The notes beneath the pieces were generated by a model. It saw nothing but the letters and a program-made list of their open reading frames with translations, ran no database searches and was not told the DNA's origin. The translations under genes were made by a program, and so were the position numbers. From IMG/VR virus record IMGVR_UViG_3300020172_005130, positions 1 to 28,856 of that record: a stretch of 28,856 nt of DNA; one strand, written 5' to 3'. This DNA is from a virus. This document shows positions 1-28,856 of the stretch, in pieces (within the stretch, counting starts at the first letter, position 1; each line of letters begins with the position of its first letter).

Positions 1-266
1 ATTCAACATTAACAATTAAGTACCAGTTAGATTTTACGTGGTAATATCACTACTACCCACAACTTCATATCTGTGGTCTTATTTGATAACTCCAAAGGCT
101 TTAATTCGGGCTGTCCCAGCCCTATAATACTACCGATGTAGCTAAAATATTATTACTTGGTTGTCGTAATAACAAGATTATTTATCATTTATGATTGACA
201 AATAATATTTTTTTTAATATAATTCGCCTTACATCCCCGTCAGACGGGGTTTTACGGCTCATCGGA
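1..266 (-). repeat. Left arm of ~260-bp inverted repeat
   Basis: This arm is about 85% identical by eye to the reverse complement of 1421-1690. Both arms keep a GGGCTG-NNN-CAGCCC hairpin with different loop bases, a CTAC/GTAG hairpin next to it, and a block around CTTTGGAGTTATCAAATAAG. This copy has a perfect CCCCGTC-TGA-rich stem (CCCCGTC / GACGGGG) at 233-249. Retention of paired bases with changed loops suggests a folded RNA or a single-strand DNA hairpin substrate. The arm overlaps the last codons of the gene ending at 252. Confidence 0.75.
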
Positions 267-791
267 TAAATATCCATTTTTAGATGTTTTAACATGTTTT
301 TTAACAAAAGATGCTAATTCTTTTGGTATCTTCGTACCGGTGTATCCACCAAAATGCATATTAAGCATTGTTGGTTTATAATTATTTTCTTTTATCATAG
401 TCTGATTTGATACAATGAAGATTCCTAATTCTTTATCAAATGATTTATGCCAAGTTGGTATTAACGTATCAACCATTCTATGGCACAACTTAGTTCTGCT
501 AGGTTCCTCACTACTGAACACAATTTTACGAATAGTGATAGCACTTAATATTGCAATTACAGTAGAAAAAACATTGTATTGATCCCCAGTATTAGTTATT
601 TTTACTGTATCATACTTGTTATTTTCCCCCTTTGATAATGCAAATCCTATTTCCCAAGTAAATTCATCAAGTTCACTAGCTTCAAATGTATAAGTTTTAT
701 TATTTATTTCAAAAATTGCTTGGTGATAATCATTGCTATCGAAAATCCATTCATAGGGTGCTGGTTTGTCAAATAATTCATTTATTTTCAT
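252..791 (-). CDS. Conserved phage hypothetical protein with MKINELF N-terminus
   Basis: A 179-aa protein starting at MKINELFDKPAPYEW. The frame is open to an ATG at 833, but the extra residues there come from a GC-rich palindrome and look non-native. The pattern 'YDTVKITNTGDQYNVFSTVIAIL...' followed by 'FSSEEPSRTKLCHRMVDTL' resembles a hypothetical family I know from T4-like and jumbo phages, in which a predicted beta-rich first half precedes an SxxxSRxxLYxRM-type motif. The function is unknown. The N-terminus resembles the T4 capsid-targeting sequence seen on internal head proteins, and two rightward genes at 4143 and 4439 share it. The C-terminal codons (SDEP-stop) lie inside the inverted repeat. 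Confidence 0.7.
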   Translation of the reverse strand: MKINELFDKPAPYEWIFDSNDYHQAIFEINNKTYTFEASELDEFTWEIGFALSKGENNKYDTVKITNTGDQYNVFSTVIAILSAITIRKIVFSSEEPSRTKLCHRMVDTLIPTWHKSFDKELGIFIVSNQTMIKENNYKPTMLNMHFGGYTGTKIPKELASFVKKHVKTSKNGYLSDEP

Positions 792-809
792 AATGTATTT
801 ATTCATAGG

Positions 810-827
810 AGGGGAACATGTTCCCCT
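810..827. promoter_or_regulatory. Perfect 18-bp palindrome
   Basis: AGGGGAACATGTTCCCCT is a perfect palindrome just upstream of the likely start of the leftward gene 252-791. Its core GAACATGTTC has the form of a dyad repressor site (similar in shape to GAAC-N4-GTTC LexA boxes of Gram-positives). Palindromes this long have no loop as RNA, so a DNA operator for a dimeric repressor is the simpler reading. No cognate repressor is visible in the window. Confidence 0.45.
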
Positions 828-939
828 GTTCATCGCTATCGCTCTTCACTATTCTCTTATTATCAAGAGTAATAAATGTTTTTAATACTATTCAACTAGA
901 TTACGAGCATACTTTGCCCCACAGAGGGGGCAAAAAATA

Positions 940-1317
940 AAATTTCAACTGAGTTGACTTCACACTGATATTACACTATTACAGAGGCGGTCAGCCGGTA
1001 CCTCGAAGTGCTGTCTTTATCTGACGGCGGGTTCATTCATACATATCAGCGCACAAATGTCCGTAGGGTTCTTATCCCTTCTTTAGCCTATTTTTCCATT
1101 GCTCAAACATTCGAAATCGGTTTTATGAAGGCATATCCGATCATCATCCACAACACAAGGTGTGGGTAGTCAAATGAGTCATTGCTTCAGCACAATTGTT
1201 TCCATCTACGCGAAGAACATTCCGTATCTCTGGGCACTATTTTTCCTTACCAGTGCGAGTTTTATCTGAAGTGTATTGCCTAATGATATGCCTGAGATTG
1301 AGCCTTAATATGTGACT
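940..1317 (-). ncRNA. Candidate structured non-coding RNA
   Basis: About 380 nt without a credible gene on either strand and visibly richer in GC than its surroundings. A good sigma70 promoter (1318-1346) points leftward into it. The leftward transcript contains several hairpins: GCACT...AGTGC near 1225-1255, CCACACC...TTGTGTTGTGG near 1140-1165, ATCGG...CCGAT near 1110-1140 and GGG-ATAAGAA-CCC near 1065-1080. I found no RNase P, 6S, SRP, group I or group II signatures. A weaker plus-strand promoter (954-982) also points into it, so strand is not certain. It could also be decayed coding DNA. Confidence 0.4.
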
Positions 1318-1346
1318 ATTATACTCCTTACTCAGGCATTTGTCTA
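1318..1346 (-). promoter_or_regulatory. Sigma70-type promoter, -10 between inverted repeat arms
   Basis: On the minus strand TAGACA (1341-1346) is followed after 17 nt by TATAAT (1318-1323). ATGCCTGAG (1288-1296) and CTCAGGCAT (1331-1339) form perfect 9-bp inverted arms flanking the -10 box. It would drive the non-coding region to its left. Confidence 0.6.
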
Positions 1347-1420
1347 GTATTTTTTAATTATGCTGCTGGATCATCGTAATACTTGTAATATCCTTCGTTT
1401 TCTTTTAAAACTCTGATTTA

Positions 1421-1690
1421 TCCACTGAGCCGTAAAACCCCGTCCTTTAGGATGTAAGGTGAATTATACATAAAAATATTATCGTTGTCAAAAAAAAGAT
1501 AAATAATATTGATATTACGAAAACCAAGTAATATCATTTTAGCTACCAATGGTAGCATGATATAGGGCTGGAACAGCCCGAATTTAAGCCTTTGGAGTTA
1601 TCAAATAAGACCAATGATATGATGTTGTGAGTAGTAGTGATATTACCACGTAAAATCGATCTGGTACTTAATTGATAATGGTGAATTAGG
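1421..1690 (+). repeat. Right arm of ~260-bp inverted repeat
   Basis: Inverted counterpart of 1-266. Reading rightward it has GAGCCGTAAAACCCCGTC, a degenerate second half of that stem, a GCTACC/GGTAGC hairpin, the GGGCTG-GAA-CAGCCC hairpin, then the shared CTTTGGAGTTATCAAATAAG block and a CTGGTACTTAATT outer end. No reading frame of useful length is found in it. The stem at the inner end is broken here but perfect in the left arm, which suggests this copy is the more decayed one. Confidence 0.75.
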
Positions 1691-1795
1691 AAGCCACGTC
1701 ATTTATGACGGGTAGTTCACTAAAGTGAAACACTACATCATCACATGCTAATTCTATCATAATTTTTCTTCCTTGGTTAATTTCAGACATAAAAA

Positions 1796-1835
1796 AACCC
1801 AAGGACCATCTTGTTTGTTCAAGATGACTTGGGTT
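1796..1835 (-). terminator. Rho-independent terminator of the tmRNA/tRNA operon
   Basis: On the minus strand AACCCAAG-TCATCTTG pairs with CAAGATGG-TCCTTGGGTT around a short AACAAA loop and is followed by seven T residues. It lies downstream of the leftward gene 1884-2246 and would end the transcript that begins at the tmRNA promoter. A T-run on the other strand suggests it can also work rightward. Confidence 0.9.
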
Positions 1836-1883
1836 AAAAAAGATTTTTTTAATTTTTTAAAAAGTCTAGTAATCTATAACATA

Positions 1884-2246
1884 TTAGATCAACGATTTGT
1901 AAAGTGAACCAGACAATTGGAAATTTGATTGCCAGCCCCATTCATCTAACACTAATTGATTGAAAGTAGTGTCATCTAACTCAATGATATCTTCAACACT
2001 TAATTCAAGCATTCTAATAGCACGAATATAGCTTTGTTCGTATGATGAAGGTGTAGCTGGTAAAGTTTTGACTTTACCAATATTGGTTAAATCACCCGTA
2101 TTAACCAGTTTCAAGTTGTTTTTGGTAATAACAACTACTGCTTTTTTGAAATCTTCAACTGATTCGATGTATTCAGCAATGTGTTTTTCTTTATTTTCTC
2201 GAATTACTGCTAGTAATTCTTCTCGTTTGATTTTTACTGTTTTCAT
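1884..2246 (-). CDS. Phage hypothetical protein, MKTVKIKREELL family
   Basis: A 120-aa protein starting MKTVKIKREELLAVIREN. An in-frame ATG eight codons upstream (2270) is possible, but neither start has a clear Shine-Dalgarno. The C-terminal part 'YIRAIRMLELSVEDIIELDDTTFNQLVLDEWGW' is a pattern I recognise from small hypothetical proteins of T4-like and other large phages; no function is established. It lies directly downstream of the tRNA and tmRNA on the same strand and ahead of the strong terminator, so it is probably co-transcribed with them. Confidence 0.75.
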   Translation of the reverse strand: MKTVKIKREELLAVIRENKEKHIAEYIESVEDFKKAVVVITKNNLKLVNTGDLTNIGKVKTLPATPSSYEQSYIRAIRMLELSVEDIIELDDTTFNQLVLDEWGWQSNFQLSGSLYKSLI

Positions 2247-2285
2247 GACGTTATTTTCTATGTTTCTCATAATAATAAATGAAAT

Positions 2286-2360
2286 TGGTGCTCTTGATGG
2301 GAATTGAACCCATTATCGTAAGTTTTAGAGGCTTTTGCTATACCAAGTAGCTTCAAGAGC
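2286..2360 (-). tRNA. Atypical tRNA, anticodon CUA (amber suppressor type)
   Basis: The minus-strand RNA has a perfect 7-bp acceptor stem (GCTCTTG / CAAGAGC), an A discriminator and an encoded CCA end (2286-2288). It has a D-arm GCTA-CTTGGTA-TAGC and a perfect T-arm ATGGG-TTCAATT-CCCAT. The 7-nt anticodon loop reads CTCTAAA, giving anticodon CUA, which reads UAG. The anticodon stem is weak: only three central pairs, with mismatches at both ends. The usual U8 and A14 are missing. It is therefore either a divergent suppressor tRNA or a decaying one. Charging identity cannot be deduced. It lies between the tmRNA and gene 1884-2246. Confidence 0.7.
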
Positions 2361-2369
2361 TGAATTATA

Positions 2370-2938
2370 AAGATAGTAGGGATTGCTCCCTACTAGGTAT
2401 TTTTGATAATAAGGTATTTCCTACCCCAGAATTCGCTGGTTATTAAGCAGCGATAGCATCAAAGATGCCATCTACAGTGTAGAATTCAAATTTTGTATTT
2501 GCTTTTGCATTTACTTTATTTTATGCCGATTAGGTCGGTCATCTTACCTGTTGCCGTCTCTAACTATTCGCCCAATCGAAACCATGACCGCCCCATAAAA
2601 TAATTAGCTATTGAAACTAACTATTTTATCGACATACATTTTTCTACCGTTCCAAGTTGATACTCATTGAATACAAACTTGGAACGGGTGGGAGTCGAAC
2701 CCACGTCTTGAACTCGTCCTCTTTGAAGGAATAACAACAATTCTTGTATGTCTATATCGCACACCCTTGCGACTTCAGCCTGATAAGAAGGTAGAGCTAA
2801 TAGGTTATAGATCTATGATTTCTAACCGTTTGCATAGACAAAATTAAATTACTAAACATTGATAATCAATACCCGACCCTCTATGAGAACCATTTCTAAA
2901 GTTCATATCAACCACTCGCAACTACGTGTTATTTAGTA
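2370..2938 (-). ncRNA. ssrA: Circularly permuted tmRNA (two-piece ssrA) precursor
   Basis: On the minus strand the 3' acceptor half comes first: T-arm GTGGG-TTCGACT-CCCAC (2688-2704) followed by CCGTTCC (2681-2687). After an ~86-nt spacer comes the 5' coding half, starting GGGGCGG (2588-2594) then TCATGGTTTCGAT, the conserved tmRNA 5' D-loop signature. GGGGCGG pairs with CCGTTCC with two G-U pairs. The tag frame ends in two TAA stops (2440-2445) and reads ANTKFEFYTVDGIFDAIAA if the resume codon is the GCA at 2500-2502; an earlier GCA (2506-2508) would add two residues. The Ala-Ala end is typical of tags read by ClpXP/ClpAP. A GNRA-like hairpin (2374-2395) may mark the 3' end. CCA is not encoded at the acceptor end. 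The permuted order is the alphaproteobacterial/cyanobacterial type. The 5' end is inferred from the promoter. Confidence 0.9.
2647..2687 (-). other. 12-bp hairpin joining tmRNA acceptor strand to the spacer
   Basis: CCGTTCCAAGTT and AACTTGGAACGG are perfectly complementary across a 17-nt loop. One arm is the tmRNA 3' acceptor strand plus discriminator; the other lies in the intervening segment that must be removed. In the precursor this perfect pairing would compete with the wobble-containing mature acceptor stem. A second weaker hairpin follows in the spacer (2596-2629). Candidate processing signal. Confidence 0.75.
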
Positions 2939-2945
2939 TTTGTAT

Positions 2946-2973
2946 ATTATAGCACATAAAAAACTAATGTCAA
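2946..2973 (-). promoter_or_regulatory. Sigma70 promoter for tmRNA operon
   Basis: Minus strand TTGACA (2968-2973), 16-nt spacer, TATAAT (2946-2951): both hexamers match consensus exactly. It places the transcript start near 2938, ahead of the acceptor half of the permuted tmRNA. Confidence 0.85.
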
Positions 2974-2980
2974 CTATATT

Positions 2981-3046
2981 TTAACGTTTTACACGTGATT
3001 TGGTTCTTGGTTTTCCTGTGATTTTATTATTTCTACTTCTAGCCAT
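2981..3046 (-). CDS. 21-residue highly basic peptide
   Basis: ATG at 3046, TAA at 2981-2983, preceded by GAGG seven bases before the start and by a near-perfect promoter at 3078-3105. The peptide starts MARSRNNKITGKPR and ends SRVKR; nine of its 21 residues are Arg or Lys. It resembles a tiny ribosome- or RNA-binding peptide, but I recognise no family. It lies immediately upstream of the tmRNA promoter and is probably also read into the tmRNA. The good start signals make it more than a chance frame; the length makes proof from sequence impossible. Confidence 0.6.
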   Translation of the reverse strand: MARSRNNKITGKPRTKSRVKR

Positions 3047-3077
3047 TTTGAGTACCTCGGTTGTTTAAGATGAGTTC

Positions 3078-3105
3078 ATTATACATCAGTCAATCTTGAT
3101 GTCAA
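3078..3105 (-). promoter_or_regulatory. Sigma70 promoter for the 21-aa peptide gene
   Basis: Minus strand TTGACA (3100-3105), 16-nt spacer, TATAAT (3078-3083), 32 nt upstream of the peptide start. It is divergent from the rightward holin-like gene block. Confidence 0.85.
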
Positions 3106-3144
3106 GTACATTTTAATAAATATAGTAATGAAGTGGAGAATTTT

Positions 3145-3579
3145 GTGGATATAGGCATACCAAATTTTGATTTTTTTAGTCTTGTACAACAATGTGGATT
3201 CCCAATAGCATTGGCGGTTGTTTGTGGATGGTTTGTGATGCAAGCAATTAAGTTAGTACTTGGATCAGTAGTGAAATCAATTAAAAAAATGACATTTTTA
3301 ATTAAATCGATGGACGGGAGAGTACGTCAAATGAATGTTGACATCATTGAAATTGATAAGTTGATATCGAAATCACTCCATGTCCAACCATTGCCTGAGA
3401 AGATTCACCATGAAGTTGCTGCGGTGATGAATAGCCATGATGTGAAACCAACACCCCCACCATCTGCCACACCTGTCCCAAAGAAATCTATAAAAGAACG
3501 ATTAAAAGACAAAATTGATGGTGTGGTAGAAAAAAATGTTGATACTATTTTAGAAAAAGTAGAAGGTATTACAAAATGA
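3145..3579 (+). CDS. Holin-like one-TM membrane protein, paralog 1
   Basis: A 144-aa protein with a GTG start at 3145, chosen because GGAG sits six bases upstream and because the resulting MDIGIPNF start matches the MDITQIAD start of the third paralog; an upstream GTG at 3133 is less likely. A hydrophobic segment (about residues 17-40, 'CGFPIALAVVCGWFVMQA') is followed by a basic region and a helical 'VDIIEIDKLISKSL' stretch, then a Pro-rich, Lys-rich tail not found in the two relatives. The layout (short N-terminus, one TM, charged tail) is like BhlA/UviB-type small holin-like proteins. Its stop overlaps the next start (ATGA). Lysis or membrane role is inference. Confidence 0.65.
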   Translation: MDIGIPNFDFFSLVQQCGFPIALAVVCGWFVMQAIKLVLGSVVKSIKKMTFLIKSMDGRVRQMNVDIIEIDKLISKSLHVQPLPEKIHHEVAAVMNSHDVKPTPPPSATPVPKKSIKERLKDKIDGVVEKNVDTILEKVEGITK

Positions 3580-3860
3580 GCCCAGAATTAATTAAATTTT
3601 TTTCAGATACTTTAACACCTATTATTGGAAGTTGTGTACTAGGTGCATTTATATTTACAGCATTGAAGTTTGTGTTAGGTGATGTGATAACAGCGGTAAG
3701 AACATTTGCTAGTATAGTTACCGCATTGGAAAACAGGGTTAAAATAACATCCAATGAATTGATAAAGATTGATGTTACTGTATCAGCAAAACTAGGGTTA
3801 AGACCTGATTTAGACCGTATTGCTAGAAGTGACGGGAAGTTGGATGCGAGAAAGGATTAA
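3576..3860 (+). CDS. Holin-like one-TM membrane protein, paralog 2
   Basis: A 94-aa protein. It has an N-terminal amphipathic stretch, a TM segment 'IIGSCVLGAFIFTALKFVLG', then 'NRVKITSNELIKIDVTVSAKLGL', which aligns with the IDKLISKSL and DADMLRITAKLNTVL regions of the genes on either side. It is translationally coupled to the upstream gene through an ATGA overlap. No cytoplasmic domain large enough for an enzyme. Probably one component of a three-gene membrane set. Confidence 0.65.
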   Translation: MSPELIKFFSDTLTPIIGSCVLGAFIFTALKFVLGDVITAVRTFASIVTALENRVKITSNELIKIDVTVSAKLGLRPDLDRIARSDGKLDARKD

Positions 3861-3873
3861 ATAGGAATAAAAT

Positions 3874-4128
3874 ATGGATATTACACAAATAGCAGATATT
3901 ATAAACCGTTATGGATTTCCAATAATTGCCGCAGGATATATGTTAAAGATGGTAAAATATGTATGGGATTTTACCATTAATGAAATTAATCCGGTATTAG
4001 TTGACGCAAATAAGGAATTAATTTCACTTATTGATAAAATTCGATTATGTGACGCAGATATGTTAAGAATAACTGCAAAATTGAATACCGTATTACAGAT
4101 GAGAGAAACCGAACATAAAGATAAATAA
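3874..4128 (+). CDS. Holin-like one-TM membrane protein, paralog 3
   Basis: An 84-aa protein, MDITQIADIINRYGFPIIAAG at the N-terminus, with one TM segment (about residues 14-32) and an aspartate-containing amphipathic C-terminal helix ending in charged residues. The GFPIxxA motif is shared with the first paralog (CGFPIALA). It follows the second paralog after 13 nt. The function is unknown; the size and topology fit a phage holin or antiholin. Confidence 0.65.
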   Translation: MDITQIADIINRYGFPIIAAGYMLKMVKYVWDFTINEINPVLVDANKELISLIDKIRLCDADMLRITAKLNTVLQMRETEHKDK

Positions 4129-4142
4129 AATTGGACTAATAT

Positions 4143-4439
4143 ATGAGAGCAAGTGAATTTATACATGAAGATTGGCAAAAAGTCAATAAGAAAGATAAAA
4201 CTGATGGTATGAGTAAAAAAGCGGTTAATGCATATAGAAAAGAAAATCCAGGTTCAAAATTAAAAACTGCCGTTACTAAAAAACCTAGTGAATTAAAAAA
4301 AGGTAGTAAGGATGCTAACAGACGTAAAAGTTTTTGTGCAAGAATGAGTGGAATGAAAAAAGCACATGCCAGTGCAGAGACTAAACGAGATCCAGAAAGT
4401 CCGATTAATAAAGCATTGCGTAGATGGAATTGTGAATAA
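4143..4439 (+). CDS. Small basic phage protein (KSFCARMSGM family)
   Basis: A 98-aa, strongly basic protein with C-terminal motif 'RRKSFCARMSGMKKAHASA' and ending PINKALRRWNCE. This is a pattern I know from small conserved proteins of T4-like cyanophages (I believe DUF6321); the family name should be checked. The MRASEFIHEDW start resembles the T4 capsid-targeting sequence (MKTYQEFI), so it could be a DNA-binding internal head protein. Its stop codon overlaps the ATG of the next gene by one base. Confidence 0.75.
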   Translation: MRASEFIHEDWQKVNKKDKTDGMSKKAVNAYRKENPGSKLKTAVTKKPSELKKGSKDANRRKSFCARMSGMKKAHASAETKRDPESPINKALRRWNCE

Positions 4440-4822
4440 TGAAAATAAGTGAAGTTATATCAGCTCAAACATCTGACTTGGCCATTAATGAATTAGTAAG
4501 ATATGTTAATGACAAATGGAATAAAATTGGGTTGCAAGTTGATTTTGGTACACATTTTGGAAGACGGATTAATGATGAAAGAAATAATCCACCAATAGAT
4601 GTTCAAGAAGTTGCTAAATTATTTGACAAGATGTTTATAAATGCAGGTAAAGCAATTTCAAGATTACCAATAGGTTTCAAATCAGTGATGAATGACCCAG
4701 ACACCCATATTAATGTTATGTTTAAGATAGTGGAGGGTGGTGGTCATAAAGTTTTAATGCTGACATCAATTATTAGAAAATCTAAATTTAGATCTAATAC
4801 AAAAGTATTCAGAGAAGATTAA
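4439..4822 (+). CDS. Phage hypothetical protein, MKISEVI N-terminus
   Basis: A 127-aa protein. Central motif 'DFGTHFGRRINDERNNPPIDVQEVAKLF' is followed by 'VMNDPDTHINVMFKI' and a basic end. I recall similar proteins (HFxxRxNDxRN..I...E..) in T4-like phages but no function. The MKISEVIS start again resembles a capsid-targeting N-terminus. It is the last gene of the rightward block and faces the leftward gene ending at 4936. Confidence 0.7.
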   Translation: MKISEVISAQTSDLAINELVRYVNDKWNKIGLQVDFGTHFGRRINDERNNPPIDVQEVAKLFDKMFINAGKAISRLPIGFKSVMNDPDTHINVMFKIVEGGGHKVLMLTSIIRKSKFRSNTKVFRED

Positions 4823-4879
4823 AAGAATTGCCGTAGGACCGTGACTATGTTACGAAGGCGATAGGTATCTACTACCTTT

Positions 4880-4906
4880 GGAACGCTGAATCGCTACCAG
4901 CGTTCC
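4880..4906. terminator. Hairpin between convergent gene blocks
   Basis: GGAACGCTG and CAGCGTTCC form a perfect 9-bp stem with a 9-nt loop. A smaller AGGTA/TACCT hairpin lies just upstream. It is in the 113-nt gap between convergent genes, where a bidirectional terminator is expected. No long T-run follows on either strand, so the terminator function is inferred from place and stem. Confidence 0.5.
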
Positions 4907-4935
4907 ATAAAACGTAGTATTATTTTGAATGTATT

Positions 4936-5076
4936 TTATTTTTTTGATACTAATAAATCCCAGATAGCAATAACACCTAATTCTATAAAACTAATAAGTG
5001 AAACTCCCAAAATTATTAATAATAGAAACAATGACATTATCATTGATATTGGGTTCAAACATTTTCGCGTTCTCAT
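4936..5076 (-). CDS. 46-aa single-pass membrane protein
   Basis: ATG at 5076 preceded by AGGAAG with good spacing; stop TAA at 4936-4938. The protein has a short basic N-terminus (MRTRKCLNP), one long hydrophobic span 'IMSLFLLLIILGVSLISFIE' and a short end (WDLLVSKK). It starts just after the TAG of the cyclase C-terminal fragment, so the two are coupled. I recognise no family. The overlapping rightward frame at 4925-5122 lacks start signals and is rejected. Confidence 0.65.
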   Translation of the reverse strand: MRTRKCLNPISMIMSLFLLLIILGVSLISFIELGVIAIWDLLVSKK

Positions 5077-5083
5077 AAACTTC

Positions 5084-5350
5084 CTATTTGGTTTTTGCTA
5101 CGTAAATTCCATTCCAATCTAATGGACATTCCCCAGAAATACGTTCTAACATTAATTGATAATAATGTTGAAGATCACCAGATTGTTCCGCTAGATATGT
5201 ACAAATAACGGCAGCAGATTTCCAGTCTCCGGCATAATATGCTTCAAGATATAATTGATGTTCTGGCAACGTATTGGCTATTGTATAGATACGAATACCT
5301 TCAGATTTGCCCTTAACTGCAACGCGATCAATTTCTACATAATCACACAT
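5084..5350 (-). CDS. C-terminal fragment of a class III adenylate cyclase, expressed separately
   Basis: An 88-aa frame starting MCDYVEIDRVAVKGKSEGIR, the beta6-beta7 end of a class III nucleotidyl cyclase catalytic domain, followed by a helical region and an ending 'CPLDWNGIYVAKTK' typical of the C-terminus of CHASE2/FecR-associated adenylate cyclases (P-x-DW-G-Y). The rest of the cyclase is 6229-7980, separated by the endonuclease gene 5402-6166. The fragment has its own ATG with GGAG eight bases upstream, so it may be made as a separate subunit rather than being dead. Its stop is TAG, one of three in the window. Confidence 0.8.
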   Translation of the reverse strand: MCDYVEIDRVAVKGKSEGIRIYTIANTLPEHQLYLEAYYAGDWKSAAVICTYLAEQSGDLQHYYQLMLERISGECPLDWNGIYVAKTK

Positions 5351-5401
5351 AATATAAACTCCATCCAATGTAATTTACAGATATAGATTTACGGTTGTAT
5401 T

Positions 5402-6166
5402 TTAACACTTTCCCCTCCGTTTACCTTCATTACTCACACAAGATACCCATTCGGATAAGTTTTTATCAATAATATTTAATTGGCTCTTATATTCAGACAC
5501 AGACATTCTTTTACTGACTCCAGAAAGATTTATAACAGCTGTCAATCCTTTTATTTGAAAATTATGAGTACCTACAGACATCTGCTGTTGTCGTTTAATT
5601 TTTGCAGATTCTAGTTTTTTTGTTTTATGTTCTTCTGATAAAAAATGATGAGTCCCATCAGCAACTCTTCTTTTTTGATATTCACTCGATTTGGTACCAT
5701 CTAAAAAATTATGTGTCCCATCCAACACTCTCTTTGCGTTTGTTTCAGGACCTAACAAATTATGAGTGCCATCTAATACCCTTTTTCTACTGGCAGCTCC
5801 TTGAATTTCACCGGATAATAGATGATGAGTATAATCATTAACTCTATCTTTTTGATATTTTATTATATTTTTATACCCATCTTCTGAAAATATACCAGCT
5901 CCACCACCAGTTTCCGGTATTCTATTTAAAAATTCACTAGAATTTGAAACGTGCCAAATAGTACTATAAAATCTACCCCATAAATTCAATTCTTTATTGG
6001 AATTACACTCTTTAATTATTTCGGTAGTTACATTATTTCCGTGAAGTTTTAGATGTTCTATCCAATCTACGCCAGAACCCTTATATTTGTACGGGTTTTT
6101 GATAGTTTTACCTAGATATTTTAATTTGGTAATGTTATGTTGTTTTATATATAAATAAATGGTCAT
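5402..6166 (-). CDS. GIY-YIG-type homing endonuclease (SegE-like) inserted in cyclase gene
   Basis: A 254-aa protein from ATG 6166 (AGGAG upstream; the open frame extends to 6208 only through a TTG). The N-terminus 'MTIYLYIKQHNITKLKYLGKT' and 'PYKYKGSGVDWIEHLKLHG' match the GIY-YIG-derived SegE-type nuclease fold, as in the gene at 14619. The C-terminal half is built from repeats of (V/A)DGTH(N/H)(F/L)L at about residues 115-200, likely a minor-groove DNA-contact region. It lies exactly between two halves of an adenylate cyclase gene. There is too little flanking sequence (~65 nt and ~50 nt) for a self-splicing intron, so it is a free-standing insertion. Confidence 0.85.
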   Translation of the reverse strand: MTIYLYIKQHNITKLKYLGKTIKNPYKYKGSGVDWIEHLKLHGNNVTTEIIKECNSNKELNLWGRFYSTIWHVSNSSEFLNRIPETGGGAGIFSEDGYKNIIKYQKDRVNDYTHHLLSGEIQGAASRKRVLDGTHNLLGPETNAKRVLDGTHNFLDGTKSSEYQKRRVADGTHHFLSEEHKTKKLESAKIKRQQQMSVGTHNFQIKGLTAVINLSGVSKRMSVSEYKSQLNIIDKNLSEWVSCVSNEGKRRGKC

Positions 6167-6233
6167 GCTGATACTCCTTACAGTATTAGAATAGGTGGAT
6201 ACTTGCAATATCGCGACCTATATTCTATTTATA
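6167..6233 (-). promoter_or_regulatory. T4-late-like box and hairpin leader of the endonuclease
   Basis: TATAAATA (6226-6233 on the minus strand) equals the T4 late promoter consensus and overlaps the stop of the cyclase N-terminal part. It is followed by an imperfect hairpin (ATATAGGT ... ACCTAT) and AGGAG-TATCAGC-ATG. The second endonuclease (14619) has the same order: GATAAATA, a hairpin, AGGAGG-ACATCAGC-ATG. Confidence 0.5.
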
Positions 6234-7980
6234 TATTTTCTATTTTTAATCTATTAATAGTATTTTCACTTAAGATTAATGAAACACCATAACTTTTTGT
6301 CTGACCTTCAAGCCTTGCAGCAAGATTTACTTCATCGCCAAGAATATCATAACTAAATCGTTCGGATGAACCCATATTACCGATGAAAACTTCCCCTGTG
6401 CTGATACCAGCTCCTACTCGTAATGGTTGTTTTCCTTCAGCTAATAATTCATTATTTAATTCGTTTAACGCAATCTCCATCTCTACTGCAGATTTTAACG
6501 CCATACTTGCATGATTTTCAATATCGATAGGTGCCCCCCACCAAGCCATAATAGCATCACCTATTAATTTCCCAACTGTTCCGTCATTTTTCATTATAAT
6601 TGGTAACATTTTATCCATGTATCTTGTAATAAGATTGGTCAAACCCATTGGATCTGTTTTATAATGCTCAGATAATGTTGTAAATGACCTGATGTCAGAA
6701 AAATAAATACTTAATTCTTTAGATTCGCCACCTAATTTTAATAACTCGGGATTTTGTTGTAATTTCTCAACCATTTTCGGACTTAAATAAGTACCAAATT
6801 GTTTTTTGATTTGTTGTTTTTGGAAGAATTCACTCAGAAATTTCACACCGTAAGCGTGAAGTCCTACAAGTACGATACCACTTACAAATGCAGTAATATC
6901 AAACAGGTACAGATATTCGGTGAATACGTACTGACTCCCTATAATTGAACCAATTGATAACACAATTACAGAACTTAATCCAATATAAATCCATCTTGTG
7001 AGGAATAATAACAGTGTACCAATAACAAGTAAAGCTAAAATTTCAGCGCCATCTGCATAATCAGGTCGTTGTATGACAACCTTATTCATCATGGTACCAA
7101 TTATTGCTGCTTGTGCTTCATGTGGAAAAACAGCACCTTTGGATGTTGGGATAGGATTTCCAATACCTGCTGCTGTTGGACCAACGATGACTATTGAACC
7201 TTCCAAATCATCTGGAATATTAGATAAGCTTATACTTTTTGATGATTGACTCCAATCAATCCATATACGACCTAGGTTATCAGTTGAAATAGGTCCAAAT
7301 GCTGGAATCCTCATCTTTTCGACACCGAGTTCATTTAGTTTTACTTGAAATGATGAATCACCTGCTGCCACCCTTAGTGTTTCCAAACTTAATGATGGAT
7401 AAAGTTTATCATTTACTGAAATTATGAGAGGCATTCTACGATTAACACCATCAATTTCTGGTAATGTATTAACAGTGCCAACACCAGCCGCCAAATCTTC
7501 AATTTTTTGAATATTAGCAATAATTCCTGGATATTGGATGATACGATCTATGTATTCTGGGCCTAATACCGCAGAACCTGGTACTTTTGGTGTATTTTTA
7601 GAAACATCTGATGGAATATTTGGTAAAATAACGGGAAATGATGCTAATGCATTTGATAAATCATTATCACCACCTTGACGATCTGATTCTGGCATCAGGA
7701 CGTTGAATACAACTAACCCTGCACCATGATCATACAAGTTTTTGATTATATCTGCATAGATAGTTCTCTTAAATGGCCATTGACCATACTTATCTAATGA
7801 AGATTCATCTATATTGATTGTAAAGATTGAATTTACATTTGAAGGCTTGGATGTAATTAAAGTATCAAAATAACGTAATCTTACACTTTCTACAAATGAA
7901 GGATCAGATACCCTGGTACCAGCTACCAATAATAATGTTAATAATGCAGTCCAAGGACTTAAAAGAATTTTTTTAATCAT
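6229..7980 (-). CDS. CHASE2-domain adenylate cyclase, N-terminal part
   Basis: A 583-aa membrane enzyme predicted to make cAMP. An N-terminal TM (about 8-22) precedes a CHASE2 extracytoplasmic sensor (about 30-300; 'DTLI', 'NIDESSLDKYGQWPF', 'GAGLVVFNVLMPE'). Three TM spans (about 310-385) follow, then a class III cyclase domain. Visible catalytic features are metal Asp in 'YFSDIRSFT' and 'KLIGDAIMAWWG', adenine-specifying Lys (GKLIGD) and Asp (YDILGD), and transition-state Asn/Arg in 'VNLAARLEG'. The frame stops after 'NTINRLKIENI', just before the last strands of the domain, which are encoded at 5084-5350 beyond the inserted endonuclease gene. Its ATG overlaps the TGA of the upstream ATP-grasp gene. 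Activity would need reassembly of the two parts. Confidence 0.85.
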   Translation of the reverse strand: MIKKILLSPWTALLTLLLVAGTRVSDPSFVESVRLRYFDTLITSKPSNVNSIFTINIDESSLDKYGQWPFKRTIYADIIKNLYDHGAGLVVFNVLMPESDRQGGDNDLSNALASFPVILPNIPSDVSKNTPKVPGSAVLGPEYIDRIIQYPGIIANIQKIEDLAAGVGTVNTLPEIDGVNRRMPLIISVNDKLYPSLSLETLRVAAGDSSFQVKLNELGVEKMRIPAFGPISTDNLGRIWIDWSQSSKSISLSNIPDDLEGSIVIVGPTAAGIGNPIPTSKGAVFPHEAQAAIIGTMMNKVVIQRPDYADGAEILALLVIGTLLLFLTRWIYIGLSSVIVLSIGSIIGSQYVFTEYLYLFDITAFVSGIVLVGLHAYGVKFLSEFFQKQQIKKQFGTYLSPKMVEKLQQNPELLKLGGESKELSIYFSDIRSFTTLSEHYKTDPMGLTNLITRYMDKMLPIIMKNDGTVGKLIGDAIMAWWGAPIDIENHASMALKSAVEMEIALNELNNELLAEGKQPLRVGAGISTGEVFIGNMGSSERFSYDILGDEVNLAARLEGQTKSYGVSLILSENTINRLKIENI

Positions 7981-8855
7981 AAAGTTATTTTGTTAATAAT
8001 AAAAGCAGATATTTCATCGGAAACATCAGTGTTGCAATACTTGTCAAACCCGCTAAATCCTGGATTTGAATTAGCTTCACACACTCTGAACCCACGACTA
8101 TCGAATAATAGGTCAATACCTGCTACTGACAAGTTTAATACTTTGGCGGTTTTAAGTGCTATTTCTTCTATTTCAGGTGATACTGGGAATGATTCACCAG
8201 TCCCACCATTAGTAATATTGGCACGGAAATCATCTGCTGGTGCAGTTCTTTTCATTGCCCCTAATACTTTACCACCAACTACAAATACTCTTAAATCTTC
8301 ACCAGGACGAAAATTCAGATATTCTTGTACAATTAGGGTTTTTTCATTATGCACAGCATCAACAAATTCAATGAATTTTATATATTCTTGTTTAGTTTTG
8401 CAAAGATAAACACCTTCACCAAAACTACCGACAACTACTTTTACGACACATGGGAATCCAATAGTTTTTTCAACTATATCAGTTCTTGAAGTTGATTTGA
8501 CGATCATCGTATGTGGTACAGCAATGCCAGCATTGGCTAATATTTCACTTGATTGGAATTTATCTTGTACTAAGTTAATACTCTCACTACCGTTGTAACA
8601 TGGAATACCTTCTAATTCAAAATAACGGATAACTGATAACTCTGAGCGTGAAATACCAGCACCTAAACGAACTAACACTGCTTTTGGTCTTGACATGCAC
8701 TCGCCATCATAGAAAATTCCATGATTAAGAACAACATCAAATTTATTGAAATAACAAACTCTGACTGGGATATCTTTTTCTGCAAAACTTTTTAGCAGTC
8801 TTGTAGTTTCATAGTCGAATTCTTCTTTTTGTTTGGTTAAAATTAATACGGTCAT
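7977..8855 (-). CDS. RimK-like ATP-grasp ligase
   Basis: A 292-aa ATP-grasp protein, probably an amino-acid or peptide ligase of the RimK (S6 glutamate ligase) group. The order is typical: an N-terminal pre-ATP-grasp region (1-95), ATP-binding 'FPCVVKVVVGSFGEGV', 'IVQEYLNF', 'GEDLRVFVVGGKVLGAMKR', 'DFRANITNGG', then Mg-binding 'VAGIDLLFDSRGFRVCEANSN'. RimK adds glutamates to S6; other members build coenzymes or peptides, so the substrate is open. It is translationally coupled to the cyclase (ATGA overlap) and follows the curli-like genes, so modification of a protein in this operon is possible but unproven. Confidence 0.85.
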   Translation of the reverse strand: MTVLILTKQKEEFDYETTRLLKSFAEKDIPVRVCYFNKFDVVLNHGIFYDGECMSRPKAVLVRLGAGISRSELSVIRYFELEGIPCYNGSESINLVQDKFQSSEILANAGIAVPHTMIVKSTSRTDIVEKTIGFPCVVKVVVGSFGEGVYLCKTKQEYIKFIEFVDAVHNEKTLIVQEYLNFRPGEDLRVFVVGGKVLGAMKRTAPADDFRANITNGGTGESFPVSPEIEEIALKTAKVLNLSVAGIDLLFDSRGFRVCEANSNPGFSGFDKYCNTDVSDEISAFIINKITL

Positions 8856-8888
8856 AATACCTTAAATATGTTTTTCAGTATTTATCGG

Positions 8889-10004
8889 TTATTGACCTTG
8901 CTGTACAGTAATCTTGGGGCATCCACCTGTAGTAGCACAATTAAAGTTAATAGAATATGATTGTTGTGTACTACCACGTTGAGAAAGACTGAAATCAGTC
9001 GGTTGTCCAGATAAGGTAATTTTACCCATATGACTACCGGAACCTTGTTGTAAAGTATCAATGTGTTTATCATCACCATTTACATCAACTTCTAAATAAT
9101 GATTGCCATTATCTTTCTGTTGTAATGATAATGAATTACTATTACCATTTACATGGGTAAAAATACCTTTAGTACCACCAGTACTTTGTTGTAATAAGGT
9201 TGCAGAATTATTATTTCCTAGTATAGTTAACTCTGTATAATTTGATGAATAATTGGAAGTAGAAGATTCAGTTATTGAAACCGCATTATTAGAACCATTT
9301 CCGTAATATTCTATATAATTATTTTTAGTACCAGATTGATTTATTGTTATGGTATTAGAATTACCAATTTGTTCTATATAAACTTGGCTATCAGATGTAG
9401 CTCTATTAATAAATGCTTGTACATTAGCAACATTAATTGAATTTGGATTAAAACTGGCAGATGAACCTCCGCAACAAAGTGTTGGTACAAAGAAACTAGA
9501 AGAAGTAGCTAAATTATTAGTAGGAACAACTACTATTCCACTACCAATATTCCAATCTAATTGTAATACCGCACCACCACCATTTTCATACCACCATATA
9601 TCTATAGAATATACTTGACCAGCAGTCAATGTGATAGTACCTGAACCGTTAAAATTACTAGGACCTTGTTCTACCCAATTATTAATAACTAGTGTATTAT
9701 TGATAATCATATAAAATCCATCATCACTGCGATCATAAAATGTTACAGTTTTATTTCCTGAAGAACCAGGCCATAGAATACTACCAGTAAAATGGATGAT
9801 TACGCCATCAACCATTCCAGAATTCATTACATTCCCACCACCCCAATCATAGTTTAATGATGTAGCAATACCAGTTTCAAGAACAGTTCCATTAGTAGTT
9901 CTACTTGGAGTTGCACCACCCGCTGCATAAATAGTGTAATCTAAACCAGCTACTCCGGAAGCCTGAACATTTATACAACAAAGTAATAAAATAATATATT
10001 TCAT
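8889..10004 (-). CDS. Secreted PA14-domain / curlin-repeat fusion protein
   Basis: A 371-aa protein. A signal peptide (about 1-15, MKYIILLLCCINVQA) leads into a PA14-like beta-sandwich (about 20-155) with 'GSSGNKTVTFYDRSDDG' and 'LTAGQVYSIDIWWYENGGG'; this fold usually binds glycans. A linker with a Cys-Cys pair follows, then six to eight curlin-like repeats (about 205-371) of type Q-x-G-N-x-N-x3-I-x-Q, for example 'VYIEQIGNSNTITINQSG'. The C-terminus ends in VQQGQ. The simplest reading is an amyloid-forming subunit or cap that carries a sugar-binding head, exported by the CsgG-like pore encoded in the same operon. The start overlaps the stop of the FecR/curlin gene (ATGA). Confidence 0.8.
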   Translation of the reverse strand: MKYIILLLCCINVQASGVAGLDYTIYAAGGATPSRTTNGTVLETGIATSLNYDWGGGNVMNSGMVDGVIIHFTGSILWPGSSGNKTVTFYDRSDDGFYMIINNTLVINNWVEQGPSNFNGSGTITLTAGQVYSIDIWWYENGGGAVLQLDWNIGSGIVVVPTNNLATSSSFFVPTLCCGGSSASFNPNSINVANVQAFINRATSDSQVYIEQIGNSNTITINQSGTKNNYIEYYGNGSNNAVSITESSTSNYSSNYTELTILGNNNSATLLQQSTGGTKGIFTHVNGNSNSLSLQQKDNGNHYLEVDVNGDDKHIDTLQQGSGSHMGKITLSGQPTDFSLSQRGSTQQSYSINFNCATTGGCPKITVQQGQ

Positions 10005-11095
10005 TTTTGTTGTAATACTCCTGTATTTTGTATAATATTTACTACATTACTACCTGGGCTACCATCACCGATTAACGTAGAAGCATTTATGCTATTTTGC
10101 ATGATATTAATGATAGTATTTGAATTATATCCTTGAGTTTTAATTTCTGTATAGTGTTCATATGGTGCTATACGGAATGCAGTGCCTTTTCCACGTTCTT
10201 GCGCTGAATCACCATTTTTATCCCATATAACACATACACTAGAAACAGCATTACATCCTAATTTACCGGCGGCTGCTAACATAGCCAACATTCTTGCTTC
10301 ATCTATTGCTTCTGCACTTTTTGCCACTTGATTAGCTAACCTACGAGCTGCTTCTGCTTCAATTTCTTCTAGTTCCTTGTCTCTAGGTGATTTAGCTGCT
10401 TCTTTCATAGCACGTTGGACTTCGATTGGTTTTACAATAATTAAGTTATTTGAAATTTTGGATTCAATGGTATTAATTGGTGTAGGTGGTGTTGGTAACA
10501 TAGTTGCACTCTGGACATAAGTTGCTTGAAATGCTTCTTCTAAAGATACTTTTCCAGCTAATGTTTCAACCTCTATTATACCTACTTTACACTTGTTTTC
10601 TTCTAGCTCGTATTTTTTAACATCTTTTTCATCTTTACAACTTGGAACCAATACAACTAGACTTTGACCAGCTTCGTCAACTGTCATTGTGAAATCCGTA
10701 CCCCTAACTGCAATAGCTGCTGTTGGTGTTTTTATATTAACTTGTTGAGGATTATTTTTAGCAATCTGTCCTGATGCATATCTTACAGTACCCATTCCTA
10801 CTTTGAGTGCTAATTTACCTGCGTCACTTGCCTTTGGATCGAAAACAAAGTCGTCTATAAGAAGACGACTATTTTCTGTTACTTTTACTTTTGTATCATC
10901 TTTAAATGTGATATTGCTAATACAACTACCGGTAATGTAAACATCCATGCTTTCGATAGATGAACCTTTATCGCCTGATATATTTTGTTTATTTCTTTCT
11001 ATTTTACAATTAGTACTAGTTACATCAGAAACAGTACCAATTGCTGCTTCTACCTTGATAGATAATAAACAAAGTATTACCACAATTATAGGCAT
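10001..11095 (-). CDS. Secreted FecR-domain protein with C-terminal curlin-like repeats
   Basis: A 364-aa protein with a signal peptide (about 1-18). A FecR-like domain (about 45-160) shows 'KVTENSRLLIDDFVF', 'KVGMGTVRYASGQIAK' and the hallmark 'VNIKTPTAAIAVRGTDFTM'. A long Glu/Ala-rich helical section with 'ELEEIEAEAARRLANQVA' (about 235-275) follows, then a C-terminal pair of curlin-like strands ('SNTIINIMQNSINAS', 'NVVNIIQNTGVLQQK'). FecR domains in this setting lie outside the inner membrane and often neighbour CHASE2 cyclases in bacterial genomes, which suggests the operon was taken from a bacterium. It might be a nucleator or linker for the amyloid fibre. Confidence 0.8.
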   Translation of the reverse strand: MPIIVVILCLLSIKVEAAIGTVSDVTSTNCKIERNKQNISGDKGSSIESMDVYITGSCISNITFKDDTKVKVTENSRLLIDDFVFDPKASDAGKLALKVGMGTVRYASGQIAKNNPQQVNIKTPTAAIAVRGTDFTMTVDEAGQSLVVLVPSCKDEKDVKKYELEENKCKVGIIEVETLAGKVSLEEAFQATYVQSATMLPTPPTPINTIESKISNNLIIVKPIEVQRAMKEAAKSPRDKELEEIEAEAARRLANQVAKSAEAIDEARMLAMLAAAGKLGCNAVSSVCVIWDKNGDSAQERGKGTAFRIAPYEHYTEIKTQGYNSNTIINIMQNSINASTLIGDGSPGSNVVNIIQNTGVLQQK

Positions 11096-11097
11096 AA

Positions 11098-11895
11098 TTA
11101 TCTTGCAATGGCTGATTGTGAATTCACTATTGCACTTGAACTGGTTCTAATAGTAATAGTATTATTATCACCGGTTGTTTTCATATCTATAGTGGTATCA
11201 TTAGTTCCTTGTTGTTGTGTAGTAATAGCATTATAATTACCTGCTATAACTTCTTTCAAATAATGACCTGTTGCACCAGCTACATCACTTTGTTCAACAT
11301 TTAATAAGTTATTAGCACCGGTAATACTGATAGTAGATGTACCATTAGTACTAGATAAGTTTTCAGTGACTTGGTTATTACTACCTGTGATAGTTAATGT
11401 GCTTGTAATATAATTACCGATAATATTTTGCATTACGTTATTTGTATTTCCTGTAATGGTTTCTGTTATTTCAACATGTTGGTTATCAGAATTGTTGGTA
11501 TCACCGACTACTACTCTATTTTTATTGTCATTGCCAGTTACGGAGATGATATAGCGATTATTACCACCTTTGATATTATATTGTGCCCAGTTATTATTAC
11601 CATGTTGAGTTATATTTAAAATATTACTACTACCGTTGATCGTTGCATAGTTGGCTGCACTTCCTGGATCTGGTGAATTAATGGTTATATTTGTTGTTTG
11701 ATCAGTTGTAATAGTTCCTGCCACACCGCCAACATTATTAGTTCCACCTACCTGCTCTATAGTAATTGTATTTGTATTCCCTAGTTGTTCTATGAATACA
11801 TTGTTAGGACCAGTAGCAGTTCCAACAGCCATAGTTAAACCAGAAAACAATAATACTGATACTGCTATTAAATAATTCAATATTTTTTGTTTCAT
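11098..11895 (-). CDS. Curlin-like amyloid subunit (CsgA/CsgB type)
   Basis: A 265-aa secreted protein. The start is ATG 11895, supported by TAAGGAG nine bases upstream; the open frame extends further without meaning. A signal peptide (about 1-23, ending GLTMA) is followed by about ten imperfect repeats of the curlin pattern, for example 'NVFIEQLGNTNTITIEQVGG' and 'NILNITQHGNNNWAQYNI', rich in Asn, Gln, Thr and Gly and lacking Cys. It is longer than E. coli CsgA (151 aa). CsgA versus CsgB cannot be decided. It sits between csgG and the FecR/curlin fusion. Confidence 0.85.
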   Translation of the reverse strand: MKQKILNYLIAVSVLLFSGLTMAVGTATGPNNVFIEQLGNTNTITIEQVGGTNNVGGVAGTITTDQTTNITINSPDPGSAANYATINGSSNILNITQHGNNNWAQYNIKGGNNRYIISVTGNDNKNRVVVGDTNNSDNQHVEITETITGNTNNVMQNIIGNYITSTLTITGSNNQVTENLSSTNGTSTISITGANNLLNVEQSDVAGATGHYLKEVIAGNYNAITTQQQGTNDTTIDMKTTGDNNTITIRTSSSAIVNSQSAIAR

Positions 11896-11908
11896 TTTAA
11901 TACGCTCC

Positions 11909-12706
11909 TTATTGTTTAAACGCCCAATGCCCTTTACGAGCTCCTTCACGAATAGTATCTACTACTGCAGCTTGGATAGCCTTATTAGTTGCTCTATTAA
12001 TACTTTCGTTTATACTACCACCGATTTCAGCTTCGATTGCTTTGGTATCAGCAGCAATAAATCTTAATACACCTAATTTATCCATATAACTTAATACAGT
12101 TTTGGTGACTGTAACTGATGTCAATATTTCACCTGTTGTTACTGAAACTGTTCTAAGGCTTACTGTTACCGTATCACTTTGATATTGTGTTTCACCACCT
12201 ATTCCAAAAATCCTAACACCTGCTCCTCCGGTTAGTGTATTTGAATCATAACCTACAATTGCACCTTCTGCAATGATTCCAGCGAATAACATTGCTGGTA
12301 ATGGTTGTGCATCTTTTCCTTGAAATTGTTCACGAGCTTGTCGGATCATTTGTCGTTCTTTAATTAAATTTTCTAATCCTACTCTTTCAACTACGGTAAA
12401 CCATCTTGCATCACCTACGTCTTGTAATCCTTTAATCAAATAATTTTCTGCACCTTGTGTAACGGCTGAACTTAAACTTGCTATATTTGGCATAGATTTA
12501 CGTTGACCAGTTTTATCTGTAAATCCATATACTGCGATAGGAATAGGACCAGATGCTGGTGGTTCTAATTTATTTTCTTCTTTTTTTAGGTATTTGCTTT
12601 CTTCAACGATTGGATCATCAAACTGTTCACCGGTAATAAGTTTATTAATAGCACTACTAGTAGCACATCCTTGTAAAAGTAACATTAAAAGTATAATATA
12701 TTTCAT
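11909..12706 (-). CDS. csgG: CsgG-like curli secretion pore lipoprotein
   Basis: A 265-aa outer-membrane lipoprotein of the curli secretion channel family (E. coli CsgG is 277 aa). A lipobox LLLQGC gives a mature N-terminal Cys (residue 14). The conserved CsgG core is clear: 'IPIAVYGFTDKTGQRKSMP', 'WFTVVERVGLENLIKERQMI', 'LFAGIIAEGAIVGYDSNT', 'GGAGVRIFGIGGETQYQSD' and 'VTVSLRTVSVTTGEIL'. The nonameric pore would export the curlin-like proteins encoded downstream. CsgG homologues are known in some aquatic phages. It begins two nt after the csgF stop. Confidence 0.93.
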   Translation of the reverse strand: MKYIILLMLLLQGCATSSAINKLITGEQFDDPIVEESKYLKKEENKLEPPASGPIPIAVYGFTDKTGQRKSMPNIASLSSAVTQGAENYLIKGLQDVGDARWFTVVERVGLENLIKERQMIRQAREQFQGKDAQPLPAMLFAGIIAEGAIVGYDSNTLTGGAGVRIFGIGGETQYQSDTVTVSLRTVSVTTGEILTSVTVTKTVLSYMDKLGVLRFIAADTKAIEAEIGGSINESINRATNKAIQAAVVDTIREGARKGHWAFKQ

Positions 12707-12708
12707 AA

Positions 12709-13188
12709 TTAAAAATAAAATGTCCCTGCTGGTACTTTCATTGTAGTAGTCTGATTGATATTGCTGTTATTAGTAATGCTTATAATAATCATACCTTGAT
12801 CAGACCCTGAACCCAAACTCCATGATACATTATTTCCACCTAGATCTGGCATTGTTCCACATATTGCACCTGGTGTTGTACATGATGAACCTTCACTGAA
12901 CATACTGTCAGTTAATTGCTTTGCTAATTGAGAATATATACGGGATTCTAAATTAGCTAAAAACTTTGCTTGTGGTGTATTCTGAGCATCTGATAATGCT
13001 TTTGCTTGTAATGCATCCGCTGCCGCTTTATTTTTATCAGTTGCTTGAGTTTCTAATTGATTAAGTGTTAAGACATGCGAACTATATCCAACACCACTAA
13101 ATGATGGACTATTAAATGTATGTTGCAGTTCAGCTGAATATGTATTATTAAATATTAATAATAATAAAAAACCTATTAATTTAGTCAT
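12709..13188 (-). CDS. csgF: CsgF-like curli assembly factor
   Basis: A 159-aa secreted protein (E. coli CsgF is 138 aa). A signal peptide (1-18, ending TYSA) is followed by the CsgG-plugging region 'LQHTFNSPSFSGVGYSSHVL', close to the conserved CsgF N-terminus (F-x-NPSFGG), an Ala/Gln-rich helix, and a beta C-terminal part with a Cys pair (SSCTTPGAICG). CsgF seats in the CsgG pore and couples nucleation to secretion. No CsgE, CsgC or CsgD gene is seen in the window. Confidence 0.9.
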   Translation of the reverse strand: MTKLIGFLLLLIFNNTYSAELQHTFNSPSFSGVGYSSHVLTLNQLETQATDKNKAAADALQAKALSDAQNTPQAKFLANLESRIYSQLAKQLTDSMFSEGSSCTTPGAICGTMPDLGGNNVSWSLGSGSDQGMIIISITNNSNINQTTTMKVPAGTFYF

Positions 13189-13190
13189 GA

Positions 13191-13223
13191 ATACTCCCTC
13201 TTACTTTATTTAAGAGGGAGTAT
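13191..13223 (-). promoter_or_regulatory. Hairpin sequestering the csgF ribosome-binding site
   Basis: On the minus strand ATACTCCCTCTTA pairs perfectly with TAAGAGGGAGTAT around a 7-nt loop. The Shine-Dalgarno GGGAG is in the 3' arm, five bases before the csgF ATG. In a transcript read from the bilin genes upstream the site would be occluded, so csgF translation may depend on a separate start or on processing. It may also act as a weak terminator. Confidence 0.65.
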
Positions 13224-13242
13224 ATTGTAATTAAACTAGTAG

Positions 13243-13917
13243 TTAATCTGACGGGAACAAGCAATTTGCTACATATAAGGATGCTTGTTCTTCTGATAGT
13301 CCTAAATTCATTAGGACTCTTGGGTTGTGTGGATTAAGTCTTTGATTCTCAATATAATAATGATGGTTAGCTGAAACATCAACTATTGTATTGTTTGTAT
13401 ATATTAATGATGATAGGTATGCATTTAATGTTGCTGAAACAGTACTTAATAATTGTTCTAATTCATCATCTGATTGTACATTTCCAGCTGCAATAATAGA
13501 ATCTGAGAAGATTCGTTTACCCCAATCTGGTAATTCACGTTTTTTATTCCATTCTAATTTATCCGATTCTTCTTTAAACCAACTTGATAAAGAATGATCG
13601 GGGATAACCGGACTGAAATCATGAAAACATCCTGTTATTTTATTTTTACCTGCAAATACATCAAATCCAAATATTGGTGCTGGATTGTGGTAATGTGGGT
13701 AAATGCAACAATGCATCATCCACAGTCCGCGAGTATTCATGACATCAATTATATTAACGTGAGCTTTTCTATACAATGAAGATACCCAGGTCGTATTAGA
13801 CCAACCTGGGTTATTAAATTGTTCAGCTACGGGATCAGAAATTTCTTCACCTGATTGCTTAAAGTTATCAATGAATAAATGCTGTATATCTGTAAGAGTA
13901 CATAACAGTTTATTCAT
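13243..13917 (-). CDS. Ferredoxin-dependent bilin reductase (PcyA/PebS/PcyX family)
   Basis: A 224-aa protein of the FDBR family, which reduces biliverdin IXalpha to phycobilins with electrons from ferredoxin. The diagnostic stretch is 'LWMMHCCIYPHYHNPAPIFG' followed by 'FDVFAG' and 'GCFHDFSPV', which carries the His and Asp expected in the substrate pocket (H in MMHCC, D in FGFD). It starts inside the end of the heme oxygenase gene (8-nt overlap), so the pair forms a heme-to-bilin pathway. Phage versions include PebS (cyanophages) and PcyX (marine phages of presumed non-cyanobacterial hosts). With no other cyanophage traits here, PcyX-like is favoured. The product bilin cannot be read from sequence alone. 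Confidence 0.88.
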   Translation of the reverse strand: MNKLLCTLTDIQHLFIDNFKQSGEEISDPVAEQFNNPGWSNTTWVSSLYRKAHVNIIDVMNTRGLWMMHCCIYPHYHNPAPIFGFDVFAGKNKITGCFHDFSPVIPDHSLSSWFKEESDKLEWNKKRELPDWGKRIFSDSIIAAGNVQSDDELEQLLSTVSATLNAYLSSLIYTNNTIVDVSANHHYYIENQRLNPHNPRVLMNLGLSEEQASLYVANCLFPSD

Positions 13918-14488
13918 GACCCATCAACGGTAACACAGATTCAAATAATGCAGACGCACTAAGAGCCTTCATGATTTTAATAGCCCATTCAAATGCTACT
14001 CTTGCTTCGTCACCTAAATCATCAGTAAGTTCCGCCCGAATTGCATTTCTAAGACCTTCGACATCATCGAATTGGTAAAACTTACCAGAACCTGGTACAG
14101 TTTTAGCAATATATTGCCCACCATTTAATGTCCCGAGGTGATGAACATAAAAATGTGCTTTTATTAAATGTTTTCTATTTGGGTCATTTAATAAATCTTG
14201 TAGATATCTAATATATTCTAATGTTTCCGGTAACCATGAATAATGGGTATCTTTGTCAGCTAATTCAGTAAAATCTTGGTAGATATATTTTGTTCTATCA
14301 ATACCCGGTGAATTTGAAAAAAATTCTTGGACTTTGACACCAAACTCAATAGTCGAGTATATTGGGATCATTTGCCAAAGATAATTTATATATAATTCCT
14401 TTGGTAATTTACCTGAAATGGTTAATTTCATAAAATTAGTTTGTTCAGCTTTTGTGTGTAAATCTTTTGTATATTCACGTAATAACAT
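13910..14488 (-). CDS. ho1: Heme oxygenase (biliverdin-forming)
   Basis: A 192-aa protein of the HO-1 family, which opens heme to biliverdin, iron and CO. The proximal heme-ligand region is 'DLHTKAEQTNFMK' (His about residue 11). The distal-helix motif reads 'HHLGTLNGGQYIAK', where the common form is GDLSGGQ: the Asp that organises distal-pocket water (Asp140 in human HO-1) is Thr here, while the glycines are kept. Plant-type enzymes also lack this Asp, so activity is not excluded. It is the first gene after a consensus promoter and overlaps the bilin reductase gene, which would use its product. Confidence 0.9.
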   Translation of the reverse strand: MLLREYTKDLHTKAEQTNFMKLTISGKLPKELYINYLWQMIPIYSTIEFGVKVQEFFSNSPGIDRTKYIYQDFTELADKDTHYSWLPETLEYIRYLQDLLNDPNRKHLIKAHFYVHHLGTLNGGQYIAKTVPGSGKFYQFDDVEGLRNAIRAELTDDLGDEARVAFEWAIKIMKALSASALFESVLPLMGHE

Positions 14489-14516
14489 ATATTTTTCCTT
14501 ATTATATAAGGTGTAT

Positions 14517-14545
14517 ATTATAACACTACCTTATTATAATGTCAA
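14517..14545 (-). promoter_or_regulatory. Consensus sigma70 promoter of the heme oxygenase/curli operon
   Basis: Minus strand TTGACA (14540-14545), 17-nt spacer, TATAAT (14517-14522), both exact. Imperfect inverted arms (ACCTTATTATAA / TTATATAAGGT) flank the -10 box. It lies 29 nt before the heme oxygenase ATG, with AAGGA as ribosome-binding site. Confidence 0.88.
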
Positions 14546-14551
14546 GAAAAA

Positions 14552-14618
14552 GATAAATAAAGATGTAGTTCACGGAATTGGCGTTCCCAACTACACTAAC
14601 GTCTAGGAGGACATCAGC
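14552..14618 (+). promoter_or_regulatory. Leader of the second endonuclease: late-like box, hairpin, strong RBS
   Basis: GATAAATA (14552-14559, one base from the T4 late consensus TATAAATA), then GTAGTT...AACTAC hairpin, then AGGAGG with ACATCAGC before ATG. Same order and near-identical last bases as the leader of the endonuclease in the cyclase gene. Confidence 0.45.
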
Positions 14619-15332
14619 ATGTGTATTTATACAGAAATACCACCAACATATCTTTATATTAAAAAACATTCAATCACTGGCTTAAAATATTTTGGTAAGA
14701 CTAGTAAAAAAGACCCGTACAAATATCTAGGGTCAGGAACTCGTTGGAAACGACATATTAAAAAACACGGAAGACAATTTGTAGAAACATTATGGGTTTC
14801 GGAATTATATTATGACACATCAATTATTGACCATGCTTTGCATTTTTCAAATGAAAACAATATAGTATTGTCAGATGAATGGGCAAACTTGGTATTGGAA
14901 AATGGAATTGATGGTGCTATAAAAGGCACTAAGTTTAGTGATGCACACAAAGAAAAAATGTCATACTTGAGAAAAGGTCGTCCAGGACATCCGCATTCGG
15001 CTGAAACCAAGGAAAAATTATCAATTATTGGAAAAAACAGAGCACCAGCATCTATTGAAACACGTGCAAAGATGTCTGCATCTAGGCAAAATGTTTCTAA
15101 TGAAACTAGATCTAAATTGAGTGAGGTTTGGAAAGGCAGAAGACATAATGTGGAGACCAGAAAAAAGCAATCTGATGCTCATAAAGGAAAAATAGTATCA
15201 CCGGAAACAAGAGCAAAGATGTCTGCTATATGGAATACTAGAGAACCTGTTATATGTCCACATTGTAATAAATCTGGAAGAAATAATATGACCAGATATC
15301 ATTTCGATAATTGTAAATTAAAATATCAATAA
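14619..15332 (+). CDS. GIY-YIG-type homing endonuclease with NUMOD3-like repeats (SegE-like)
   Basis: A 237-aa protein. The N-terminal nuclease module 'TYLYIKKHSITGLKYFGKTS' with 'PYKYLGSGTRWKRHIKKHG' matches the SegE-type fold and is a close relative of the gene at 5402-6166. The middle (about 105-205) has several NUMOD3-like units of the form S-x-E-T-(K/R)-x-K-(M/L)-S-(A/x)-x-(R/K)-x. The C-terminus has a zinc-ribbon-like 'CPHCNKSGRNN...HFDNC'. It runs rightward between the heme oxygenase promoter and clpS, opposite to its neighbours, and ends at a strong hairpin. Its insertion leaves no evident broken gene here. Confidence 0.88.
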   Translation: MCIYTEIPPTYLYIKKHSITGLKYFGKTSKKDPYKYLGSGTRWKRHIKKHGRQFVETLWVSELYYDTSIIDHALHFSNENNIVLSDEWANLVLENGIDGAIKGTKFSDAHKEKMSYLRKGRPGHPHSAETKEKLSIIGKNRAPASIETRAKMSASRQNVSNETRSKLSEVWKGRRHNVETRKKQSDAHKGKIVSPETRAKMSAIWNTREPVICPHCNKSGRNNMTRYHFDNCKLKYQ

Positions 15333-15336
15333 AACT

Positions 15337-15361
15337 ACTGTATGCATTTAATGCATACAGT
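15337..15361. terminator. Bidirectional terminator between convergent genes
   Basis: ACTGTATGCAT-TTA-ATGCATACAGT forms a perfect 11-bp stem, between the convergent ends of the endonuclease (15332) and clpS (15373). The T-run is short. Confidence 0.75.
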
Positions 15362-15372
15362 ATTATGATTAA

Positions 15373-15672
15373 TTATTCCTCTTCAACTTTGATTTGTAGT
15401 GGAAAACCATTTTCTCTAGCCATTTTAGTAGCATCAATTGCTTTGACTTCAGCAATCTCATAATCGTAGACACCTGCAATCCCTGAACCAGTTTCATGAA
15501 CTTGCATAGTAACGTTGTATGCAGATGATTCATTATGTTTGAATACATCAACCAACATTGCAATAACGAAATCTATTGGAGTGTAATCATCATTAAGAAC
15601 GATTACTTTCCAACGTTTTGGTTCTGCTACTCGGATTTTTACTTTTTCTTCGATTCTAACGTCTGTTGACAT
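15373..15672 (-). CDS. clpS: ClpS-like adaptor of the ClpA protease
   Basis: A 99-aa protein starting MSTDVRIEEKVKIRV (AGGAAA upstream); a longer frame to 15708 lacks start signals. The ClpS core is clear: 'WKVIVLNDDYTPIDFVIAML' with the NDD-T/M-F motif at the N-degron pocket, and a downstream 'VHETGSGIAGVYDYEIAE' region matching the conserved H-x-x-G-x-G-xxGxYxxExAE pattern. ClpS delivers N-end-rule substrates to ClpAP and blocks degradation of ssrA-tagged proteins, which is notable with a tmRNA in the same genome. It is the third gene of dnaK-hsp20-clpS. Confidence 0.93.
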   Translation of the reverse strand: MSTDVRIEEKVKIRVAEPKRWKVIVLNDDYTPIDFVIAMLVDVFKHNESSAYNVTMQVHETGSGIAGVYDYEIAEVKAIDATKMARENGFPLQIKVEEE

Positions 15673-15694
15673 AATAGTTTTCCTGTGTAAGTGA

Positions 15695-16117
15695 TTATTT
15701 AATTTCAATTTGGCGAGGTTTTAATTCCTCTGGTACAACATATTCTAATGCTATTCGTAACAACCCATCTTTTACTTCTGCACCATTAACTTCCATATAT
15801 TCAGCTAATGGAAATCTAACTACAAAATTTCTAGAAGCAAGTCCACGGTGTAAATATTCCCATGATGATTCATCATTATCTTTATGCACCCCCGTGATAG
15901 TAAGAATATTCTGATCAATTTCTACATTGATTTCATCCTTACTAAAACCTGCCACTGCCAACTCAATACTGTAATTGGTTTCATTGTATTTTAAAATATT
16001 ATGTGGTGGATAATTTGATTGAGCTGTTAATCTGTTATTCACTAAACGGTCAACACCGACTAATGCTCTACTTAAACTTGCTAAAGTTGCTGTATCTAGT
16101 GTTCTTTCATTTGCCAT
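15695..16117 (-). CDS. Hsp20/alpha-crystallin small heat-shock protein
   Basis: A 140-aa protein from ATG 16117 (AGGAG upstream). The alpha-crystallin domain spans about residues 38-130: 'YNETNYSIELAVAGFSKDEI', 'VEIDQNILTITGVHKD', 'LHRGLASRNFVVRFPLAEYM' and the G-L-L-x-I motif ('DGLLRIALEYVVPEE'). It resembles IbpA and the Hsp20 proteins common in T4-like phages. It acts as an ATP-independent holdase passing clients to DnaK, encoded just upstream. A CTTG/CAAG hairpin next to the RBS could make a small RNA thermometer, but this is only suggestive. Confidence 0.9.
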   Translation of the reverse strand: MANERTLDTATLASLSRALVGVDRLVNNRLTAQSNYPPHNILKYNETNYSIELAVAGFSKDEINVEIDQNILTITGVHKDNDESSWEYLHRGLASRNFVVRFPLAEYMEVNGAEVKDGLLRIALEYVVPEELKPRQIEIK

Positions 16118-16142
16118 TGTAAAATCTCCTTGTATAAGCAAG

Positions 16143-16180
16143 AACAACCGTGAAACCCTAAAAGGCATTTCACGGTTGTT
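16143..16180 (-). terminator. Hairpin between dnaK and hsp20
   Basis: AACAACCGTGAAA pairs perfectly with TTTCACGGTTGTT (13 bp) around a 12-nt loop. It follows the dnaK stop by about 25 nt. The T-run is weak, so it may be an attenuator or an RNA-stabilising element rather than a full stop. Confidence 0.7.
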
Positions 16181-16205
16181 ATAATAACACACTATATTGT
16201 GTTTA

Positions 16206-18098
16206 TCAAACTTCTTTGAACTCAGCATTCACTGCTTGCCCACCATCAGTGGTTTCTGCAGCAGATTGTGATTGTTCAGATGCTTGTTTTTTTGCAAAAA
16301 CTGGACTTGCTGCCTCGAACAACTTAGTTACTGATTCATTGATCTTCTCAACATCATCACTGCTAGTAGCTTCATCAATGTTTTTGACTGCTTCTTCAAA
16401 TGCTGATTTTTCTTCATCTGATAATTGATCTTTCACTTCATCAAAATCTTTCTGCAAAGTATGACGTTGTGATTCAGCTTGATTACGAGCTTCAATCAAT
16501 TCTTTTTGTTTTTTATCTGCTTCAGCATTTTCTTCGGCATCTTTAACCATACGTTGGATTTCTTCTTCAGTCAGCCCTGAATCAGATTTAATGGTAATGT
16601 TATTTTTCTTGCCAGTGGATTTATCCTGTGCTGAGATATGCATGATACCGTTTGCATCAATGTCAAATGTCACTTCAATTTGTGGCATTCCGCGACGAGC
16701 AGGAGCGATTCCATCTAAGTTAAACTCACCTAATTGCTTATTGTAAGCATAAAGGTCACGTTCACCTTGCCCAACTTTAATTGTAACAGCAGGTTGGTTA
16801 TCCTCAGCGGTTGAGAAAGTTTGACTTGCTTTTGTAGGGATTGTTGTATTTTTCTGAATCAACTTGGTGAAAACTCCGCCCATTGTTTCAATCCCTAATG
16901 ACAACGGTGTTACATCAAGCAATAAGATATCAGTTTTATCCCCTGACAATACTGCGCCTTGAACCGCAGCACCAGCAGCTACTGCTTCGTCTGGGTTAAC
17001 GTCTTTACGCGGCGTTTTACCAAACAATTTTTCAACTGCTTCTTGTACCTTTGGAATTCTTGTAGAACCACCGACTAAAATTACATCATCGATTTCATCT
17101 ATTGAAACATTTGCATCCTTTAATGCAATTTTACAAGGTGCGACACTTCGTTCGATTAAATCATCAACCAAAGATTCAAATTTTGATCTAGAGATAGAGA
17201 CATTTAAATGTTTTGGCCCAGATGCATCGGCTGTTATATATGGTAGATTTACAGTTGTTTGGTTTGTACTAGACAACTCTATTTTTGCTTTCTCTGCTGC
17301 GTCTTTAAGACGTTGTAATGCAATTGGGTCATCTTGTAAATTGATTCCTGTTTCATTTTTGAATTCGGAGTTTAAATAATCGATAATACGGTTATCAAAA
17401 TCTGCACCACCTAAATGGGTATCACCATTAGTTGATAATACTTCAAATTGTTGCTCACCGTCAATATTTGCTATTTCAATAATTGAAATATCGTGTGTGC
17501 CAGAACCAGTATCCCAGATTACTACTTTTCTATCTTTGGATGACTGCTTATCTAACCCAAATGCTAAAGCCCCGGCAGTCGGCTCATTTATAATTCTTAA
17601 TACATTTAATCCGGCAATTGTTCCAGCATCTTTAGTCGCTTGACGTTGCTCGTTATTGAAATATGCTGGTACAGTGATAACCGCTTCGGATACCTCATAG
17701 CCGAGATATTCTTCAGCTGTACTTTTCATTTTTCTTAAAATTTCAGCAGATACCTGTTGCGGTGATAATTTCTTACCATTGATTTCAACCCACGCATCAC
17801 CATTATCTGCCTCGATGATTTTGTATGGAATAGATTTGATGTTATTTTGAACTTCTGCATCATTAAATTTACGACCGATTAAACGTTTAACTTCGTAAAT
17901 TGTATTAGTTGGATTTGTAATTGCTTGGCGTTTAGCCGCAGCACCTACTAAAATTTCGGTATCTGTATAAGTTACAATACTAGGGGTTGTTCGTGAACCT
18001 TCTGAATTTTCGATGATTTTATATGAACCATTATCGAACACTGATACACATGATACACCAGTTCCTAAATCTATACCAATTACTGTTTTTTTACTCAT
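16206..18098 (-). CDS. dnaK: DnaK (Hsp70) chaperone with altered phosphate loops
   Basis: A 630-aa Hsp70, close to E. coli DnaK (638 aa) over its whole length, with AGGAG before the ATG. The nucleotide-binding domain (1-380) keeps 'VKRLIGRKF' (catalytic Lys), '[14 protein letters not shown]' and '[16 protein letters not shown]'; the linker '[19 protein letters not shown]' and the substrate domain are standard, and it ends AEFKEV. Two phosphate-binding loops are unusual: loop 1 is IDLGTGVSC (usual IDLGTTNSC) and loop 2 is WDTGSGTHD (usual YDLGGGTFD), though both Asp residues and the loop-2 Thr remain. ATPase kinetics may differ. No DnaJ or GrpE gene is in the window, so host co-chaperones would be needed. 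Confidence 0.96.
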
Positions 18099-18143
18099 AA
18101 TGTTCTCCTTTATTAAGCGAGTTATATTGTGGCATTATGCCGG

Positions 18144-18168
18144 TGTTAAACCCAGATGGCGTTTAACA
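18144..18168 (-). terminator. Hairpin between mazG-like gene and dnaK
   Basis: TGTTAAAC and GTTTAACA form an 8-bp stem around a 9-nt loop, just past the stop of the MazG-like gene. No strong T-run; terminator or processing site. Confidence 0.5.
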
Positions 18169-18171
18169 ATT

Positions 18172-18450
18172 TTATTTATCTTCATCGAAAGAAATATGTG
18201 ACCATTTCTTTAATTTTTTTAATTTATTTTCGGCAGCGGCTTCGATTCCGTCTTTGCTTACGATGTTATTACATGCAAGTAAATAAATCATAGCTTGTAA
18301 ATCGCCAATTTCTTCTTCAAGGTGTTGCCGATTAGTTTCACCCTTCCATTCGGTATCTAATCCAAATCGGAAAATTTTTGATATTGCCTGAATTACTTCA
18401 GCGCATTCTTCTTGAGTAATACTAAGTATTTCTCTATGTTGATCTTCCAT
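18172..18450 (-). CDS. MazG-like nucleotide pyrophosphohydrolase
   Basis: A 92-aa all-alpha NTP pyrophosphatase of the MazG superfamily. The metal-binding pattern E-E-x-x-E ... E-x-x-D is seen as 'TQEECAEVIQAISKIFRFG' and 'HLEEEIGDLQAMIYLL'. Single-domain versions of this size occur widely in phages, where they are thought to clean up (d)NTPs or alter alarmone levels. It is preceded by a consensus promoter inside an inverted repeat (18452-18505). Confidence 0.85.
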   Translation of the reverse strand: MEDQHREILSITQEECAEVIQAISKIFRFGLDTEWKGETNRQHLEEEIGDLQAMIYLLACNNIVSKDGIEAAAENKLKKLKKWSHISFDEDK

Positions 18451-18451
18451 A

Positions 18452-18505
18452 AGAACTCCTATGATTTAAAAATTATATTATATCATAGGAGTTCTGTAAT
18501 GTCAA
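18452..18505 (-). promoter_or_regulatory. Consensus promoter inside a 14-bp inverted repeat
   Basis: Minus strand TTGACA (18500-18505), 17-nt spacer, TATAAT (18477-18482). AGAACTCCTATGAT (18452-18465) and ATCATAGGAGTTCT (18482-18495) are perfect arms on either side of the -10 region. The mazG ribosome-binding site AGGAG is in one arm: occluded in read-through RNA but free in RNA started here. The TTGACA contains the TGA stop of the S21 gene. Confidence 0.85.
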
Positions 18506-18732
18506 CGTTTTCTTGGTAATGCTTCTTTTTGTAATTTTTTCTTTAGTCTAGATTTGGCAGCGCCTTTAGCTTTCTTTCTTTCAGTCGTTGGTTTTTCATA
18601 GAATTCCTTAGCACGTAAATCATCTAATTTACCACTTTCTTCTACTTTCTTCTTGAATTTCCTTAACGCTTGACTTATATTATCGCTTTCTTTTACAGTA
18701 ACTCCAGTTCTAGTCTTCTGGTTGATTATCAT
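18502..18732 (-). CDS. rpsU: Ribosomal protein bS21 homologue
   Basis: A 76-aa basic protein from ATG 18732, which has GAGG upstream; earlier ATGs at 18738 and 18771 lie within the preceding gene. The S21 core 'DNISQALRKFKKKVEESGKL' is followed by 'LRAKEFYEKPTTERKKAKG' and a Lys/Arg-rich tail. bS21 sits near the anti-Shine-Dalgarno on the 30S subunit and aids initiation. Phage S21 homologues have been reported in large phages and are thought to bias translation to phage mRNAs. It overlaps the end of the upstream gene by 23 nt. Confidence 0.92.
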   Translation of the reverse strand: MIINQKTRTGVTVKESDNISQALRKFKKKVEESGKLDDLRAKEFYEKPTTERKKAKGAAKSRLKKKLQKEALPRKR

Positions 18733-19129
18733 CTTCATCCTCATCAATATCATTTTGCAGTTGTTCTGCAATCCAATCTAAATTAAAAATTCTATTTTTG
18801 GAAATTAGATTGTATGGTGTTATTTCATTATTAGTTATGTAATGCACATTTGGTTGAGCTAATAAAAAAGTAACAAATTCTTTAGTGGTACTATTACAGT
18901 TATCAATATCTATGATTACGCAATCTACAATATGTGATACACTCAATAGCCAATCAATATCGGTCTCATTATCTTCATAAATGAAAACATTTAAATTATC
19001 TATGCTTCTACTAAGAATGGATTGAAATTGGTGTTTGACAGTCAAGGTTGGACTAACTAAAAGATAGCTTAGGTTTAGATTAAAAATTTTGTCTGGTGGG
19101 GTTACTACAGTGATTCGTCCTAAATTCAT
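18710..19129 (-). CDS. Phage hypothetical protein (MNLGRITVVTPPDKIFN family)
   Basis: A 139-aa protein with an alternating hydrophobic pattern ('VNHQFQSILSRSIDNLNVFIYE'-like helix, then 'VDCVIIDIDNC', 'EFVTFLLAQPNVHYITNN') suggestive of a Rossmann-like or receiver-like alpha/beta fold, and an acidic tail (DIDEDEDDNQPED). I believe relatives occur in T4-like cyanophages and pelagiphages, with no known role. It ends in TAG inside the S21 gene and is followed in frame by only nine sense codons if that TAG were read through. It is coupled to S21. Confidence 0.75.
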   Translation of the reverse strand: MNLGRITVVTPPDKIFNLNLSYLLVSPTLTVKHQFQSILSRSIDNLNVFIYEDNETDIDWLLSVSHIVDCVIIDIDNCNSTTKEFVTFLLAQPNVHYITNNEITPYNLISKNRIFNLDWIAEQLQNDIDEDEDDNQPED

Positions 19130-19150
19130 ATATCCTTCTTTAAAAAATTA

Positions 19151-19174
19151 TCACCTAATAAACGTATTAGGTGA
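19151..19174. terminator. Rho-independent terminator after rlpA
   Basis: TCACCTAAT and ATTAGGTGA form a perfect 9-bp stem. It is followed by T5 on the plus strand, and on the minus strand by ATAATTTTTT. It lies 38 nt beyond the RlpA stop and upstream of the next leftward gene. Confidence 0.85.
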
Positions 19175-19211
19175 TTTTTAGAAATAATTTACAATATTGT
19201 ATATGTATTTA

Positions 19212-19676
19212 TTACCCAACAACATCTAATGATACTCTTTGTATACCATCTATTCCAATTGCTTTTGCAGCGCCTTTTGACAGATCCATTATTCTATTTT
19301 TAACCCACGGGCCTCTATCATTTATTTTAACAACAACTGATTTATTGTTTTTCAAATTAGTAACTTTTACTTTACTATTAAGAGGAATAGTTCTATGTGC
19401 TGCGGTCATTGCATTCTTGTTGAATATTTCACCAGAAGCAGTTTTACGTCCATGGAATTGCGAACCATAAAATGATGCAACACCAACCATGTTAGTACTT
19501 TTTACTGCTTTGGGTTTTTTAACTGTTATTTTTTTAATATTCTTTGTTGAATGTTTTTCTTGTTTGTGAACTACCTTTTTTACTACTGCATGATGAACTT
19601 GTTTATGTTCTTTCGCTGAAGTAAAAGACGGCATTAGACTAACCAATAAAGTTAGAATTATAAGTGAATTTTTCAT
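19212..19676 (-). CDS. rlpA: RlpA-like septal-ring lytic transglycosylase (DPBB domain)
   Basis: A 154-aa secreted protein from ATG 19676 (AAAGGAG upstream). A signal peptide (about 1-21, ending FTSA) is followed by a His/Lys-rich linker (22-64) and a double-psi beta-barrel: 'GVASFYGSQFHGRKTASGE', 'AMTAAHRTIPLNSKVKVTN' and 'VKINDRGPWVKNRIMDLSKG'. The catalytic Asp of the NDRGP motif and the His of the AAH motif are present. RlpA cleaves denuded peptidoglycan glycan strands. In a phage it could act in cell-wall opening or release; it lacks the SPOR domain that would send it to the septum. A ~300-nt structured leader precedes it. Confidence 0.9.
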   Translation of the reverse strand: MKNSLIILTLLVSLMPSFTSAKEHKQVHHAVVKKVVHKQEKHSTKNIKKITVKKPKAVKSTNMVGVASFYGSQFHGRKTASGEIFNKNAMTAAHRTIPLNSKVKVTNLKNNKSVVVKINDRGPWVKNRIMDLSKGAAKAIGIDGIQRVSLDVVG

Positions 19677-19689
19677 TTTTTCTCCTTTC

Positions 19690-19981
19690 ACTTGGTGTAT
19701 CCTAATAAGCGATACATTACATTAAGGGAGATAACTGCCAAGGTTTTTAAACCCTATGTCACTGGCGTTTTCTCCATCAGCTAATCAACTGTCACTTGTA
19801 TTAGCTTAGGCGAGTATGGCTTCCCGACCTTCGGGTTTCTTCATTGGCCAAGACTCGCGGGATCATTAAACCTCATATGATCCAACTATCTCAGTTTCTT
19901 TACGAAACGTATTGTATATATCATTCTACATGAACTTTTAGTGTAAAAGTGATATAGCACTAAGTATTTACTACTTAATGT
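19690..19981 (-). promoter_or_regulatory. Long structured 5' leader of rlpA: eight tandem hairpins
   Basis: No gene fits in this ~300-nt stretch. In the leftward transcript successive hairpins fill it: 19961-19977 (TAAGTA/TACTTA), 19934-19950 (ACTTTT/AAAAGT), 19894-19908 (GTTTC/GAAAC), 19860-19883 (GGATCAT/ATGATCC), 19810-19858 (GCGAGT/ACTCGC enclosing CCCGA/TCGGG), 19779-19806 (AGCTAAT/ATTAGCT), 19727-19775 (GGAGA/TCTCC with inner pairs) and 19697-19715 (GTATC/GATAC). The first and third share the loop GTAAA. I could not match it to a known riboswitch. It may be a riboswitch or a stable phage ncRNA that ends before rlpA. Confidence 0.65.
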
Positions 19982-19982
19982 T

Positions 19983-20016
19983 CAATTATTATACTACTAT
20001 ATAATTGTTTTGTCAA
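19983..20016 (-). promoter_or_regulatory. Consensus sigma70 promoter of the rlpA leader
   Basis: Minus strand TTGACA (20011-20016), 17-nt spacer, TATAAT (19988-19993), both exact. Arms CAATTAT (19983-19989) and ATAATTG (20001-20007) enclose the -10. TTGACA overlaps the TGA stop of the upstream gene. Confidence 0.88.
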
Positions 20017-20231
20017 CCCCAAGAAAGAGTTAAGTCATCAACTTTAGTAATAATTGAATTGTTAAAGTGAAATGAACTGAATTTGAGAAATGACAATAAT
20101 CTAGACATTTCTTGTTCATCTACATCGATTAATTGAACAGATACCCAATTACTTGTAATTTTCAAGTATCTAGGCATCTGATCTACAAGTTCTACATCGA
20201 TTTCAAACGGCGTTTTTATTAGAAGTTTCAT
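20013..20231 (-). CDS. Hypothetical protein, 72 aa
   Basis: Starts MKLLIKTPFEIDVELVDQMP and ends DDLTLSWG with a TGA that lies in the next promoter. It looks like a small alpha/beta protein with no TM and no motif I recognise. Upstream, AAATCTAT and ATAGATTT arms (about 20239-20275) leave GGAAC free as a ribosome-binding site. It is co-directional with the gene at 20286 and probably shares its transcript. Confidence 0.6.
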   Translation of the reverse strand: MKLLIKTPFEIDVELVDQMPRYLKITSNWVSVQLIDVDEQEMSRLLSFLKFSSFHFNNSIITKVDDLTLSWG

Positions 20232-20285
20232 AATGTTCCAAATCTATAATTAAGTATTTACCTTATCATAGATTTGTATAAACTA

Positions 20286-20663
20286 CTACATTTTATGCAC
20301 AATGAATGCAATTTTAACACCATTGAATTGTAATGTTCTTGGATCAAATGTTAATTTTAGAACATGATAATTTGCTCTAATACGTTGTTTTATTTCTTGG
20401 AAAATCTCTTTTGATGATTTTGATTTTCCAGATAACTGGTCAGCCAACCGTTTTACATCTTCTTTGTATAAAAGAATAGATGATTTATCGGTTACCTGTT
20501 CAGAGATTAGTTCAAATAAGTTATCGATTTTTTCAGAACGTTTTTCTCCTAATAACGGAAAAAAACTATCTGAGTATTTAATACCCGATGATACACCATC
20601 TTCTAACAGATTAATCGGTGTAACTAAAACAACTGGTAATGACTGTACTACGATTTTAGACAT
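20286..20663 (-). CDS. Hypothetical phage protein, 125 aa
   Basis: Starts MSKIVVQSLPVVLVTPINLL. It has a charged helical middle (about 45-90) and a beta-rich end ('YHVLKLTFDPRTLQFNGVKI'). It ends in TAG TAG, the only tandem amber stop seen here. No family is recognised. It is preceded by a consensus promoter in a 51-bp sequence that is repeated upstream of the gene 21021-21719, so the two transcripts are likely co-regulated. Confidence 0.6.
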   Translation of the reverse strand: MSKIVVQSLPVVLVTPINLLEDGVSSGIKYSDSFFPLLGEKRSEKIDNLFELISEQVTDKSSILLYKEDVKRLADQLSGKSKSSKEIFQEIKQRIRANYHVLKLTFDPRTLQFNGVKIAFIVHKM

Positions 20664-20671
20664 AAAAAGTT

Positions 20672-20722
20672 CCTAAAAATTGAAAGAGACTTGATTATAA
20701 GACAATGGTTGATGCTTGTCAA
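20672..20722 (-). repeat. 51-bp promoter repeat, copy A
   Basis: Differs at one position from 21727-21777. Each copy carries a full TTGACA-N17-TATAAT promoter and the same untranslated leader down to the CCTA just before the start region. Recent duplication or conversion of a strong promoter. Confidence 0.9.
20694..20722 (-). promoter_or_regulatory. Consensus sigma70 promoter for gene 20286-20663
   Basis: Minus strand TTGACA (20717-20722), 17-nt spacer, TATAAT (20694-20699); exact matches. It sits just downstream of the PAAR gene stop. Confidence 0.9.
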
Positions 20723-20727
20723 TTAAA

Positions 20728-21024
20728 TTAATTAGTAAAATCATTTGGTGATGCTGTGATAATTCTTCCTGTATACGGACTATCACCTACTTTATCATCT
20801 AACCTTGCAATACCTCTATTATTGGCCGATGTATTAGGGGAAGCGGTAATTATGATAGCTTCGTGTCCACAATCCGCTTTTACCTTGTCACCGAGTCTGG
20901 CAACACCACGGCCATTGACCGTGGTATCACCTGATGCTGAGACAATCTTTCCACCTATATTATTACCATGAACTGAACAAGAACCTAATGTTTTATCATC
21001 TAATCTTGCAGTACCACGACTCAT
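20728..21024 (-). CDS. PAAR-like spike-tip protein
   Basis: A 98-aa protein made of PAAR-type repeats: 'MSRGTARLDDKTLGSCSVHG', 'VNGRGVARLGDKVKADCGHE' and 'ANNRGIARLDDKVGDSPYTG', each with R-x-x-D-x and followed by a IITASPN-type turn. PAAR proteins fold into a cone that caps the VgrG or gp5 spike; the His/Cys (C-S-V-H, C-G-H) fit a metal site at the tip. It overlaps the upstream gene by 4 nt (ATGA), a pairing that suggests a tail-structure role for that gene too. Confidence 0.85.
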   Translation of the reverse strand: MSRGTARLDDKTLGSCSVHGNNIGGKIVSASGDTTVNGRGVARLGDKVKADCGHEAIIITASPNTSANNRGIARLDDKVGDSPYTGRIITASPNDFTN

Positions 21025-21719
21025 GCTATTACTGCCTCTAAGTCTGAAATAGTTGATGATAAAGACTTAGATAGCTCTGAACCTGCATTACCAATGGATT
21101 GTGCAGCATTCAATGCTGTATTTTTAACACTATTAGCACTATCCAATAACCCTTGTTTAGCATCGGCAACCCCTTTAGCAGCAAAATCACCCACCGCATC
21201 CATTGCATCTGAAACACCTGAACCCAACGATGATGCTAACTCTTGAACACCTTTACATGATAATGCACTAAGGTTTATGCTTCCTATCGCATTGCCGATT
21301 GCAGTTTTAAATTCATTTAATTTATCACCGATATCTGAAACTAATCCACTAATACTAGAACTTAACCCACTAAATGTACTAGTTAACTTTGACGTAAGAC
21401 TACTAATTGCATCATTTATAGCAGTCATTGCTGCTGCTGATAACTTATTAATCTGAGTCATTGCTTTTGATATTAATGATTGAATATGTTTCATTGCATT
21501 ATTAATAGTTTTAGCTATTTCACCTAAAATTCGTGTTGCTTCTTGAACTGCTTTTTCAGCAGATTTAGCAATGGCAGCTGCAGCATCATCAAACAATCCA
21601 CCCATAGTTCCAAATAGATCACATGAGTCTCCTGCATGTGATACTAGTGAATCCATTGAAGATTTTATACCTGATGATAATGATGTTAATTCTGATGGAA
21701 ATTCTGGTAATGTTGTCAT
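21021..21719 (-). CDS. Ala/Ser-rich helical phage structural protein, paired with PAAR
   Basis: A 232-aa protein. It begins MTTLPEFPSELTSLSSGIKS and is then almost wholly built of Ala, Ser, Ile, Leu and Gly in amphipathic helices ('AKSAEKAVQEATRILGEIAK', 'ISSLTSKLTSTFSGLSSSIS'), with two Cys. A similar protein precedes PAAR in T4-like cyanophages as far as I recall (possibly DUF7217; to be checked). It is likely a tail or baseplate component, or a chaperone or cargo for the spike tip. It has its own promoter in the 51-bp repeat. Confidence 0.7.
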   Translation of the reverse strand: MTTLPEFPSELTSLSSGIKSSMDSLVSHAGDSCDLFGTMGGLFDDAAAAIAKSAEKAVQEATRILGEIAKTINNAMKHIQSLISKAMTQINKLSAAAMTAINDAISSLTSKLTSTFSGLSSSISGLVSDIGDKLNEFKTAIGNAIGSINLSALSCKGVQELASSLGSGVSDAMDAVGDFAAKGVADAKQGLLDSANSVKNTALNAAQSIGNAGSELSKSLSSTISDLEAVIA

Positions 21720-21726
21720 GATAGAT

Positions 21727-21777
21727 CCTAAAAATTGAAAGAGACTTGATTATAAGACAATGGTTGATGTTTGTCAA
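21727..21777 (-). repeat. 51-bp promoter repeat, copy B
   Basis: Partner of 20672-20722, with the promoter TTGACA (21772-21777), 17-nt spacer and TATAAT (21749-21754). Beyond it a short TGTCAACCA direct repeat occurs (21772-21780 and 21782-21790 region), perhaps left by the duplication. Confidence 0.9.
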
Positions 21778-21791
21778 CCATTGTCAACCAA

Positions 21792-22079
21792 TTATACAAT
21801 AATACTAGTAGTAGCTTTGGTGTAAGAACTTGCAAATTCTTTTTCAGTTGGTTCTGCTACAACTACCGTAGTACGGAAGATTTTTAAATCTCTACTTGGT
21901 TCAACCGTGAATACAAATGGAACCATTCCGATACCGCCTTCTGCACTAGTTAATGCTCTTGGTTTAGAAATTTTTAAATAATCAGATCTTTCTTCCACCA
22001 ATGTTCCTAAGATTTCTTCACCTGATGTTAATTTGATGGTGATTACTTCACCAATCGTTAATCCTTTATCGATAATCAT
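21792..22079 (-). CDS. Sm-like (LSm/Hfq-fold) small phage protein
   Basis: A 95-aa protein. 'EVITIKLTSGEEILGTLVEE' followed by 'YLKISKPRAL' is the Sm1-type beta pattern (V-x-L-x-x-G-x-x-(I/V)-x-G) seen in many phage LSm-like proteins. The C-terminal part is Thr/Val-rich beta. Whether it binds RNA or is a structural protein is unknown. Its start overlaps the glutaredoxin stop by 4 nt. Confidence 0.65.
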   Translation of the reverse strand: MIIDKGLTIGEVITIKLTSGEEILGTLVEERSDYLKISKPRALTSAEGGIGMVPFVFTVEPSRDLKIFRTTVVVAEPTEKEFASSYTKATTSIIV

Positions 22080-22378
22080 ACTGCCTCTTGTAAGTATTGT
22101 CTTAATTCTGTAAACCCGCCAATGTAATTACCATCAACGAAAATTTGTGGTACTGCACGTGCGGTTGAAACTGCTTCTAATAAATCCTCACGAGTCCATT
22201 TATCGCCTGAGATATTTCTTTCTTCATACTCATAACCTTTCATTCTTAATAAAGCCTTGGCTTGATCGCAGAATGAGCATTGATCTTTGGACCATACAAT
22301 TGCTACATTATTAGTAGAAGGTTTTGTTAGAAATCCTTCTGCATTTACTACATAATCTGCTGGAACTTGATCTGTCAT
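22076..22378 (-). CDS. Glutaredoxin
   Basis: A 100-aa protein from ATG 22378, one nt after the stop of the upstream 53-aa gene. Thioredoxin fold with 'VAIVWSKDQCSFCDQAKALL' (active site C-S-F-C), cis-Pro region 'ARAVPQIFVDGNYIGGFTEL' and a helical end. It has a ~15-aa N-terminal extension. In T4-like phages glutaredoxin (NrdC type) reduces ribonucleotide reductase; nrdA and nrdB lie a few kb away on the same strand. Confidence 0.92.
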   Translation of the reverse strand: MTDQVPADYVVNAEGFLTKPSTNNVAIVWSKDQCSFCDQAKALLRMKGYEYEERNISGDKWTREDLLEAVSTARAVPQIFVDGNYIGGFTELRQYLQEAV

Positions 22379-22379
22379 G

Positions 22380-22541
22380 TTAAGCTTTCTCAACTTCAAC
22401 AATTACTGTACTACCAACCAACTCTTGGACAATTGATTCAACGGTTGCTTCAAAGTCATCACCAACTAATGGAGATTGTGCATCACCTTTTACTAATTTA
22501 CTTAATTTGATTACCACGATTTCTTCTTGAATTTGTGCCAT
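22380..22541 (-). CDS. Small acidic hypothetical protein, 53 aa
   Basis: ATG at 22541 with AAGGAA upstream, TAA at 22380-22382. Sequence MAQIQEEIVVIKLSKLVKGD, then 'FEATVESIVQELVGSTVIVE', predicted beta-alpha-beta. It is coupled to the glutaredoxin gene. No family recognised; short conserved proteins of this type often precede nrdC-like genes in T4-like phages. Confidence 0.65.
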   Translation of the reverse strand: MAQIQEEIVVIKLSKLVKGDAQSPLVGDDFEATVESIVQELVGSTVIVEVEKA

Positions 22542-22551
22542 TTTTATTTCC

Positions 22552-22998
22552 TTATATATTATATGTTTGTTGGAATATGTCTTTTTTGACTACTCCATAA
22601 TCACCTTCACCATGTCTTACAATCACATCCTCTCCGGTGGAGTAATGCAATGGTTCTCCCCATGATGTATTAACAATTCCATTATGGTCTGCTAACTTGG
22701 CTAATTTAATTATTTTCTTTGGAACACAGGTTCCATCACCATTATCATCTTTTAACTCATGAAATTTTTCAGGAGGCATACTATACTGTTCACCCTTTGG
22801 TCCAGTTAAAATATACCAGCCTTTTTTATAATTTTGTGGTTTCCCATTACTTTCTAATGTATCAATTGTACCTGGCTTATCTGCAATTTCATATTGTTCC
22901 GGGTTTCCTTTTTTAAAGGTTTCGAATGAACCGTTTTTAAACCATTCATCTGAGATATTTTCAGAAATACTATTAATGATATCACGCATGTTGTTCAT
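22552..22998 (-). CDS. PGDYG-like phage protein
   Basis: A 148-aa protein from ATG 22998 (GGAAC upstream). A helical N-terminus 'MRDIINSISENISDEWF' is followed by a beta-rich domain with 'GWYILTGPKGEQYSMPPEKF' and 'HGEGDYGVVKKDIFQQTY', close to the PGDYGV...F..TY pattern of the PGDYG family in phages. The function is unknown. It is driven by its own promoter set within a 33-bp inverted repeat. Confidence 0.7.
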   Translation of the reverse strand: MNNMRDIINSISENISDEWFKNGSFETFKKGNPEQYEIADKPGTIDTLESNGKPQNYKKGWYILTGPKGEQYSMPPEKFHELKDDNGDGTCVPKKIIKLAKLADHNGIVNTSWGEPLHYSTGEDVIVRHGEGDYGVVKKDIFQQTYNI

Positions 22999-23017
22999 TA
23001 TTGTTCCATATGTGTTA

Positions 23018-23058
23018 AAGTAAAGTATGATTATACATCATACTTTACTTTTTGTCAA
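23018..23058 (-). promoter_or_regulatory. Promoter with -10 in the loop of a 13-bp inverted repeat
   Basis: Minus strand TTGACA (23053-23058), 17-nt spacer, TATAAT (23030-23035). AAGTAAAGTATGA (23018-23030) and TCATACTTTACTT (23038-23050) are perfect 13-bp arms. It follows the stop of 23064-23615 by six nt, so it could also terminate that transcript. Confidence 0.85.
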
Positions 23059-23100
23059 TTATTTTATGCTTGTTTGAACGCATTCAGTTTCGCTTTTAGA
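23052..23100 (-). repeat. 49-bp repeat (C-terminus plus -35), copy 1
   Basis: Matches 24250-24298 in 48 of 49 bases. It covers the last 12 codons of gene 23064-23615 (KAKLNAFKQA), its stop, and the TTGACA of the next promoter. The same arrangement at 24250 lies beside a truncated reading frame. Confidence 0.9.
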
Positions 23101-23615
23101 CGGTCCAATCTGGATGGTTTTGATTCCAAATAGTTAGAAGAAATATCTCTGAATTTCATCAATTCTTCAAGCTCTTTTCTACGCCATTCTGCGTCACTTG
23201 CGTCTTTTGGGCCAACGTGTGATGGCATTGGTTCAAGTACTGGTTTTGGACTACCTGCTATACTACAAACAGGTGCATTGATTTTAGTAGTTATGTAATC
23301 ACGAATACCTTTTGCTAATGATTTTGAAATAGACCGTGGTTTATCCAAGAAATCAGCTACTGCAAGCATAAACTTAACAGTACGGCAATTATACTTGTCA
23401 TCTACTGCTTTGATATGTCCTTTGATAATTTTCATTTCTGTTGCAATTTTATCTAAATCCATTAATTCTAATTTCTGATACTTCTTAACTTCTTCTTTGG
23501 CTTTACCCAACTGTTCATCGAGGATCTGTTTCCGGCCATCTTTTAAATCTTCGCGTTCTAATTCTTCTTCTAATTTTCTAACTTTTGTTCTTGCTTTTTC
23601 TAATAAATAACTCAT
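23064..23615 (-). CDS. Coiled-coil phage hypothetical protein
   Basis: A 183-aa protein. An N-terminal coiled coil (about 1-65: 'LEKARTKVRKLEEELERED', 'QLGKAKEEVKKYQKLELMD') is followed by a helical middle ('FMLAVADFLDKPRSISKSL'), a Pro-rich stretch and a basic C-terminus 'RLDRLKAKLNAFKQA'. A truncated second copy of that C-terminus lies at 24262. A -10-like TATAAT with short inverted arms lies at 23648-23653, but its -35 is poor. Role unknown. Confidence 0.65.
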   Translation of the reverse strand: MSYLLEKARTKVRKLEEELEREDLKDGRKQILDEQLGKAKEEVKKYQKLELMDLDKIATEMKIIKGHIKAVDDKYNCRTVKFMLAVADFLDKPRSISKSLAKGIRDYITTKINAPVCSIAGSPKPVLEPMPSHVGPKDASDAEWRRKELEELMKFRDISSNYLESKPSRLDRLKAKLNAFKQA

Positions 23616-23664
23616 ATTTTCACCTATATATTTGGTAGTGCATCATAATTATACATTATGCGTT

Positions 23665-24198
23665 TTAAGATTTACCAAAAATTAGGAAATCTTCTTGGGT
23701 TCTTTTGTACGATATCCCAGATAAATTTGCTGCAAGCATCCCAAGATCTGTTATATCTACGTCTTTAACACGTATACGAACTCTACGTTCTCCAGTATCG
23801 TTGGTGAAATATTCATCTTCTATAAGAATTCTAGCTGTTTTTAGACCTTGAACTAATTTATCTTTAAATACTTTATGTAATTCTTTAATAGCCTCTCTAT
23901 GCCTAGACGGAACAATTACTGGTTCACTACCATTCATTTTTACGAACTCACAATCGATTAATGCATCATTTGCTATTTCTTCTAATTCAGAAAGCTCAGC
24001 ATACAATCTAGTCGTATAGATAGATTTTTTTTCTTCAGCTGACAGAGAGTCTGCTGGAATGCCTTTAGAATCATGTATTTCATCTTCTTGAATGAATTCT
24101 TTATTATCTATATCAAGACCTGACACTAAAAATGACGCAACTGATAATCCTGCATCTATTTGTTCTTTAAATATTTCTTTTAATTCTTGTACGTTCAT
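23665..24198 (-). CDS. Hypothetical phage protein, 177 aa
   Basis: The start MNVQELKEIFKEQIDAGLSV at 24198 is chosen because GGAG is seven bases upstream; an ATG four codons earlier contains that site. Mostly helical with 'YAELSELEEIANDALIDCEF', then a basic region 'RVRIRVKDVDITDLGMLAAN'. No recognised domain. It is preceded by a promoter with -10 inside an inverted repeat. Confidence 0.6.
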   Translation of the reverse strand: MNVQELKEIFKEQIDAGLSVASFLVSGLDIDNKEFIQEDEIHDSKGIPADSLSAEEKKSIYTTRLYAELSELEEIANDALIDCEFVKMNGSEPVIVPSRHREAIKELHKVFKDKLVQGLKTARILIEDEYFTNDTGERRVRIRVKDVDITDLGMLAANLSGISYKRTQEDFLIFGKS

Positions 24199-24215
24199 TG
24201 TTATCTCCATGTTTT

Positions 24216-24256
24216 GTTTAAAGCATAATGTATAATTATGCTTTAAACTTTGTCAA
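24216..24256 (-). promoter_or_regulatory. Promoter with -10 in the loop of a 14-bp inverted repeat
   Basis: Minus strand TTGACA (24251-24256), 16-nt spacer, TATACA (24229-24234). GTTTAAAGCATAAT (24216-24229) and ATTATGCTTTAAAC (24235-24248) are perfect 14-bp arms. Confidence 0.75.
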
Positions 24257-24298
24257 TTATTTTATGCTTGATTGAACGCATTCAGTTTCGCTTTTAGA
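24250..24298 (-). repeat. 49-bp repeat (C-terminus plus -35), copy 2
   Basis: Partner of 23052-23100, one mismatch. It includes codons for KAKLNAFNQA, a TAA stop and a TTGACA. Confidence 0.9.
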
Positions 24299-24348
24299 GA
24301 GTTCAATTTCTTTTCTTTTGCTTTTGTTGACACTAAGTCATATTTCAC
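24262..24348 (-). pseudogene. Truncated C-terminal remnant of a paralog of gene 23064-23615
   Basis: An open frame of 28 codons ends 'KLNSLKAKLNAFNQA', almost the same as the end of the 183-aa protein. It could start only at a GTG (24348) that overlaps the end of the endonuclease gene, and has no clear ribosome-binding site. The rest of the paralog is missing, replaced by the endonuclease gene. The likely cause is gene duplication followed by replacement or deletion at homing. Confidence 0.6.
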
Positions 24349-26227
24349 TTCTTTTATGCTTTATATATACTAGGTTCCCGCAATCCCAAATTCTATCGAA
24401 CCCATTGGCTTGCATATTCTCCCATTCTGTTTTTGTTTGGTCATAACCTGATAATAACTTGCTAAGTTTGTGTGCTTGGTATTTAATTCTTGATTCTAAT
24501 ACTCTTGAATTTTTATGATATTTGTAATTTGGTTTAGATATCTTATGCAATTCAAACCCGATTTCTTTATAGACATTTCCAGTATTCCATCTCCTATCAC
24601 AGTAACTAATTAATGATGGATAATTAAAATCTATTTCAAAATGTTTTAATAATTTACTGGCACCGCCAACTACTGAAATATCTGGTAATGTGCAATATCT
24701 TAATAATTCATATTCAGCGATTTTATTATATCTACTCTTACCAAACGTCATAACTGCTATCAATTCATCGTGATACTTTAATCCATAATGAATTGATGCA
24801 TTGCACGCGCGTTGAATATGGTTAGCATCAACAAAGCCAGCGGACTCGGCATTAGACAATTCTACTATATTACATTGTCTTGCATAAATTCTAGAACTAA
24901 TTCCTAGTTTTTGACGTATTCTTGATTTCACTAAATCTTTTTGATTATTCCATTCTGTATCATAAATTTGTATTAATGTTATACCTTGTTCTAAGCATTT
25001 TTCTAGTTTATTTAAATGATAATTTTTATCTTTATTCCCGGAAATTTCACTATGATGATACACCCCATTATATTCGATAGCCATTTTTTTAGATGGGATG
25101 AAAATATCTAACTCTAGTGGAGCTATAATAGATCTAGAATTTCTAATCATGTCATTAAACCCTAGATTTAAAATAAATTCAGCTAATTCATTCTCACCTA
25201 AAGATTTAATAAACGGGAAACAAGTTGTACATTTTGGAATTTTACCATCATCTAGGTTATCTGTAAATTCTGTATGACATGTGGTACATTTCCATAAGTA
25301 TTCTTTTTCAACATTTTCATATTCATCGATTTCAAAGAGTGGAATTACTTTTCCTTGTACACGCTCTTGAATATTATTAAAAAATGATTCTTTTCGGGTG
25401 TTGATAATTTTATCTTTATAATATACCAATTGATTGATATTTTCTACACCATATCTTTCTAAACATGTCTTTTTGGCTTTTTCAACAAAGGATGGGGATT
25501 GACTTGCATGGTATACCCCATACAAGTCAAACATAGTAGTTGATGCCTGTTGTCTAGTTTCTGGTAGTTTACTTACATTATCTACCCCATATTTTAACAA
25601 ATTAGATTGTTTAGTTTTTTCTTTAAATGTAGACAGTGTTGATGGATGTTCAACACCATATTTTTTAATATTAGTTTCTTTACGCTTTTGACAAAGTTCT
25701 GGGTTATTGGATGGATTTTCAACACCATACTTCTCTTTTAATGAAGCTACCCGTTTTTGTTGACCTTCTGTTGTTTTCCAATTATGGTCAACCCCGTACT
25801 GCATAATGTACAATTGTTTTCTTTTTTCTTTTGCTATTTCATATGAATTATTTTCTCTGGCCCTAGAAACCATTTTGTCTTTGATACTATCAACTTTCAT
25901 TGGATTTTCGACCCCATATCTTGATAAATTTGTATTTTTAGATTTATCAAGTGTCCGTTTCTTACAATAGATACACTGTTTATCATCACAGTTTAACCAT
26001 CCTATATTAATGTTTCTAAATTTTCGTTTATTATTAGAACCACAGAATGCAGAATCATTTTCATGTAAAATTGCATACACCATTTCTGGTATATTATTGG
26101 TATACGATATTGTAGTAGATAACCATGCATATAATTCATGGTTATCTCGGATAATTCTACTATATCTAAAAGGGTGTTCAATCACCAATCTTTCGATTTC
26201 AGTTTTATAAGTCTGGAAGTTCTTCAT
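24338..26227 (-). CDS. Large homing endonuclease with Vsr-like (EDxHD) nuclease domain
   Basis: A 629-aa protein. After an N-terminal region with 'CDDKQCIYCKKRT', about eight repeats of the type K-Y-G-V-E-(N/H)-P/S (residues 95-270; 'NTNLSRYGVENPMKVDSIKD', 'KEKYGVENPSNNPE') make up a DNA-contact array. A Cys4 zinc-ribbon follows ('CTTCHTEF...CTTC', about 318-340), then a PD-(D/E)xK/Vsr-like nuclease core 'LELDIFIPSKKMAIEYNGVY' + 'HHSE' with 'KCLEQGITLIQIYDTEW'. This is the architecture of EDxHD-type phage homing endonucleases (I-Bth0305I group). Its first 23 nt overlap the end of nrdB, which is intact. Confidence 0.85.
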   Translation of the reverse strand: MKNFQTYKTEIERLVIEHPFRYSRIIRDNHELYAWLSTTISYTNNIPEMVYAILHENDSAFCGSNNKRKFRNINIGWLNCDDKQCIYCKKRTLDKSKNTNLSRYGVENPMKVDSIKDKMVSRARENNSYEIAKEKRKQLYIMQYGVDHNWKTTEGQQKRVASLKEKYGVENPSNNPELCQKRKETNIKKYGVEHPSTLSTFKEKTKQSNLLKYGVDNVSKLPETRQQASTTMFDLYGVYHASQSPSFVEKAKKTCLERYGVENINQLVYYKDKIINTRKESFFNNIQERVQGKVIPLFEIDEYENVEKEYLWKCTTCHTEFTDNLDDGKIPKCTTCFPFIKSLGENELAEFILNLGFNDMIRNSRSIIAPLELDIFIPSKKMAIEYNGVYHHSEISGNKDKNYHLNKLEKCLEQGITLIQIYDTEWNNQKDLVKSRIRQKLGISSRIYARQCNIVELSNAESAGFVDANHIQRACNASIHYGLKYHDELIAVMTFGKSRYNKIAEYELLRYCTLPDISVVGGASKLLKHFEIDFNYPSLISYCDRRWNTGNVYKEIGFELHKISKPNYKYHKNSRVLESRIKYQAHKLSKLLSGYDQTKTEWENMQANGFDRIWDCGNLVYIKHKRSEI

Positions 26228-27317
26228 AGTTTAATTCATCACTCATCACACCTATAACATAATTAACTGATTCACTTTCTTGTAAAGCTGTTTGTTTCTT
26301 ACTTGGGTCGCTATGCTTATTGAACCATGGGATCGGAGTTGTTTTAGGTGCAGTGCCTTGGTACTTGATACCAATTTCTTTTAAAGCACCAACTGCTGTA
26401 TAATCAACAAAGTCCTTTAATATATTAGCATTTAACCCAATAACTGGACCTTTTTTAAACAAATAATCAGCCCATTCCTTTTCTTCTCTAATGACAGCTT
26501 CGTAGATTGCATAAACTTCACGTTCCAATCTTACCTTTGCTGCTGCAAATCTTGGATCATCTTTAACTACTTGATTGAGTAGGTAAGCAGTCCAATCCTT
26601 GTGCAATAATTCATCTTGTAAAATCAATGCAATGATATTTCCATTACCAATGAATAACTTATTTTCAACCATTGCTAAACTGGTAGCAAATGAAACCATA
26701 AATCTAAATGCTTCTAATGCATAACTGGCATGTAAAGCTAACCAGATATGGTCTATATGGGTATCTTCCATATAAACAAATCCGATAGAATCTTTTACTT
26801 CTGCTAAACAATTATATTTGTGCAATCTATCATAATATTTACCAACACTAGCAGCCATATCGATGATTTCTTTTGTATCATGAATTGTATTAAATACTTC
26901 TTTTGGTACGTTATAGATATTACGAATGATATGACTATAACTGCGGCTATGAATATTTGTTTCAAAAAACCCCCAGTTATACATCAATGCTTCGACTTCT
27001 GGTACTGAACATACCGGTGTGAATACTTGAGTTGGGCCACGTCCTTGTAAACTATCCAATGCCGTTTGTCTTAATACGTTACTAGTGAAGATATGTTTAA
27101 CTGCTTCACTAGCTTCTTTAAAATCATTGGCATCTTTACTCAATGAAATTTCTTCTGGAACCCAAAAGAATCCACGAGCAGTTTGCTCAAATTTTTGGAT
27201 TTTAGGATACCGCACTTCTTCAAATCGTTGAATTGTTACCGGCCCTGCTGGGTCAAGGAACATTTTACGATTTAAATAGTCGGTCTTTGCTGTTAAGTTA
27301 TATTGTTGTTCTGACAT
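26205..27317 (-). CDS. nrdB: Ribonucleotide reductase class Ia small subunit
   Basis: A 370-aa R2 subunit with AAGGA before the ATG. Expected di-iron ligands and radical Tyr are visible: Asp in 'RQTALDSLQGRG', Glu and His in 'MYNWGFFETNIHSRSYSHII' (with the Tyr), Glu in 'YALEAFRF', and Glu/His in 'QDELLHKDW'. The C-terminus NYEELPDL would bind the large subunit. It resembles T4-like phage NrdB more than the shorter bacterial class Ib proteins. It lies downstream of nrdA with three small genes between. The endonuclease gene starts within its last codons, a common pattern in phage nrd clusters. Confidence 0.95.
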   Translation of the reverse strand: MSEQQYNLTAKTDYLNRKMFLDPAGPVTIQRFEEVRYPKIQKFEQTARGFFWVPEEISLSKDANDFKEASEAVKHIFTSNVLRQTALDSLQGRGPTQVFTPVCSVPEVEALMYNWGFFETNIHSRSYSHIIRNIYNVPKEVFNTIHDTKEIIDMAASVGKYYDRLHKYNCLAEVKDSIGFVYMEDTHIDHIWLALHASYALEAFRFMVSFATSLAMVENKLFIGNGNIIALILQDELLHKDWTAYLLNQVVKDDPRFAAAKVRLEREVYAIYEAVIREEKEWADYLFKKGPVIGLNANILKDFVDYTAVGALKEIGIKYQGTAPKTTPIPWFNKHSDPSKKQTALQESESVNYVIGVMSDELNYEELPDL

Positions 27318-27326
27318 TCCTTGTCC

Positions 27327-27467
27327 TTATTCTGTTGCTGATCGGTATTCATTATAAATTACTACTACATCTTCTAGTAATTCAATTTGTTTTTCAATCC
27401 TCCAAATTAATAGAGGATCGGTTTCTGTTTTTAATCTTTCTTTCAAGTGTTCAACATCGGTTTCCAT
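27327..27467 (-). CDS. 46-aa acidic hypothetical protein in the nrd cluster
   Basis: ATG at 27467, TAA at 27327-27329, followed after nine nt by the nrdB ATG. Sequence METDVEHLKERLKTETDPLL, then 'WRIEKQIELLEDVVVIYNEY'; a single amphipathic helix pair. Its start lies 25 nt inside the end of the upstream gene in another frame, so translation may be coupled. No family recognised. Confidence 0.6.
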   Translation of the reverse strand: METDVEHLKERLKTETDPLLIWRIEKQIELLEDVVVIYNEYRSATE

Positions 27468-27715
27468 ACATTTGCCTTTAATACTCGTTTAATACCAGGT
27501 CTTTTAAACCATAGGTATATTTTACGGCACGGTCCAGTTTTATTCAAAAAGTCCTGTGCATCTACGTAATCTACTGTTTTAGTAAATGGTAGTTCTAATC
27601 TAATATACCATCCATTGGGTTCATTGTTAAAATAAAATGATTTACCAACTGATAACAATACGTTATCAATATAGTTTTCACCTTCGATATGAGTTGCTAT
27701 TTTGAATAGTTTCAT
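27443..27715 (-). CDS. Hypothetical phage protein, 90 aa, in the nrd cluster
   Basis: Starts MKLFKIATHIEGENYIDNVL, beta-rich with many aromatics ('GWYIRLELPF', 'RKIYLWFKRPG') and a basic C-terminus. It begins two nt after the stop of the 76-aa gene. I know no function; small accessory genes between nrdA and nrdB are usual in T4-like phages. Confidence 0.65.
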   Translation of the reverse strand: MKLFKIATHIEGENYIDNVLLSVGKSFYFNNEPNGWYIRLELPFTKTVDYVDAQDFLNKTGPCRKIYLWFKRPGIKRVLKANVWKPMLNT

Positions 27716-27717
27716 AA

Positions 27718-27948
27718 TTACTCCTTGACAAACAATGGTGTACTTCCATCAATTGTTTCTTCGTGTCTCAGTCCGCTAAGAACATCTAATAATGGACTTA
27801 ATTGATTAGCATTATGTTTAACGAACGATAAACTCACTCTATCTGTTCCTTTCTGACCAGATGTTTGGTACTGTACAGCATACAAGACAGATTCTTTATT
27901 CATATCTAGCTGTGGTTTTAATACGTTTTTTAATTCTTCGATGTTCAT
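27718..27948 (-). CDS. Hypothetical phage protein, 76 aa, in the nrd cluster
   Basis: Starts MNIEELKNVLKPQLDMNKES, then a beta strand 'YAVQYQTSGQKG' and 'LSFVKHNANQLSPLLDVLSG', ending in charged residues. It lies 21 nt after nrdA. No recognised domain. Confidence 0.65.
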   Translation of the reverse strand: MNIEELKNVLKPQLDMNKESVLYAVQYQTSGQKGTDRVSLSFVKHNANQLSPLLDVLSGLRHEETIDGSTPLFVKE

Positions 27949-27969
27949 TGTTGATTCCTTTTATTTTTA

Positions 27970-28856
27970 TCAGAGTTTACAGGATTCGCAATCAGATTCA
28001 TCATCGTTTATACCGCTTGGTAATTCAATTTCATCTTCTGCTTTTGAACCAGCTTTATCTATAAGTGAGTAATAAAAAGTTTTTAAGCCCCACTTGTGTC
28101 CTAACATCAAATTCTTCGCAATCAATGTTCCTGGTACTTTTCTATCTCGAAAGTGTTTAGGCGAATAAAATGAATTTACACTGATTGATTGGTCAACATA
28201 AGCAGCCAATACTGCTGCTGTTTTCAGGTAACCGATACAATCTGTTTGATCCCACATTAACTGATATTTGTTTTTCAGTTTATGATATTCTGGAACAACT
28301 TGTGTTAATGAGGCTGCCTTTGATTCTTTTGTTTGAATCAATTGCATTGGCATTTCAATACCATTGGTAGAATTAATAACAACTGAACTACTTTCAACTG
28401 GTGCGATTGCCATTTGGGTTGCATTCCGAACGCCACTAACTTTCATTCTTTCACGAAGAGGTTCCCACGGTAACTCGGGTGTGAAATCGGTTAATTCATT
28501 GACACCTTCTGCACGTAATTCCCATGGAAAGATACCTTGACCATATCTAGTTTTTGCACTATCTAAACACGGACCACGTTCTTCCGCCAGTTCAACCGTA
28601 GATTCAGTCAAATAAAATGCTTGATGTTCCATGAATGTTTTTACTTCTGCCAGCATATCAGGTTCGCCATATTTCAACCCACGTTTAGCTGCCCAATATG
28701 CCAAGTTAGTAATACCAATTCCTATAGGACGAATTTCATCATTACTCAATTTACTTTGAATTGACAAGAAATCTTGGTAGTCTAAAATATTGTTCAAGCT
28801 ACGGTGTAGAATCCTGCAAGCTCTACGCATATCTTCTGGATTTCTAAATGCGCCCC
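27970..28856 (-). CDS. nrdA: Ribonucleotide reductase class Ia large subunit, C-terminal part
   Basis: The frame runs from the stop at 27970 to the window edge (codons GAFRNPEDMRRACR at the edge), so only about 295 C-terminal residues are present. R1 features are 'EIRPIGIGITNLAYWAAKRG', 'SGVRNATQMAIAPVESSSVV' with 'INSTNGIEMP' (dimer/active-site barrel region), and the redox tail 'DDESDCESCKL' whose C-E-S-C pair is reduced by glutaredoxin or thioredoxin. 'GLKTFYYSLIDKAG' contains the radical-transfer Tyr pair. It is the first gene of the nrd cluster seen here. Confidence 0.95.
   Translation of the reverse strand, partial: GAFRNPEDMRRACRILHRSLNNILDYQDFLSIQSKLSNDEIRPIGIGITNLAYWAAKRGLKYGEPDMLAEVKTFMEHQAFYLTESTVELAEERGPCLDSAKTRYGQGIFPWELRAEGVNELTDFTPELPWEPLRERMKVSGVRNATQMAIAPVESSSVVINSTNGIEMPMQLIQTKESKAASLTQVVPEYHKLKNKYQLMWDQTDCIGYLKTAAVLAAYVDQSISVNSFYSPKHFRDRKVPGTLIAKNLMLGHKWGLKTFYYSLIDKAGSKAEDEIELPSGINDDESDCESCKL

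Follow-up and report, generated by a model that had tools for sequence, protein, structure and literature searches.

Architecture of the tmRNA locus

The window, an IMG/VR record of 28,856 bases from a freshwater bacterial virus, is classed as viral and carries on its minus strand a genuine circularly permuted tmRNA gene. By employing the Rfam covariance models, we found a full-length match to tmRNA_permuted (RF04321; window 2739-2443, minus strand, model positions 1-213) at 102.9 bits (E 2.7e-19), the curated gathering score being 47 bits. The preliminary description had placed such a gene at 2370-2938; its permuted order was recovered by the model, and its limits agree with the span from the transcript start to the 3' hairpin. 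Among the clade-specific models, beta_tmRNA gave the top match (RF01850; 2791-2371, minus strand, full length, 81.4 bits, E 2.2e-24) and scored higher than alpha_tmRNA (RF01849). Judged by model score, the tmRNA body is thus of beta type and not of the SAR11/alpha type, at a score 2.6 bits short of the betaproteobacterial subtype cut-off (84 bits). RF01850 reaches 90-135 bits in many relatives belonging to this phage group. The standard one-piece model (RF00023) did not explain the region better, as no match to it was retained and both the permuted and the beta models scored higher. ARAGORN missed the tmRNA gene in the window, and the region showed no DNA similarity to cultured phages.

The gene order on the minus strand is promoter, acceptor half, 85-nt spacer, coding half and 3' hairpin. 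The features are as follows.

2946-2973, minus strand: perfect sigma-70 consensus promoter TTGACA-16-TATAAT, its -10 element preceded by TG
about 2939, minus strand: probable transcript start
2740-2939, minus strand: precursor 5' leader by alignment, common to the relative L107, with a probable start
2680-2739, minus strand: acceptor half (RF04321 alignment and parse), consisting of the P2 5' strand GUUGU before the T-arm, the T-arm, CCGTTCC and A73; CCA not encoded
2688-2704, minus strand: T-arm GTGGG-TTCGACT-CCCAC with canonical T-loop (RF04321 alignment and parse)
2687-2681, minus strand: acceptor 3' strand CCGTTCC, with A73 at 2680
2647-2687, minus strand: predicted hairpin H1, CCGTTCCAAGTT-T-GTATTC-AAT-GAGTAT-C-AACTTGGAACGG
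2595-2679, minus strand: spacer (intervening sequence) of 85 nt with no ORF; absent from the mature RNA in the permuted gene form
2595-2629, minus strand: second predicted spacer hairpin, ATAAAATAGTTAG...CTAATTATTTTAT, adjoining the expected RNase P site
2443-2594, minus strand: 5' part of the coding half, with GGGGCGG, D-loop TTCGA, P2 partner, tag frame and stop
2594-2588, minus strand: acceptor 5' strand GGGGCGG, then TTCGA
2554-2550, minus strand: P2 partner GCAAC
2443-2508, minus strand: tag reading frame AKANTKFEFYTVDGIFDAIAA (2508-2446) and stop TAA (2445-2443), from the RF04321 alignment and relatives
2374-2395, minus strand: 3' hairpin TAGTAGGGA-GCAA-TCCCTACTA, 9 bp, the last beta_tmRNA helix
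2286-2360, minus strand: tRNA with anticodon CUA, CCA encoded (ARAGORN; Rfam 52.2 bits)
1105-1261, minus strand: Polynucleobacter-1 RNA (RF01718), downstream of the tmRNA (Rfam)

The acceptor stem GGGGCGG/CCGTTCC forms all seven of its seven pairs, with both G3:U70, the alanine identity pair, and A73 present. Acceptor stem, CCA and tag were parsed at 46 loci. G3:U70 is found in all other automatically parsed relatives except L131, whose acceptor stem was mis-set by the parser and reads GGGGATG:CATCTCC when set by hand. The CCA is not encoded in the window (CCGTTCC-A-AGT), and among the relatives only L129 is likewise without it. The T-loop reads GGCAGNN, not TTCGANT, in phage Melnitz (L002) and in L105, L124, L126 and L351, i.e. 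in several phages and one bacterial contig.

Perfect sigma-70 promoters were found ten times in the window, against 0.12 expected from shuffling. Two near-identical ones (TTGACAAxCATCAACCATTGTCTTATAAT; 20694-20722 and 21749-21777, minus strand) lie about 1 kb apart, and another (3105-3078) belongs to a small basic ORF, MARSRNNKITGKPRTKSRVKR, at 2981-3046 (minus strand); L107 and L127 have similar ORFs in the corresponding position. A permissive scan of positions 1000-3200 for a leader or downstream riboswitch as in Melnitz returned nothing credible.

The tag peptide

As resume codon we assign the GCA at 2508 and not that at 2502, a placement backed by the Rfam alignment and by the relatives L107, L110, L126 and L131; around this codon L107 reads GTAATC-GCA-AAC-GAT-TCT-AAA-TTT-GAA. 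The preliminary description was right in calling the tag long and atypical with an Ala-Ala end, but had its start two codons too late. Encoded in the window is AKANTKFEFYTVDGIFDAIAA, a tag of 21 aa with the AA end, terminated by TAA. Tag lengths vary between 10 and 31 aa in the related phage group, the unusually long ones measuring 21-31 aa, and between 10 and 11 aa among the permuted tmRNAs of the Burkholderiales sample. By inspection, several of the long tags resemble a canonical tag with an added front segment, e.g. ANANTFDFSAMSFTGNTVRGA-ANESRFALAA in L106.

In L126 the tag DNA is identical to that of the window. L131, compared with the window over KFEFYTVDGIFDAIAA, has three synonymous and no non-synonymous differences, and its stop is TAG instead of TAA. 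Since L131 differs at synonymous positions only, apart from the stop, the window tag appears to be under protein-level constraint. The same tag is carried by alpha-type bodies in L126, L127, L128, L146 and L131, relatives whose CsgG is 84-93% identical to the window's, and by the beta-type body in the window. For L126 and L131, alpha_tmRNA is the winning model (65.1 and 37.8 bits, respectively), and the CsgG proteins of these two contigs are 93% and 84% identical to that of the window. Because one tag occurs in both alpha-type and beta-type bodies, an exchange of tag and body as modules has taken place, and with the tag kept while the body changes, what gets tagged and in which manner appears to be under selection. 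A copying of the tag from a phage protein was also considered and rejected, as a degenerate codon pattern for KFEFYTVDGIF matched eight IMG/VR contigs, carrying permuted tmRNA.

Neighboring RNA genes

The tRNA-CUA starts 13 nt beyond the tmRNA 3' hairpin. No strong T run lies between the two, so a common transcript is likely. This tRNA is kept in four relatives (L126, L127, L128 and L131), and the distance to it from the tag stop is about 82-83 bp in the window, L127 and L131. Across the relatives the anticodon loop is conserved and the stems differ, with a conserved C-A mismatch in the anticodon stem. More than 100 further phage contigs have this anticodon loop too, and in most of them the sequence that was read contained no tmRNA. 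Recoding of amber codons by the phage was rejected: the stops of 40 window genes are TAA (26), TGA (11) and TAG (3), and as TAG ends three of them, UAG is still a stop. One idea is that an amber-reading tRNA might cause read-through to mRNA ends, which the tmRNA could then resolve.

The Polynucleobacter-1 RNA is also found downstream of the tmRNA in L125 (1997-2153) and L131 (2031-2187). PMC2864571 assigns this orphan RNA family to Burkholderiales and to fresh water, and its occurrence in phage genomes downstream of tmRNA suggests that it is at least partly phage-borne.

The carrier phage and its possible hosts

That the gene is phage-borne, as first described, agrees with both the viral classification and the gene content of the window, which encodes a block of CsgF, CsgG, curli-repeat, FecR and CHASE2-cyclase proteins as in phages Melnitz and HTVC008M. 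Also encoded are DnaK, Hsp20 and ClpS in an operon-like run (15373-18098, minus strand), a heme oxygenase, a bilin reductase and, as read from the ORFs, putative ribonucleotide reductase genes. The heme oxygenase adjoins the bilin reductase, which is ferredoxin-dependent (13243-14488, minus strand). Permuted tmRNAs were found in 32 out of 50 related IMG/VR contigs, nearly all of which had been selected by a related CsgG, and the tmRNA bodies of the freshwater group are mostly beta-type (76-135 bits). ClpS occurs in 30 out of 37 contigs searched from the same phage group. Co-selection of ClpS with the tmRNA was not upheld: a tmRNA is present in 27 of the 30 contigs with ClpS and in four of the seven without it (p 0.068), the contigs being fragments.

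The bacterial DnaK closest to that of the phage is from Polynucleobacter (65%). Polynucleobacter and other Burkholderiaceae have a standard one-piece tmRNA, scoring 217-227 bits in three of the four genomes searched, and the permuted cut-off was passed in only eight out of 200 Burkholderiales genomes. ARAGORN classified one of these eight as one-piece, and the T-loop of one is alpha-like. Given this rarity of the permuted form, either the host belongs to the permuted minority, or the tmRNAs of phage and host differ in gene form.

Comparison with known tmRNAs

Phage-encoded permuted tmRNA as such is not new, since a publication from 2022 already describes Melnitz together with 53 two-piece tmRNAs encoded by phages, of which 50 came from aquatic samples (PMC9004378). 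What sets the window copy apart is its tag, its missing CCA, its spacer hairpin and its tRNA partner. The Methylophilales phage Melnitz (EXVC044M, MZ577097; PMC9004378) is, like the window, of T4 type with a permuted tmRNA and the curli/FecR/cyclase block. Its tmRNA, however, has an alpha-type body (106.7 bits with alpha_tmRNA), the tag ANDNYVPVDYALAA, an encoded CCA and a glutamine riboswitch behind it, whereas that of the window is beta-type with a 21-aa tag, no encoded CCA and the tRNA-CUA behind it. The betaproteobacterial permuted tmRNAs (RF01850; Burkholderiales L346-L350) share with the window the permuted order, the tRNA-like domain and the best clade model, but have 10-aa tags such as ANDERFALAA and an encoded CCA or CC; of the two, it is the window that has the longer tag, no CCA and a spacer whose predicted fold sequesters the acceptor strand. 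The one-piece tmRNA of Polynucleobacter and other Burkholderiaceae (RF00023) would have the same function in a different gene form. Another phage-encoded relative, the tmRNA of mycobacteriophage DS6A, has no tag frame according to PMC11915505, in contrast to the conserved 21-aa tag of the window.

The spacer hairpin

Hairpin H1 consists of 18 pairs (12 + 6 bp), including wobble pairs and a mismatch, with a predicted energy of -22.5 kcal/mol. In it the spacer binds the acceptor 3' strand, with AACTTGGAACGG in the spacer complementary to CCGTTCCAAGTT. In the predicted fold of the window precursor the acceptor pairing is 0.00, and enforcing the acceptor stem costs 16.7 kcal/mol. Predicted acceptor pairing is at least 0.99 in 17 out of 18 relatives, and the relatives' spacer is predicted to form a hairpin that prolongs the acceptor stem. 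The exception is L131, whose spacer is predicted to capture the 5' acceptor strand instead (4.5 kcal/mol). H1 was found in none of the other contigs or relatives, and its GGAACGG motif arose in 117 out of 200,000 shuffles of the window spacer. An origin of the spacer as a remnant of a duplicated coding half was rejected, since 633 out of 5000 shuffles reached the alignment.

Without the spacer, the two pieces are predicted to fold together with the acceptor stem formed, and the modeled mature tmRNA looks sound. As the spacer hairpin is predicted to capture the acceptor strand, the window copy may nevertheless be locked or broken: the mature RNA would be reachable only past H1, so that either a nuclease or helicase opens the path, or nothing does and the copy is damaged.

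Proposed function and alternatives

In trans-translation, an alanine-charged tmRNA enters stalled ribosomes together with SmpB, its tag is translated and the product goes to Clp proteases. The window gene is probably a phage-borne two-piece tmRNA of betaproteobacterial type, processed by the host and rescuing ribosomes with the AKANTKFEFYTVDGIFDAIAA tag. The strong host-type promoter would yield a single precursor, in which H1 would first have to be opened or cleaved to let the acceptor stem form. Host tRNA-processing enzymes would then excise the spacer, the CCA-adding enzyme would complete the 3' end, and host AlaRS would charge the RNA via G3:U70. Host SmpB and EF-Tu would bring it to ribosomes stalled on broken mRNAs, which would switch to the GCA at 2508 and append the tag, whose AA end should direct the product to Clp proteases. 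Use of the host's SmpB is assumed here because a phage-encoded SmpB, also considered, was found in none of the 37 related contigs searched. The likeliest benefit would be that ribosomes are released at a time when the phage is destroying or outrunning the mRNA of its host: degradation of this mRNA by the phage would leave many ribosomes stalled, and a strongly transcribed extra tmRNA could return them to use. In favor of this proposal we counted the model matches, the acceptor stem, the promoter, the constraint on the tag, the 32 out of 50 relatives with a permuted tmRNA, the two-piece fold and the Melnitz precedent; against it, the capture of the acceptor strand, the missing CCA and the beta_tmRNA score below the cut-off. 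The window gene offers a testable case for why lytic phages carry a tmRNA of their own.

Alternatively, the family could be functional but the window copy damaged or in decay, a spacer change having made H1 and removed the CCA, with a misfolded precursor and scarcely any tmRNA, or none, as the outcome. H1 lies upstream and would fold first, the captured acceptor strand has the advantage of 16.7 kcal/mol, the CCA is lost, and no other contig shares the hairpin. We nonetheless regard damage as rather unlikely, as the gene retains its promoter, T-arm, P2, G3:U70 and tag in intact form, the G-U pairs argue against H1 having newly arisen as a perfect palindrome, and an entirely inactive gene should have lost its tag as well. 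Less likely still is a regulatory lock, by which the tmRNA would stay inactive until a stage-specific nuclease or helicase opens or cuts H1. L131, which also belongs to the tRNA-CUA group, has a spacer predicted to capture the opposite strand, so that strand capture would have arisen twice within the group; these are, however, two cases only, with different pairings, and H1 is not conserved and has no known trigger.

Inverted repeats are a known class of artefact, and H1 occurs in a single metagenomic contig, so it could have been created in assembly or amplification from a true gene like those of the relatives. This is very improbable, considering that the arms span just 18 bp and contain a mismatch as well as wobble pairs, and that the sequence around H1 aligns continuously with L107. 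Hardly credible, finally, is that the RNA acts as a decoy, tying up SmpB or stalled ribosomes and thereby dampening the tmRNA activity of the host. The DS6A tmRNA, which has no tag, inhibits E. coli tmRNA according to PMC11915505, and GGAACGG in place of GGGGCGG would give A3:U70 and should prevent charging, but a decoy would not need a tag conserved as a peptide.

Putative micropeptide genes in the spacers of relatives

In relatives such as L112, L104, L115 and L124, a Shine-Dalgarno sequence and an ATG are located 9-15 nt behind the CCA and open a short hydrophobic spacer ORF, with its TGA one base ahead of the coding half. Scanning IMG/VR for a pattern of T-loop, TCCACCA, AGGAG and ATG gave 109 stretches, and 78 of the 107 that were processed proved to be permuted tmRNAs whose coding half matches. 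A membrane peptide of 21-24 aa, e.g. MNDNLGSLAIGVVVVLVVFALVLL, is encoded in at least 46 related contigs by 28 distinct ORFs. A regular expression for the core motif occurs 40 times in tmRNA spacers and nowhere else in the loci examined. The micropeptide pattern was absent from 289 alphaproteobacterial genomes, and the peptide had no match in PHROGs or among the INPHARED phages. Our literature search found no report of a micropeptide gene in a tmRNA spacer, and none is mentioned in the available portion of PMC11915505, in which 79 phage tmRNAs were curated and odd spacers remarked on.

The micropeptide has a pN/pS of 0.28 in the 24-aa set and of 0.44 over codons 6-18. The predicted fold has its last codons paired to the Shine-Dalgarno region, and part of its conservation is therefore structural. 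Overall, these aquatic T4-type phages seem to put the spacer to uses beyond mere excision. It is possible, if somewhat short of probable, that it constitutes a second functional compartment, with a micropeptide gene in the at least 46 contigs and a hairpin lock in the window, so that one transcript would give a rescue RNA plus either a micropeptide or a maturation switch. If the spacer is translated in the relatives, a permuted tmRNA gene would yield two products, which would give phages a reason to prefer this form. Spacer ORFs for membrane peptides of 21-32 aa were recorded in L112 (1501-1815, minus strand), L104, L115, L124, L148, L150, L151 and L239-L345, usually with the TGA stop a single base ahead of the coding half, and other spacer ORFs are those of L148, L150/L151, L102/L105, L130 and Melnitz.

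Follow-up and report, generated by a model that had tools for sequence, protein, structure and literature searches.

A predicted phage adenylate cyclase gene interrupted by a homing-endonuclease gene and its shared RNA leader

Introduction

What becomes of a membrane signalling enzyme when a selfish nuclease gene sits inside its catalytic domain? The question is raised by IMG/VR virus record IMGVR_UViG_3300020172_005130, whose 28,856 nucleotides are referred to here as the window and in which two pieces of a cyclase gene flank a homing endonuclease gene. Phage genes split in this manner are on record: the portions of PMC2988022 available to us describe nrdA of Aeromonas phage Aeh1 (mobE), gene 60/39 of T4 (mobA) and gene 43A/43B of Aeromonas phage 25 (seg43), with functional assembly of the chains reported for nrdA and 43A/B. 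The same portions describe late promoters and hairpins that sequester the ribosome-binding site for the T4 endonuclease genes I-TevI, II, III, segB and mobE, together with an unusual seg43(25) hairpin. The original prediction for the window, made from the sequence alone, was that an adenylate cyclase gene had been split by a homing endonuclease into two translatable pieces, and that a phage enzyme making cAMP would be new.

Results

Two translatable pieces of one cyclase

The interrupted gene and its insert comprise the following features.

6229..7980 (-): N-piece, with CHASE2, TM helices and the class III cyclase domain up to its last helix; 583 aa, ATG at 7980
5402..6166 (-): GIY-YIG-like homing endonuclease frame; 254 aa, PHROG 12324
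5359..5362 (-): Shine-Dalgarno-like GGAG of the C-piece, recognised from the sequence
5084..5350 (-): C-piece, with the last beta-hairpin (EIDRVAVKGK...IYTI) and the conserved helical C-terminus; 88 aa from its ATG

Pfam places CHASE2 (2e-40) and Guanylate_cyc (2.4e-20, positions 7-156 of 183) on the N-piece. Within phrog_35576, a family of 681 positions, the N-piece matches positions 1-584 and the C-piece 597-680; because the pieces match successive parts of this family, together they represent one ordinary cyclase, with the interruption falling at residue 583 of roughly 680. The C-piece reading frame runs from 5368 to 5084 (-) and its likely start is the ATG at 5350, 8 nt 3' of GGAG, where it overlaps an endonuclease-frame TGA by 8 nt, ATGTGTGA. 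The predicted split into two translatable pieces is therefore borne out (ATG 7980, GGAG 5362-5359, ATG 5350), as is the proposal that the last strands and the C-terminus are encoded past the endonuclease gene behind their own ribosome-binding site and start codon, with the correction that the conserved VKGK also lies on the C-piece.

All seven catalytic positions, D429, K471, D475, D545, D549, N552 and R556, are found in the N-piece. We take their roles to be those of the two metal Asp residues, the Lys/Asp(Thr) pair for the base, the Asn and the Arg. The Pfam matches and residue positions agree with the original assignment of CHASE2, the TM spans and all metal, adenine and Asn/Arg residues to this piece. 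The N-piece thus carries the class III nucleotide cyclase signature; synthesis of cAMP is a prediction. In 38 hand-picked, aligned intact homologues the KGK of the C-piece motif VKGK is invariant, and all ten tail invariants of that alignment are retained in the C-piece of the window and of a second split phage, L044 (an eleventh listed tail cell is a misplaced first residue and is not counted). Of the 82 covered invariant cells of the N-piece, the window retains 78 and L044 retains 77, with stray placements at the cut end among the misses. At the transition-state Asn position, 41 of 76 phage cyclases have Asn, the split ones among them, and 35 have Ser; activity may be altered in the Ser type.

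In the structure predicted by AlphaFold2 for L057, an intact homologue (mean pLDDT 89.4, pTM 0.64), residues 574-580 form a helix and residues 586-593 a strand, and the split of the window maps to the loop between them, 581-585. The catalytic domain of the intact homologue resembles those of CyaC (1wc1), Cya2 (2w01) and CyaB (3r5g) both in sequence (E 6.5e-28 to 2.3e-26) and in fold (TMt 0.85-0.90). Each of these is a single chain, whereas the phage cyclase described here is encoded as two.

Intact, split and apparently re-fused relatives

An intact cyclase frame of 664-693 aa was found in 81 of 87 IMG/VR loci, and cyclase homologues occur in the cultured phages Melnitz and HTVC008M; in Melnitz the tail continues directly. 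The uninterrupted homologue that the original prediction called for thus exists. Among the remaining loci L066 has a shorter frame, contig ends truncate L068 and L086, and L044, L082 and L083 are split; the last three are the same stretch, identical across the gene, and represent one phage in two contigs. Two split phages, the window and L044, were therefore found.

L044 is split at the same point as the window around a different endonuclease body, of which only 72 bp align (blastn). The two phages have common flanks of 628 bp at 77.9% identity (6813-6186) and 292 bp at 78.1% (5414-5123), and the leader described below and the end of the endonuclease gene are likewise common to both. L044 also has the same 8-nt overlap of the C-piece ATG with an endonuclease-frame stop, ATGAATGA, with GGAG upstream as in the window. 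The endonuclease between the cyclase pieces of the window matches a PHROG 'intron-like DNA endonuclease' (1.1e-14), but its end, approximately the last 20 codons (to 5343), is out of frame with the main endonuclease frame, unlike that of L044. Because of this the window gene may be frame-shifted or damaged, which could disrupt coupling to the C-piece, or the assembly may contain an error.

A scan with the cyclase half of the window found L384 (83% identical), which has an uninterrupted frame. The spacing from RLE to KGK is 34 residues in 72 of 74 proteins, 44 in L384 and 48 in L088. Read in the endonuclease frame, the extra loop of L384 gives CVGWVFTYE and a stop, and the endonuclease of L044 ends in NCIGWSFSYE and a stop; GW-x-F-x-Y is typical of the C-termini of such endonucleases. 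L384 further retains the ATGAATGA of the C-piece. Aligned with the L044 endonuclease end, the L384 segment scores 38, a value reached by none of 2000 shuffles; the junction of the window bears a weak likeness to the L384 segment (score 21, reached by 130 of 2000 shuffles). L384 is apparently a re-fused allele, in which the endonuclease was lost, the frame was rejoined and the last endonuclease codons were left as a 10-residue scar. L088 has 14 extra residues at the split point (~4946-5001), with an in-frame SD-like GGAG and an ATG, and may be a second, older case of re-fusion whose scar is indistinct.

Mosaic ancestry of the cyclase

The two halves of the window cyclase differ in their closest relatives. 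In 40-aa windows starting at alignment columns 0-360 the nearest sequence is L002 or its kin (L002 0.71-0.92; L044 0.28-0.67), whereas in those starting at columns 420-540 it is L044 (0.72-0.97; L002 0.42-0.68). The CHASE2/TM half is thus closest to L002 and the cyclase half to L044. In turn, the C-piece of L044 is, from about codon 24 to past the stop, 94.4-98.5% identical over 412 bp to the intact L084-L087, and its whole N-piece is close to L085 (dS 0.28). This mosaic pattern indicates that the cyclase half, the insert and the tail were exchanged between phage backgrounds, for which homing with co-conversion is our inferred cause. The C-pieces of the two split phages have diverged with dS 0.95 and dN 0.17. 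As evidence of function since the split, dN/dS was rejected: the L044 tail was exchanged with that of an intact phage, and the ratio is not datable to that period.

A two-hairpin leader at the 5' end of the insert

The insert begins with a promoter-like site and a structured leader, and the leader recurs once more in the window.

6226..6233 (-): TATAAATA, late-promoter-like site; its TAA terminates the N-piece frame; same arrangement in L044
6153..6223 (-): leader with two hairpins belonging to the endonuclease gene (stem-loop P1, then P2 around the SD); covariance model R1, 69.6 bits, E 5.9e-22
14563..14632 (+): second leader copy, before a second GIY-YIG/NUMOD3 endonuclease; 61.5 bits, E 4.1e-19
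14619..15332 (+): second GIY-YIG/NUMOD3 endonuclease gene; NUMOD3 1.6e-10

The first leader is one of the 97 sequences from which model R1 was built; the second is not among them. We assume TATAAATA to be T4-late-promoter-like. It occurs 3 times in the window against 6.55 expected, and comparison with the reversed pattern gave no clear excess in 5 records; such counts are uninformative on their own.

The hairpin is common to the window and L044, with compensatory changes, and is not present in 84 of the first 88 loci, its bearers being L001 (the window's own copy), L044, L082 and L083. Two pattern scans of viral contigs (at least 120 rows each) indicate that the hairpin is widespread. The second scan left the stems free; among the 137 distinct matches listed, all four tested pairs of stem 1 were present in 96 and three or more pairs of stem 2 in 130. 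The model alignment consists of the window and 96 of 131 segments, a manual selection that set aside 35, some with irregular sequence following CTCTAA. Across its 97 sequences 89.8% of cells pair, compared with 65.0% after shuffling and 23-46% with slid partners, and 330 cells are changed on both sides versus 101.9 in shuffled alignments. The mean P2 stem is 4.29, as against 3.61 +- 0.07 (maximum 3.80) with the arms dealt anew. Rfam 15 gave no match to the leader at gathering scores over the whole window, both leaders included, nor at E up to 1 in L112 or over window positions 5040-6420.

Endonuclease genes follow the leader in other phages as well. Among the matches listed with distinct proteins, an ORF of at least 60 aa lies 3' of 163 of 179 hairpins (8 have no ORF and 8 a short one), mostly starting 29-34 nt behind P1. 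For 145 of these 163 leader ORFs, again among the matches listed, the PHROG 'homing endonuclease' families 314 and 655 account for 88 and 55, and Pfam gives NUMOD3 in 57, HNH in 21 and GIY-YIG in 5, in overlapping counts. The covariance model found 53 matches in 13 of 23 whole records, with up to 13 per record; five of the 53, from record G001, duplicate G002. Forty were inspected; by reading, all 40 lie upstream of endonuclease-like frames, and TAAATA stands just 5' of the leader in 33. A PHROG scan at 1e-7 of 38 of the frames, omitting one of 30 aa and one duplicate, assigned 31 to an endonuclease family and 2 to families of unknown function only, with no match for 5. A general late-gene leader was ruled out because all 40 inspected matches precede endonuclease-like frames, a test narrowed by the start codon and first codons that the model contains.

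Of 8 regions from named phages, the model detected the leader in 2. One, from Variovorax phage V45v66, has it before an endonuclease (E 1.9e-18); the match in the other, from Pseudoalteromonas phage XG4, is weaker (E 2.6e-9). A blastn search of named phages with the 73-nt leader gave no match, and the model found no leader in the whole records of Synechococcus S-SRM01 and Vibrio SRILMA. Genome contigs gave 7 pattern matches, 2 of them leader-like (L329, L330). The leader is a conserved RNA with strong covariation that stands before both GIY-YIG and HNH endonucleases and has no match in Rfam 15.

In 126 of 163 leader ORFs the opening 18 nt contain the motif TATTTA, compared with 0-3 of 160-163 at other offsets, and this site after the start codon is complementary to the upstream TAAATA. 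A T4-like read-through RNA switch, in which the start region would pair with the promoter side that only read-through RNA contains, would account for the enrichment, an explanation that we put forward as weakly supported. Complementarity at the next base is 66 versus 59.5 +- 3.1 in shuffled sets (29 of 1000 as high), that at the base beyond is 31 versus 33.7, and folding of the read-through RNA shifts accessibility little, from 0.50 to 0.53.

Gene neighbourhood

A csgF-csgG-curlin-FecR-curlin/PA14-RimK run ends in the cyclase gene. Upstream of the cyclase, at 8889-13188 (-), lie csgF, csgG, two curlin-repeat proteins (one with PA14) and FecR, then a RimK-type ATP-grasp gene; this is a curli module that includes fibre-like proteins. 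Among 85 cyclase loci, some with cut flanks, FecR was found in at least 67, CsgG in at least 42 and curlin in at least 38. The portions of PMC9599517 available to us describe a curli-FecR-adenylate cyclase module in pelagiphages with the same neighbourhood of csgF, csgG, curlin repeats, FecR and cyclase. As that module was published in 2022 and appears in annotations of cultured phages, the supposed novelty of a phage cAMP enzyme does not hold.

Other features of the window include adjoining genes for heme oxygenase and a ferredoxin-dependent bilin reductase (13243-14488, -), here in a phage with a curli module, and genes for a full-length Hsp70 (DnaK-like, 630 aa) and an Hsp20 (15695-18098, -) on the same phage contig. 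An HNH/DUF7487 endonuclease gene lies between nrdA and nrdB (24338-26227, -), and the covariance model finds no leader upstream of it. A tRNA with a CUA anticodon (2286-2360, -; tRNA-Pyl according to ARAGORN), possibly an amber suppressor, adjoins a permuted tmRNA (2443-2739, -), and the Rfam family Polynucleobacter-1 matches at 1105-1261 (-) with 69.9 bits.

Alternative explanations

A split gene could simply be a broken one, with an N-piece that is inactive or dominant-negative and a C-piece that is a decaying remnant. The frame-shifted end of the window's own endonuclease would fit such decay, and a lone 88-aa tail could survive a while by chance. However, the overlapping SD and ATG arrangement is retained in both split phages, the tail invariants are complete in both, the canonical catalytic residues are intact and an apparently re-fused open frame exists in L384; we consider a broken cyclase unlikely. 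Far less probable still is a rejoining of the pieces by an intein or by a self-splicing intron whose structure would include the leader hairpin. The insert does occupy an exact, conserved position and has a conserved RNA structure at its start, but Rfam gave no intron family over 5040-6420 at E up to 1 and no group I or II catalytic core in the whole window, only about 110 nt of the insert fall outside the endonuclease frame, and the same leader stands upstream of endonuclease genes elsewhere. The Rfam result and the frame analysis led us to reject a self-splicing intron. An intein was rejected because a stop codon closes the N-piece frame.

The interpretation of L384 has an alternative of its own: it could be an ancestral intact allele with a longer loop, at which the cassette inserted and over whose sequence the endonuclease end then evolved. 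In favour of this, L088, the next-closest intact allele (65%), has a 48-residue loop with no clear endonuclease-frame end. Against it, the loop of L384 reads GWVFTYE and a stop in the endonuclease frame and is missing from 72 of 74 proteins, so that ancestry of the long loop seems doubtful and re-fusion is preferred.

Discussion

On the evidence of the sequences, the cyclase is probably reassembled from two chains, having been split by a homing-endonuclease cassette that carries a shared late leader. The original prediction is upheld on the split, the translatable pieces, the intact relatives, the lack of an intron signal and a second split phage, and fails on the novelty of the cAMP enzyme. 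It did not extend to the RNA leader common to the endonucleases, the mosaic of domains or the apparently re-fused L384.

We propose that a free-standing cassette, consisting of TATAAATA, the two-hairpin leader and a GIY-YIG gene, entered a catalytic-domain loop of a phage CHASE2 class III adenylate cyclase. The TAA of the promoter would then terminate the N-piece, and the end of the endonuclease gene would supply the SD and start overlap for the C-piece. Late transcription of the cassette would begin at TATAAATA, placing the P1 hairpin at the mRNA 5' end, with P2 presenting the SD, and translation of the C-piece would be coupled to the endonuclease end. The chains would associate at the membrane, the N-piece contributing most of the active site and the C-piece the closing beta-hairpin with VKGK, and cAMP would be made as part of the phage curli/FecR module. 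Homing with co-conversion would have created the mosaic flanks.

The nrdA/mobE locus of Aeh1, 60/39 of T4 and 43A/43B of phage 25, as presented in the available portions of PMC2988022, likewise have a free-standing endonuclease in an important phage gene and two chains. In contrast to these, the cyclase is a membrane signalling enzyme, its endonuclease body has been swapped at a constant split and it has an apparently re-fused relative. The T4 endonuclease leaders described there also combine a late promoter with an RNA hairpin, as does the leader of the cyclase insert with its late-promoter-like site. Those portions treat the hairpins of T4 individually, whereas a single covarying leader, with bases that are conserved, is shared by GIY-YIG and HNH endonucleases in many phages here. 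In the available text of PMC9599517 the term 'homing endonuclease' does not occur, and its methods state only that split genes were merged. A search of titles and abstract openings in the open-licence literature gave no endonuclease-split cyclase and no leader common to endonuclease families.

The bulged, conserved P1 suggests a putative binding site for a common factor. More broadly, with confidence that we would call evenly balanced, the leader may belong to an undescribed transferable cassette in which a late promoter and a two-hairpin RNA are joined to unrelated GIY-YIG or HNH endonucleases, with bodies swapped at one site, timing set through a common trans-acting factor and phage proteins shaped by splitting and re-fusing.

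Few phage proteins are known to be split by homing endonucleases, and these results extend the set to an enzyme of membrane signalling. Since intact, split and apparently re-fused alleles exist in nature, assembly of the split protein and its reversal are testable side by side, and the leader in cultured Variovorax phage V45v66 makes its regulation testable. Because the leader is shared, a single RNA signal may govern many unrelated selfish nucleases in aquatic phages.
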